Assembly (NCBI RefSeq): GCF_963675165.1
Contig: NC_087383.1
Span: forward strand, 2,510,979 to 2,574,978
Source of the DNA: Halichondria panicea
Lineage: Eukaryota > Porifera > Demospongiae > Suberitida > Halichondriidae
Direction: 5' to 3'
DNA length: 64,000 nt
In this document: piece after piece, positions 1 through 64,000 of the stretch
Numbering within the stretch: the stretch's first letter is position 1
Layout: every line of letters begins with the position of its first letter
Position numbers and translations under genes: made by a program
The notes under the pieces: generated by a model
What the model was told of the DNA's origin: nothing
The model's input: the letters and a program-made list of their open reading frames with translations, nothing else
Database searches by the model: none

Positions 1-311
1 AGTGGGACCATAGGCAGTGCATGTACATAGTGGGGCCATAGGCAGTGCATGTACACAGTGGGACCATAAGCAGTGCATGTACACAGTGGGGCCATAGGCA
101 GTGCATGTACATAGTGGGACCATAGGCAGTGCATGTACATAGTGGGACCATAGGCAGTGCACGTACACAGTGGGACCATAGGCAGTGCATGTACACAGTG
201 GGGCCATAAGCAGTGCATGTACACAGTGGGGCCATAGGCAGTGCATGTACATAGTGGGGCCATAGGCAGTGCATGTACATAGTGGGACCATAGGCAGTGC
301 ATGTACATAGT
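1..311. repeat. 28-bp satellite array S1 (about 11 units)
   Basis: Head-to-tail 28-bp units built from the blocks AGTGGGACCATA, GGCAGTGC and ATGTACAT. Variants include GGGGCC for GGGACC, AAGCAG for AGGCAG, and CACAG for CATAG. The array runs off the left edge of the window. It ends at the same junction sequence (TTTACAGGTCAAATTG) seen at the right end of array S5 near 59706, so the flanking DNA was duplicated together with the array. Confidence 0.97.
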
Positions 312-855
312 GGACCATAACCCTTTACAGGTCAAATTGTTGTAAATATTACAACAACAAAGGAGCATGCTATTAACTTGTCAATATTGATCAATGTTGA
401 TATTGGATTGTGTGGTAGATTGTGAGAGCTTTGAAGTACTAGTTTTGCTGAGCTGCTTGACACTTGAAACTGGATTGGCTCTGGAAGCACTATTGACTTT
501 GTACTCTTTTTTTTTTTTGCAGGTGATCTTAACTGCTTATTCTCCTGTTCAGCCATTGTCTGTTGGCTACTGCTTCCATCTACACCACCTTTAAAGATGC
601 TAAGTTTAATATTACTTTCTCCAGACACAACTCATCTCTTGTGTGTCCTACTGTGTCCCTTTACCGGTCAAATTGAAGGTTTAGACCAGCTACAGCTTTT
701 AAAGGCCACACATACTTCCATCGAGGCAAGCAGCAAGGCATAATCGACTGGTTAGTGTGTGTGTGTGTGACGTGAGTGTACACAACCATTGTCCCACGCC
801 CATCTTCTAAGCTAGTCTGGCCACGCCCTCCCCAAAGAAGTCTTCATTGGGGGGC
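312..855. repeat. Satellite-flanked duplicated segment with small minus-strand ORF
   Basis: This 540-bp segment lies between two satellite arrays and recurs at 59707-60179. Both copies keep an open minus-strand frame (here 332-628, 98 codons) whose product starts MSGESNIKLSIFKGG and contains a lysine run and a Gln/Ser-rich stretch. The poly-T followed by GCAG near 513-523 looks like a splice acceptor on +. The right part holds a short GT microsatellite near 753-768. I do not recognise the product. The shared frame could be the N-terminus of a transposon protein or chance conservation after a recent duplication, so I do not call a gene. Confidence 0.5.
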
Positions 856-955
856 GGCGATCAAATCAAGCTAAGTTGGTGGGTTGGGCTGACCACAAAT
901 TCAAATTCAAACTAAAGTGATGACCCTTTTCCCGATTAAACGATTGACCGATAAA

Positions 956-1832
956 TGCATGTACATAGTGGGACCATAGGCAGTGCATGTACGTAGTGGG
1001 AGCATAGGCAGTGCATGTACGTAGTGGGAGCATAGGCAGTGCATGTACGTAGTGGGACCATAGGCAGTGCATGTACATAGTGGGACCATAGGCAGTGCAT
1101 GTACATAGTGGGACCATAGGCAGTGCATGTACATAGTGGGACCATAAGCAGTGCATGTAAATAGTGGGACCATAGGCAGTGCATGTACATAGTGGGACCA
1201 TAGTGGGACCATAAGCAGTGCGTGTACATAGTGGGACCATAGGCAGTGCGTGTACATGTGGGACCATAGGCAGTGCGTGTACATAGTTCCATAGGCAGTG
1301 CATGTACATAGTGGGACCATAGGCAGTGCATGTACATAGTGGGACCATAAGCAGTGCATGTACATAGTGGGACCATAGGCAGTGCATGTACATAGTGGGA
1401 CCATAGGCAGTGCGTGTACATAGTGGGGCCATAAGCAGTGCATGTACATAGTGGGAACATAGGCAGTGCATGTACATAGTGGGACCATATAGGCAGTGCG
1501 TGTACACAGTGGGACCATAGGCAGTGCATGTACACAGTGGGACCATAAGCAGTGCATGTACATAGTGGGACCATATAGGCAGTGCGTGTACACAGTGGGA
1601 CCATAGGCAGTGCATGTACACAGTGGGACCATAGGCAGTGCATGTATATAGTGGGACCATAAGCAGTGCACGTACATAGTGGGACCATAAGCAGTGCACG
1701 TACATAGTGGGACCATAAGCAGTGCACGTACATAGTGGGACCATAAGCAGTGCACGTACATAGTGGGACCATAAGCAGTGCACGTACATAGTGGGACCAT
1801 AGGCAGTGCATGTACATAGTGGGGCCATAAGC
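956..1832. repeat. 28-bp satellite array S2 (about 31 units)
   Basis: Same 28-bp unit as S1. Variants are locally clustered: five successive GCACGTACATAG units at about 1668-1795, GCGTGTACA units near 1218-1280, and CCATATAGGC insertion variants near 1490 and 1570. The right junction (AAGCTCTGTACACACACTAG) is identical to that of S7 near 61335. On the minus strand all three frames are open for hundreds of codons because 28 is not a multiple of three and the unit has no stop; these are not genes. Confidence 0.97.
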
Positions 1833-2750
1833 TCTGTACACACACTAGAGGTCAATTTGAGTACCTTTTCTACTTTGCTTAAAAAAATGTTTTTTCAGGT
1901 CTGCGCCCCGAACCCCCCCAAATGTTCAACAGCGTACGGCCGTCGTCATTTCCCCCCTTAGCTAAAAATCCAGCTTGAAACCCTGACAATAGTGAGTATT
2001 TGTGACATACCGTATAAGTAGAGGTTGTATGGTGAAAATGTTCGTATATTTCGTACTGTAGAGCATCATACACTGTACGAAAAATAAAACTACAAAACTA
2101 TTCTACAGCAATAGGCTCAACGTGGCTGTATGAATATTTAAAATACGAAATATTTCCAGTCCTACAGTATTATAAACTCTTTAACCACAACTTTGGTAAA
2201 CATAATATTATTTCTTACCTAAACTTCTTGAAGGCATGAGTGAGTGTTCGGATTCATTACTGACAGGGCATCATTCTCAGTCTCAACTCACATCAACCTC
2301 CAGCATGGGGTGGGTCGATCACAGTGACATAACACACACAAACTGTGCAAAGATGATAAATCGGCATTACGGTAACTTAAACCAACAGATGATAAATGGA
2401 CTAAAATCATGAAAACTCATGAAAACTCACTAATAATAACGAGTGTTGCAAACTGCGATGTGCTAATGCATGCCTCTCACTTATAGTTTCGATTAGGGGG
2501 GGAGGGGCTAAATGAGGCTCTTTATACTGCTAATCACAGGGGCCCCTCTTTCCGTATTCCCCCAAAACCTATAATCGCAGTCACGTGACCCCTAACCTCT
2601 AGCGTGAGAGATATGAATGGGCACGTACATGTAACATCTGCTTAACCGATACCTCGCGGATATGAGACAATAAATCTACTGCAACCTGTAAGACTAGTCT
2701 GATATACATGTACCACAGAAACAGTGTGCTTGTGTACATGCTAATTTAAA
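1833..2750. repeat. Segment to the right of the satellite, repeated in other units
   Basis: No gene is supported here. The segment begins with a TTTTTTCAG tract and a G/C-homopolymer stretch with CCCCCCGAACC-like sequence. It continues into AT-rich DNA and a degenerate copy of the FEAESAAL exon (near 2255-2300). The same sequence follows the satellite at 12318-13300 and 61335-62380, and part of it recurs without satellite at 41190-41620. It is therefore part of the tandem unit, not unique DNA. Confidence 0.7.
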
Positions 2751-2761
2751 ACTACTCACAT

Positions 2762-4309
2762 CTGCCTTGCTGTTGGCCAGTTCCAATTCTCACTCCAGCT
2801 TAGCCATGACACCCAGGTCCATGATTTGAGACCTCTCGAGCAGCTTCTCCTCCAGCTCCCTCAGCAGGTCATCCTCTAGACATTGAATGGTCTCACTCTT
2901 CTCCTCAACCTGACAGGGGAACATCAATAAGTTGCTGCCAGGTGGAGAATACTCGACATACAACAGTGACGTGCATGTACACTCAACTACTGAATCTGGC
3001 AATGAAATTTAACGGTATTCTCCCACTTTGAAATAAAGGTCAGCTTAAAGTTGGACTGTAGTAGCAAATAGTAGATCGATTTTGATTAAAGGCCAGTGAA
3101 TATTCTAACCACTGCACATGTGTATCTCTCACCTCTGTGGGTGGTGTAGGAACGAGGGAGGCCCTCTGATACTGTCTAGAGGACTGGACTTCTTCTCACT
3201 GCCAATCTAGGAGGTATGAAAACAAAATATGCATTTGGTAAAGATCTGCTCCCAAACAACATTGCAATTGATCCACATTTACAGGTAAAGGGTCATTAAA
3301 GTAAAATATGACATTTGAGCACAAACATTCCTCCTGTCACCTCCTGCTCATTCAGGAACTTCATGAACCTGGTAGGAGTGAAGTGCATCTTGAAGGACTC
3401 GTCACATGATCTTGGAGCAAAAGATACAGACTTGGTTGAGGATTTGAGTGGGGCTAAAGTGAGAGAGGAGGTTGTGGGGGGAGGGGCCTCAGATCAGGAC
3501 TGGTGGGACGTAGTGTCACGTGAAAGAAGACTCGGACACATGGTCCTCCGTCTGGACAGCTGCTGTGAGGAGAATGAGAATTGTAAGGCACTGGAATTGA
3601 ACTGTGCACAAGCACGAAATACATGTACTATTTTATTCGCACCATGCACATAACTAACTAAAAATGCTCACCAATAAAACACCACACACCACTTGGTGTA
3701 CAACATTTTAACGAATCTAAAAGTATACAAATGAACATCTGCTCCTCTGCTCCTCTAGATAACCTGCCCAACCCTCCACATACACACTGGCTGGATCATG
3801 CATAAAGAAAATGGCATCTATTTTCACAGCGTTTGACCATCAAACGTATCAGAGAATAATCTCACGCCCATTATTGCTGATTTGCTTGAAATGCCCACCA
3901 CCATCTAAGCAATGTACCAGCAAGGGGCTTTTGTTGTGAGCATCAATGGTAGGCCATGGCATTCAGTTGCTATTGATGAGTCACATGAAATGCAGGTACT
4001 CTCTGATAAGAAGATCTTAATTGGACTGTTTGTGTCTGAAATGGGAGGCTCACTACAACTTCATATCAGCTAAAGCCTACAAGGTGTTAGGGCCTTCTGA
4101 AAATATGATTTCCTCTACCAACTCGATCAAAACTATATAAGAAACAATTTTACTTTCCCTAGTGAAATCTCAGCTCTCTCAACTCTGGCGACCAATTACT
4201 GCTCAAATACATTTATTCTTAAAGTGATTGAGCTCACCTTTGGTAGCGCTGACTTATCACAGCTGTTGGTCCAATTCTCCAGAACTCTGAGCTTCCCCTC
4301 GAGGTGCAA
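2762..4309 (-). pseudogene. Block Q, copy 0: exons of an unidentified coiled-coil protein
   Basis: Four minus-strand exons with plausible GT..AG borders are visible. Exon 4238-4309 (24 codons, starts LHLEGKLRVLENW) is bounded by CTTGCAG and GTGAGC. Exon about 3345-3563 is Ser/Thr-rich and ends in TPTRFMKFLNEQE before GTGACA. Exon about 3130-3200 reads SEKKSSPLDSIRG. Exon about 2765-2917 is strongly helical and acidic (ETIQCLEDDLLRELEEKLLE then a MAKLEWELELANSKAD-like end). Charge pattern and heptad spacing suggest a coiled coil. I cannot name the family, and the block lies downstream of EFR3 on the same strand in each unit. A TE-derived fragment on + sits in the intron at 3725-4077. Related copies are at 24575-26110, 28285-28690, 40755-41735 and 62385-62705. 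Confidence 0.45.
3725..4077 (+). pseudogene. Mobile-element-derived protein fragment (HSVAIDESHEM motif)
   Basis: Plus-strand reading gives MYQQGAFVVSINGRPWHSVA followed by IDESHEM, interrupted by in-frame stops upstream (for example TAA near 3906). The AFVV...VAIDESHEM pattern resembles the conserved segment (FVV...S.ALDEAHE) that I recall from element-associated proteins repeated in sponge and cnidarian genomes; that assignment is from memory of the family and not certain. It is an intronic passenger of block Q. A second copy at 25515-25866 keeps a slightly longer open frame (isoleucine-leucine instead of the stop). Not functional. Confidence 0.45.
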
Positions 4310-4387
4310 CTGCAAGTGACAGAAGATTTAAGTTGAGGTTGAGAAAAGAGTTTCATGCAATAAAGTTAGAAGACACTGAATAAGCAG

Positions 4388-4773
4388 ATTACCAGATAAA
4401 GTACAGCATAATTATGTTCTGGACAGGAAATTGTCCGGGTATAATTGGAACAGATTTTTATAGCGCATGCGAAGTGTCCGGGAATAATTAGCATGCAGCT
4501 GCATACGAGTGAGCTAAGTTTAATAGAACAGGGTACGACTGAATAGTTGCACTATTATAGCTATCTAAAACTAGATACTCAAAGCTATCTAACTGCAGCA
4601 CTCTAAGTATTACTGGCTGGTTATGACTGTAACTCAACTTTTCAAGGTATTGTCCGGACAAATGTAATATAAAAGCACAAGAGTGTCCGTTGTATTAGAA
4701 CAACGAAAATTGGCAGGCAAGAGTGTCAGGGATAATTAGAAGTTTCTGAGGCGATAAATTAGAAGATATACGG
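4388..4773. repeat. Degenerate TTCTAAT/CGGACA TIR element
   Basis: The right end GATATACGGTA and the internal blocks TTGTCCGGGTATAATTGGAA, GTGTCCGGGAATAATTAG and TTGTCCGGACAAATG match, in reverse orientation, the intact elements at 47236-47620 and 62709-63096. The left TIR is degraded. This copy sits in the intergenic part of unit 0; a related truncated copy is at 26200-26360. Confidence 0.65.
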
Positions 4774-4915
4774 TACCTCAGAAACAGACATGCAAATTCG
4801 TTGTCTAAGGACATAATTATTGCAGTGCTTATAACTATGGCTAATACAAGGGTGCTCAGTTAAAGTCGACCATACATACTTGATCCATATTATACATGTA
4901 CCCTGGGAGCAGTAC

Positions 4916-5137
4916 AATAAGTCAAGAGCTCATAGTAAAAAAGAGAGAGTATCGAACGCATCGCTATCTTGCATCAGATATATTCGGAAAGTAACGTGAC
5001 ACCCTGTCTGAAACACGTCATCAATTAAATTGATCAGTTACAAAGCAGGAAGTTACGCTACTTTCCAAATACATCTTATGCTACGTTGGATACTCTCTCT
5101 CTCTTATTATGGGACTCTTGTTATTAGCGGCCTCTCA
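4916..5137. repeat. Imperfect hairpin / MITE-like inverted repeat
   Basis: The left arm around 4935-4960 (AAAAGAGAGAGTATCGAACG) pairs with the right arm around 5080-5110 (TACGTTGGATACTCTCTCTC). An inner pair, ATTCGGAAAGTAACGTGAC against GTTACGCTACTTTCCAAAT, lies further in. The arms span most of the 220 bp. It occurs only in this unit, so it is a unit-specific insertion. Confidence 0.6.
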
Positions 5138-5797
5138 AAAAATTGGCTAAGAATAATTACATGTACACAGCTGTAGGCACACACTTGCCCAACCCACTCA
5201 CCAGAGAGGACACCTTCGAGGTTAGGTAAATTCTGACCTTTTAACGTCGTCGCATCCTAAATGGAGGTAAATGTAGGCACACCCTAGGCCCTAGTACACT
5301 AGAAATACGTTTTTAAGCGGCTAGAAATCGAGGCAAGTATAGACTGAGTGGAGTTACATGTACCTCCAATTAGATGAGACCCTCTAAATAATGGACACCA
5401 GGTCTTCAACATGATTTTCAACTTCCAAAAGAAGCGACCTCTGGCTTCGTAATTATTAAAATGTACTGCTTTAATTAAAGGTCTTACGGTAATCACATTT
5501 CTTACTTGAATACGTCGGGTTAATTACTGACAGGGCAGCATTCTCAGCCTCAAACTAACTGTGCAAAGGAAAAGAACAGAAAACATGATCCACGACCTTA
5601 CAAGGTAACGTAAACCGAGAGATGCATGAACCAGACAATCATCTATGGCTAATAAATTGACTCACCATCTTTCCAGCCGGAGAATGCTGTAATACTTTAG
5701 CAATGGAGCCAGGTTTTGCCTCTAGCTCTAGCTCTGTACTGCATGTACTAGTTTATACTAGCTAGCTGTGCGGTATGTGAAAATCAATGTCTTTGGT
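5138..5797. other. Intergenic DNA upstream of NLR remnant
   Basis: No coding region is supported. A decayed copy of the FEAESAAL exon sequence (GACAGGGCAGCATTCTCAGC, about 5529-5570) is recognisable, which ties this stretch to the R block of the other units. The remainder is AT-rich sequence with no feature I can name. Confidence 0.45.
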
Positions 5798-5893
5798 GGG
5801 TGTGGTGGTAAATGCAAAAAGTGGGTGTATCTCAGTCTTAGATATCTGAGATACACCCACTTTTTTTGCAAGTCATGCAAAAACAACACACCC
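5798..5893. repeat. NLR-upstream stem-loop (MITE-like)
   Basis: A near-perfect stem is formed by AGTGGGTGTATCTCAG and CTGAGATACACCCACT around a 9-10 base loop (about 5819-5866). It is embedded in looser outer arms starting GGGTGTGG and ending CACACCC. The same structure stands at 33936-34033 and 48797-48894, each about 50 bp before the first NLR exon. It is missing upstream of NLR2, where the flanking DNA is joined directly. Confidence 0.8.
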
Positions 5894-5942
5894 AATATAT
5901 TTCAGAGAGAGCTAGCTGCAAGGCACAGATTTATTTGCTGAA

Positions 5943-6581
5943 ATGGCCACTAAAGAGCAGAACCAAGGTATAAAGACTGTCATGTTTCCTATAAAGGATA
6001 AACCCAATGATTGCTAAAGCATAAAACCCTCATTGGTGATTGCTAACCTTGTGTGCTTGCTATCTATTTTCAGAGCTCACAATTGACGATCTGAAGACAG
6101 AAATGAAACTGACTGATGAGCAGCTCAATACAGCAATACAGGAACCAGATCTACCCGAGTTAGCAGCATGTTTCGATAACACTGATGATTATCTTGAAAA
6201 GCTGGAGCTGTCAATGGAGCTGCCCTCTATCAACTTCTGAATACAAACAATTCCCTCGAATGTCTTAATTTGTCTGGTAACACATTGACTAACTGTCGTC
6301 ACATTGCTGCTGGACTTGCAGCCAATAAGACTCTGAGAAGATTGGACTTGAGTAACTGTAAACTGACTGATCAGAGTATCGAGGAGCTATCAACTGGACT
6401 GATCAACAAGATTGAAACACTGCACATTTATGATGGAACAGAAGATGGAATGAAGACGCTTGCCAGACATCTAACTGACACTATTGGTGATACCCGACCA
6501 CCTAATTAATATTCTGTATCGAGACAGTATTCAGGGATGCTAACAAAGAGAGGAAGAGAAATGGACTGCCTGAGATTTAAT
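5943..6581 (+). pseudogene. NLR1: internally deleted NLR remnant
   Basis: Exon 1 (5943-5967, MATKEQNQ) and the start of exon 2 (from 6074, ELTIDDLKTEMKLTDEQL) match the intact NLRs. At 6212/6213 the death-fold exon jumps directly into LRR sequence equivalent to NLR2 position 21430. Against NLR2 this is a clean deletion of about 2.28 kb with one shared base at the junction. The fusion reads into a TGA at 6238. LRR codons (LTNCRHIAAGLAANKTLRRL) continue in another frame to about 6509, and a further small deletion lies near 6480. The whole NACHT ATPase is absent, so the copy cannot make a receptor. 3' sequences match the other copies, including AATAAATG near 6659. Confidence 0.9.
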
Positions 6582-6834
6582 GTGGTTGCATTCTTACCAT
6601 GATTTTAATTACTTTTGACAATGGATTTTATTTTCTGCCATAATTATATCACATTATAATAAATGACAATTTGAGAAAAGTAGCAAAGTACTATAATAAT
6701 ATATAGTATATTATGTTGGAACATTAGGTCGTTAATAACGTGTCAATAGTACATGCAGATGATATAAATAATTCATGCACTGCTGTGAATAGTCAATGAA
6801 TACATGCACTTTGCTAATGGAAAATCCAATTTAA

Positions 6835-8010
6835 CGCTCTGTCGATTTTTGTTCATGAGGAAGATGAGCAGACTAACGTTCACTTTGGCCCTCCCAAACA
6901 TCTTCATGATTGCCAGGCCCTCGTATTGCAGCTGAAGGAGGTCCTGTGTGGGGAGAAGAGAGGGAAGTGAAACACTTCAACTGGTGTATAAGACAAAGAA
7001 TGCATGTATTTGTAAGACAAATGAATACATGTACTTACATACACCGTACAAGCATACCAACACTATACCTGACACAAGGCAGTAAACTTCTTGAACACTT
7101 TACGTACCTACCATCTACCTGTACACACCCTCACCTGGAGGACCAGCTCCACCTTCTCTATCTGCCTGATGTGATCTCCAACACAACATTTCCGAATCTG
7201 AACCTGGGCGAGTAAGAAATAATGTTCACATAATTATAGCATAACGTTGCACATAAGATCAAGGCCGTAGCAAGTGGTCAGGCTGGTCAGGTTTTGGCCT
7301 AACCACTTTTTGCAGCTGGGTAGGTAATAGCGTAAATATTGTAAGTGATAATGCGCATGCTGTTTTGGTGAGGAAAAGTGATGACCTTTTTCCCAGAATA
7401 GTACATCAATGACAAGAGACATACGAAGCTCTTAGCATCAATACCGTGACACACCAATGTACGCACGAATTGAAAGCACAAATTCTATTTAGTACATTGA
7501 CAGCCCATATTAAAGATCTAAGCACACAACACAAGTACGTTAGTATGACTATCTGCTATGCACTCTCCAGTACGTAGGTGGAGACTCACAGAGTGGGTGG
7601 GGCATATCTCCATGGACACTGATGCAGATGATTGGTTTGGTCACGTCAGAGTACGCATCGATACCCAGCTATCTGTCCGGGGGGTCCACAGTCGATGCTT
7701 GCAGGAAGAACCCTCTGTGGGGGGTACAGTGAGAGTCATAATTATTATTATGATTCAGTTCCAGGAATAAATGTCATAGAAAGTCACTAATTGACTCACC
7801 TTTTTTCCAGCCAAGGTAAATGGAACACAGCTATAGGTTACGTCTCTGTGGGGCATGTGAAATTGTGTATCAGGTTTTAAGCAACTAATAAGGATTATCA
7901 CTTATTGAGCGCACAATCCATTCTACCCCCCGCCCACACACACCTGGTCAGTAGACAGCTGATTGCCTATCCACAACATCGAAGGATTTTATCGCAGCTA
8001 TGTACTTCAT
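6835..8010 (-). pseudogene. Block P, copy 1: C-terminal exons of an unidentified gene
   Basis: Minus-strand exon candidates, 5' to 3' of the transcript: about 7950-8000 (MKYIAAIKSFDVVDRQSAVY, followed by a TGA before the donor), about 7810-7860 (RDVTYSCVPFTLAGKK), about 7565-7700 (LQASTVDPPDR, then TAG, then LGIDAYSDVTKPIICISVHG), about 7130-7210 (IRKCCVGDHIRQIEKVELVL) and about 6800-6945 (DLLQLQYEGLAIMKMFGRAK). Introns have ordinary GT..AG borders. The in-frame TAG in the DPPDR exon (near 7670) is shared with copies 2 and 4, while copies 3 and 5 have AGG there but a 2-base shift a few codons later. No family recognised. Confidence 0.45.
7260..7420. repeat. Left half of hAT-like MITE
   Basis: It begins CAAGGCCGTAGCAAG and continues GGTCAGGCTGGTCAGG, like the full elements at 38091-38330 and 56732-56970. 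The right terminus (GCTTGCTACGCCCCTG) is missing here and the sequence continues into unrelated DNA. Confidence 0.6.
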
Positions 8011-9705
8011 TGTACAGCTGCAAGGGGAGTGACGTGTGATACAGTGTGATTCAATGAAAGTCAGTACAACACAGTTAGTGTATGTTTACCAAAGAGGTAC
8101 ATGAGATTGTTCTGACAAATCATTATTGTACTCTCTAATACACTAACAGGGTTTCCTCTAGGATAACAAGTTGGGGGGGGGGGGGGAGATTTGGGAGTGC
8201 GTAGGCGCGTCACAAAATGTTTGGCTATATGCCCACTTTTGTTTAAATGATTACATCATGCTTAACTTAATGCTAATGTGATGACATGTAGTACTAATGT
8301 GATGATGTCATTAGTTATTAGATTCGCTAAATAATAACTTAGGTACTTTACTGGATACCCAATTGAAACAAAATTAAAATTCCTCACAATTCACCACAAC
8401 CACAGACAAGTACAATCTATGAATTAGATTATTTTACACTACAACTGTCAAAGATAAAAATCACAAATGTACCTAAGTCATTTTGAAACATACCTTGTAA
8501 CTCCCCCCCCCCCCCTGTACGAGTTATGTGTTTGTGTTAAGCACACTTAACAGTGTACTCTAAAAGCTACATTTTGATAGTACAAACTTGGGTATGATGT
8601 AAACACTACTGACGTTTTGGCAGGATTAGTGGAACATATATTTATGATCCATTCCCCCCTTAAGCCGTGGCTATTTTAAAATACCTCGCTATTCTGGCCA
8701 AGCTTCACTGTGCCAGATTAACAAGAGTCTAGTGTACATGTATTAACGAGTGCTGCAAGCTGCGGTGTGCTAATGCCTCTCGTCATGTTTCGCTTTCTCT
8801 CAAACTATGAGAGTGTTAGAGAGGTGAAGAGGTAATTACATAATGTATTACTGTTGACAGAATTGAATTACAAATAGAATAGGAGAGGAGCTGAATGTAA
8901 ACAGAAGCCTATCTGATGGCTTGATGAATAATCAATCTTCAAAGATAGAAGTAACTGTTATTTATATGGCCTGTAGCCAAACAGTGGGAGCAAACCTTTG
9001 TCAAAGGCACAATCTGTACAGAATAGTAATAGAGAATTTGGATCATGAGGCTTATTTAAACACAACAGCAATATTTGAGAAAAGACTGTTGTTACATGCA
9101 TCTATTGTTACCAGACTTGTGTACTCTATTGTTATCTATTCTATAATCATTGTTGTGCTTGTGGCTTCTTACCACTAGAATCCCAAGAAAAAGTAGATCA
9201 GGATCTGGATTATCTCACACGTGGGGATGAGCATGCATGCGCATTAAATCTACACAAGAATAATGGGTGTCTGCAAAGAGAACAAATGGCTACTATAGTT
9301 TATAGCATAGATAGAGCAAAGAGGGATTGGCAACAAAATCGACCTCGAATAACCATCCGTGTTACTCGAGGCTGTCTACTTCAACATAGGAAGACAGCCT
9401 CGAGTAAAGCACAGGCTGGGAATGGTTGAGGAGACAACTGATTGTCTTACTGTCAGTATAACAATCCTGCTGCTGATTTTAGACTTCATTTCCATGCTTG
9501 AGGCTATATGTGATCCAGACACTACTTAGTTAGACAATCTTAGCTACATTATATTATAGGTGCTATTGGTACATAGCCATAAAAAAACGGTGAAAAAGCG
9601 CTATGTACCGCTAGCTCTTTCTCAAAAAAGTGTTTCGCGGCGTTACGGTGGGGGACAACACGCATCGTTTCAGGATAAGCCACACCCCCTGCACAAAAGT
9701 CCACA
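8011..9705. other. Intergenic repeat-rich DNA
   Basis: No gene is supported. The stretch 8140-9240 is duplicated at 23040-24110. It contains a CAGGGTTTC-ended element with a G homopolymer (8147-8230) and a C homopolymer near 8504. Short open frames near 8921-9178 differ by indels from the sister copy, so they are not conserved as protein. Near 9560-9600 there is a short inverted pair (GGTACATAGC / GCTATGTACC) just before the satellite. Confidence 0.5.
9361..9406. repeat. Perfect-arm hairpin
   Basis: Arms TTACTCGAGGCTGTCT and AGACAGCCTCGAGTAA flank a loop of about 14 bases. The sister unit diverges from this sequence before this point (after about 24150), so it is unit-specific and may be the end of a small inserted element. 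Confidence 0.75.
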
Positions 9706-10408
9706 CATAAGCAGTGCATGTACATAGTGGGACCATAGGCAGTGCATGTACATAGTGGGGCCATAGGCAGTGCATGTACATAGTGGGACCATAGGCAGTG
9801 CATGTACATAGTGGGACCATAGGCAGTGCATGTACATAGTGGGACCATAAGCAGTGCATGTACATAGTGGGACCATAAGCAGTGCATGTACATAGTGGGA
9901 CCATAAGCAGTGCATGTACATAGTGGGACCAAAGGCAGTGCATGTACATAGTGCAGTGCATGTACATAGCGGGACCATAGGCAGTGCATGTACATAGTGG
10001 GACCATAGGCAGTGCATGTACATAGTGGGACCATAAGCAGTGCATGTACATAGTGGGACCATAAGCAGTGCATGTACATAGTGGGACCATAAGCAGTGCA
10101 TGTACATAGTGGGACCATAGGCAGTGCATGTACATAGTGCAGTGCATGTACATAGTAGGACCACATGTACATAGTGGGACCATAGGCAGTGCATGTACAT
10201 AGTGGGACCATAGGCAGTGCATGTACATAGTGGGACCATAAGCAGTGCATGTACATAGTGGGACCATAGGCAGTGCATGTACATAGTGGGACCATAGGCA
10301 GTGCATGTACATAGTGGGACCATAGGCAGTGCATGTACATAGTGGGACCATAGGCAGTGCATGTACATAGTGGGACCATAGGCAGTGCATGTACATAGTG
10401 GGACCATA
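9706..10408. repeat. 28-bp satellite array S3 (about 25 units)
   Basis: Same 28-bp unit, here very homogeneous (nearly all GCATGTACATAGTGGGACC). Truncated units give short ...GTGCAGTGC... joints near 9950 and 10137. The array is interrupted at 10409 by the inserted TIR element 10409-11761 and resumes as S4. Confidence 0.97.
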
Positions 10409-11761
10409 TGTGACAGGGCCTAGGAAAACACCCCTTAACGCGGGTGTACCCAAGTTTATTTTTATTGTTGAATCGGATAAAGCGTTCTCTAAGCTTCAAA
10501 ATGATACCAAGATCGACCTCCTAGCTATTTTCTATCCGGAGATATGTTCGAGGGAACGCTACGAAGTATTGCAACGCCCTCTTGAGTAAATGACGCTCAA
10601 ACGTCATGAATAATTGAAGTTCAATTATTGATTTCCGGGCACTTCCGTATACTCATAAAGCTTAGTAAAAGATTTTCTGGAGAAGACGAGTTAGTTAGAT
10701 GAAGGCTAGGCATTCTAGGACTCTCTAGCTAGCTAGTATAGCTATGTAGCTGGATTGCTTGGCATCTAGGAAGGATCTTCTAAGAAATAAAAAGACAAAG
10801 ACTCCCGTCGCTCCAATGGTAAGCTTTCATGTCTTGTTATCAGCTTGTACTTACTTTCTGTGTCATGTATCAGTCTTATAATAGATCGCTCACTTATATG
10901 GAGCCTACAAAAAGTGTCTCTGTTCTTCATAAAGCTTAAAGGAAGCCTGTCTGATCTATTATAGGTGGCCTTTCACTTAGTATTCGTCTATATGCTAGAT
11001 CCAACTTATTATTAGCCTTACAAGAAGCTTTCCTCCTTTAATTTAGTATTGGTATCACTGCCATTGTGCTTAGTATTAGCAGGCCTGATGGGATGAGTGA
11101 TCACATCTTGGAGAGCCCAGGAAACCCTGTGAAATTGTCCTATAACATTTATATGGATGGTTCCCCCAGGTCGTTGCGAGTGTCGGAGGCCTGAGAAACA
11201 ATAGTCTATTGGCTAGAATGTAAGTGATGTGTCTATCTTAACTTACTACTTATCTGTAGGTAGTTATGGAGGGTTTATGAAGACAAGTGGCACGGGATGC
11301 ATACATCTAAAGAAACAAGAGTGGATCTACGCCAAGCTAGCTAGCTAGATAGCTGCTCTTTCTAATGAATTTCTGTTGCTAAATTATGTTTGTTAAGAAG
11401 TGGAGCTATAATATACCTGGCTCCTCTTGATGATTGTACTGGGCTGATGAAATAGTCCTGTACAAGTTGTAATCTTTTTTTGTTAAAAATAATTAACAAT
11501 AATAGGGAAATTCCCTCACGTAAACAGTAAATTTCATTGTAAAAAATGAACGTTCGGTGAGTTTCTTCAACGTCCGCGCTTGACCTGTTTAAAGCTTCGT
11601 AGAGAGCCAAATTTTTACAGGTAGGTAGAGGAAGGGCTGAAGTTAGCACCTGTGAAAAAAAAATTTTTTGCCCATGTTTTTCATTTCTACTAAATAATAT
11701 TGACCTATAGCCTAATTTAATTAGTGCCGCGTTAAGGGGGGTTTTCCTAGGCCCTGTCACA
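10409..11761. mobile_element. 1.35-kb non-autonomous TIR element nested in the satellite
   Basis: The left end TGTGACAGGGCCTAGGAAAA is mirrored by the right end TTTTCCTAGGCCCTGTCACA. The inverted match continues through CCCCTTAACGCGG, giving about 33 bp with one mismatch. A TA duplication flanks it: CCA-TA on the left and TA-TAGGCAG on the right, which restores the known unit variant CCATATAGGC. The interior has no transposase-like ORF that I recognise; it holds AT-rich DNA and short CTAGCTAG runs. Only one copy is present in the window. Non-autonomous DNA transposon is an inference from TIR and TA target. Confidence 0.85.
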
Positions 11762-12317
11762 TATAGGCAGTGCGTGTACATAGTGGGACCATAGGCAGTG
11801 CATGTACACAGTGGGACCATAGGCAGTGCATGTACATAGTGGGACCATAGGCAGTGCATGTACATAGTGGGACCATAGGCAGTGCGTGTACATAGAGGGA
11901 CCATAGGCAGTGCGTGTACATAGTGGGACCATAGGCAGTGCATGTACACAGTGGGACCATAGGCAGTGCATGTACACAGTGGGACCACAGGCAGTGCATG
12001 TACACAGTGGGACCACAGGCAGTGCGTGTACACAGTGGGACCACAGGCAGTGCGTGTACACAGTGGGACCACAGGCAGTGCGTGTACACAGTGGGACCAT
12101 AGGCAGTGCGTGTACACAGTGGGACCATAGGCAGTGCGTGTACACAGTGGGACCATAGGCAGTGCGTGTACACAGTGGGACCATAGGCAGTGTGTGTACA
12201 CAGTGGGACCATAGGCAGTGCGTGTACACAGCGGGACCATAGGCAGTGCATGTACACAGTGGGACCATAAGCAGTGCATGTACATAGTGGGACCATAAGC
12301 AGTGCATGTACATAGTG
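11762..12317. repeat. 28-bp satellite array S4 (about 20 units)
   Basis: Continuation of S3 beyond the inserted element, but with different variant composition: CACAGTGGGACC dominates, GCGTGTACACAG units run together from about 12020 to 12230, and four successive units carry CCACAG instead of CCATAG (about 11985-12075). This shows local homogenisation. It ends at TAGTGAAAATGTTTTTTCAG, the same right-hand neighbour as S2 and S7. Confidence 0.97.
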
Positions 12318-13295
12318 AAAATGTTTTTTCAGGTGAGTTGAAGGTGTACAATGCAGTAAGAACTAGACTGAATAGTTGTAAGCACAAAACCTCCAAATTG
12401 CACCTTAGACAATCATTCCGCCAAATTTTTCCAGTGGCTGCCCCCCGAACCCCCCCAAATGTTCAACAGCGTATGGCCGTCGTCATTTCCCCCCTTAGCT
12501 ATAAATCCTGCTTGAAACCCTGACAATAGTGAGTATTTGTGACATACCGTATAAGTAGAGGTTGTATGGTGAAAATGTTCGTATATTTCGTACTGTAGAG
12601 CATCATACACTGTACGAAAAATAAAACTACAAAACTATTCTACAGCAATAGGCTCAACGTGGCTGTATGAATATTTAAAATACGAAATATTTCTAGTCCT
12701 ACAGTATTATAAACTCTTTAACCACAACTTTGGTAAACATAATATTATTTCTTACCTAAACTTCTTGAAGGCATGAGTGAGTGTTCGGGTTCATTACTGA
12801 CAGGGCATCATTCTCAGTCTCAACTCACATCAACCTCCAGCATGGGGTGGGTCGATCACAGTGACATAACACACACAAACTGTGCAAAGGAACAGGAAAA
12901 CATGATAAACCGGCATTACGGTAACTTAAACCAACAGATGATAAATGGACTAAAATCATGAAAACTCATGAAAACTCACTAATAATAACGAGTGTTGCAA
13001 ACTGCGATGTGCTAATTATAGTTTCGATTAGGGGGGGAGGGGCTAAATGAGGCTCTTTATACTGCTAATCACAGGGGCCCCTCTTTCCGTATTCCCCCAA
13101 AACCTAATCGCAGTCACGTGACCCCTAACCTCTAGCGTGACAGATATGAATGGGCACGTACATGTAACATCTGCTTAACCGGTACCTCGCGGATATGACA
13201 CAACAAATCTACTGCAACCTGTAAGACTAGTCTGATATACATGTACCACAGAAACAGTGTGCTTGTGTACATGCTAATTTAAAACTACTCACATC
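12318..13295. repeat. Satellite-right segment, unit 1 copy
   Basis: It corresponds closely to 1888-2750 and 61398-62380. It contains the G/C homopolymer block near 12440-12500, a degenerate FEAESAAL exon copy near 12775-12820, and AT-rich filler. No coding sequence is supported. The block joins directly to a truncated Q exon at about 13300. Confidence 0.65.
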
Positions 13296-13400
13296 TGCAT
13301 AGTTCCAATTTTCACTCCAGCTCAGCCATGACACCCGGGTCCATGATTTGATATCTCTTGAGCAGCTTCTCCTCCATGTCTAGATGACTGCACTTCTAGA
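13296..13400 (-). pseudogene. Block Q exon remnant, unit 1
   Basis: The minus strand reads EEKLLKRYQIMDPGVMAELE, a diverged copy of the acidic coiled-coil Q exon, with the upstream part lost and replaced by a short CTTCTAGAAG palindrome. The same truncated form recurs at about 28590-28690 and 41630-41735. Confidence 0.5.
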
Positions 13401-14200
13401 AGGTAAAAGGAAAACAAAATAATGCATTTGGTAAATATCTACTCTCATGCAAACAACATTGTAATTAGTATTGAGAGAAAATACATGTGATGATCATTAC
13501 CAAATTTACTGGTAAAGGGTCAAACTGTTAGCAAGAGAGTTCATAATAGACGAACTCTGCTAATAACCAGGGAGGTAGTCAACATGGGGCTGCATAATAA
13601 AGGAGAGTATACAATTATGGAAGCATAAACACTTAGTAATGCATGCAGTCTATTGTGCATGGTCACATAATTATACGCAGATCATCCTCTATAATCTACT
13701 CAAAGGTTACTGCTATAAACAGGATTCACGAAGGCACCAGAATCAGAGAACACGTATATGTACAAACAGTGTTTATGACAGGAAACTAAACACATACATG
13801 TACACAAATAGCTACATGAAGCAAAAGCTGTATAATATCATTCTCACCTGTTTTGAGTGTCCTGAGGTGCCAGAGGATGTACAGACAGTCCAGTGGTGGC
13901 TCCGCTATCAAGACCCCCTGAGGCCACGGGTACATAAGAGTTGATGAGCCCCAGTATATCTGGCTTATGATAGTCGGGAAGGACTCCTGCAAACTCCCCC
14001 ACAGTGATAGTGATGGATTGCTGAAAGGTCAGAGAGGACGTGAGGTCAGAGGGGCCTTCTGAAACGGTTTCTATTGAGATACGGAGGTGGCGGACCAGTG
14101 TACGGAATATATCCAGTACAGACGGACCTGCATGAGTGGACACAAGCTAAGTAATGTAAATACATGTATGCAGATTAAAGCGTGGAATTAAACCACACTA

Positions 14201-14419
14201 CCGTATTACTAGAATGTTTTGCGAGCATCAAACATTTACGAATTTTGCGAAGGGTTGATCAATTCGCAACAATAATATCCGCAAAACCTAAAAATTATTA
14301 CTAGTAAATACACACGATCCTTGCCAGAACACAATAGTTAGATCGCAAAGGGTCAAATTTTCTGTTGATTTGGCTCATTCGAAAAGGTTTTTCACCAGCA
14401 AAATATTCTAGTAATACGG
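14201..14419. mobile_element. TIR element in EFR3-A intron (ACCGTATTACTAG family)
   Basis: Ends CCGTATTACTAGAATGTTTT and ATATTCTAGTAATACGG are inverted, with TA at both borders. The interior has CGCAAAA/TTTTGCG-type motifs. EFR3-B and EFR3-C lack it: their intron reads directly from TTAAACC into GTGTCAAAAC. It is immediately followed by a second element. Confidence 0.8.
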
Positions 14420-14421
14420 TA

Positions 14422-15029
14422 CCAGGAGCACATTACAGAAGGAGCGTCTGACCTCGGAAATCGCATCTCGTGGAAGTTTGCAAAGCATGACCTTATATGC
14501 AAAACCACTAAGTGGGTCTGCGGGCGAGTGCTAATTGAGCTGACGGTGCACTTTTACCAAGCATAGGTCAATAAAAGTGAAAAGCTACAGCTAGCTAGCT
14601 AGCTATAGGCCTAGTAGTAAGCTCTCTCTTCTAACAATCCCAGTAAGACTCCCTACTGCAAAAACAAAACGCCTAGTATGTGTTAGTCTAAGTCTAGCAA
14701 ACTTTCTCTGTACAAAGTGACTGGATATGCTCGTATTTTAGAACTTTCTGTACCTTACCGATGACAGCCTCTTCCATGATGTATACCAACATCCATCAAA
14801 GATCTAGCTATTCATTTTAGCTCTTTCTGGATCAACCTAGCTCTCCTGCTGCTGAATTACAAACAAAATCCATTTATAATGATATTCACAGGCTGACCGC
14901 GGTCCGTACTTTATGTACACAGTACTTACACACTTTTCTTATAAGGCAATGCGGCGTTTAGGAAAGCACACGAGATGCGATTTCCGAACCCATGCACAGT
15001 TAGACGCTCCTTCTGTAATGTGCTCCTGA
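14422..15029. mobile_element. Second TIR element in EFR3-A intron
   Basis: The left end CAGGAGCACATTACAGAAGG is mirrored by the right end CCTTCTGTAATGTGCTCCTG, and a subterminal pair GGAAATCGCATCTCGTG / CACGAGATGCGATTTCC lies inside. It is absent from the same intron in copies B and C. Its direct abutment to 14201-14419 suggests nested or sequential insertion. No transposase ORF. Confidence 0.8.
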
Positions 15030-15321
15030 CGGTACGTAGTGTCAAAACATACAATGTCATGTACAAACTTTAATAACAGCTATGAAAGCATCTACGTATG
15101 AAGAATAAATGCGTATAGCCTTCTTTAGAAAATGGCCCAAAAGTAGTGTTGCAACCATACAAGTACTCTACCATGGAGACTCACCTAGAGAGCTGTCTGC
15201 TGCCACGGCAACACACTTAGAGAGTGTGCTGAGGATCCCTTGTTTGGTCTCCCAGGACTCCTTCATCTTGGCATCCAGGTGGTCCACCAGCGACTGGACG
15301 GCCTTGTACCGATCCTGTCTC

Positions 15322-16165
15322 TGTGGGGGTACATGTAAGTGGATAATGTTACCCTAGGAGGCTGTGGGGGTACATGTACAGTGGATAATGTACACTGGGG
15401 GGCTGTGGGGGGTACATGATAGATAATGTAAACTGGGGGGCGTGGGGGTACATGTACAGTGGATAATGAACACTGGGGGGCTGTGGGGGTACATGTAAGT
15501 GGATAATGTACACTGGGGGGCTGTGGGGCGTGGGGGTACATGTACAGTGGATAATGTACACTGGGGGGCTGTGGGGCGTGGGGGTACATGTACAGTGGAT
15601 AATGAACACTGGGGGGCTGTGGGGGTACATGTAAGTGGATAATGTACACTGGGGGGCTGTGGGGGTACATGTACAGTGGATACTGTACACTGGGGGCTGT
15701 GGGGGGTACATGATAGATACTGTACACTTGGAGGCTGTAGGGGGTACATGTGTGTGGATACTGTACACTGGGGGGCTGTGGGGGGTACATGTGTGTGGAT
15801 ACTGTACACTGGGGGGATGTGGGTTGTACATGTGTGTGGATACTGTACACTGGGGGGCGTGGGGGGTACATGATAGATACTGTACACGGGGGGGGTGTGT
15901 GGGGGTACATGATAGATACTGTACACTGGGGGGCTGTGGGGGGTACATGATAGATACTGTACACTGGGGGGCTGTGGGGGTACATGATAGATACTGTACA
16001 CTGGGGGCTGTGGGGGGTACATGTGAGTAGAAAGTACAATACACATGTACACGGGGGGGGGGTGTGGGGGGTACATGTGAGTAGAAAGTACAATACACAT
16101 GTACACGGGAGGGTGTGGGGGGTACATGTGAGTGGAAAGTACAATACACATGTACATGTAGGTAC
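15322..16165. repeat. GGGGTACATGTA minisatellite in EFR3-A intron
   Basis: About 840 bp of imperfect 35-45 bp tandem units. Each unit holds GTGGGGGTACATG, then a TGGATA(A/C)TGTACAC block, then CTGGGGGGCTGTG. The same intron in EFR3-B (30700-30865) and EFR3-C (43677-43790) has only a few units, so this copy has expanded. Long open frames on both strands here (PPVYIIH..., HVPPTAPQCT...) arise from the repeat and are not genes. Confidence 0.9.
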
Positions 16166-16350
16166 CGTATAGCGGGTAGTTTTCGTGGAGTAAAAAATTC
16201 GTTCAACTCGGAAAACGGTGGTTTTTGTGAGTAAAAATTTGTTTAGTCTCGTTGCCTGCACTGCATTCCGGTAAGCCACGCCTACGTTAAAATTTCGTGG
16301 AGGTCAGCTTGCCCACGAAAATTACCTGCTATAATTACCCGCTGTCTTCG
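16163..16350. repeat. ACCGTATAGCGGGTA-family element remnant
   Basis: It starts TACCGTATAGCGGGTA, continues with TTTTCGTGG-rich sequence and GCCTACGTTAAAATTTCGTG, and ends near ACCTGCTATAATTACCCGCT. The same family is intact at 44765-45095 and partial at 27400-27525 and 39797-40015. Confidence 0.65.
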
Positions 16351-18054
16351 TGGGGGATACACATGTCTACTGGAGGGAACAATTGATCAAGAATAAATCA
16401 AGAGTATGTTGGACCTGAAAGCTATCAATGTTACATAACAGAACAAAGCAAAAAGCAACGAAAAACTTGTAGAGACTATTCATTTTATTACATAATTATA
16501 GTATACCTTGACTTACTGCAGTATTGGCTTGAGGACACTGTCGATGTGAGAGAGTCCGGCAAAAGTGATGAGCTCAGTGAGACTATCCTGAGAGTACCCT
16601 CCCAGACTGTCCCCCTCCTCCACAACAGGCTGGATCTCACCAGACTCTCTGTCAGAGTGGGAGGGAGGGAGGGAGGTTACTATTGGCACACACTGTATAA
16701 TTATCTAAGGCCATCAATAGGTAAGTTTGATACAAACTGAGGCTATCAACATTTACTCATTGAAGTATGTGTATTAGCCAGTGCTCCAGGAGTAGAACTG
16801 AAGCAAATTGTAGTGACTTTCCTAGACAGTATACCTTGACTGGACGACACTGACTGTGCATATTGAAGAGGAAGGGCGGCACTATCTTGTTCATGTGATC
16901 TAGGTCCCAAATGTTCATCTGGAGGTTGTCTTGCCAAACAATCTTCTTTATCACTCCCCTCAGCCCTTGCAACCCAGCCATCTGCGTCCTGTGTGAGGTG
17001 TAGTGGGGAGGGGTGGAGTTGGTGATGAAAGCAATGTGATCACAAGTTATGCATGTGGCAGAGCACCCTAAGGGCAGTACAGTTAAAATATGACACCTAA
17101 CACTTCGACCTGTGGCCACTCAAACTCATTTCAAAACAGTAAATGTACACATACTCGTGATATTGTCGGCGTTGTCCACATTCTTGGTGAGGCTAAGAGA
17201 GGCAAAGCGGTGGATGAGGAAGTCGTACTGTCTGTGGTAGGGGGTGTTCCCTTCCTCTCGCTCGGCAAACTTCACAAACTGTGTGTGCGGAGGAAGGGTC
17301 GTCAATGTGTTGTATACACAATACACTATTAACAAAATGAAAAGTATATGTACATGCAATCTAATCGTGAAGATACACGTTCACTCTCTGCACTCACCCA
17401 CCCACCCACACACTCTACTCACACACCCACTCCCACACCCACACACATCACACTCCCCCCTACTCACCGAATTGGTGGCCAGTTCTGTGTTGCTAGTTTC
17501 CAGCATATTATGCAGTATATCCAGGTAGCTATCCACAATCAACTGGAGCTTTCGTGAGTCACAGGCTGACAGCAGCTTCTCCGTCACTTGCAGAGCCACT
17601 CACATGCCTGGGGGGAGGGAGAGGCATGAAAATGGTATTTTGTACCACGTTTGTGAGAAAGCCATTGGTTGTATCATAGATATAACATTTAAAGTTCCCA
17701 GCCACATAAGATACATCATTTTCTGTTCCGGAGGTACAGGGATGGTCGATAAATTTCACTAGCTATACATGACATGTCGATATTGTATACTGTACAGGTA
17801 TGTCTCTGAAATAGTCGTCTAACCCGTTTCTCTCTCTTTTGCAGGCTCTGACGCAGTCTCAGAGCGAGGTACTCTCCAATATTGTCCAGATGGTCAGGGG
17901 AGGTTTGAACAAAGAACAGCAGCTTGTCTATATTAGCAGACACAGGTGTGGGAGAGCCCATCAACCAGCCGTTTGTAGCGAGGTTTGGGGCAGCAGAAGC
18001 ACGTCGCCATAGTTAGATCTAGTTCTGTGTCTTGATTGATTGTAGACCTAGCAT

Positions 18055-18714
18055 TTATTTGTAAAACGTAGAGCAGAGGTTTTTATGTAATATGTTGGCA
18101 ACCCTGCGCTTTCTTCTGGGTTTCTCACCCGTATCGTTTGAGGTACCCCCGAACGAGTCGGGTAAGAACTCAGCTAGTTCGATAAATTCCTCATTTTCCG
18201 ATTTTTTAGATAGTTTGTCGGGAATGGGGATGGCATTCTGGCCTACATTGACCGTATATGGAATAATGCTTGGTATCGTCGGTAATGTGGGGAGGCTCAT
18301 GCGGGTTTGAGTACGGGGGGCACTAGTGGATACGAGGGGAACATGTGCTAGTGAGGTACTTGACATACCTGCCGTTCCGGTGCTGACAACAGGGCCTGAG
18401 GTGGGACTCCGTGGGGTACCCGAGCCGGAAGCAGAGATGGTTGGGATCGAGGGTGGGACTGATGGTGAGACTGATGAGGGGACGGCTGTGGGGTGGTGTT
18501 GTTGGACTGCTGCCTGAATCCGCTGGTCCATTGCGGTGATGATCGTTGGTAACACCGCGCCGAGGGCTGCCTGGACAGAATTGGCAATCATGGTGTTGAA
18601 AGTTGTCGGAGTTGTCGTCGGGTTGGTGGAACTGATGGGCGGTGTTCCAGTTGAGGATGTGCTCGAGGAGGTAGTGGTCATCTTCATATAGAGAATTATA
18701 GGATAGATCAGCAA
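18055..18714 (-). CDS. Retroelement gag-like ORF, copy A (219 aa)
   Basis: Open 219-codon minus-strand frame starting MLIYPIILYMKMTTTSSSTS; the second Met (MTTTSSS) is an alternative start. The first half is a Ser/Thr/Pro-rich low-complexity region with an embedded helical stretch (MIANSVQAALGAVLP...). The C-terminal part reads AIPIPDKLSKKSENEEFIEL then AEFLPDSFGG. The 'IP.KL..K....EFIEL.E.LP' pattern resembles the gag-like start of retroelements common in sponge and cnidarian genomes (family inference). It lies head-to-head with NLR2 (start codons about 160 bp apart) and ends about 45 bp before the EFR3-A start codon. Copy C at 47986-48645 is almost identical, copy B is broken. It could be an isolated first exon of an element whose remainder is lost. 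Confidence 0.55.
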   Translation of the reverse strand: MLIYPIILYMKMTTTSSSTSSTGTPPISSTNPTTTPTTFNTMIANSVQAALGAVLPTIITAMDQRIQAAVQQHHPTAVPSSVSPSVPPSIPTISASGSGTPRSPTSGPVVSTGTAGMSSTSLAHVPLVSTSAPRTQTRMSLPTLPTIPSIIPYTVNVGQNAIPIPDKLSKKSENEEFIELAEFLPDSFGGTSNDTGEKPRRKRRVANILHKNLCSTFYK

Positions 18715-18876
18715 GAGAAATCTTGAGAATTATGGGATAGACCCAGAAGAGAAGTTTTCTATTCTTTCACTGACTGCCTGACCACGTGTTTCTTGCGCAT
18801 GCCCGTGTTGGTTGCAATTGGTACTCCATTATATTTCTGAGAGAGCTAGCTGCAAGGCACAGATTTATTTGCTGGA

Positions 18877-21825
18877 ATGGCCACTAAAGAGCAGAACCAA
18901 GGTATAAAGACTGTCATGTTTCCTATAAAGGATAAACCCAATGATTGCTAAAGCATAAAACTCTCATTGGTGATTGCTAACCTTGTGTGCTTGCTTATCT
19001 ATTCTCAGAGCTCACAATTGACGATCTGAAGACAGAAATGAAACTGACTGATGAGCAGCTCAATACAGCAATAAAGGAACCAGATCTACCCGAGTTAGCA
19101 GCATGTTTCGATAACACTGATGATTATCTTGAAAAGCTGGAGCTGTCGCCTGGACAGAAAACTGACGTCAGCGAAGTGAAGGCTAAAACACGTCTAAACC
19201 GCACTCAAGCCGGAATAAAACTTGCCCTAGAATACTGGCAGAACAAGAACCAACTACAAGCCACCTTCCAAGCTCTGCTACTCATCATACTCTCCCTGCT
19301 CAAAGGAGACGTTGCTGTTCAAGTGTGCAAGTACTTGTCTGACAAATGTGAGTCTGTTATGTGAGAGTGTGGTCATTGTGGTACCATACGTTGTGGGAGT
19401 GATTGCAACCAAATAAGGGACTTTCAACTTAATTGCTATTGTTACACATACAATTCTCTATTTACTATCACCAGGAATGGTACTCACCTATTGTTTTGTT
19501 TCTCCAGACTCCACCACCTCGTGTCCCCACTCTCAAGAGAGGGTCCTGCTGAACCACAAGCTGTCCTCGTACAGGGACTACCTACAAAGTCGCTACAGAG
19601 AACCAGACTCCACATCAGCCACACAATGGCCTCCCGTCTCAACAAACAAAGTCTTTAAACTGGCCATGATTCAGAAAGAGAAAATACAGAGAGGAAAAAT
19701 CGACGATGAATTTGTTAAACTAACAATCACAGGAAAAATTGACGATATTTTACTTAAAAAAACTCCGGTTAACTTGACGAACATTTTCTCTGAGATTGGA
19801 GATAGAAGACACTTTGTGTTGATTGAAGGAGCTCCCGGCTCTGGCAAGAGCACCCTTGCTCTACACATTTGTCAGGAGTGGGCAAAGGGGAAACTGTTCC
19901 AAGAATTCGATATTGCAATCCTTGTCAGACTGAGAGATCCCCTCGTTAGAGAAGCCATTACAATTTCTGACTTACTTCCCTGCACAAACAAAGCGATGGC
20001 TAATGAAATAGAGACTGCAATTATGTCATTGTACGGCAAAGGTGTACTGTGGGTGCTGGACGGATGGGACGAACTTTCTTCTGACCTCCCTAGAGACTCA
20101 ATCATCAACAAACTAATTCGACCAGGCACGTCACAAGAACGTCCGCTACACAAATCCACCATGATTATAACATCTCGACCATCATCTTCGGCTGAGCTCC
20201 ACCCACTAGTCTCGTCCAGGGTGGAAGTGTTGGGGTTCAATCCACATGAACTAGAACAGTATTTCACTGAGTGTCTGAAAGGTGACTCACAAGCTGTGCA
20301 GACTCTACTGGAGAGAATTCGAGAGAACCCAGTGGTAGAAGGTAGCTGCTACCTCCCCCTCAATGCTTCCATTGTCGTTAATTGCTTCCTTTCTGACAAC
20401 CACTCCCTCCCAACATCCAACCACGGGATATTCACATCAATTGTCCAGAGCTCTCTCAAGAGATACCTCCAGGAGAAGTTGGGGAAGACCACTCCAGTGG
20501 GAGACATCACATCCCCAGACTCACTGCCCTCGGAAATCAGAATGCAGACCGTACAAATGTGTCAACTTGCATATCATGGGATCGAAAAAAACAAAGCGAC
20601 ATTTACTGACAGTGATTTGGCCGCTCTTTGCATTACGAAGGACATTTCAAACGTTGGATTATTACAAACTGTTCCCAGTATCATTAGCGATGGTCATTTG
20701 GTTTACTACTGCTTTCTCCACCTGTCTATTCAAGAGCTACTGGCAGCAATCCACATCTCTCTCATGTCTCCCAAGCAACAAATCTCTGTATTCCAGAAGC
20801 TGTTTGGGAATCCTCGATTCAGTGCAGTCTTCCAGTTTTATGCTGGTATCACCAAACTGAGTACAAGTAGACCAATCCTCAGCAAGCTACCTCGATTCTT
20901 GTGTCCAGTTCCAGCCACTGTTTTTGATCTGGTCAGAAAGGTTGTCAAAACTGAGAAAGAGAAGTATGGTGAGCCGAAGCCCCTTTTGTTGTCCCTCATC
21001 AATTGTTTGTACGAAGCTGAAGACTCGCAACTGTGTGTGTTTGTGGCTAATCTTCTTAATCACAATCTAAATCTTGATAGCACTACAATGAATCCTATCA
21101 ACTGCCTCTCTGTTGGATATTTCGTATCAGCTTGTTCCAACACCAGTAATGGATTCACACTTCGCCTCAGAAGTTGCTCTATTAGTGAACAAGGCTGCAA
21201 ATTTCTGGCACGAGGACTCTCCAAGTGTCCCAACTCTAATAATGATATTCCTACAGAAGGGATACACATCGCTGAGATTATCGAGAACACTATTTCAATA
21301 TCTGAATTGGATTTGTTTAATAATGCCATTGGTAACAGTGGACTTAGCACACTCTGTGAGGCCTTCTCAGCGAACATATCATTAAAGCGCCTGCACCTGA
21401 CCAAATGCTCACTAACAATATCAGACGACAATGGAGCTGCCCTCTATCAACTTCTGAATACAAACAATTCCCTCGAACATCTTAATTTGTCTGGTAACAC
21501 AGTGACTAGCTGTCGTCACATTGCTGCTGGACTTGCAGTCAATAAGACTCTGAGAACATTGGGATTGGGTAACTGTGAACTGACTGATCAGAGTATCGAG
21601 GAACTATCAACTGGACTGATCAACAAGATTGAAACACTGTTCATTTATGGTAATGACTCAATAACAGAAGATGGAATGAAGACGCTTGCCAGACATCTAA
21701 CCACCCACTGCTCTGAACTGACACGATTGTTGATACCCGACCACCTAAGATCCTGTATCGAGACAGTATTCAGGGACACTAACAAAGAGAGGAAGAGAAA
21801 TGGACTACCCGAGATTGATGTGTGA
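18877..21825 (+). CDS. NLR2: death-fold–NACHT–LRR receptor, three exons (893 aa)
   Basis: Predicted exons 18877-18901, 19009-19347 and 19508-21825 join in phase 1 at both introns and give 893 residues. Residues about 9-121 form an all-helical death-fold-like domain (ELTIDDLKTEMKLTDEQL ... QATFQALLLIILSL). Residues about 225-390 are a NACHT ATPase: Walker A GAPGSGKST at 229-237, Walker B WVLDGWDEL at 303-311, and an ITSRP sensor-like segment near 342. FLHLSIQELLAA (about 524-535) is the NLR HD2 signature. From about 680 on there are leucine-rich repeats (LSELDL/LEHLNLSGN type). The start is chosen because the eight-residue first exon MATKEQNQ and its donor are identical in all four copies. Known NLRs are cytosolic sensors that oligomerise on ligand binding and signal through the N-terminal death fold; ligand unknown here. 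CARD rather than Death cannot be excluded. Confidence 0.93.
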
Positions 21826-22284
21826 TAATTGTTGTTTACCCGAGATTAATTATGTTTATTAATTGATTGATTATTAATTGAGATTGATTGTTATTCATAC
21901 AGTTTTGACAATTGATTTTAATTCTGCCATAATGCATTCAATGACAATTTAAATGCATAGAGAAAAGTAGTGAAGTATTATATACTAGTATATATAATTA
22001 TGTTAGACACTATAAAAACAAATGTTGTTAATTAATTACAACTTGTCAATAGCACAGCAATAACAAGGGCTTCTCCTTGAACAACACACAGACACACACA
22101 CACAGTCAGCTTTACCGTAGCCCTCGTGCGGCTACGCCTCGAGGCATAACAAGGGCTTCTCCTGGTAATAATGATAAATGCTCACATGCACAGTAAATTG
22201 TCAATGAACACAAAGCAATTTGCTAGTGAAAATCCAATTTAACGCTCTGATGCCTTTTGTTCATATAATTATGAGGAAGATGAG
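21826..22284. other. AT-rich 3' flank of NLR2
   Basis: No gene seen. A (CA)n stretch followed by CTTTACCGTAGCCCTCGTGC and GGCTACGCCTCGAGGCATAA (about 22085-22150) is the 3' end of the SINE-like repeat found whole at 24170-24533. The first 60 bp (TTGTTTACCCGAGATTAATT) recur after NLR4, which marks the end of the NLR4 conversion tract. Confidence 0.6.
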
Positions 22285-22990
22285 CAAATTAACGTTCACT
22301 TTAGCCCTCCCAAACATCTTCTAAACATCTTCATGATTGCCAGGCCCTCGTATTGCAGCTGAAGGAGGTCCTGTGTGGGGAGAAGAGAGGGCAGTGAAAC
22401 ACTTCAACTGGTATACACAACATTTCTGAACCTAGGGGAGTGTTAACATAGAGCTCAACGTTACACATAGAGGCATAAAATAAGTCAATAGCCTCACTGG
22501 TTTGATCACGTCAGAGTACGCATCGATACCCAGCTATCTGTCCGGGGGGTCCACAGTCGATGCTCGCAGGAAGAACTCTCTGTGGGGGGGGGAACAGTGA
22601 GAGTCATAATTATTAAGATTCAGTTTCGGAGTCATAAGATTCAGTTTCGGGAATAAATGTCATAGAAAGTCACTAATTGACTCACCTTTTTTCCAGCCGA
22701 GGTAAATGGAGCACAGCTATAGGTTACGTCTCTGTGGGGCATGTAAAAATAGTGGGGCATGTAAAAATTGATTGACTGAAATTGTGTATCAGGTTTTAAG
22801 CAACTAATAAGGATTATCACTTATTGAGCGCACAATTCCCCGCCCACACACACCTGGTCAGTAGACAGCTGATTGCCTATCCACAACATTGAAGGATTTT
22901 ATCGCAGCTATGTACTTCATTGTACAGCTGCAAGGGGAGTGACGTGTGATACAGTGTGATTCAATGAAAGTCAGTACAACACAGTTAGTG
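22285..22990 (-). pseudogene. Block P, copy 2
   Basis: Same order of minus-strand exon candidates as copy 1: MKYIAAIKSF (about 22880), RDVTYSCAPFTSAGKK (about 22700), the DPPDR exon with the same TAG stop (near 22541), and DLLQLQYEGLAIMKMF (about 22300-22375). The IEKVELVLQ exon is deleted, as is the second half of the DPPDR exon after SDVIKP (22500-22510), where the sequence jumps into a shortened intron. Clearly non-functional. Confidence 0.5.
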
Positions 22991-24165
22991 TATGTTTATC
23001 AAAGAGGTACATGAGATTGTTCTGACAAATCATTCTTGTACTCTCCAATACACTAACAGGGTTTCATCTAGGATAACAAGTTGGGGGTGGGGGGGGGGGG
23101 GAGATTTGGGAGTGCGTAAGCGCGTCACAAAATGTTTGGCTATATGCCCACTTTTGTTTAAATGATTACATCATGCTTAACTTGCTAATGTGATGACATG
23201 TAGTACTAATGTGATGATGTCATTAGTTATTAGATTCGCTAAATAATAACTTAGGTACTTTACTGGATACCCAATTGAAACAAAATTAAAATTCCTCACA
23301 ATTTACCACAACCACAGACAAGTACTATCTATGAATTAGATTATTTTTACACCACAACTGTCAAAGATAAAAATCACAAATGAACCTAAGTCATTTTGAA
23401 ACATACCTTGTAACCCCCCCCCCCCCCTGTACGAGTTATATGTTTGTGTTAAGCACACTTAACAGTGTACTCTAAAAGCTACATTTTGATAGTAAAAACT
23501 TGGGTATGATGTAAACACTACTGACGTTTTGGCAGGATTAGTGGAACATATATTTATGGTCCATTCCCCCCTTAAGCCGTGGCTATTTTAAACCACTTCG
23601 CTATTCTGGCCAAGCTTCACTGTGCCGGATTAACTAGAGTCTACTGTACATGTATTAACGAGTGCTGCAAGCTGCGCTGTGCTAATGCCTCTCGCCATGT
23701 TTCGCTTTCTCTCAAACTATGAGAGTGTTAGAGAGGTGAAGAGGTAATTACATAATGTATTACTGTTGACAGAATTGAATTACAAATAGAATAGGAGAGG
23801 AGCTGAATGGAAACAGAAGCCTATCTGATGGCTTGATGAATAATCAATCTTCAAAGATAGAGCATGTTATTTATATGACCTGTAGCCAAACAGTGGGAGC
23901 AAACCTTTGTCAAATGCACAATCTGTACAGAATAGTAATAGAGAATTTGGATCATGAGGCTTATATTCAGTAGTATTTGCACAAAGTAGAAAAGACTGGT
24001 GTTACATGCATCTATTGTGTTACACAGACTTGTGTACATCTATTGTTATCAGGATCTGGATTATCTCACATGTGGGGATGAGCTTGCATGCATATTAAAT
24101 CTACACAAGAATAATGGGTGTCTGCAAAGAGAACAAATGGCTACTATAGTCTATAGCTAATAACA
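22991..24165. other. Intergenic DNA duplicated from 8011-9280
   Basis: Near-parallel to 8040-9280, including the CAGGGTTTCATCTAG-ended element start (23057), the G homopolymer (about 23084-23100) and the C homopolymer (about 23416). Small indels break every short open frame relative to the sister copy, so no coding region is supported. Confidence 0.55.
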
Positions 24166-24169
24166 CCAT

Positions 24170-24441
24170 AAAATCTCTTTTCTGGCTCTTAGCTAACAAA
24201 AAGCTAGCGCTTTAGTGCAAGGCTAACTTATAAGTTGAATAGAAATTTTGTGCGAACAGATGATTCTACGAAAGATTCTGAAGAGACTGCAACAGCCTTC
24301 AATGTGGGTCAAACTAGTCATAACTCGAGAAAGAAGCCTTAGTTTGCTAATCCACGAAACAAAATCCAAGAAAACGTGGCTAGAAGCCATAGAAGCTGTT
24401 AGTTTTTGTCGCATTGCAACCGTTGAGCAGTTACAGCTGGA

Positions 24442-24494
<53 letters not shown>

Positions 24495-24533
24495 CAGCTT
24501 TACCGTATCCCTCGTGCGGCTACGCCTCAAGGC
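24170..24533. mobile_element. SINE-like repeat with (CA)n and CG-rich 3' tail
   Basis: The body (AGTCATAACTCGAGAAAGAA ... GAAACAAAATCCAAG) is followed by a long (CA)n run (about 24444-24492), then CTTTACCGTATCCCTCGTGC and GGCTACGCCTCAAGGCATAA. A related copy at 58692-59018 shares body, microsatellite and tail, and a tail-only piece is at 22085-22150. The composite repeated in three places argues for a short retroposon. No box A/B was verified. Confidence 0.6.
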
Positions 24534-24574
24534 ATAATTATACAGTATTCACCGAGTGCATACATGTACATGCA

Positions 24575-26110
24575 AAACTCACATCTGAGTTGCTGTTAGC
24601 CAGTTCCAATTCTCAGCCATGACACCCGGGTCCATGATTTGAGACCTCTCGAGCAGCTTCTCCTCCAACTCCCTCAGCAGGTCATCCTCTAGACATTGAA
24701 TGGTCTCACTCTTTTCCTCAACCTGACAGGGGAACATCAATAAGTTGCTGCCAGGTGGAGAATACTCGACATACAACAGTGACGTGCATGTACAGTCAAC
24801 TACTGAAAATCTGGCAATGAAATTTAATGGTATTCTCCCACTTTGAAATAAAGGTCAGCTTAAAGTTGGACTGTAGTTAGCAAATAGTAGATCGATTTTG
24901 ATTAAAGTCCAGTGAATATTCTAACCACTGCACATGTGTATCTCTCACCTCTGTGGGTGGTGTAGGAACGAGGGAGGCCCTCTGATACTGTCTAGAGGAC
25001 TGGACTTCTTCTCACTGCCAATCTAGGAGGTATGAAAACAAAATAATGCATTTGGTAAAATCTACTCTCAAACAACATTGCACATTGACAGGTAAAGGGT
25101 TATTAAAGTAAAATATGAAAACATTCCTCCTCTCACCTCCTGCTCATTCAGGAACTTCATGAACCTGGTAGGAGTGAAGTGCACTTTGAAGGACTCGTCA
25201 CATGATCTTGGAGCAAAAGATACGGACTTGGTTGAGGATTTGAGTGATGATAAAGTGAGAGAGGAGGTTGTGGGGGGAGGGGCCTCAGACCAGGACTGGT
25301 GGGACGTAGTGTCACGTGAGAGAAGACTCGGACACATGGTCCTCCGTCCGGACAGCTGCTGTGAGGAGAATGAGAATTGTAAGGCACTGGAATTGAACTG
25401 TGCACAAGCACGAAATACATGCACTATTTTATTCGTACTACATAACTAACTAAAAATGCTCACCAATAAAACACCACACACCACTTGGTGTACAACATTT
25501 TAACGAATCTAAAAGTATACAAATGAACATCTGCTCCTCTGCTCCTCTAGATAACCTGCCCAACCCTCCACATACACACTGGCTGGATCATGCATAAAGA
25601 AAATGGCATCTATTTTCACAGCGTTTGACCATCAAACGTATCAGAGAATAATCTCACACCCATATTGCTGATTTGCTTGAAATGCCCACCACCATCTTAG
25701 CAATGTACCAGCAAGGGGCTTTTGTTGTGAGCATCAATGGTAGGCCATGGCATTCAGTTGCTATTGATGAGTCACATGAAATGCAGGTACTCTCTGATAA
25801 GAAGATCTTAATTGGACTGTTTGTGTCTGAAATGGGAGGCTTACTACAACTTCATATCAGCTAAAGCCTACAAGGTGTTAGGGCCTTCTGAAAATATGAT
25901 TTCTTCTACCAACTCGATTAAAACTATATAAGAAACAATTTTACTTTTCCCTAGTGAGATCTCAGCTCTCTCAACTCTGGCGACCAATTACTGCTCAAAT
26001 ACATTTATTCTTAAAAGTGATTGAGCTCACCTTTGGTAGCGCTGACTTATCATAGCTGTTGGTCCAATTCTCCAGAACTCTGAGCTTCCCCTCGAGGTGC
26101 AACTGCAAGT
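24575..26110 (-). pseudogene. Block Q, copy 2: coiled-coil exons
   Basis: Minus-strand exons parallel copy 0: LHLEGKLRVLENW (about 26031-26103), the Ser/Thr-rich exon ending TPTRFMKFLNEQE (about 25138-25345), SEKKSSPLDSIRGPPS (about 24950-25020), and ETIQCLEDDLLRELEEKLLE (about 24590-24727). The last exon has lost the MAELEWELELE part partly (TCTCAGCCATGAC joined). The frames of the first three exons stay open and differ from copy 0 mainly by substitutions, so this is the best-preserved Q copy. Function unknown. Confidence 0.5.
25515..25866 (+). pseudogene. Mobile-element-derived fragment, second copy
   Basis: Duplicate of 3725-4077 with the same MYQQGAFVVSINGRPWHSVA and IDESHEM segments; here the 3' part is open for 63 codons (25673-25864). 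The upstream part still contains stops and there is no start context. It is carried within the Q-block intron and probably duplicated with it. Confidence 0.45.
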
Positions 26111-26164
26111 GACAGAAGATTTAAGTTGAGGTTGTAAAAAGAGTTTCATGCAATAAAGTTAGAA

Positions 26165-27115
26165 GACACTGAATAAGCAGATTACCAGATAAAGTACAGC
26201 ATAATTATGTTCTGGACAGGAAATTGTCCGGGTATAATTGGAACAGATTTTTATAGCGCATGCGAAGTGTCCGGGAATAATTAGCATGCAGCTGCATACG
26301 AGCGAGCTAAGTTTAATAGAACAAGGTACGACTGAATAGTTGCACTAGCTATCTAAAACTAGTTACACAGAGAAAAAAGATGTGCTGATTTAGCACAGAA
26401 AACCGTGCTAAACGAATGTCTCCAGTTTTAGCACGTTTGCACATGACTGTGCTAAACAACCTGATATGCTAAACCAGCACATGTGCTGAATTCTAATGTG
26501 CTGAAACAGTGTGCTGATTGTATTGTGCTAAATTAATTTCAAACATTACAAACAACAATACATCAATACAGTATTAAAATTGTATTAAACAAACGATGAG
26601 GATATAAAAGTGAAAGGTTTTTTTAAACATAGTTAGTTAACCATAGCAAGTCTGCACTCGGTTCACTGCAATTGTAAGATACTGCCTTTGACTTCTAAGC
26701 ATCACCTGCATGCGTGAAGTAGAAAAATATGTCACATAAAGCCAGTAGAATTATAACCAAGTATAAGAATAATTAAAGTGCGTATAGATTAGGTACATAA
26801 CATCAGTCATAGCATGAACAAAGTAAGGTTGTTCCACCCCCCTCTCCACTGATAGCATTCACTAGTCTGTTGACAGGAGGTGGGGTTATTCACAGCATTG
26901 CAATGTTATTATGGGGCGAAATAAGACATCACTAACGTTTATTCATCCATTCAGAGCATGAACAAAGTAAGGTTGTTCCACCTCCCTCCCCCCTCTCCCA
27001 AAAAAAAACAAGCGCATGCAGCTGCATGCGAGCTAGCTAAGTTTAATAGAACAGTGTGCAATTATTCAGTTGCACTAGCTATCTAAAACTAGCTACTCAA
27101 AGCTATCTAACTAAT
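26165..27115. repeat. Composite repeat: truncated CGGACA element plus GTGCTAA-rich insertion
   Basis: The sequence at 26200-26360 matches the degenerate element of unit 0 up to CACTAGCTATCTAAAACTAG. It is then interrupted by about 650 bp, after which the same CACTAGCTATCTAAAACTAG text recurs at 27066-27085. The inserted part starts with a dense cluster of GTGCT/AGCAC words (26375-26540) and contains direct repeats of AGCATGAACAAAGTAAGG (26812 and 26954) and of CATCACTAACG(T/G)TTATTC (26929 and 27121). No ORF. Confidence 0.55.
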
Positions 27116-27399
27116 CTAATCATCACTAACGGTTATTCATCCATTCATGTTTATTCATCCATTCATCGCAGATTAATTTTAACAGTTTATACAACAGCTA
27201 TGTGGTTGTGATGTAGGTTAGACAGAATGCTTACTACGGTTAGTGGGAGTTGCATACTCTTCCTAATGAACTTCTCATTATAGTCGTTTTTACACACAAT
27301 TTAGTTTGCTAGACTATAATAATGCAAATGAGTTCTTGTTGTGCTATTATAGAGCAGCATCAATATTCGGGCCCATCAACTATCTCGTACAGAATTCCC

Positions 27400-27525
27400 T
27401 TTGCTTCACTGCATTGCATGCGTTCTGGTCAACCATGCCTACGTTTTCGTGAGTGATAAATATTCGTCAAGGTTTAGCTTGCCCACGGAAACTATACCCA
27501 GGACGCTATACGTACGGTATGGTAT
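27400..27525. repeat. ACCGTATAGCGGGTA-family fragment
   Basis: GCCTACGTTTTCGTGAGTG, TTCGTCAAGGTTTAGCTTGC and CGCTATACGTACGGTA match the right part of the element at 39797-40015 and the terminal motif of 44765-45095. Confidence 0.55.
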
Positions 27526-27539
27526 ACTGTACCACTTTA

Positions 27540-27720
27540 TCACCTGTTTCAAGTACTCTTCCTTCTCCCGTTACTTTGTAGCACTCGAATATGTCCACCC
27601 CGTCCACTGCAGGCACACTGCTCTGCTTCAACTCCTTACAGCGATCCAGTGCCTTCTTGAGCTCTTCCTTCATCACAAGTCTCTCTTGAACAGCAGACTG
27701 GGTAATAGATTGCATGGTGG
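27540..27720 (-). pseudogene. Block R exon, copy 2 (helical, coiled-coil-like)
   Basis: Minus-strand exon between TATTACCCAG and a GTAACG donor reads SAVQERLVMKEELKKALDRC, then KELKQSSVPAVDGVDIFECY. It is highly helical and charged, consistent with a coiled coil continuing from block Q. Homologous exons lie at 39090-39225, 40060-40195 and 57776-57905. The gene is not identified. Confidence 0.45.
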
Positions 27721-27724
27721 TCAT

Positions 27725-28284
27725 GTACACACACACAGGTATACAGATACAACCATCACAACATCGTGGTAGTGGTACAGTAGTAATAAAGGTACAGTAG
27801 ACTCTCGCTATTCCGACTCTCTGAAGTACGGCCTGAAATGTGGCCAACTCGCTATTCTGTATACTTGCTGCCCCAAACTAGTAATTTTATACGTATACAT
27901 TTTGGGTGTGGTTTAGCAGAAAAACTGTGTGTGGGGGGAGTGGTTGGGGTGTACAATGAGAGGTAGGAAGCGGGATGCTCATGAACACTACAATGAAAGT
28001 TATAAAAAAGGTAAACCGTTTTGTGAGCAAACACAGCTGTGGGATTACATTGTAATAGAGAGGAAATGATTTCTTATCTTTATTTCTTATCCTCGAGACA
28101 AAACCGCAAAATTAGTCATTAATATTCGAGGTAGGTTGATTATAAGCCGCGGCTATTTTCTTAAATGCAAACTACCGCGCTCTTCTGGCCAAGTTGCACT
28201 GTCCCAAGGGTGGCCGGATTAACGAGAGTCTACTGTACATGTATTAATTATACAGTATTCACCGAGTGTATACATGTACATGCT
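27725..28284. other. Intergenic/intronic DNA shared with 40200-40755
   Basis: No gene seen. The stretch matches 40205-40755 almost base for base, including GTGTGTGGGGGGAGTGG and a SINE-tail-like CCGCGGCTATTTTC...AACGAGAGTCTACTGTACA motif. Useful only as evidence of unit duplication. Confidence 0.5.
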
Positions 28285-28690
28285 AAACTCACATCTGCCT
28301 TGCTGTTGGCCAGTTCCAATTCTCTCACCAGCTCAGCCATGACACCTGGGTCCATGATTTGAGACCTCTCGAGCAGCTTCTCCTCCAACTCCCTCAGCAG
28401 GTCATCCTCTAGACATCGAATGGTCTCACTCAGGGGAACATCAATAAGTTGCTGCCAGGTGGAGAATACTCGACATACAATAGTGACGTGCATGTACACT
28501 CAACTACTGAAAATCTAGCAATGAAATTTAACGGTATTCTCCCACTTTGAGTTTGTGTGCTTGCTAATTTAAAATTACTCATATCTGCATAGTTCCAATT
28601 TTCACTCCAGCTCAGCCATGACACCCGGGTCCATGATTTGATATCTCTTGAGCAGCTTCTCCTCCATGTCTAGATGACTGCACTTCTAGA
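28285..28690 (-). pseudogene. Block Q exons, unit-2 right copy
   Basis: Two versions of the acidic Q exon stand side by side: 28290-28432 (ETIRCLEDDLLRELEEKLLE ... MAELVRELELANSKAD) with the upstream VEEKS start deleted, and the shortened EEKLLKRYQIMDPGV form at about 28590-28690. The local duplication plus truncation marks a decayed region. Confidence 0.5.
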
Positions 28691-28984
28691 AGGTAAAAGG
28701 AAAACAAAATAATGCATTTGGTAAAGATCTACTCTCATGCAAACAACATTGTAATTAGTATTGAGAGCAAATACATGTGATGATCATTACCAAATTTACT
28801 GGTAAAGGGTCAAACTGTTAGCAAGAGAGTTCATAATAGACGAACTCTTGCTGTTAGTATGTAAAATTGCCAGCTATGGACCCCAACTAGTACCTACATG
28901 CACATTTTAGGGGGGGAATTGGAGCTAGGGGAAATATCCCCCTTCCCCCCTGTATGACACACTGCTCACCCTTTAGAAGACTGC

Positions 28985-31900
28985 CCCCCCCCCATACACA
29001 CACACTCACCCTTCTAGAAGAATGTCCCACAATAGCCTTCGGAGCTGTCTCCTTCCTCTTAGCAATCACTCCATCGATGTGCGTCTTGAGTACCTCGTTT
29101 CGACTAATCTTGGACGCTAGATACAGCACACCTGCCACTGTAGCATGTAGCACCACTCTGTGATGTGCCTCAAGACTTTTCTCCTTCACAGCAAGCTCTT
29201 GCAGCTGGTATAGGAAGACCAGTATATCTGAGAGCCTTTGATAAGAGAATTCCAGTGTCAGGAGAAATACGAGTTGGTAGAAAGCGAGTGTGTTAGCAGG
29301 GCTAGTGCAGAGAGTTTTGGCCAGTTCCAGGAGATTGGTGAAGAGAGAGTTGACTGTTTTAGAGAGGAATCCTTTCTAAACCACACCCTCCAGACTCACC
29401 CAATCACTGCACAAGGGGAGGGTATAAATACACGTACATGTAGCTGTATGCACTGCACATGACATACATGTAGTGAAAGCTAAGACAAAAGCTCATATGG
29501 ACCTGTGTAACTAACAAATAAAATATAGTGTGCCTCAAATGCACACTGAACATAGCAAGGTACACACACACACACACACATCCACATACGTGTTGAGAGG
29601 AATCTTGTCCTTGTTGGCATGGTATTGTACGAGACGATGCCAGAGTAGGGCCACATCCAGCTGTGTGTTGGGCTCTCGTATGAGGAGCAATTGAACGAGG
29701 GAGGCAAACAGTTGCCCTGGGAACGCCGGCTCTAGCACTGATGCGTGACAGGTGTCAGCCACCGCCCTCAAACACTTGACCAGGGAGGTAGTCAACATGG
29801 GGCTGCATAATAAAGGAGAGAATACAATTATGGAAGCATAAACACTTAGTAATGCACGCAGTCTATTGTGCATGGTCACATAATTATAAGCAGATCATCC
29901 TCTATAATCTACTCAAAGGTTACTGCTATAAACAGGACTCACGAAGGCACCAGAATCAGAGAACACGTACATGTACAAACAGTGTTTATGACAGGAAACT
30001 AAACACATACATGTACACAAATAGCTACATAAAGCAATAGCTTTAAAATACAATTCTCACCTGTTTTGAGTGTCCTGAGGTGCCAGAGGATGTACAGACA
30101 GTCCAGTGGTGGCTCCGCTATCAAGACCCCCTTAGGCTACAAGTACATAAGAGTTGATGAGCCCCAGTATATCTGGCTTGTGATAGTCGGGAAGGACTCC
30201 TGCAAACTCCCCCACAGTGATAGTGATGGATTGCTGAAAGGTCAGAGAGGACGTGAGGTCGGAGGGGCCTTCTGAAACAGTTTCTATGGAGATACGGAGG
30301 TGGCGGACCAGTGTACGAAATATATCCAGTACAGACGGACCTGCATGAGTGGACACAAGCTAAGTAATGTAAATACATGTATGCAGATTTAAACTGTGGA
30401 ATTAAACCGTGTCAAAACATACATGTACAGTCATGCAGAAACTTTAATAACAGCTATGAAAGAATCTGCGTATGAAGAATAAATGCGTATACCCTTCTTT
30501 AGAAAATGGCCCAAAAATAGTGTGTGCAACCATACAAGTACTTTACCATGGAGACTCACCTAGAGAGCTGTCTGCTGCCACGGCAACACACTTAGAGAGT
30601 GTGCTGAGGATCCCTTGTTTGGTCTCCCAGGACTCCTTCACCTTGGCATCCAGGTGGTCCACCAGCGACTGGACGGCCTTGTACCGATCCTGTCTCTGTG
30701 GGGGTACGTGTATAGTGGATAATGTACACTGGGGGGCTGTGGGGGTACGTGTTAGATACTGTACACTGGGGGGCTGTGGGGGATAAGATAATGGCTGTGG
30801 GGGGATAAGATAATGTACACTGGGGGGCTGTGGGGGGATAAGATAATGTACACTGGGGGGTACATGTCTACACTGTAAGTAGACACTGGAGGGAACAATT
30901 GAAATGCTTGAATAAACAATCCTGTTCAGAAAGTGACGGAGTATGTTGGACCTGAAAGCTATCAATGTTACACAACAGAATAAAGCAGAGAGCAACGAAA
31001 TACTGTTGATCACAGTCCGTTATATGGACAGTCAAGTCAGAATTTACAGTCGATCGTATGACCACAAGTATTTTTATCAAGCTATGATGCACTATAAACT
31101 ATGGTGAGAACACTTGGCCACCAGTGCATGTATATACGTGTACCTGCATGGCTTCCACAACGATGACGTACACACCAGCTGTGAATTCCTTGTCTGATAT
31201 CCATAATTTGTTTAGGTCAAAGTGTCTACAAGGGGAGCAATGGAGTGTTACTATATACACAGGAAATGAGACAATGGTTGTCATGGTACTAGACCTGCTG
31301 AGACAACATTGCACAATAGGTCATAGCACTTTACTAACATCAGGAGTTCAATAAGAATCCTAATGCACTCCTGCTGAATGCAGTTCGATTTAAGTTAGGG
31401 AAACCACCTTGCCTACAAGTACAGTGTTGTAACACATACGTACGCACAATGTATACATATACATTAGGGAAACCACCTTGCCTACAAGTAGCACCTACGC
31501 ACACGAGGCATTGACTGACTTACTGCAGTATTGGGCTTGAGGACACTGTCGATGTGAGAGAGTCCGGCAAAAGTGATGAGCTCAGTGAGACTATCCTGAG
31601 AGTACCCTCCCAGACTGTCTCCCTCCTCCACAACAGGCTGGATCTCACCAGACTCTCTGTCAGAGTGGGAGGGGGGTTACTATGGGCACACACGGCATAC
31701 TCATACACATTGCCTAAGGCCACCAATGGGTAATGGTGCGTGTACGTCGCTCATTGAAGCTACAGTATGTATGATTGTGTATTAGCCAGTGCTCCAGGAG
31801 CAGCAACTTGTAGAGACTATTAATGTTATTACATAATTATAGTATACCTTGACTGGGCGACACTGTGACTGTGCATATTGAAGAGGAAGGGCGGCACTAT

Positions 31901-33045
31901 CTTGTTCATGTGATCTAGGTCCCAAATGTTCATCTGGAGGTTGTCTTGCCTACCAATCTTCTTTATCACTCCCCTCAGCCCTTGCAACCCAGCCATCCGC
32001 GTCCTGTGTGAGGTGTAGTGGGGAGGGGTGGAGTTGGTGATGAAAGCAATGTGATCACAAGTTATGCATGTGGCAGAGCACCCTAAGGGCGGTACAGTTA
32101 AAATATGACACCTAACACTTCGACCTGTGGCCACCCAAACTAATTTCAAAACAGTAAATGGGCACATACTCGTGATATTTGTCGGCGTCGTCAACATTCT
32201 TGGTGAGGCTAAGAGAGGCAAAGCAGTGGATGAGGAAGTCGTACTGTCTGTGGTAGGGGGTGTTCCCTTCCTCTCGCTCGGCAAACTTCACAAACTGTGT
32301 GTGTGTGGAGGAAGGGTCGTCAATGTGTTGTATACACAATACACTATTAACAAAATGAAAAGCTCATTATGCTGTACATGCAATCTAATCAGTCCACCCT
32401 CCGCAATCTCACACATACACACTCTACTCACACCCACACCACACACAAACTTTCTACTAACCAAATTTGTGGCCATGATATGCAGTTCTGTGTTGCTCGT
32501 TTCCAGCATAATTATTATGCAGTATATCCAGGTAGCTATCCACAATCAACTGGAGCTTTCGTGAGTCACAGGCTGACAGCAGCTTCTCCGTCACTTGCAG
32601 AGCCACTCACATGCCTGGGGGGAGGGAGAGGCATGAAAATGGTATTTTGTACCACGTTTGTGAGAAAGCCATTTGATACTATAGTTGTATCATAGATATA
32701 ACATTTAAAGTTCCCAGCCAAATAAGATACATCATTTTCTGTTCCGGAGGTACGGGGAAGGTCGATAAATTTCCCTAGCTATACATGACATGTCGACATT
32801 GTATACTGTACAGGTACGTCTCTGAAATAGTCGTCTAACCCGTTTCTCTCTCTTTGCAGGCTCCGACGCAGTCTCAGAGCGAGGTACTCTCCAATATTGT
32901 CCAGATGGTCAGGGGAGGTTTGAGCAAAGAAGAGCAGCTTGTCTATATTAGCAGACACAGGTGTGGGTGTTTGAGGGTCCTCTGGGAAGAGCCCATCAAC
33001 CAGCCGTTTGTAGCGAGGTTTGGGGCAGCAGAAGCACGTCGCCAT
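28985..33045 (-). pseudogene. EFR3: EFR3-B: near-complete but broken EFR3 homologue
   Basis: Ten minus-strand exons are recognisable from 33045 to 28985. Exon 1 (about 32840-33045) is the only intact N-terminus in the array: MATCFCCPKPRYKRLVDGLF then PEDPQTPTPVSANIDKLLFF, close to the EFR3 start. Exon 2 (about 32462-32614) has a 2-bp deletion shared with copy A. Exon 3 (32170-32294) and exon 4 (about 31845-32005) are open. Exon 5 has an extra G (near 31535). Exon 6 (about 31145-31225, HFDLNKLWISDKEFTAGVYV) and exon 7 are open. Exon 8 has a TAA after NSYVLVA (near 30134). Exon 9 (about 29590-29800) is open. Exon 10 has a 20-odd-bp deletion plus stop near 29380. Each lesion alone would truncate the membrane-anchor protein. 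Some 1-2 bp lesions could be assembly errors, but the large ones could not. Confidence 0.85.
30700..30865. repeat. Short GGGGTAC minisatellite in EFR3-B intron
   Basis: Three to four units of the same family as 15322-16165 (TGTACACTGGGGGGCTGTGG blocks), including GGGGGATAAGATAATG variants. It shows the pre-expansion state of the copy-A array. Confidence 0.8.
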
Positions 33046-33115
33046 AGTTAGATCTAGTTCTGTGTCTTGATTGATTGCAGACCTAGCATTTATTTGTAAA
33101 ACATACAGCAGAGAT

Positions 33116-33775
33116 TTTTATGTAATATGTTGGCAACCCTGCGCTTTCTTCTGGGTTTCTCACCCGTATCGTTTGAGGTACCCCCGAACGAGTCGGGTAA
33201 GAACTCAGCTAGTTCGATAAATTCCCCTTTTTCCGATTTTTTAGATAGTTTGTCGGGAATGGGGATGGCATTCTGGCCTACATTGACCGTATATGGGACT
33301 TCTGGTCAAAGTAACGGCTTGGTATCGTCGGTAATGTGGGGAGGCTCATGCTGGTTTGAGTACGGGGGGCACTAGTGGATACGAGGGGAACATGTGCTAG
33401 TGAGGTACTTGACATACCTGCCGTTCCGGTGCTGACAACAGGGCCTGAGGTGGGACTCCGTGGGGTACCCGAGCCGGAAGCAGAGATGGTTGGGATCGAT
33501 GAGGAGACTGATGGTGGGACTGATGGTGAGACTGATGAGGGGACGGCTGTGGGGCTGTGTTGTTGGACTGCTGCCTGAATCCGCTGGTCCATTGCGGTGA
33601 TGATCGTTGGTAACACCGCGCCGAGGGCTGCCTGGACAGAATTGGCAATCATGGTGTTGAGAGTTGTCGGAGTTGTCGTCGGGTTCGTGGAACTGATCGG
33701 CGGTGTTCCAGTTGAGGATGTGCTCGAGGAGGTAGTGGTCATCTTCATATAGAGAATTACAGGATAGATCAGCAA
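33116..33775 (-). pseudogene. Retroelement gag-like ORF, copy B (broken)
   Basis: The N-terminal 150 codons match copies A and C (MTTTSSSTSSTGTPPISSTN onward). Near 33297-33320 the sequence GGAATAATG of the sister copies is replaced by a longer GGGACTTCTGGTCAAAGTAACGG, which ends the frame shortly before the IPIPDKL segment. The C-terminal half is still recognisable out of frame (33127-33300). It also has a small in-frame insertion in the SVPPSVSSSIP region. Confidence 0.65.
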
Positions 33776-33935
33776 GGGAAATCTTGAGAATTATAGGATA
33801 GACCCAGAAGAGAAGTTTTCTAATTCCTTTGTTCTTTCACTGACTGCCTGACCACGTGTTCCTTGCGCATGCCAGTACCTAGTCTCATGAATCATCCGCC
33901 GTTCTTTTGGAGGTTTTGTCTCAAATGTCTTTGGT

Positions 33936-34033
33936 GGGTGTGGTATTAAATGCAAAAGTGGGTGTATCTCAGTCTTAGATATCTGAGATACACCCACTTT
34001 TTTTGCAAGTCATGCAAAAACAACAACACACCC
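33936..34033. repeat. NLR-upstream stem-loop, unit 3
   Basis: Same structure as 5798-5893 (AGTGGGTGTATCTCAG / CTGAGATACACCCACT), ending 50 bp before the ATG of NLR3. Stem sequences are unchanged between copies. Confidence 0.8.
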
Positions 34034-34082
34034 AATATATTTCAGAGAGAGCTAGCTGCAAGGCACAGATTTATTTGCTGGA

Positions 34083-36964
34083 ATGGCCACTAAAGAGCAG
34101 AACCAAGGTATAAAGACTGTCATGTTTCCTATAAAGGATAAACCCAATGATTGCTAAAGCATAAAACCCTCATTGGTGATTGCTAACCTTGTGTGCTTGC
34201 TATCTATTTCAGAGCTCACAATTGACGATCTGAAGACAGAAATGAAACTGACTGATGAGCAGCTCAATACAGCAATAAAGGAACCAGATCTACCCGAGTT
34301 AGCAGCATGTTTCGACAATGTTCACAAAGGCTATCTTGAAAAATTGGAGCTCTCACCTGGAGAGCAAACTGACGTGAGGACTAGAGCATATGTAGATGGC
34401 ACTCTGGCAGGAATGTTGCTGGCTTTGAAATTCTGGATTCTGACCAACGGACAAGACGCCACTTTCCAAGCTCTGCTACTCATCATACTCTCCCTGCTCA
34501 AAGAAGACGTTGCTGTTCGAGTGTGCAAGTACTTGTCTGACAAATGTGAGTCTGTCATGTGAGAGTGCATGTGGTCATTGTGGTACCATACGTTGTGGGA
34601 GTGATTGCAACCAAATAAGGGACTTTCAACTTAATTGCTATTGTTACACATACAATTCTCTATTAACTATCACCAGGAATGGTACTCACCTATTGTTTTG
34701 TTTCCCCAGACTCCACCACCTCGTGTCCCCCCTCCCGAGAGAGGGTCCTGCTGAACCACAAGCTGTCCTCGTACAGGGACTACCTACAAAGTCGCTACAG
34801 AGCACGAGTATCCACATCAGCCATACAATGGCCTCCTGTTCCAACAAACAAAGTCTTCAAACTGGCAATGATTCAGAAGGAGAAAATACAGAGAGGAAGA
34901 ATCGACGATGAATTTGTTAGGCTATCAATCACAGGAAAAATCGACGATATTTTACTTCAAAAAACTCCGGTTAACTTGACTAACATTTTCTCTGAGATTG
35001 GAAATAGACGAAACTTTGTGTTGATTGAAGGAGCTCCCGGCTCTGGCAAGAGCACCCTTGCTCTACACATCTGTCAGGAGTGGGCAGAGGGAAAACTGTT
35101 CCAAGAGTTCGATATTGCAATCCTCGTGAGACTGAGAGATCCACTTGTTAGAGAAGCCAAGAAAATAGAAGACCTTCTCCCTTGTAGGAAATCAACACAC
35201 GCAAGCCAGATTGGAGATGAAATTTTAGAAACTGATGGCAAAGGTGTACTGTGGGTGCTGGACGGGTGGGACGAGCTTCCTTCTGACCTCCATGGAGACT
35301 CGATCATCACCAAACTAGTTGAACCAGGCTTTGCACAAGAAAGTCCGCTACATAAATCCGCCGTCATTGTAACATCTCGCCCGTCGTCTTCAGCTAAGCT
35401 CCACCCACGTGTATCGTCCAGGGTGGAAGTGTTGGGGTTCACTCCACATCAACTAGAACAGTATTTTACCGAGTGTCTGAATGGTGACTCACAAGCTGTG
35501 CAGACTCTACTGGAGAGAATTCGAGAGAACCCTGTGGTAGAAGGTAGCTGCTACCTCCCCCTCAATGCTTCCATTGTCGTTAATTGCTTTCTTTCTGATA
35601 ACCACTCACTCCCCACATCCAACCACGGGATATTCATATCAGTTGTCCAAAGCTCTCTCAAGAGATACCTCCAGGATAGGTTGGGGAAGACCACTCCAGT
35701 GGGAGACATCACATCCCCAGACTCACTGCCCTCGGAAATCAGAACAGAGACCGTACAAATGTGTCAACTTGCATATCATGGGATCGAAAAAAACAAAGCA
35801 ACATTTACTGACAATGATTTGGCCGCTCTTCGCATTACGAAGGAAATTTCATACGTTGGACTATTACAAACTGTTCCCAGTATCATTAGCGATGGTCATC
35901 TGGTTTACTACTGTTTTCTCCACCTGTCTATTCAAGAGCTACTAGCAGCAATCCACATCTCTCTCATGTCTCCCAAGCAACAAATTTCTGTATTCCAGAA
36001 GCTGTTTGGTAGTCCTCGATTCAGTGCAGTCTTCCAGTTTTATGCTGGTATCACCAAACTGAGTACTAGTAGACCAATCCTCAGTTTGCTACCTCGATTC
36101 TTGTGTCCAGTTCCAGCCACTGTTTTTGATCTGGTCAGAAAGGTTGTCAAAAAGGAGAAAGAGAAAGAGTATGGTGAGCCGAAGCCCCTTTTGTTGTCCC
36201 TCATCAATTGTTTGTACGAAGCTGAAGACTCGTCACTGTGTGTGTTTGTGGCTAATCTTCTTAATCACAATCTAAATCTTAATCACACTACAATGAATCC
36301 TATTGACTGCCTTTCTGTTGGATATTTCGCATCAGTTTGCTCCAAACCCAGTAATGGAGGATTCACACTTAGCCTCAAAATGTGCTCTATTGGTGACCAA
36401 GGCTGCAAATTTCTGGCCCGAGGACTCTCCAAGTGTCCCAACTCTAATAATGATATTCCTACAGGAGGGATACACATCGCTGAGATTATCGAGAACACTA
36501 GTTCAATATCTGGATTGAATTTACCTTTTAATGCCATTGGCAACAGTGGACTTAGCACACTCTGTGAGGCCTTGTCAACGAACACATCATTAAAGACACT
36601 GAACCTGCGCAATTGCTCACTAACAATATCAGACGACAATGGAGCTGACCTCTATCAACTTCTAAATACAAACAATTCCCTCGAACATCTTGATTTGTCA
36701 TTTAACACAGTGACTAGCTGTCGTCACATTGCTGCTGGACTTGCAGTCAATAAGACTCTGAGAAGATTGCACTTGGATGACTGTGAACTGACTGATCAGA
36801 GTATCGAGGAGCTATCAACTGGACTGATCAACAAGATTGAAACACTGGAGATATGGGATAATTACTCAATAACAGAAGATGGAATGAAGACGCTTGCCAG
36901 ACATCTAACCACCCACTGCTCTGAACTGACACAATTGTACATACCCTTCCACCTAAGATCCTGA
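34083..36964 (+). CDS. NLR3: death-fold–NACHT–LRR receptor, early stop (870 aa)
   Basis: Exons 34083-34107, 34213-34545 and 34710-36964 give 870 residues with the same phase-1 introns as NLR2. The death-fold exon differs from NLR2 in its second half (PGEQTDVRTRAYVDGTLAGM) and is two residues shorter. The NACHT core keeps GAPGSGKST and WVLDGWDELPSD. The LRR part differs from NLR2 and NLR4 at many solvent-type positions (for example LNLPFNAIG, LKMCSIGDQGC). The stop is early: sister copies read CTGTATCGAG where this one reads CTGATTCGAG, turning Cys into TGA and removing about 23 C-terminal residues (IETVF...RKRNGLPEI). The truncation affects only the C-terminal tail beyond the LRRs, so the receptor may still work. 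Confidence 0.92.
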
Positions 36965-37664
36965 TTCGAGACAGTATTCAGGGACGTTAACGAAGAGAGG
37001 AAGAGAAATGGACTACCCGAGATTGTTGTGTATAATAAGTATAATTATGATTATTAATTTATAATTAATTGATTGATTATTATTAATATAATTAATGTTT
37101 ATAATTAATGATGTTTAGTAAATTATAATTATGTTTAGTAAATTATAATTATGATTATTGTTGTTATTAATTAATTAATAAATGTTAATTAATTTGTTGT
37201 GTTATGCATCTAATCTCTATCATTGGTCAATATAATTATAGCACATGTACAGATGGTGACGAGTGAATTCAATGCTTCCTACTGACACGGAGAGCATGTC
37301 ATGCACTAGCTGTATGTATGTAACTGAATACACTATTGTAATAATGCTATAATCTCCACCTAGCTAGCCTCCTTCACAGGCTTTCAAGAGAAGTGCGGCA
37401 TGGGCCGGGATCGAGGCTAATCTCGACATGATCTACTTTTGACAACAATTATATTACTAGGACAATTTACAAAACAGTTAGTGCACAGAAGACTAGAAAT
37501 ATGTCGGCACATTACATAACAATTACCTAAAAACAAATCAGTTGGAATTGGTCAATATAGCACAGTAATAATGATGGTTTAAATTCAATGCTCCCTACAG
37601 TGTCACAGAGAGCACATGCACTGTACGTATAAAACTGTCAATGAATGTAGTGGAAATCCAATTT
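36965..37664. other. AT-rich 3' flank of NLR3
   Basis: No gene. It still contains the untranslated continuation of the ancestral C-terminus (to about 37030), then TTAATTAAT-rich DNA with AATAAATG near 37185. The piece GCTAGCCTCCTTCACAGGCT ... GGGATCGAGGCTAATCTCG (about 37370-37425) resembles the termini of the element at 45214-45774. The stretch 37150-37650 is repeated almost unchanged at 52025-52530. Confidence 0.6.
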
Positions 37665-38665
37665 AACGCTCTGTCGATTTTTGTTCATGAGGAAGATGAG
37701 CAGATTAACGTTCACTTTGGCCCTTTCAAACATCTTCATGATTGCCAGGCCCTCGTATTGCAGCTGAAGGAGGTCCTGTGTGGGGAGAAGAGAGGGCAGT
37801 GAAACACTTCAACTGGTGTATAAGACAAAGAATGCTTGTATTTGTAAGACAAATGAATACATGTACTTACATACACCGTACAAGCGTACCAACACTATAC
37901 CTGACACAAGGCAGTAAACTTCTTGAACACTTTACGTACCTACCAAATTAATTCTACCTGCACACACACCTCACCTGGAGGACCTTCTCTATCTGCCTGA
38001 TGTGATCTCAAACACAATATTTCCGAACCTGAACCTGGACGAGTAAGAAATAATGTTCACATAATTATAGCATAACGTTGCACATAAGATCAAAGCCGTA
38101 GCAAGCAGTCAGGCTGGTCAGGTTTTGGCCTAACCACTTTTTGCAGCTGGGTAGGTAATGGTCGTAAATATTGTAAGTGATAATGCGCATGCTATTTTGG
38201 TGAGGAAAAGGGATGACCTTTTTCTTAGGTAAAAAATTCATCACTGTATAAAAGTTCCAATAGTAGAAAAGCAGCTGACCTTTAATTGTAAGTTGGCCTG
38301 ACCACTTTAAAGTTGCTTGCTACGCTCCTGCATGAAGATTGGGGCATAAAAATAAGTCAATAGCCTCACACTGGAGGAATTGCTAAAGTCTAGTATAGTC
38401 TGAGCTTCAGTCAAACAGTGGACAAAGTACGTACCAGAGCAATTAATGGCACATGTGATGATGATCATGTTGTTTAATAGAAGTATGCTAGTATAACGGC
38501 TACTCAAGTATACGAAGACTCACAGAGTGGGTGGAGCATATCTCCATGAACGCCGATGTATGGATGATTGGCTTGGTCACGTCAGAGTACTTGTCGATAC
38601 CCAGCCTTCTGTCCGGGGGGTCCAATGTTGATACTCGCAAGAACTCTCTGTGGGGGGTACAATGA
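37665..38665 (-). pseudogene. Block P, copy 3
   Basis: Exons DLLQLQYEGLAIMKMFERAK (about 37680-37775), a shortened IEK exon (about 37975-38040) and the DPPDR exon (about 38530-38665: LRVSTLDPPDRRLGIDKYSD). Here the codon that is TAG in copies 1, 2 and 4 reads AGG, but GATGTATGG replaces GATGCAG a few codons later, shifting the frame by 2 after VTKPII. A hAT-like MITE (38091-38330) sits between exons. RDVTYSCVPF and MKYIAAIKSF exons are missing. Confidence 0.5.
38091..38330. mobile_element. hAT-like MITE (240 bp)
   Basis: Ends CAAAGCCGTAGCAAGCAG and GCTTGCTACGCTCCTG are inverted and fit the CA(A/G)GG(C/G)CGTAGC-type hAT terminus. Subterminal GGTCAGGCTGGTCAGG / GGCCTGACC repeats are also inverted. 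The flanks CATAAGAT and CATGAAGAT look like a diverged 8-bp duplication. Sisters: 56732-56970 (full), 7260-7420 and about 52830-53018 (partial). Confidence 0.75.
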
Positions 38666-40205
38666 GTGTATGTATATTCATACCCTCTGCATGGCAACGA
38701 AAATAGCTAATGTGCAATTTAGATCATACGATACTTTAGTAGAAGGTAGAAACACACATGGCATCATCACATGACCATCATTCGTACATACACACTTTCC
38801 ACTAGTTGACTACAAATTCAGTTTTGGTTATCACATTTCTTATACCTAAATCTTGAAGGCGTCCGAGTGTACGGGTTCATTACTGACAGGGCAGCACTCT
38901 CAGCCTCAAACTGTGCAAAGGAACAGGAAAAACACGATAAACTCTTAAACCAACACATAACCATCATGGAAAGTTAATAATTTTCTGCTGATTTGGTGTT
39001 TTTTACACAAATAATTATCTAGTCCAGTACTAATTTAATGTACAAAGATGCAGTGCATAATGTAGGCCATAATCTGTACAGGTATACTGTACCACTTTTA
39101 TCACCTGTTGTTTGTAGCACTCAAATATCTACCCCATCGGCACACTGCTCTGCTCCTACTCCTCACAGCGATCCAGTGCCTTCTTGAGCTCTTCCTCCAT
39201 CACAAGTCTCTCTTGAACAGCAGACTGGGTAATAGATTGCATGGTGGTCATGTACACACACAGGTATACAGATACAACCATCACAACATCGTGGTAGTAG
39301 TACAGTAGTTATATAATTGCAGGTACATGTATTAATGAAAGCACTGCGGGTGCTGATGCCTCGGTGGAGGTGCAAAGCTACATAACATAAAGCTACACAC
39401 ATTATCATGATGAATATTTTTGCATTTTTGCTGCATGCAAACTCAAATTGCATGGTGGTCGATCATGTACACACACACACACAGGTAATACAACCACCAT
39501 GTGGTAGTGGTACAGCTGTTTGCTCACTGCATTACCACAAAACAACAAAATACCATACAATGTTGCTATGCAAACAACATGTGATCCTAAGCAATGATGG
39601 CTTCTAGCACTTGTAGGTACTTTTTGAGAGTTACAAAAATGGCTAATCTGCGAGACCCTCAAAAATTACCCACTATAAGGTGGCATCAATATTAACTGAT
39701 ACAGTACCCGAAATGCAACTTTTATATGGGGAAAAAAAAGGACAATAGTCTCTAGACACAATCGGCATCATGTATTGTGTATTTTGCCTAAGCCTTAATC
39801 TGTATAGCAGGTCATTTTCGTGGGATAAAAAATCCGAGACAAAAACATAGGCGTGGTGCAGCAGTGATTTTGTGTGTAAAAATTCCCTTTGCTTCACTGC
39901 ATTGCATGCGTTCCGGTCAACCATGCCTACGTTTTCGTGAGTGATAAATATTCGTCAAGGTTTAGCTTGCCCACGGAAACTCTACCCAGGACGCTATACG
40001 TACGGTACGGTATACTGTACCACTGTATCACCTGTTTCAAGTATACTCTTCCTTCTCACGTTACTTTGTAGCACTCGAATAATTATGTCCACCCCGTCCA
40101 CTGCTCTGATCCAACTCCTCACAGTTCCAGTGCCTTCTTGAGCTCTTCCTCCATCACAAGTCTCTCTTGCACAGCAGACTGGGTAATAGATTGCATGGTG
40201 GTCAT
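38666..40205 (-). pseudogene. Block R, unit 3 (exon duplicated)
   Basis: Minus-strand FEAESAALSVMNPYTRTP exon at about 38862-38925, then two copies of the helical R exon: 39090-39225 (LVMEEELKKALDRCEE) and 40060-40195 (same core, with deletion of several codons around the end of the exon). The intervening DNA (39240-39660) holds CA microsatellites and GCACTGCGGGTGC-type short palindromes. Duplication within the unit plus indels indicates decay. Confidence 0.45.
39797..40015. repeat. ACCGTATAGCGGGTA-family element copy
   Basis: The left side TGTATAGCAGGTCATTTTCG and right side CGCTATACGTACGGTA are approximate inverted ends. The interior has TTCGTGAGTGATAAATATTC and AGCTTGCCCACGGAAAC, as in 16163-16350 and 27400-27525. 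Confidence 0.55.
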
Positions 40206-40754
40206 GTACACACACAGGTATACAGATACAACCATCACAACATCGTGGTAGTAGTACAGTAGTAATAAAGGTACAGTAGACTCTCGCTATTCCGACTCTC
40301 TGAAGTACGGCCTGAAATGTGGCCAACTCGCTATTCTGTATACCTGCTGCCCCAAACTAGTAATTTTATACGTATACATTTTGGGTGTGGTTTAGCAGAA
40401 AAACTGTGTGTGGGGGGAGTGGTTGGGGTGTACAATGAGAGGTAGGAAGCGGGATGCTCATGAACACTACAATGAAAGTTATAAAAAGGTAAACCGTTTT
40501 GTGAGCAAACACAGCTGTGGGATTACATTGTAATAGAGAGGAAATGATTCATTTATTATCCTCGAGACAAAACCGCAAAATCAGTCATTAATATTCGAGG
40601 TAGGTTGATTTTAAGCCGCGGCTATTTTCTGAAATGCAAACTACCGCGCTCTTCTGGCCAAGTTGCACTGTCCCAAGGGTGGCCGGATTAACGAGAGTCT
40701 ACTGTACATGTATTAATTATACAGTATTCACCGAGTGTATACATGTACATGCTA
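40206..40754. other. Non-coding DNA, copy of 27725-28284
   Basis: Nearly identical to the sister stretch; no gene seen. Differences are a few bases and one short TTTATTTCTTATC deletion. Confidence 0.5.
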
Positions 40755-41735
40755 AACTCACATCTGCCTTGCTGTTGGCCAGTTCCAATTCTCTCACCAG
40801 CTCAGCCATGACACCTGGGTCCATGATTTGAGACCTCTCGAGCAGCTTCTCCTCCAACTCCCTCAGCAGGTTATCCTCTAGACATTGAATGGTCTCACTC
40901 TTCTCCTCAACCTGACAAGGGAACATCAATAAGTTGCTGCCAGGTGGAGAATACTCGACATACAATAGTGACGTGCATGTACAGTCAACTACTGAAAATC
41001 TGGCAATGAAATTTAACGGTATTCTCCCACTTTGAGATAAAGGTCAGCTTAAAGTTGGACTGTAGGTTAGGTATTAAATAGGCATCTGCTATCAGGGTTG
41101 TTGCAATAACTATTATAAAGAGATAGTACGTACGTGTAATCACACAGTACACCATCAGATCGGCTATTCAGAGCATAGATCATACAGTATATACTGTACA
41201 AACTGTGCAAAGGAACAGGAAAACATGATAAACCGGCATTACGGTAACTTAAACCAACAGATGATAAATGGACTAAAAATCATGAAAACTCACTAATAAT
41301 AACGAGTGTTGCAAACTGCGATGTGCTAATGCATGCCTCTCACTTATAGTTTCGATTAGGGGGGGAGGGGCTAAATGAGGCTCTTTATACTGCTAATCAC
41401 AGGGGCCCCTCTTTCCGTATTCCCCCAAAACCTAATCGCAGTCTCGTGACCCCTAACCTCTAGCGTGAGAGATATGAATGGGCACGTACATTTAACATCT
41501 GCTTAACCGGTACCTCGCGGATATGACACAAAAAATCTACTGCAACCTGTAAGATTAGTCTGATATACATGTACCACAGAAACAGTGTGCTTGCTTGCAT
41601 ACATGCTAATTTAAAACTACTCACATCTGCATAGTTCCAATTTTCACTCCAGCTCAGCCATGACACCCGGGTCCATGATTTGATATCTCTTGAGCAGCTT
41701 CTCCTCCATGTCTAGATGACTGCACTTCTAGAAGG
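40755..41735 (-). pseudogene. Block Q exons, unit 3
   Basis: Full acidic exon at about 40762-40914 (ETIQCLEDNLLRELEEKLLE ... MAELVRELELANSKAD). The shortened EEKLLKRYQIMDPGV form is at about 41630-41735. Between them lies a copy of the satellite-right segment (41190-41620) without any satellite. The Ser/Thr-rich and LHLEGKL exons are absent, so this is a fragment. Confidence 0.5.
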
Positions 41736-43959
41736 TAAAAGGAAAACAAAATAATGCATTTGGTAAAGATCTACTCTCATGCAAACAACATTGTAATTAG
41801 TATTGAGAGCAAATACATGTGATGATCATTACCAAATTTACTGGTAAAGGGTCAAACTGTTAGCAAGAGAGTTCATAATAGACGAACTCTTGCTGTTAGT
41901 ATGTAAAATTGCCAGCTATGGACCCCAACTAGTACCTACATGCAAATTTTAGGGGGGGGGAATTGGAGCTAGGGGGGGATATCCCCCTTCCCCCCTGTAT
42001 GACACCCTGCTCACCCTTTAGAAGACTGCCCCCCCCCCATACACACACACTCATCCTTCTAGAAGAATGTCCCACAATAGCCTTTGGAGCTGTCTCCTTC
42101 CTCTTAGCAATCACTCCATCGATGTGCGTCTTGAGTACCTCGTTTCGACTAATCTTGGACGCTAGATACAGCACACCTGCCACTGTAGCATGTAGCACCA
42201 CTCTGTGATGTGCCTCAAGACCTTTCTCCTTCACAGCAAGCTCTTGCAGCTGGTGTAGGAAGACCAGTATATCTGAGAGCCTTTGATAAGAGAATTCCAG
42301 TGTCAGGAGAAATACGAGTTGGTAGAAAGCGAGTGTGTTAGCAGGGCTAGTGCAGAGAGTTTTGGCCAGTTCCAGGAGATTGGTGAAGAGAGAGTTGACT
42401 GTTTTAGAGAGGAATCCTTTCTAAACCACACCCTCCAGACTCACCCAATCACTGCACAAGGGGAGGGTATAAATACACGTACATGTAGCTGTATGCACTG
42501 CACATGACATACATGTAGTGAAAGCTAAGACAAAAGCTCATATGGACCTGTGTAACTAACAAATAAAATATAGTGTGCCTCAAATGCACACTGAACATAG
42601 CAAGGTACACACACACACACACATCCACATACGTGTTGAGAGGAATCTTGTCCTTGTTGGCATGGTATTGTACGAGACGATGCCAGAGTAGGGCCACATC
42701 CAGCTGTGTGTTGGGCTCTCGTATGAGGAGCAATTGAACGAGGGAGGCAAACAGTTGCCCTGGGAAGCCGGCTCTAGCACTGATGCGTGACAGGTGTCAG
42801 CCACCGCCCTCAAACACTTAACCAGGGAGGTAGTCAACATGGGGATGCATAATAAAGGAGAGAATACAATTATGGAAGCTTAAACACTTAGTAATGCATG
42901 CAGTCTATTGTGCATGGTCACATAATCAAAGGTTACTGCTATAAACAGGACTCACGAAGGCACCAGAATCAGAGAACACGTACATGTACACAAACAGTTA
43001 TTAAATGAAGCAATAGCTTTAAAATACAATTCTCACCTGTTTTGAGTGTCCTGAGGTGCCAGAGGATGTACAGACAGTCCAGTGGTGGCTCTGCTATCAA
43101 GACCCCCTGGCCACGGGTACATAAGAGTTGATTTTCCCCAGTATATCTGGCTTGTGATAGTCGGGAAGGACTCCTGCAAACTCCCCCACAGTGATAGTGA
43201 TGGATTGCTGAAAGGTCAAAGAGGACGTGAGGTCAGAGGGGCCATCTGAAACAGTTTCTATGGAGATACGGAGGTGGCGGACCAGTGTACGGAATATATC
43301 CAGTACAGACGGACCTGCATGAGTGGACACAAGCTAAGTAATGTAAATACATTATGCAGATTTAAAGCGTGGAATTAAACCGTGTCAAAACATACATGTA
43401 CACGTGCAGTCATGCAAAAACTTTAATAACAGTTATGAAAGCATCTACGTATGAAGAATAAATGCGTATAGCCTTCTTTAGAAAATGGCCCAAAAATAAT
43501 GTGTGAAACCATACAAGTACTTTACCATGGAGACTCACCTAGAGAGCTGTCTGCTGCCACGGCAACACACTTAGAGAGTGTGCCGAGGATCCCTTGTTTG
43601 GTCTCCCAGGACTCCTTCACCTTGGCATCCAGGTGGTCCACCAGCGACTGGACGGCCTTGTACCGATCCTGTCTCTATGGGGGTACGTGTACAGTGGATA
43701 ATGTACACTACAGGGCTGTAGGGGTACGTGTTAGATACTGTACCCTGGGGGGCTGTGGGGGGATAAGATAATGTACACTGGGGGGTACATGTCTACACTG
43801 TAAGTAGACACTGGAGGGAACAATTGAAATGCTTGAATAAACAATCTTGTTCAGAAAGTGACGGAGTATGTTGGACCTGAAAGCTATCAATGTTACGTTA
43901 TGGACAGTCAAGTCAGAATTTACAGTTGACCGTACACGACCATAAGTATCAAGCATGAT

Positions 43960-44583
43960 CAAGGGCGTATACAGAGAAGAGGGCATGCAACTCACTATGT
44001 ACCCTACGTACTCATCCGACTTTGTATCAGAGACCGGATATGCTAAAAATAGAATTCAGTATACGGATGTGAACAAGTGGGCGGTGCTGTTTACGGAGTT
44101 ATAATTATGGGTGTGTACATCAGAGCTGCCTTTGCTAGCTAGCTAGCTAGCTAACATAACATGAACAGTGCAGTATTATTTTAGAGAAGTGTCATGACCA
44201 GTCCTAGTCCAGCCAGGTCCAATACAACCCCTTCGAGCAGGAAGTTAAGTGCTGGGCGCATTGTTAAGAAGTACCAGAGACTCAGGAAGACAGGTTTATT
44301 GTACCTAGGTTTCATCTTCTTGGACTTGCAACTGTTGGATGGTTTGCCTCTTTGCCTTTGACACTGCTAGTACGAGCCATACTGCTGCTGAGAACTAGTT
44401 TTACTATGCTGCAATCAAGCTAGCTAGCTAGCACAGATATAAAAAATACTTTGATTTACCTTGTGCGGTCAAAGGTTACGCGTGGGCGTTTTTGTGGGCA
44501 GTTCTAAAAATAGCTCACTACAAAGTCGGATGATCTGAGAATAGGGCGAGAGTTGCATGCCCTCTTCTCTGTATACGCCCTTG
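43960..44583. mobile_element. 624-bp hAT-like TIR element in EFR3-C intron
   Basis: Perfect terminal inverted repeat of about 34 bp starting CAAGGGCGTATACAGAGAAG and ending CTTCTCTGTATACGCCCTTG. It is flanked on both sides by GCATGAT (43953-43959 and 44584-44590), a target duplication. EFR3-B shows the empty site (AGCTATGATGCACTA near 31080). The second subterminal pair is CATCCGACTTTGTA / TACAAAGTCGGATG-like. No transposase ORF, so non-autonomous. Confidence 0.92.
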
Positions 44584-44764
44584 GCATGATGCACTAATAA
44601 TAATACACTATGGTGAGAACCGTTTCCAAGTTGGCCACCAGTATATACGTGTACCTGCATGGCTTCCACGACGATGATGTACACACCAGCTGTGAATTCC
44701 TTGTCTGATATCCATAGTTTGTTTAGGTCAAAGTGTCTATAAGGGGAGCAATGGAGTGCTACTA

Positions 44765-45095
44765 CCGTATAGCGGGTATATTTCGAGGGTATAAATTTTC
44801 GCGGATGGACCATTACAAAGGATTTCGCGGATTTTATTTTCGTGGTCTGAGTTCCAGCCTTTTGGCGCATGCGCACATCAACATGCAGCTGTTACCACCA
44901 CACCGTTAGCCTCGAATCCAGGCCTAGCCTATAACGGTGAGGCACCTCTTATTGTCGATAGGTGTGGTCAATAATACTGAACACGCCTACTATTCAATAA
45001 AGATATAAATTTTCGTGGGTAAAAATTTTCGCGGTAGAGGCTCAATCCGCGAAAACCGCGAACATTTATACCCTCGAAATATACCCGCTATACGG
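44765..45095. mobile_element. 331-bp ACCGTATAGCGGG element, TA target
   Basis: Ends CCGTATAGCGGGTATATTTC and GAAATATACCCGCTATACGG are perfectly inverted for over 30 bp. A TA duplication flanks it (44763-44764 and 45096-45097), and EFR3-B has the uninterrupted GTTACTATATACACAGG at about 31247. The interior has several TTTTCGCGG / CCGCGAAAA words in both orientations. This is the most complete member of a family with fragments at 16163, 27400 and 39797. Confidence 0.93.
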
Positions 45096-45213
45096 TATAT
45101 ACACAGGATATGAGACAATGGTTGTCATGGTACTAGACCTGCTGAGACAACATTGCACAATAGGTCATAGCACTTTACTAACATCAGGAGTTAATTAAGA
45201 ATCCTAATGAACT

Positions 45214-45774
45214 CTAGCCTCGATCCCAGGCCGCACTTCCCACTAGGGAAGTAGGCCTGGTATCGACTGCTTGCGCATGCCCTAATATCCCCCCGATATC
45301 TGGGGGCTTTGGATAACATCGTTTATGCTCAGTAAAACTATGACATCACAACGAAAGGAAGTGGATTGAAAGAAGTAGATAGAAAGTTCGATTGAAGGTT
45401 TCTAGCCCATCGGATAGCATTCTCTGATAGCTACCCTTAGCCTGCTATGTTAACAAAAGACTCACAGCCTGCAACAGTGTGGATGACGATCGTCTGAAAG
45501 GAGTGACGGCTGATAAAAGCCTATATGGACAGGCCACGCCCATTTAACACTAACTTGGTGAAAGTCTACTATACTACTGCTACTGATTCTATCAGAAGAA
45601 AATAGCAGTACAACAAACCTACACAGCTCTGTCTCTAGCTAGCTAGCTATATAGCTCTGTGTATGACTTTTAGGATATTTTCTCTGATGTATCCAGTATT
45701 ATAGGAATATTTATTTGGCGCATGCGCAAGCAGTCGATAGCAGGCCTTCTTTCAAAGGCCGGTGAAGGAGGCTA
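45214..45774. mobile_element. 561-bp element with 8-bp target duplication
   Basis: Flanked by AATGAACT (45206-45213) and AATGAATT (45775-45782); EFR3-B has a single AATGCACT at this site near 31363. Terminal parts CTAGCCTCGATCCCAGGCC and GGCCGGTGAAGGAGGCTA are loosely inverted, and a stronger internal pair TATCGACTGCTTGCGCATGC / GCATGCGCAAGCAGTCGATA lies inside. Related ends at about 37370 and 52240. Confidence 0.8.
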
Positions 45775-47235
45775 AATGAATTCCTGCTGAATGCAATTCC
45801 ATTTAAGTTACACCTATTAGGGAAACCACCTTGCCTACAAGTACAGTGTTGTAACACCTACGTACGTACACTGTATACATGCACATTAGGGAAACCACCT
45901 TGCCTACAAGTAGCACCTACGCACACGAGGCATTGAATGACTTACTGCAGTATTGGCTTGAGGACACTGTCGATGTGAGAGAGTCCGGCAAAAGTTATGA
46001 GCTCAGTGAGACTATCCTGAGAGTACCCTCCCAGACTGTCCCCCTCCTCCACAACAGGCTGGATCTCTCTGTCAGAGTGGGAGGGGGGTTACTATGGGCA
46101 CACACTGCATATAATTATCTAAGGCCATCAATAGGTAAGTTTGATACAGACTGAGGCTATCAATGTTTCTGGTACATGTATGTAGCTCATTGAAGTATGT
46201 GTATTAGCCAGTGCTTCAGGAGTAGAACTGAAGCAAATTGTAGTGACTATCCTAGACAGTATACCTTGACTGGGCGACACTGTGACTGTGCATATTGAAG
46301 AGGAAGGGCGGCACTATCTTGTTCATGTGATCAAGGTCCCAAATGTTCATCTGGAGGTTGTCTTGCCGACCAATCTTCTTTATCACTCCCCTCAGCCCTT
46401 GCAACCCAGCCATCCGCGTCCTGTGTGAGGTGTAGTGGGGAGGGGTGGAGTTGGTGATGAAAGCAATGTGATCACAAGTTATGCATGTGGCAGAGCACCC
46501 TAAGGGCGGTACAGTTAAAATATGACACCTAACACTTCGACCTGTGGCCACTCAAACTCATTTCAAAACAGTAAATGTACACATACTCGTGATATTTATC
46601 GGCGTCGTCGACATTCTTGGTGAGGCTAAGAGAGGCAAAGCGGTGGATGAGGACGTCGTACTGTCTGTGGTAGGGGGTGTTCCCTTCCTCTCGCTCGGCA
46701 AACTTCACAAACTGTGTGTGTGCGGAGGAAGGGTCAATGTGTTGTATAAACAAGTTCACTTCACACACTCACTCCTGGCCAATGGCATACCCCCTCCACA
46801 CCCACTACACACCCACACATATACATGCATGTTCACTTTCCGCACTCTCACACTTACACTCGCTACTCACACCCACACACATACACGCACGTTCACTCTC
46901 GGCACTATCACAGACACACACTCTACTCACACCCACACACACCACACACCCACACCCACTCCCTACTCACCGAATTGGTGGCCATGATATGCAGTTCTGT
47001 GTTGCTAGTTTCCAGCATATTATGCAGTATATCCAGGTAGCTATCCACAATCAACTGGAGCTTTCGTGAGTCACAGGCTGACAGCAGCTTCTCCGTCACT
47101 TGCAGAGCCACACTCACATGCCTGGGGGGAGGGAGAGGCATGAAAATGGTATTTTGTACCACGTTTGTGAGAAAGCCATTGGATACTATAGTTGTATCAT
47201 AGATATAACATTTAAAGTTCCCAGCCACATATATA

Positions 47236-47620
47236 CCGTATATCTTCTAATTTATCGGACACTTCTAATTACCCAGACACTCTTTTGGGCAATTTTCGTT
47301 GTTCTAATACAACGGACACTCCAGTACTTTAATATTACATTTGTTCTAAATATCCGGACAATACCGAGTTATCATTCACAGACGGCAAGTAAGACTTAGA
47401 GCGCTGCAGTTAGATAGCTTTGAGTAGCTAGTTTTAGATAGCTTGTGCAACTATTCAGTCGTACCCTGTTCTATTAAACTTAGCTAGCTCGCATGCAGCT
47501 GCTTGCTTGTTCTAATTATTCCGGACACTTCGCATGCTCTATAAAAATCTGTTCCAATTATACCCGGACAATTTCCAAAATAATTATTTTTTCCTGTCCG
47601 ATAAATTAGAAGATATACGG
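47236..47620. mobile_element. 385-bp TIR element with reiterated TTCTAAT/CGGACA motifs
   Basis: Ends CCGTATATCTTCTAATTTAT and ATAAATTAGAAGATATACGG are inverted; TA flanks both sides. EFR3-B and EFR3-A lack it between GCCA(C/A)AT and ATCATTTTCTG. Inside, a motif TTCTAAT followed after 2-5 bases by C(C/A)GGACA or a near variant recurs at 47245, 47263, 47302, 47344, 47510 and (TTCCAAT) 47552, plus the inverted right end. A sister copy lies at 62709-63096. Confidence 0.9.
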
Positions 47621-47985
47621 TACACCATTTTCTGTTCCGGAGGTACGGGGATGGTCGATAAATTTCCCTAGCTATACATGACATGTCGACATTGTACTGT
47701 ACAGGTACATCTCTGAAATAGTCGTCTAACCCGTTTCTCTCTCTTTTGCAGGCTCTGACACAGTCTCAGAGCGAGGTACTCTCCAATATTGTCCAGATGG
47801 TCAGGGGAGGTTTGAACAAAGAAGAGCAGCTTGTCTATATTAGCAGACACAGGTACGTGTGGGTGTTTGAGGGTACTCTGGGAAGAGCCCATCAACCAGC
47901 CGTTTGTAGCAAGGTTTGGGGCAGCAGAAGCACGTCGCCATAGCTAGATCTAGTTCTGTGTCTTGATTGATTGTAGACCTAGCAT

Positions 47986-48645
47986 TTATTTGTAAAACGT
48001 AGAGCAGAGGTTTTTATGTAATATGTTGGCAACCCTGCGCTTTCTTCTGGGTTTCTCACCCGTATCGTTTGAGGTACCCCCGAACGAGTCGGGTAAGAAC
48101 TCAGCTAGTTCGATAAATTCCCCTTTTTCCGATTTTTTAGATAGTTTGTCGGGAATGGGGATGGCATTCTGGCCTACATTGACCGTATATGGAATAATGC
48201 TTGGTATCGTCGGTAATGTGGGGAGGCTCATGCGGATTTGAGTACGGGGGGCACTAGTGGATACGAGGGGAACATGTGCTAGTGAGGTACTTGACATACC
48301 TGCCGTTCCGGTGCTGACAACAGGGCCTGAGGTGGGACTCCGTGGGGTACCCGAGCCGGAAGCAGAGATGGTTGGGATCGAGGGTGGGACTGATGGTGAG
48401 ACTGATGAGGGGCCGGCTGTGGGGCTGTGTTGTTGGACTGCTGCCTGAATCCGCTGGTCCATTGCGGTGATGATCGTTGGTAACACCGCGCCGAGGGCTG
48501 CCTGGACAGAATTGGCAATCATGGTGTTGAGAGTTGTCGGAGTTGTCGTCGGGTTGGTGGAACTGATCGGCGGTGTTCCAGTTGAGGATGTGCTCGAGGA
48601 GGTAGTGGTCATCTTCTTATAGAGAATTACAGGATAGATCAGCAA
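47986..48645 (-). CDS. Retroelement gag-like ORF, copy C (219 aa)
   Basis: 219-codon open frame nearly identical to 18055-18714 (differences include MKMTTT to KKMTTT, SENEEF to SEKGEF, and several Pro/Ala changes), so the second start codon of copy A is lost and only the first remains. Ser/Thr/Pro-rich N-terminal half; AIPIPDKLSKK and EFIELAEFLPDSFGG near the end. Head-to-head with NLR4 (about 300 bp between starts, with the stem-loop between). No cysteine-knuckle, protease or reverse transcriptase follows, so the rest of any element is missing. Confidence 0.55.
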   Translation of the reverse strand: MLIYPVILYKKMTTTSSSTSSTGTPPISSTNPTTTPTTLNTMIANSVQAALGAVLPTIITAMDQRIQAAVQQHSPTAGPSSVSPSVPPSIPTISASGSGTPRSPTSGPVVSTGTAGMSSTSLAHVPLVSTSAPRTQIRMSLPTLPTIPSIIPYTVNVGQNAIPIPDKLSKKSEKGEFIELAEFLPDSFGGTSNDTGEKPRRKRRVANILHKNLCSTFYK

Positions 48646-48796
48646 GGGAAATCTTGAGAATTATAGGGAAGAGAAGTTTTCTAATTTGTTTGTTCTTTCA
48701 CTGACTGCCTGACCACGTGTTCCTTGCGCATGCCAGTACCTAGTCTCATGAATCATCCGCCGTTCTTTTGGAGGTTTTGTCTCAAATGTCTTTGGT

Positions 48797-48894
48797 GGGT
48801 GTGGTATTAAATGCAAAAGTGGGTGTATCTCAGTCTTAGATATCTGAGATACACCCACTTTTTTTGCAAGTCATGCAAAAACAACAACACACCC
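48797..48894. repeat. NLR-upstream stem-loop, unit 4
   Basis: Third copy of the stem-loop (AGTGGGTGTATCTCAG / CTGAGATACACCCACT), 50 bp before the NLR4 ATG; identical stem to 33936-34033. Confidence 0.8.
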
Positions 48895-48943
48895 AATATA
48901 TTTCAGAGAGAGCTAGCTGCAAGACACAGATTTATTTGCTGGA

Positions 48944-51894
48944 ATGGCCACTAAAGAGCAGAACCAAGGTATAAAGACTGTCATGTTTCCTATAAAGGAT
49001 AAACCCAATGATTGCTAAAGCATAAAACCCTCATTGGTGATTGCTAACCTTGTGTGCTTGCTATCTATTTCAGAGCTCACAATTGACGATCTGAAGACAG
49101 AAATGAAACTGACTGATGAGCAGCTCAATACAGCAATAAAGGAACCAGATCTACCCGAGTTAGCAGCATGTTTCGACAATGTTCACAAAGGCTATCTTGA
49201 AAAATTGGAGCTCTCACCTGGAGAGCAAACTGACGTGAGGACTAGAGCATATGTAGATGGCACTCTGGCAGGAATGTTGCTGGCTTTGAAATTCTGGATT
49301 CTGACCAACGGACAAGACGCCACTTTCCAAGCTCTGCTACTCATCATACTCTCCCTGCTCAAAGAAGACGTTGCTGTTCGAGTGTGCAAGTACTTGTCTG
49401 ACAAATGTGAGTCTGTCATGTGAGAGTGCATGTGGTCATTGTGGTACCATACGTTGTGGGAGTGATTGCAACCAAATAAGGGACTTTCAACTTAATTGCT
49501 ATTGTTACACATACAATTCTCTATTAACTATCACCAGGAATGGTACTCACCTATTGTTTTGTTTCCCCAGACTCCACCACCTCGTGTCCCCCCTCCCGAG
49601 AGAGGGTCCTGCTGAACCACAAGCTGTCCTCGTACAGGGACTACCTACAAAGTCGCTACAGAGCACGAGTATCCACATCAGCCATACAATGGCCTCCTGT
49701 TCCAACAAACAAAGTCTTCAAACTGGCAATGATTCAGAAGGAGAAAATACAGAGAGGAAGAATCGACGATGAATTTGTTAGGCTATCAATCACAGGAAAA
49801 ATCGACGATATTTTACTTCAAAAAACTCCGGTTAACTTGACTAACATTTTCTCTGAGATTGGAAATAGACGAAACTTTGTGTTGATTGAAGGAGCTCCCG
49901 GCTCTGGCAAGAGCACCCTTGCTCTACACATCTGTCAGGAGTGGGCAGAGGGAAAACTGTTCCAAGAGTTCGATATTGCAATCCTCGTGAGACTGAGAGA
50001 TCCACTTGTTAGAGAAGCCAAGAAAATAGAAGACCTTCTCCCTTGTAGGAAATCAACACACGCAAGCCAGATTGGAGATGAAATTTTAGAAACTGATGGC
50101 AAAGGTGTACTGTGGGTGCTGGACGGGTGGGACGAGCTTCCTTCTGACCTCCATGGAGACTCGATCATCACCAAACTAGTTGAACCAGGCTTTGCACAAG
50201 AAAGTCCGCTACATAAATCCGCCGTCATTGTAACATCTCGCCCGTCGTCTTCAGCTAAGCTCCACCCACGTGTATCGTCCAGGGTGGAAGTGTTGGGGTT
50301 CACTCCACATCAACTAGAACAGTATTTTACCGAGTGTCTGAATGGTGACTCACAAGCTGTGCAGACTCTACTGGAGAGAATTCGAGAGAACCCTGTGGTA
50401 GAAGGTAGCTGCTACCTCCCCCTCAATGCTTCCATTGTCGTTAATTGCTTTCTTTCTGATAACCACTCACTCCCCACATCCAACCACGGGATATTCATAT
50501 CAGTTGTCCAAAGCTCTCTCAAGAGATACCTCCAGGATAGGTTGGGGAAGACCACTCCAGTGGGAGACATCACATCCCCAGACTCACTGCCCTCGGAAAT
50601 CAGAACAGAGACCGTACAAATGTGTCAACTTGCATATCATGGGATCGAAAAAAACAAAGCAACATTTACTGACAATGATTTGGCCGCTCTTCGCATTACG
50701 AAGGAAATTTCATACGTTGGACTATTACAAACTGTTCCCAGTATCATTAGCAATGGTCATCTGGTTTACTACTGTTTTCTCCACCTGTCTATTCAAGAGC
50801 TACTAGCAGCAATCCACATCTCTCTCATGTCTCCCAAGCAACAAATTTCTGTATTCCAGAAGCTGTTTGGTAGTCCTCGATTCAGTGCAGTCTTCCAGTT
50901 TTATGCTGGTATCACCAAACTGAGTACTAGTAGACCAATCCTCAGTTTGCTACCTCGATTCTTGTGTCCAGTTCCAGCCACTGTTTTTGATCTGGTCAGA
51001 AAGGTTGTCAAAAAGGAGAAAGAGAAAGAGTATGGTGAGCCGAAGCCCCTTTTGTTGTCCCTCATCAATTGTTTGTACGAAGCTGAAGACTCGTCACTGT
51101 GTGTGTTTGTGGCTAATCTTCTTAATCACAATCTAAATCTTGATAGCACTACAATGAATCCTATCGACTGCCTCTCTGTTGGATATTTCGTATCAGCTTG
51201 TTCCAACACCAGTAATGGATTCACACTGCACCTCAACAATTGCTCTATTAGTGAACAAGGCTGCAAATTTCTTGCCCGAGGACTCTCCAAGTGTCCCAAC
51301 TCTAATAATGATATTCCTACAGCAGGGATACACATCGCTAAGATTATCGAGAACACTAGTTCAATATCTGAATTGGATTTGTCTAATAATGCCATTGGTA
51401 ACAGTGGGCTTAGCACACTCTGTGAGGTCTTGTCAACTAACACATCATTAAAGATCCTGGACCTGTGCAGGTGCTCACTAACAATATCAGACGACAATGG
51501 AGCTGCCCTCTATCAACTTCTAAATACAAACAATTCCCTCGAACATCTTAATTTGTCTGGTAACACAGTGACTAGCTGTCGTCACATTGCTGCTGGACTT
51601 GCAGTCAATAAGACTCTGAGAACATTGTCCTTGGGTTCCTGTAAACTGACTGATCAGAGTATCGAGGAGCTATCAACTGGACTGATCAACAATATTGAAG
51701 GACTGTACATTGGGGGTAATGACTCAATAACAGAAGATGGAATGAAGCCGCTTGCCAGACATCTAACCACCCACTGCTCTGAACTGACACTATTGGTGAT
51801 ACCCGGCCGCCTAAGATCCTGTATCGAGACAGTATTCAGGGACGCTAACAAAGAGAGGAAGAGAAATGGACTACCTGAGATTTATGTGGGGTAA
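48944..51894 (+). CDS. NLR4: death-fold–NACHT–LRR receptor, mosaic of NLR3 and NLR2 (893 aa)
   Basis: Exons 48944-48968, 49074-49406 and 49571-51894 give 893 residues. Exons 1-2, both introns and exon 3 up to about 51140 match NLR3; the only protein change I see is IISDGHL to IISNGHL. From LNLDSTTMNPIDCLSVGYFV on it matches NLR2 (same DSTT, VSACSNTSNG, ISEQGC and full C-terminal tail RKRNGLPEI), with its own substitutions in exposed LRR positions (LHLNNCS, LKILDLCRCS, LRTLSLGSCK). Walker A and B are intact. The LRR end is complete, unlike NLR3. Function as for NLR2: cytosolic sensor with death-fold signalling; the LRR swap would change the sensing surface while keeping the signalling module. 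Confidence 0.93.
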
Positions 51895-52549
51895 TTGTTG
51901 TTTACCCGAGATTAATTATGTTTATTAATTGATTGATTATTAATTGTGTATTCATTAGATTATTAATTTATAATTAATTGATTATTATTAATAATTAATG
52001 TTTAGTTATAATTATATTATGATTATTGTTGTTATTAATTAATTAATAAATGTTAATTAATTTGTTGTGTTATGCATCTAATCTCTATCATTGGTCAATA
52101 TAATTATAGCACATGTACAGATGGTGACGAGTGAATTCAATGCTTCCTACTGACACGGAGAGCATGTCATGCACTAGCTGTATGTATGTAACTGAATACA
52201 CTATTGTAATAATGCTATAATCTCCACCTAGCTAGCCTCCTTCACAGGCTTTCAAGAGAAGTGCGGCATGGGCCGGGATCGAGGCTAATCTCGACATGAT
52301 CTACTTTTGACAACAATTATATTACTAGGACAATTTACAAAACAGTTAGTGCACAGAAGACTAGAAATATGTCGGCACATTACATAACAATTACCTAAAA
52401 ACAAATCAGTTGGAATTGGTCAATATAGCACAGTAATAATGATGGTTTAAATTCAATGCTCCCTACAGTGTCACAGAGAGCACATGCACTGTACGTATAA
52501 AACTGTTAATGAATGTAGTGGAAATCCAATTTAACGCTCTGTCGATTTT
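51895..52549. other. 3' flank of NLR4
   Basis: The first 50-60 bp (TTGTTTACCCGAGATTAATT) match the NLR2 flank. Between about 51955 and 52020 identity switches to the NLR3 flank, continuing to about 52530. AATAAATG near 52048. No gene. The switch marks the right border of the conversion tract. Confidence 0.7.
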
Positions 52550-53720
52550 TGTTTATAGGAAGATGAGCAGATTAACGTTCACTTTGGCCCTTCCAAACAT
52601 CTTCATGATTGCTAGGCCCTCGTATTGCAGCTGAAGGAGGTCCTGTGTGGGGAGAAGAGAGGGCAGTGAAACACTTCAACTAGTATAAGACAAAGAATGC
52701 ATGTATTTGTAAGACAAATGAATACATGTACTTACATACACCGTACAAGCATACCAACACTATACCTGACACAAGGCAGTAAACTTCTTGAACACTTTAC
52801 GTACCTACTAAATTACACCACACCACTTTTTGTAGCTGGGTAGGTAATGGTCGTAAATATTGTGACTGAAAATGTGCATGCTGTTTTGGTGAGGAAAAGT
52901 GATGACCTTTTCTGAGGTAAAAAATTCACCACTGTACAAAAGTTCCAATAGTAGAAAAGCAGCTGACCTTTAATTGCAAGTTGGCCTGACCACTTTAAAG
53001 TTGCTTGCTACGCCCCTGCATGAAGATTGGGGCATAAAAATAAGTTAATAGCCTCACACTGGAGGAATTGTTAAAGTCTAGATTAGTAGTATAGTCTGAG
53101 CTTCAGTCAAACAGTGGACAAAGTACGTACCAGAGCAATTAATGGCACATGTGATGATTATCATGTTGTTTAATAGAAGTATGCTAGTATAACGGCTACT
53201 CAAGTATACGGAGACTCACAGAGTGGGTGGAGCATATCTCCATGGACGCTGATGTATGGATGATTGGCTTGGTCACGTTAGAGTACGCGTCGATACCCAG
53301 CTATCTGTCCGGGGGGTCCACAGTCGATGCTCGCTGGAAGAACCCTCTGTGGGGGGTACAGTGAGAGTCATAATTATTATTATGATTCAGTTCCGGGAAT
53401 AAATGTCATAGAAAGTCACTAATTGACTCACATTTTTCCAGTCGAGGTAAATGGAACACAGCTATAGGTTACGTCTCTGTGGGACATGTGAAATTGTGTA
53501 TCAGGTTTTAAGCAACTAATAAGGATTATCATCTATTAATCTTGTTGAGCGCACAGTCCATTCTACCCCCCGCCCACACACACCTGGTCAGTAGACAGCT
53601 GATTGCCTATCCACAACATCGAAGGATTTTATCGCGGCTATGTACTTCATTGTACAGCTGCAAGGGGAGTGACGTGTGATACAGTGTGATTCAATGAAAG
53701 TCAGTACAACACAGTTAGTG
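52550..53720 (-). pseudogene. Block P, copy 4
   Basis: Exons for DLLQLQYEGLAIMKMFGRAK (about 52560-52650, altered start near 52550), the DPPDR exon with the TAG stop (near 53300), RDVTYSCVPFTSTG (about 53445-53490) and MKYIAAIKSFDVVDRQSAVY (about 53600-53660, TGA before the donor). The IEK exon is deleted and a truncated hAT-like MITE (about 52830-53018) lies in its place. Confidence 0.5.
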
Positions 53721-53786
53721 TATGTTTACCAAAGAGGTACATGAGATTGTTCTGACAAATCATTCTTGTACTCTCTAATACACTAA

Positions 53787-53963
53787 CAGGGTTTCATCTA
53801 GGATAACAAGTTGGGGGGGGGGGAGATTTGGGAGTGCGTAAGCGCAAGTGTTTGGCTATGCCCACTTAAAAAAAGTTGATTTAATACTAATGTGATGATG
53901 TCATTATTCTACAAGATTTGGGGGGGGGGGGAAGAACCACCCCCCCTACTAGATGAAACCCTG
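53787..53963. mobile_element. 177-bp CAGGGTTTCATCTAG MITE
   Basis: Ends CAGGGTTTCATCTAG and CTAGATGAAACCCTG are inverted, with G- and C-homopolymers just inside each end. The flanking ACTAA (53782-53786 and 53964-53968) may be the target duplication or part of it. Copies at 8147 and 23057 share the left end but have lost or diverged from the right end. Confidence 0.75.
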
Positions 53964-54148
53964 ACTAACTGATACAGTACCAAAGATGCAACCTTTTACA
54001 TGGCAAAATTAAAAACGGCCATTGTCAAAGTAATGTAGACGCAATCGGCATCATGTATAAATTGTGTATTTGGCCTAAGCCATATTCAGTACATACTATA
54101 TAGCAGGTCATTTTCGTAGGTTATAACATTCAAAACAAACAACGTCTA

Positions 54149-54325
54149 CACACAGTAAGTGCAGTAGTAGTAGATCTAAGAGGTAGTCTAATGCTCAAGA
54201 ATGATGGAACATCTTATATACATATAGTAGTCATCTGCAGAATGGAGATGTTTCACCATCTTTGAGCATTAGTTTACCTCTTAGATCTACTACTACTGCA
54301 CTGCACTATACTGCACTTACTGTGT
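54149..54325. repeat. Long-armed hairpin
   Basis: The left arm ACACAGTAAGTGCAG...TAGTAGTAGATCTAAGAGGTA pairs with the right arm TACCTCTTAGATCTACTACT...CTGCACTTACTGTGT. The arms extend inward through ATGCTCAA / TTGAGCAT, leaving a loop of roughly 60 bp. Seen only here. Confidence 0.8.
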
Positions 54326-54483
54326 ATATAGCTAGTAGGTATCTTCAAGACCAGCTAGCTCACTGATAGTTGACAAACACTCTCTGGGACAAAAACCATT
54401 GTGTAGCTCTTACTTCAATATTTTACAAACTTCCTTTATTTAGAATAATAGCGCATGCATTGCAGAATGCAGAGGCTGCAAAA

Positions 54484-56010
54484 TATGGTGGGCCGTTTGT
54501 TTCAAAATTCAAATGTTACATTTTCATTCAAATCACAATACATTCATTCAAGATGTGCAATTTTCATTCAAGAGCATTCAAGATTATTCATTCAAGATTC
54601 AAGATTTTGATGGATGCATAAACATGCATAACTTCAGATGACTTTAGCCACACTTTGTGGTTTTATTGCATGGTGTAGTTGTTTTAATTAACAGGAAATG
54701 GGGTTCACAATAATCAACTCCCTCCCTCAGTAGTGGTAAGGTGATTCCCAAACCAGAAACATGACATTGATTGACGAAAATTAACAAGAGGTCAGGGGTT
54801 CGTTGCTGACCTTCGAGTTTTGAGCATTAAGCAAAGGACATCTTATAAATGTTGTGTTTTAATGACTGTATATGCATGCATGGCATGCATATCTTGAATA
54901 ATTATTGTCGACTTGAATGCATTAAAATCTTGAATGACAGTTGCATGGTCTTGAATGGTCAGTGGATCTTTGGATCAATTTAAATTTATTTTGGGCAGAA
55001 TTTCAAATCGATAGAAATTTATGTATTTTTTGATTTTGAATATTTTGAAACTGCAAGAGTACATGCAAATGAGTGCATTCTATTTTCAATTCTTGAGGAA
55101 GAACTGGTTCTGAGTTTCGTGCAGAAAAAAGCAGTTTCATATTTTGCACCCACAGGGGTTAGCTTATAATGACCTTTGTACTCTAAGAAGCTGTGCACTT
55201 TATAGTCTGTTATAAAATCAGTATTATGTGCACCTAGCTTGTATGCGTACAGGTTATGTTAACAGTTGTATCCCACCCTGATTGACAATGACAATTACAC
55301 CCCTGTCTGTATAGGTGTTCCAAGTACCATGGCCAATAGATGAGTGTTCCCAGCATACAGACGGTACTATACATATAATCATACAGTTGTTCGATTGCAC
55401 ACACACACACACAATAATATCATAATTTAATTGATCCTTCAACATTAAAATGTTTAATAATAATTAATTATTAATTATGTACAGTTAAGGTATAGCCAGC
55501 GATCCGATTACGGCAGATGTTTTTACTCGGAAGTACATTATTATATTATACATAGCAGAGTCGTGCAGTTGGCTAGCCTCGAGGAAGTGATTGGGATATC
55601 AAGGCTAGCAGTTGGCAAGGTTATATTCTGGCTATATTTAGCATTGCATTGGAGCATGGCTTCTCAAGAGTACAAAGGTCATTTTAAGCAAACCCTGTGG
55701 ATGCTATAAGCGCTAGTGATGGTCAAAAATTGAAAATGCTTTTTCTGCACGAAACTCAGGACCAATTCTTCCTCAAGAAATTAAAAGTAGAATGCACTCA
55801 TTTGCATGTACTCTTGCAGTTTCAAAATATTCAAAATCAAAAAATATATAAATTTCTATCGATTTGAAATTCTGCCCAAAACAAATTTAAATTGATCCAA
55901 AGATCCACTGACCTTGAATGAATACTGTATATGCATCTTGAATGAATGTATTGTAATCTGAATGAAAATATAACATTAATTTTGAATTTTGAAACAAACG
56001 GCCCACCATA
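54484..56010. mobile_element. 1.5-kb element with long terminal and subterminal inverted repeats
   Basis: The left end TATGGTGGGCCGTTTGTTTC and right end GAAACAAACGGCCCACCATA are perfectly inverted, with imperfect pairing extending about 80 bp. A second, longer inverted block pairs about 54945-55130 (CTGAGTTTCGTGCAGAAAAA side) with about 55735-55920 (TTTTTCTGCACGAAACTCAG side). The centre (about 55140-55730) has GCTTATAATGACCTTTGTAC against GTACAAAGGTCATTTTAAGC, so pairing goes further still. No credible ORF. Foldback- or Mutator-like architecture is inference. Unique to this unit. Confidence 0.85.
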
Positions 56011-56039
56011 CACCATAGCAAAAACACATTGATTTTACA

Positions 56040-56329
56040 ATGTAAAAGGGTGGGCCAGCTCAGCACAATTCAAATAGCAATCAAAATTCCAGGCTCTTAA
56101 ACGAATAGGACTATTATATCATTCAATGACAATTTAGAGAAAAGTAGCGAAGTACATAGTATGTTAGAACATTAGGTCGTTAATTAATCAATTGCAACGT
56201 GTCAATAGTACATGCAGATGATATAAATAATTGAAGAATGCTCACATGCAATTGTCAATGAATACATGCAATTTGCTAATGAAATCCAATTTAACACTCT
56301 GAGGATTTTAAAAGTTCATGAGGAAGATG
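56040..56329. other. Duplicated NLR1-type 3' flank
   Basis: About 56125-56290 resembles 6660-6830 (ACATTAGGTCGTTAAT, CATGCAGATGATATAAATAA), the downstream flank of the NLR1 remnant, although no NLR precedes it here. It suggests that an NLR copy was lost or that this P block was duplicated on its own. No gene. Confidence 0.5.
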
Positions 56330-57345
56330 AGCAGATTAACGTTCACTTTGGCCCTTCCAAACATCTTCATGATTGCCAGGCCCTCGTATTGCAGCTGAAG
56401 GAGGTCCTGTGTGGGGAGAAGAGAGGGCAGTGAAACACTTCAACTGGTATATAGGACAAAGAATGCATGTATTTGTAAGACAAATGAATACATGTACTTA
56501 CATACACCGTACAAGCATACCAACACTATACCTGACACAAGGCAGTAAACTTCTTGAACACTTTACGTACCTACCAAATTAATTCTACCTGTACACACAC
56601 CCTCACCTGGAGGACCAGCTCCACCTTCTCTATCTGCCTGACGTGATCTCAAACACAATACTTCCGAATCTGAACCTGGGCGAGTAAGAAATAATGTTCA
56701 CATAATTATAGCATAACGTTGCACATAAGATCAAGGTCGTAGCAAGCGGTCAGGCTGGTCAGGTTTTGGCCTAACCACTTTAGCAGCTGAGTAGGTAATG
56801 GTCGTAAATATTGTAAGTGATAATGCGCATGCTGTTTTGGTGAGGAAAAGTGATGACCTTTTTCTTAGGTAAAAAATTCACCACTGTATGCAAAAGTTCC
56901 AATAGTAGAAAAGCAGCTGACCTTTAATCAAGTTGGCCTGACCACTTTAAAGTTGCTTGCTACGCCCCTGCATGAAGATTGGGGCATAAAAATAAGTTAA
57001 TAGCCTCACACTGGAGGAATTGTTAAAGTCTAGATTAGTAGTAGAGTCTGAGCTTCAGTCAAACAGTGGACAAAGTACGTACCAGAGCAATTAATGGCAC
57101 ATGTGATGATGATCATGTTGTTTAATAGAAGTATGCTAGTATAACGGCTACTCAAGTATACGGAGACTCACAGAGTGGGTGGAGCTGATCTCCATGGACA
57201 CTGATGTATGGATGATTGGCCTGGTCACGTCAGAGTACTCGTCGATACCCAGCCTTCTGTCCAGGGGGTCCACTGTCGATGCTCGCAAGAACTCTCTGTG
57301 GGGGGTACAATGAGTGTATGTATATTCATACCCTCTGCATGGCAA
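56330..57345 (-). pseudogene. Block P, copy 5
   Basis: Exons DLLQLQYEGLAIMKMFGRAK (about 56330-56405), IRKYCV.DHVRQIEKVELVL (about 56610-56685) and REFLRASTVDPLDRRLGIDE (about 57165-57300). As in copy 3, AGG replaces the TAG codon but the following segment is frame-shifted by GTATGG. A full hAT-like MITE lies at 56732-56970. It is the second copy of P after NLR4, without an NLR between. Confidence 0.5.
56732..56970. mobile_element. hAT-like MITE (239 bp)
   Basis: Ends CAAGGTCGTAGCAAGCGG and GCTTGCTACGCCCCTG, with inverted GGTCAGGCTGGTCAGG / GGCCTGACC inside; same position relative to block P as 38091-38330, so probably duplicated with the unit. Confidence 0.75.
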
Positions 57346-57499
57346 CGAAAATAGCTAAATTGATGTGCAAATTAGATCATACGATACTTTAGTAGAAGGT
57401 AGAAACACCCATGGCATCATCACATGACCATCATTCGTACATACACACTTTCAACTATTTGACTACAAATTCAGTTTTGGTTATCACATTTCTTATACC

Positions 57500-57910
57500 T
57501 AAACTTCTTGAAGGCGTCCGAGTGTACGGGTTCATTACTGACAGGGCAGCACTCTCAGCCTCAAACTGTGCAAAGGAACAGGAAAAACACGATAAACTCT
57601 TAAACCAACAGATATAACCAGACAATAATCATGGAAAGTTAATAATTTTCTGCTGATTTGGCGTTTTTTACCAACAAATAATTATCTAGTCCAGTACTAG
57701 TTTAATGTACATAGATGCAGTGCATAATGTAGGCCATAATCTGTACAGGTATACTGTACCACTTTTATCACCTGTTGTTTGTAGCACTCAAATATCTACC
57801 CCATCGGCACACTGCTCTGATCCAACTCCTCACAGCGATCCAGTGCCTTCTTGAGCTCTTCCTCCATCACAAGTCTCTCTTGCACAGCAGACTGGGTAAT
57901 AGATTGCATG
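57500..57910 (-). pseudogene. Block R, copy 5
   Basis: FEAESAALSVMNPYTRTPSR exon (about 57512-57573) and the helical exon SAVQERLVMEEELKKALDRC (about 57776-57890), with EELDQSSVPMG following. Matches unit 3 closely. Downstream coiled-coil Q exons are separated from it here by the satellite block. Confidence 0.45.
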
Positions 57911-58690
57911 GTGGTCATGTACACACACACAGGTATACAGATACAACCATCACAATATCGTGGTAGTGGTACAGTAGTTATATAATTGCAGGTACATGTA
58001 TTAATGAAAGCACCGCGGGTGCTGATGCCTCGTTGGAGGTGCAAAGCTACATAACATAAAGCTACACACATTATCATGATGAATATTTTTGCATTTTTGC
58101 TGCATGCAAACTCAAATTGCATGGTGGTCGATCATGTACACACACACACACACAGGTAATACAACCACCATGTGGTAGTGGTACAGCTGTTTGCTCACTG
58201 CATTACCACAAAACAACAAAATACCATACAATGTTGCTATGCAAACAACATGTGGTCCTAAGCAATGATGGCTTCTAGGACTTGTATGTTAAATGGGTAC
58301 TTTTTGAGGGTTACAAAAATGGCTAATCTGCGAGACCCTCAAAAATTACCCGCTATAAGGTGGCCATTAATATTATAGTAAATGCTCTCACGATCTACTC
58401 TTAGTGGTATAATTTTTATATGGAAACTAACATACAAATGAAAGCACCGCGGGTGCTGATGCCTCGGTGGAGATGCCAAAGCTACATAACATAAAGCTAC
58501 TAGAGTTTAATAGCTTTTATACACATGACATGATAAACAATTAATTTTGCTGCATGCAAACTCAAGGAGTGGGTGGGTAATGATCGACCATGATTGTTGT
58601 TAAAAACGATCGATGCCAAAAGTTCAAGTCTAAAATTAATGGCTGCATTAGCAGAGCCTTGCAGCTCTCTTCTCACTCTTGCAGCTACCA
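57911..58690. other. Non-coding DNA with internal duplication
   Basis: ATGAAAGCACCGCGGGTGCT followed by GATGCCTCG(T/G)TGGAG occurs at about 58003 and again at about 58439, with ACATAACATAAAGCTAC after both. The word GCACCGCGGGTGC is itself a palindrome. CA microsatellite at about 58136-58154. No gene supported. Confidence 0.5.
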
Positions 58691-58691
58691 A

Positions 58692-59018
58692 TAGCTAGCG
58701 TTCTAGTGCAGAGCTAACTACTAAGTAGAGTAGCAACACTCAGTAAACAAGTTTGGCTACGTGCTCTTCTGAAAAGGCTGCAATGGCATTCCAAGTAAGC
58801 AAAACTAGGCATAACTCGAGAACAAAGCATTATTTTGCAAATCCACGTATTAAAATCCAAGTAAACATGACTAGAAGCCTATAGAAACTCTTACTTGCAC
58901 TTGATTCATCCTTGAGCAGCTGTAGCAGTCTACACAGACAGACAGACACACACACACACACACACAGACACACAAACACACTACCGTATACCTCGCTTGC
59001 GCATGCGCACCGAGGCAT
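58692..59018. mobile_element. SINE-like repeat, second copy
   Basis: The body (GGCATAACTCGAGAACAAAG, AAATCCACGTATTAAAATCC, ATGACTAGAAGCCTATAGAA) parallels 24290-24400. It is followed by CAGACA/CA microsatellite and the tail CTACCGTATACCTCGCTTGC ... CACCGAGGCATAA. Diverged roughly as a dispersed repeat would be, not as a unit duplicate. Confidence 0.6.
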
Positions 59019-59174
59019 AATTATGGTGAGGATCTGAAATGGAGAATGGGCTGGGACTAGCTTGCATATACCAGCAGATATGATATACATGTAGCTACTA
59101 ACCGTCCACTGAATGTATGGAAAGCAGTGTGAAGGCTGAAGAAATTGTTAGTATGAAGTACTGCAAAGGACATC

Positions 59175-59706
59175 AAACAGTGCATGTACATAGTGGGACC
59201 ATAAGCAGTGCATGTAAATAGTGGGGCCATAGGCAGTGCATGTAAATAGTGGGGCCATAGGCAGTGCATGTACATAGTGGGACCATAGGCAGTGCATGTA
59301 CATAGTGGGACCATAGGCAGTGCATGTACATAGTGGGACCATAGGCAGTGCACGTACACAGTGGGACCATAGGCAGTGCACGTACACAGTGGGACCATAG
59401 GCAGTGCACGTACACAGTGGGGCCATAGGCAGTGCACGTACACAGTGGGGCCATAGGCAGTGCACGTACACAGTGGGGCCATAGGCAGTGCACGTACATA
59501 GTGGGACCATAGGCAGTGCACGTACATAGTGGGACCATAAGCAGTGCATGTACATAGTGGGACCATATAGGCAGTGCATGTACATAGTGGGACCATAGGC
59601 AGTGCATGTACATAGTGGGACCATAGGCAGTGCATGTACATAGTGGGACCATAAGCAGTGCATGTACATAGTGGGACCATAAGCAGTGCATGTACATAGT
59701 GGGACC
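59175..59706. repeat. 28-bp satellite array S5 (about 19 units)
   Basis: Same satellite. The central seven or so units are the GCACGTACACAGTGGG(A/G)CC variant (about 59340-59530) and the outer ones GCATGTACATAG; one CCATATAGGC variant near 59564. The right junction TTTACAGGTCAAATTG equals that of S1. Confidence 0.97.
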
Positions 59707-60179
59707 TTTACAGGTCAAATTGTTGTAAATATTACAACAACAAAGGAGCATGCTATTAACTTGTCAATGTTGATATTGGATTGTGTGGTAGATTGTGAGA
59801 GCTTTGAAGTACTAGTTTTGCTGAGCTGCTAGACACTTGAAACTGGATTGGCTCTGAAAGCACTGTTGACTTTGTACTCTTTTTTTTTTTTTTTTTTGCA
59901 GTTGATCTTAACTGCTTATTCTCTTGTTCAGCCATTGTCTGTTGGCTACTGCTTCCATCTACACCACCTTTAAAGATGCTAAGTTTAATATTACTTTCTC
60001 CAGACACAACTCATCTTTTGTGCGTCCTACTATGTCCCTTTACCGAAGGTTTAGACCAGCTACAGCTTTTAAAGGCCACACATACTTCATTGAGGCAAGC
60101 AGCAAGGCATAATCGACTGGTTAGTGTGTGTGTGACGTGGGTGTGCACAACCATTGTCCCACGCCCATCTTCTAAGCTC
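59707..60179. repeat. Satellite-flanked duplicated segment, second copy
   Basis: Copy of 312-855 with a longer poly-T (about 59880-59897) and the same minus-strand ORF start MSGESNIKLSIFKGG (83 codons, 59756-60007). A TTACCGGTCAAATTGAAGG stretch of copy 1 is shortened here. The right end is cut off at TTCTAAGCTCC, where two satellite units follow directly. Confidence 0.55.
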
Positions 60180-60241
60180 CATAGGCAGTGCATGTACATA
60201 GTGGGACCATAAGCAGTGCATGTACATAGTGGGACCATATA
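60180..60241. repeat. Two-unit satellite stub S6
   Basis: Two 28-bp units between the duplicated segment and the element at 60242; they are the left part of S7, separated by that insertion. Confidence 0.9.
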
Positions 60242-60936
60242 CTCTGCGCAGTTAAGGCCTGGGTCAGGCACTGATAAGATTAATTTTATTCATTGCCTAC
60301 ATTTTATGTAGATGATGTAGATGATGTAGTGTTAATGAGATTCATAATGTTTATTAATGTTATTCATTGCACATGACGTCATAAGGTCAATGTATTTGCT
60401 TAGCTAGCTGCTAGAACTATTGTAGATTATCTTTGGCAACAAATACAGCGGACTTAAACAAGGTAAGAGTAGCTGTTTAGGCCCTCAAAAGATAGAGTTT
60501 GTTGTTATGATTATGTTTCCTTGATGGGAAGTAAAAATGTCCAAAACTTTCTTAGCTATGCTAGCTTCTTTAGCTCTGACAGCCACTCTAGAGGTAGGCT
60601 ATTTTGTGTATCTCAAGAATACAATAACTCTTACTCTTCCCATCAAGGATACTAGTACCTAGCTATGAGATGTTCATCTAGCCTTGTTTTTGAAGCTTGA
60701 TCTTGGCATCTTCAACGCCGTATTTGCAGTTCTCTTTCTGAAAGTGGCATGACGTCATCACCATTTATGGGACTAATTAGCATAATTGAATTAAGCTAAT
60801 CAGAAAAAGAAAACATTGAGCTTCATTTTGGATCATTTTGATGCAGCATACACTGTATACTGCAAATAATACAGCAGTATGAACATAGTGTAAATTTTGG
60901 TGTTGAAATCTGGACCCGGGCCTTAAGTGCGCGGAG
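60242..60936. mobile_element. 695-bp TIR element nested in the satellite
   Basis: The left end CTCTGCGCAGTTAAGGCCTG pairs with the right end CGGGCCTTAAGTGCGCGGAG (about 22 of 24 bases inverted). A TA duplication flanks it; removing the element and one TA restores CCATATAGGCAG, an existing unit variant. The interior contains GATGATGTAGATGATGTAG and a short inverted pair (GAAACATAATCATAACAACA-type AT-rich DNA, CTTGATGGGAAG / CTTCCCATCAAG). No ORF of note. Second element found in this same satellite sequence context. Confidence 0.85.
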
Positions 60937-61334
60937 TAGGCAGTGCATGTACATAGTGGGGCCATAAGCAGTGCATGTACATAGTGGGGCCATAATTAAG
61001 CAGTGCATGTACATAGTGGAACCATAAGCAGTGCATGTACATAGTGGGACCATAAGCAGTGCATGTACATAGTGGGACCATAAGCAGTGCATGTACATAT
61101 TGGGGCCATAAGCAGTGCATGTACATAGTGGGACCATAAGCAATGCATGTACATAGTGGGACCATAAGCAGTGCATGTACATAGTGGGACCATAAGCAGT
61201 GCATGTACATATTGGGGCCATAAGCAGTGCATGTACATAGTGGGACCATAAGCAGTGCATGTACATAGTGGGACCATAGGCAGTGCATGTACATAGTGGG
61301 ACCACAAGCAGTGCATGTACTTAGTGGGACCATA
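60937..61334. repeat. 28-bp satellite array S7 (about 14 units)
   Basis: Mostly AAGCAGTGCATGTACATAGTGGGACC units, with two GTACATATTGGGGCC units 112 bp apart (about 61095 and 61207) that suggest a four-unit local duplication, and one GCAATGC and one CCATAATTAAGC variant. Ends at AAGCTCTGTACACACACTAG as S2 does. Confidence 0.96.
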
Positions 61335-62384
61335 AGCTCTGTACACACACTAGAGGTCAATTTGAGTACCTTTTCTATTTTGCTTAAAAAAATGTTTTTT
61401 CAGGTGAGTTGAAGGTGTACAATGCAGTAAGGAACTAGACTGAATAGTTTTAAGCACAAAACCCCCAAATTGCACGTTAGACAATCATTCCGCCAAATTT
61501 TTCCGGTTGCTGCCCCCCGAACCCCCCCCCAAATGTTCAACAACGTACGGCCGTCGTCATTTCCCCCCTTAGCTAAAAATCCTGCTTGAAACCCTGACAA
61601 TAGTGAGTATTTGTGACATACCGTATAAGTAGAGGTTGTATGGTGAAAATGTTCGTATATTCGTACTGTAGAGCATCATACACTGTACGAAAAATAAAAC
61701 TACAAAACTATTCTACAGCAATAGGCTCAACGTGGCTGTATGAATATTTAAAATACGAAATATTTCCAGTCCTACAGTATTATAAACTCTTTAACCACAA
61801 CTTTGGTAAACATAATATTATTTCTTACCTAAACTTCTTGAAGGTATGAGTGAGTGTTCTGGTTCATTACTGACAGGGCATCATTCTCAGTCTCAACTCA
61901 CATCAACCTCCAGCATGGGGTGGGTCGATCACAGTGACATAACACACACAAACTGTGCAAAGGAACAGGAAAACATGATAAACCGGCATTACGGTAACTT
62001 AAACCAACAGATGATAAATAGACTAAAATCATGAAAAAACTCACTAATAATAACGAGTGTTGCAAACTGCGATGTGCTAATGCATGCCTCTCACTTATAG
62101 TTTCGATTAGGGGGGGAGGGGCTAAATGAGGTTCTTTATACTGCTAATCACAGGGGCCCCTCTTTCCGTACTCTCCTTAAACCCTAATCGCAGTCACGTA
62201 CGTGACCCCTAACCTCTAGCGTGAGAGATATGAATGGGCACGTACGTACATGTAACATCTGCTTAACCGGTACCTCGCGGATATGACACAACAAATCTAC
62301 TGCAACCTGTAAGACTAGTCTCATATACATGTACCACAGAAACAGTGTGCTTGCGTACATGCTAATTTAAAACTACTCACATCT
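61335..62384. repeat. Satellite-right segment, right-hand copy
   Basis: Parallels 1833-2750 and 12318-13295: TTTTTTCAGGTGAGTTGAAGG, the G/C homopolymer block (about 61515-61570), AT-rich DNA, degenerate FEAESAAL exon (about 61846-61900). No gene. Confidence 0.65.
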
Positions 62385-62705
62385 GCCTTGCTGTTGGCCA
62401 GTTCCAATTCTCACTCCAGCTCAGCCATGACACCCGGGTCCATGATTTGAGATCTCTTGAGCAGCTTCTCCTACATGTCTAGATGACTGCACTTCTTCTT
62501 ACTACCACTCTAGAAGGTAAAAAGGAAAACAAAATAATGCATTTGGTAAAGATCTACTCTCGTGTAAACAACATTGTAATTAGTATATACATGTGATGAT
62601 CGTTACCAAATTGTGGGTAAAGGGTCAAAAAAGCAAAATAATTATGATTTTTATAAAAACATTCTTCTCAACTCCTGCCATTCAGGAACCTCGAACCTGG
62701 TAGGT
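62385..62705 (-). pseudogene. Block Q remnant, right-hand copy
   Basis: The acidic exon is reduced to LLKRSQIMDPGVMAELEWEL and LANSKAD (about 62388-62470). The end of the Ser/Thr-rich exon is cut at 62700 (about TPTRFEVPEWQ) by the inserted element 62709-63096. Confidence 0.5.
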
Positions 62706-62708
62706 ATA

Positions 62709-63096
62709 CCATATATCTTCTAATTTATCGGACACTTCTAATTACCCCGGACACTCTTTTGGGCAATTTTTGCTGTTCTAACACAACTTCTAATACAACG
62801 GACACTCCAGTGCTTTAATATTACATTCGTTCTAAATATCCGGACAATATCTTGAGTTACATTCATAGACGGCAAGTAAGACTTAGAGTGCTGCAGTTAG
62901 ATAGCTTGAGTAGCTAGTTTTAGATAGCTAGTGCAACTATTCAGTCACACACTGTTCTATTAAACTTAGCTAGCTTGCATGCAGCTGCTTGCTTGTTCTA
63001 ATTATTCCGGACACTTCGCATGATCTGTTCCAATTATACCCAGACAATTTCCAAAATAATTATTTTTTGCTGTCCGATAAATTAGAAGATATACGG
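62709..63096. mobile_element. 388-bp TTCTAAT/CGGACA TIR element, second intact copy
   Basis: Ends CATATATCTTCTAATTTATC (left, one substitution in the TIR) and GATAAATTAGAAGATATACG; TA at both borders. Internal TTCTAAT...CGGACA motifs at 62717, 62735, 62787, 62829 and 62995 match 47236-47620. It interrupts the Q exon relative to 3345-3400 and 25138-25170, and is not at the same site as the copy in EFR3-C, so the two are independent insertions. Confidence 0.88.
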
Positions 63097-63435
63097 TACT
63101 CAACCTCAATACCGTCCCCCCACACATGTACAAGACTGCCCCATACTCACCAGGGTGTCATACAGGATTTTGAAATAGAGAGGGTAATAAGAAAAGTGAC
63201 TAGAGCTAAAAAAAGGTCAACTGTTATTAGTTAGCAAGAGTTCACAATAGACCTTTATCATGAACTCTTGCTGTTAGTATGTAAAATTGCCAGCTATAGA
63301 CCCCGACTAGTACCTAAATGTAAATTTTAGGGGAGGGAGGATTGGAGCTAGAGGGGGATATCCCCCTTCCCCCTCCCCTGTATGACACCCTGCTCACCCT
63401 TTAGAAGACTGCCCCCCCCATACACACACACTCAC
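63097..63435. other. Non-coding DNA between Q remnant and EFR3-D
   Basis: Matches 28830-28985 and 41870-42040 in its right half (GAACTCTTGCTGTTAGTATG, GGGGGATATCCCCCTTCCCC). The GGGGGATATCCCCC word is a perfect palindrome present in copies C and D but interrupted in B. No gene. Confidence 0.5.
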
Positions 63436-63439
63436 CCCT

Positions 63440-64000
63440 CTAGAAGAATGTCCCACCATAGCCTTTGGAGCTGTCTCCCTCCTCTTAGCAATCACTCCAT
63501 CAATGTGCGTCGTCTTGAGTACCTCATTTCGACTGATCTTGGACGCTAGATGCAGCACACCTGCCACTGTAGCATGTAGCACCACTCTGTGATGTGCCTC
63601 AAGGCCTTTCTCCTTCACAGCAAGCTCTTGCAGCTGGTGTAGGAAGACCAGTATATCCGAGAGCCCTTGATAAGAGAATTCCAGTGTCAGGAGAAATACG
63701 AGTTGGTAGAAAGCGAGTGTGTTAGCAGGGCTAGTGCAGATAGCTTTGGTCAGTTCCAGGAGATTGGTGAAGAGAGAGTTGGCTGTTTTAGAGAGGAACC
63801 TTTTCAAAACCACACCCAGTGAGAGCCCTACAGCCTCCAGACTCACCCAATCACTGCACAAGGGGAGGGTATAAATAAACGTACATGTAGCTGTAAGCAC
63901 TGCACATGATTGTATACATACATGTAGTGAAAGCTAAGACAAAATGGACCTGTATAACTGACAAATAAAATCTAGTACGCCCACTGAACACACACGCACG
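63440..64000 (-). CDS. EFR3: EFR3-D: 3'-part exon of EFR3 homologue, partial, reading frame intact
   Basis: One exon (about 63440-63864) reads DWVSLEAVGLSLGVVLKRFL onward through LLELTKAICTSP, FYQLVFLLTLEFSYQGLSDI, FLHQLQELAVKEKGLEAHHR and ASKISRNEVLKTTHIDGVIA without interruption. It corresponds to the C-terminal helical-repeat part of EFR3. Copies B and C have a 20-odd-bp deletion and a stop at the start of this exon (D bases about 63806-63830 are missing there), so D is the only undamaged version of it. The acceptor side and upstream exons lie beyond 64000. Whether D is a working gene cannot be decided here; the Q block downstream is damaged. Confidence 0.7.

What the first reader, a model, noticed from the sequence alone, without database searches (positions are those of the whole stretch)
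48944..52020. NLR4 is a mosaic: NLR3 body with an NLR2-type LRR region and 3' flank
Up to about 51140 NLR4 matches NLR3 (one amino-acid change seen, no other difference by eye). From TTGATAGCACTAC on it follows NLR2 (21080 onward), through the stop and about 55 bp of 3' flank, and near 51955-52020 it returns to the NLR3-type flank. This is the signature of a conversion tract of about 0.8 kb that exactly covers the LRR-coding end. It suggests that the array exchanges ligand-sensing modules while holding the death-fold and NACHT parts constant.
Basis: seen in the sequence. Interest (0 to 1): 0.8.

Follow-up and report, generated by a model that had tools for sequence, protein, structure and literature searches.

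The report
Immune receptors with swapped sensor ends
A large array of immune-receptor genes in an animal genome, probably a sponge, keeps the signalling part nearly identical within groups while the sensor end is reshuffled among copies and diversified at its contact residues, a strategy known from plants, fungi and fish and seen here very cleanly.

Summary
The mosaic is real. NLR3 and NLR4 differ at 1 of 2188 compared bases over w48944-51141, at 77 of 752 in the LRR-coding end, and agree again after w52015. But it is not one 0.8-kb tract from NLR2: NLR2 is only the 4th nearest of 40 other LRRs (93.4%), NLR3 is the most distant, and NLR4's LRR shares exact 171-183 bp pieces with other copies.

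The pattern is family-wide. Among 43 copies read from the same chromosome, seven with almost identical bodies carry six different LRR ends. Over 8 groups of near-identical bodies, synonymous divergence is 0.006 within and 0.169 between groups for the body, but 0.058 and 0.074 for the LRR. LRR linkage falls to background within about 160 bp. At 28 beta-strand contact codons dN/dS is 3.5, against 0.55 in the other LRR codons.

Best explanation: short-tract gene conversion among paralogues plus diversifying selection on the ligand face. Zebrafish NLR-B30.2 and Arabidopsis RPP8 are close precedents. The body is itself mosaic between groups, so 'constant body' holds only within groups. Assembly error was not testable at read level.

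The parts
48944..48968 (+). NLR4 exon 1 (inferred): ATG and eight codons up to a GT donor
   Evidence: read directly from the sequence; splice sites inferred, no transcript data
49074..49406 (+).
   Evidence: sequence; identical in NLR3, 74% in NLR2; no Pfam match up to E 0.1, none for member 1 at E 10, no PDB match at E 5
49571..51894 (+). NLR4 exon 3 (inferred): NACHT, winged helix, HD2 and LRR region, open to the stop codon
   Evidence: open frame 49540-51894; Pfam NACHT 9.8e-20, LRR_6, NLRC4_HD2, NOD2_WH; best PDB match NLRP3, E 4.1e-28
48736..51141 (+). constant body of NLR4: two differences from NLR3 (48924 and 50752); near-identical in seven copies on the chromosome
51142..52015 (+). 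variable tract: LRR codons, stop and about 120 bp of 3' flank; differs in six of the seven copies that share the body
51226..51813 (+). seven xLxLxx beta-strand motifs whose 28 x codons are hypervariable (dN/dS 3.49)
   Evidence: predicted strands begin at or cover each motif
52022..52529 (+). 3' flank of the NLR3 type, one mismatch to NLR3 in 288 three-way compared bases
34083..36964 (+). NLR3: same body as NLR4, different LRR end; its frame stops early, 761 against 784 codons
36279..37190 (+). NLR3 variable tract (LRR end and flank)
18877..21825 (+). NLR2: different body group, LRR 93.4% identical to that of NLR4

Best explanation
NLR4 is one of at least 58 related NACHT-LRR receptor genes on this chromosome. 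Units are duplicated along the array, giving groups of genes with near-identical bodies. The LRR-coding end of each gene, about w51140-52015, keeps being overwritten piecemeal by homologous DNA from other genes of the array, through gene conversion in tracts of roughly 100-250 bp (inferred from shared exact pieces and from the decay of linkage). All LRR ends therefore form one mixed pool that is not tied to the body. On top of this, diversifying selection favours changes at the beta-strand residues that line the concave, presumably ligand-binding, face. The result is one signalling chassis with many different sensors. Shown: the sharp switches, the decoupling of LRR from body, the shared internal tracts, the excess of amino-acid change at contact codons. 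Inferred: gene conversion as the process, direction of transfer, ligand binding, immune function, and that it happens in the germ line.
For: NLR3 v NLR4: 1/2188 against 77/752 mismatches. Seven copies: 7 variable sites in about 2100 bp of body, 140 in about 890 bp of LRR end, 11 in about 495 bp of 3' flank. Of 903 pairs of 43 copies, 39 have bodies >=98.5% identical; 37 of these have LRRs only 90.0-96.4% identical, and 25 of the 37 still share a >=97% identical 3' flank. Changepoints in 23 such pairs: the 5' switch is within w51085-51165 in 15, and the 3' return to >=96% identity is within w51887-52016 in 12. dS within/between 8 body groups: body 0.0056/0.169, LRR 0.058/0.074 (29 and 791 pairs). 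Synonymous sites and non-coding flank change too, so selection on the protein alone does not explain it. Exact shared LRR runs >=130 bp: 39 pairs, against 1-10 in 20 column shuffles; 36 of the 39 are between copies whose bodies are only 90-96% identical, e.g. 232 internal bp shared by c2293 and c2547. LRR linkage r2 0.147 at <=3 bp falls to 0.031 at 80-160 bp and 0.027 beyond (shuffled 0.024). The 8 body groups are monophyletic in the body tree (partly by construction) and 1 of 8 in the LRR tree. Contact codons: entropy 1.91 against 0.19 bits (p = 3e-18), dN/dS 3.49 against 0.55.
Against: The body is not a clean constant partner: over 41 copies the rank distances of its two halves are uncorrelated (r -0.02) and linkage decays in the body too (0.387 to 0.057), so recombination is family-wide and the LRR is its extreme. 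Decoupling is not total: the Pearson Mantel correlation of body with LRR is 0.113, reached by 3 of 2000 shuffles; by rank it is 0.083 (121 of 2000), or 0.045 (408 of 2000) without three distal copies. Four-residue contact sets are almost all different (693 of 820 pairs share none), more than copying alone would give. Some pairs (12 of 37) also differ in the 3' flank, which fits crossing-over as well as conversion. No reads were available.
Confidence: 0.82

Rival explanations
1. The bodies, not the LRRs, are the conversion tracts: copies are old, the body is repeatedly homogenised within groups, and the LRR simply escapes, kept diverse by selection.
For: In the seven-copy group the body is more alike (7 variable sites in about 2100 bp) than most of the upstream flank bins; zebrafish NACHT exons are read this way (PMC4852459, section 7).
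Against: LRR synonymous divergence between groups (0.074) is less than half that of bodies (0.169), so LRRs do not merely escape; they are shared across groups. Internal exact tracts link LRRs of different bodies. 18 of 20 within-group pairs share an upstream flank and 21 of 29 a downstream flank, against 116 of 358 and 283 of 791 between groups, which suits duplication of whole units. Both processes probably act.
Confidence: 0.3
2. Assembly artefact: near-identical copies or the two haplotypes were stitched together, making false mosaics.
For: Two pairs of copies 200 and 300 kb apart are almost identical over 5.2 kb (3 and 1 mismatches), as falsely kept haplotypes can be. No reads or coverage could be seen.
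Against: The switch recurs in 8 body groups at much the same places. Seven bodies with six LRRs cannot be two haplotypes of one locus. Frames stay open and dN/dS at contact codons is 3.5 with 0.55 elsewhere, which random stitching would not give. The whole gene is about 3 kb.
Confidence: 0.06
3. No transfer: strong diversifying selection, or a mutation process aimed at the LRR, makes the LRR ends of recently duplicated genes diverge.
For: Contact codons are extremely diverse: 41 of 41 contact haplotypes distinct, up to all four bases at codon positions 1 and 2 with the third base held.
Against: Synonymous LRR sites within groups are diverged about tenfold more than body ones (0.058 against 0.0056) and the non-coding flank to w52015 changes too. 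Linkage falls with distance and long exact tracts are shared between unlike bodies. The base spectrum is symmetric (A/G 51, C/T 49 two-allele sites) and 162 of 750 LRR sites are invariant A, so no adenine-directed mutagenesis is seen.
Confidence: 0.1
4. A single recent conversion of about 0.8 kb from NLR2 into NLR4.
For: 44 sites join NLR4 to NLR2 against 17 to NLR3.
Against: 33 of 752 sites in NLR4 match neither or are private to it in the three-way comparison; NLR2 is rank 4 of 40 at 93.4%; 183 bp match c2080 and 171 bp match c2833 exactly.
Confidence: 0.03

Closest known systems
Zebrafish NLR-B30.2 family (Howe et al. 2016, PMC4852459; passages and section 7 read)
   Same: Body (NACHT) synonymous divergence low within and high between groups; sensor domain equally low within and between groups; sensor dN/dS above 1; authors infer gene conversion acting differently on the two parts.
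   Different: There the shuffled sensor is the B30.2 domain and the LRRs are 'not particularly variable'; here there is no B30.2 match in the exon-3 proteins of NLR2-4 and the LRR itself is shuffled. Body groups here are far closer to each other (dS 0.17 against about 1.5-1.8).
Arabidopsis RPP8 NLR family (PMC6771003; passages read)
   Same: LRR is exchanged among paralogues while the non-LRR part follows the locus; LRR haplotypes nearly all unique; X sites of XXLXLXXXX hypervariable; LD and trees used as evidence.
   Different: A plant NB-ARC family with three main paralogues studied across accessions; here tens of paralogues in one animal genome. LRR Ka:Ks there 0.75-0.97; here about 1.2-1.3 overall and 3.5 at contact codons.
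Podospora het-d/het-e (NWD) WD-repeat NLR-like genes (PMC1805685; abstract and outline read)
   Same: Sensor repeats exchanged within and between family members, with positive selection at a few interface residues per repeat.
   Different: WD40 repeats with variable repeat number in a fungus; here LRRs with a fixed number in most copies.
Sponge NLR expansions, e.g. Dysidea avara (PMC12909245; abstract and passages read)
   Same: Many NACHT-LRR genes in one genome, grouped by species.
   Different: That text has no occurrence of 'gene conversion', 'recombination', 'tandem' or 'positive selection'.

Membership tests
NLR (NACHT-LRR receptor) | NACHT NTPase domain | tested here: met
   PF05729 at 71.5 bits against a cut-off of 26.7
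NLR (NACHT-LRR receptor) | C-terminal leucine-rich repeats | tested here: met
   PF13516 above its cut-off; strand-helix repeats in the model, good confidence only from about the third repeat on; PDB matches NLRP3 and ribonuclease inhibitor
NLR (NACHT-LRR receptor) | N-terminal death-fold (CARD, DEATH, PYD) effector domain | tested here: inconclusive
   no Pfam or PDB match for exon 2; its fold was not predicted
Gene-conversion-shuffled NLR sensors, zebrafish NLR-B30.2 type | sensor dS similar within and between body groups while body dS is not | tested here: met
   0.058/0.074 for LRR, 0.0056/0.169 for body
Gene-conversion-shuffled NLR sensors, zebrafish NLR-B30.2 type | the shuffled sensor is a B30.2 domain | tested here: not met
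   no B30.2/SPRY among Pfam matches of the three exon-3 proteins; the shuffled part is the LRR
RPP8-like intergenic exchange of LRRs | LRR tree discordant with the rest of the gene; X sites hypervariable | tested here: met
   1 of 8 body groups monophyletic in the LRR tree; X codons dN/dS 3.49
RPP8-like intergenic exchange of LRRs | polymorphism shared between paralogues across individuals | not testable with these tools
   one genome only
Diversity-generating retroelement | adenine-directed substitutions in the variable region | tested here: not met
   A/G 51 and C/T 49 two-allele sites; 162 of 750 sites invariant A
Diversity-generating retroelement | template repeat with reverse transcriptase | not tested
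   no search made
Lamprey VLR-type assembly from LRR cassettes | bank of LRR-only donor cassettes | tested here: inconclusive
   the 44 LRR matches checked (40 plus-strand, 4 minus-strand, from the capped lists) all sit behind a body motif; one internally deleted gene with an LRR lies at w6076-6586; weaker or orphan copies could be missed

The most novel reading that the evidence does not exclude
The array is an active generator of receptor diversity: an exchange process aimed at the LRR end by fixed borders near w51140 and w51890-52015, with mutation or very strong selection focused on the contact codons, possibly fast enough to act within a population or even in somatic tissue, as in lamprey VLRs.
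Probability: 0.1. Interest if true: 0.92.

Novelty: new variant of a known kind. Interest (0 to 1): 0.58.

Why it matters
An animal without lymphocyte-based immunity (if it is a sponge, as inferred) would make many sensors on one signalling chassis by mixing LRR ends among tens of genes. Here the LRR, not an added B30.2 domain, is the shuffled part, and the hypervariable residues pick out the likely ligand face in advance of any biochemistry. The near-identical bodies give natural chassis-matched sets in which only the sensor differs, so what the LRR recognises, and how fast the array turns over between individuals, become directly testable.

Tried and rejected
Single donor NLR2: rejected. Adenine-directed mutagenesis of the diversity-generating-retroelement kind: suggested by the residue sets (N, D, Y, H, S, G) and fixed third bases at contact codons, rejected on the symmetric spectrum and the many invariant A sites. 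Selection on the protein alone: rejected as the full account because synonymous and flank sites change too. Another NLR family as a control: C13 and C16 pairs L004/L006 and L002/L003 show no such sharp drop in the stretch held, but those loci hardly reach the LRR end, so this says little. Distance correlations were first taken as Pearson, then by rank and without three distal copies; both are reported. Identification of the species failed: sponge genome sizes seen in one listing do not include 131 Mb. GENECONV and GARD were not run; changepoints, exact-run shuffles, LD and trees stood in for them.

Rows dropped before counts: 43 copies are those whose DNA the genome searches delivered, out of at least 58 body motifs with at most one mismatch on C7; two near-duplicates (c2342, c2901) were left out of 41-copy analyses; alignment columns with 20% gaps or more were left out; 23 of the 39 near-identical pairs were given to the changepoint call (27); 28 copies with full upstream sequence entered the profile.

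Full report
Setting. The window is C7:2510979-2574978 of a 131-Mb genome in 39 contigs. NLR2, NLR3 and NLR4 are NACHT-LRR genes: exon 3 of NLR4 matches Pfam NACHT, winged-helix, HD2 and LRR_6 models and is closest to NLRP3 among solved structures (E 4.1e-28). The exon borders are read from splice signals, without transcripts.

The observation. A three-way alignment shows NLR3 and NLR4 at 100% in nearly every 100-column bin from about w48778 to w51066, 71-97% from there to w51963, and 98-100% from w52059 to about w52609. Counted exactly, they differ at 1 of 2188 compared bases over w48944-51141 and at 77 of 752 over w51142-51894 (Fisher 7e-46); the last difference is at w52015, the next at w52507. 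So the switches are real and sharp. NLR2 is not the donor in any simple sense: in the LRR NLR4 is private at 21 and three-way different at 12 of 752 sites, and NLR2 is the 4th nearest of 40 copies at 93.4%. NLR3, the neighbour with the same body, is the most distant of the 40.

The family. A body motif occurs on C7 at 58 places with at most one mismatch. Seven copies spread over 0.7 Mb match the 2.2-kb NLR4 body at 100% after rounding. Aligned, they have 7 variable sites in about 2100 bp of body, 140 in about 890 bp of LRR end, and 11 in the next 495 bp. I read 43 copies. Of 903 pairs, 39 have bodies at least 98.5% identical; two of these are whole near-duplicates with the same LRR, and the other 37 have LRRs 90.0-96.4% identical, the same as any two copies (median 92.8%, interquartile range 92.0-93.5; rank correlation of body and LRR identity 0.06). 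In 25 of the 37 the 3' flank is again at least 97% alike. In 23 of the 39 pairs, changepoints were fitted: the 5' switch fell in w51085-51165 in 15, and the return to at least 96% identity fell in w51887-52016 in 12. Other pairs switch later (to w51544), earlier, or into an unlike flank.

Transfer or selection. Within 8 groups of near-identical bodies (29 pairs) synonymous divergence is 0.0056 in the body and 0.058 in the LRR; between groups (791 pairs) it is 0.169 and 0.074. Selection on the protein cannot make synonymous and non-coding sites diverge tenfold in one stretch. LRR pairs share exact runs of 130 bp or more in 39 pairs, against 1-10 in 20 shuffles, and 36 of the 39 involve bodies only 90-96% alike. 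Linkage in the LRR drops from r2 0.147 at 3 bp to 0.031 at 80-160 bp, near the shuffled value of 0.024; in the body it drops from 0.387 to 0.057. Against an even simpler picture: the body is mosaic too, its halves being uncorrelated by rank, with very divergent blocks at w49176-49366 and w50020-50099, and LRR and body keep a slight correlation (Pearson 0.113, 3 of 2000 shuffles reach it; by rank 0.083, 121 of 2000, and 0.045, 408 of 2000, without three distal copies).

What is diversified. The 28 x residues of seven xLxLxx motifs have a mean entropy of 1.91 bits against 0.19 for 196 other LRR residues (p = 3e-18); dN/dS is 3.49 at these codons, 0.55 at other LRR codons and 0.33 in the body. 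Each motif falls on a predicted beta strand in the AlphaFold2 model, whose confidence is good only from about the third repeat (mean pLDDT 59 over all, 71-92 per block from residue 211). All 41 copies have different contact sets and 693 of 820 pairs share no repeat's set. This is more diversity at the contacts than copying alone would leave, so strong selection, or some focusing of mutation, is needed. The base spectrum shows no adenine bias.

Mechanism. The best account is piecemeal gene conversion of the LRR end among array members, with duplication (and perhaps homogenisation) of units, and diversifying selection at the contact face. Conversion explains why 3' flanks often stay with the body; where the flank differs too, crossing-over is as good. 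The direction of any transfer between NLR3 and NLR4 cannot be told, because six LRR types occur on this one body.

Known work. Zebrafish NLR-B30.2 genes show the same dS logic with B30.2 as the shuffled part (PMC4852459, section 7). RPP8 in Arabidopsis shows LRR exchange and hypervariable X sites (PMC6771003, passages). Podospora het-d/het-e genes show exchange of WD repeats (PMC1805685, abstract). Searches for sponge or invertebrate NLRs with gene conversion, positive selection or hypervariable LRRs listed no paper whose title or abstract start describes LRR exchange among sponge NLRs; I did not read those lists through, and Yuen et al. 2014 on Amphimedon NLRs is not held. The novelty is thus a new variant of a known kind.

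Limits. One individual, no reads, 43 of at least 58 copies, and no expression data. Near-identical copies 200 and 300 kb apart may be recent duplications or kept haplotypes.

Noticed in passing
window 6076-6586: Relic of an NLR in which the first 47 residues of exon 2 join directly at 6213 to LRR residues (653-784 of NLR4 exon 3), the body being deleted.
   Followed up: no
window 36964: The NLR3 frame ends 23 codons before the NLR4-type end (761 against 784 codons), so NLR3 may lack the C-terminal cap.
   Followed up: no
window 49176-49366 and 50020-50099: Blocks of exon 2 and of the NACHT region are strongly divergent between body groups (pairwise median 54% identity in 50020-50099 over 28 copies; 71-76% NLR2 v NLR4 nearby): a second level of module exchange inside the body.
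   Followed up: partly
L044/L045 and L054/L055: Two pairs of copies 200 and 300 kb apart are identical but for 3 of 5201 and 1 of 5203 bases: very recent duplications, or haplotypes kept twice in the assembly.
   Followed up: partly
window 47986-48645 (-), also 18055-18714 (-) and 33278-33775 (-): A low-complexity minus-strand frame lies just upstream of each NLR; the NLR4-unit one has no convincing Pfam family.
   Followed up: partly
window 1-319, 956-1829, 9706-10408, 11763-12317, 59178-59706, 60940-61337; 15321-16156: Arrays of one 28-bp unit (11-31 copies each) recur in the window, and a G-rich array of about 41 bp lies at 15321-16028; they could matter for recombination in the array.
   Followed up: no
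C7 copies c2041, c2720, c3088, c3926-: Four copies with unlike bodies (91.5-95.4%) share 152-176 exact bases at w51718-51893 equivalents and read on to stops 938-968 bases into the tail, against about 740-785 in most others: an alternative C-terminal type.
   Followed up: partly
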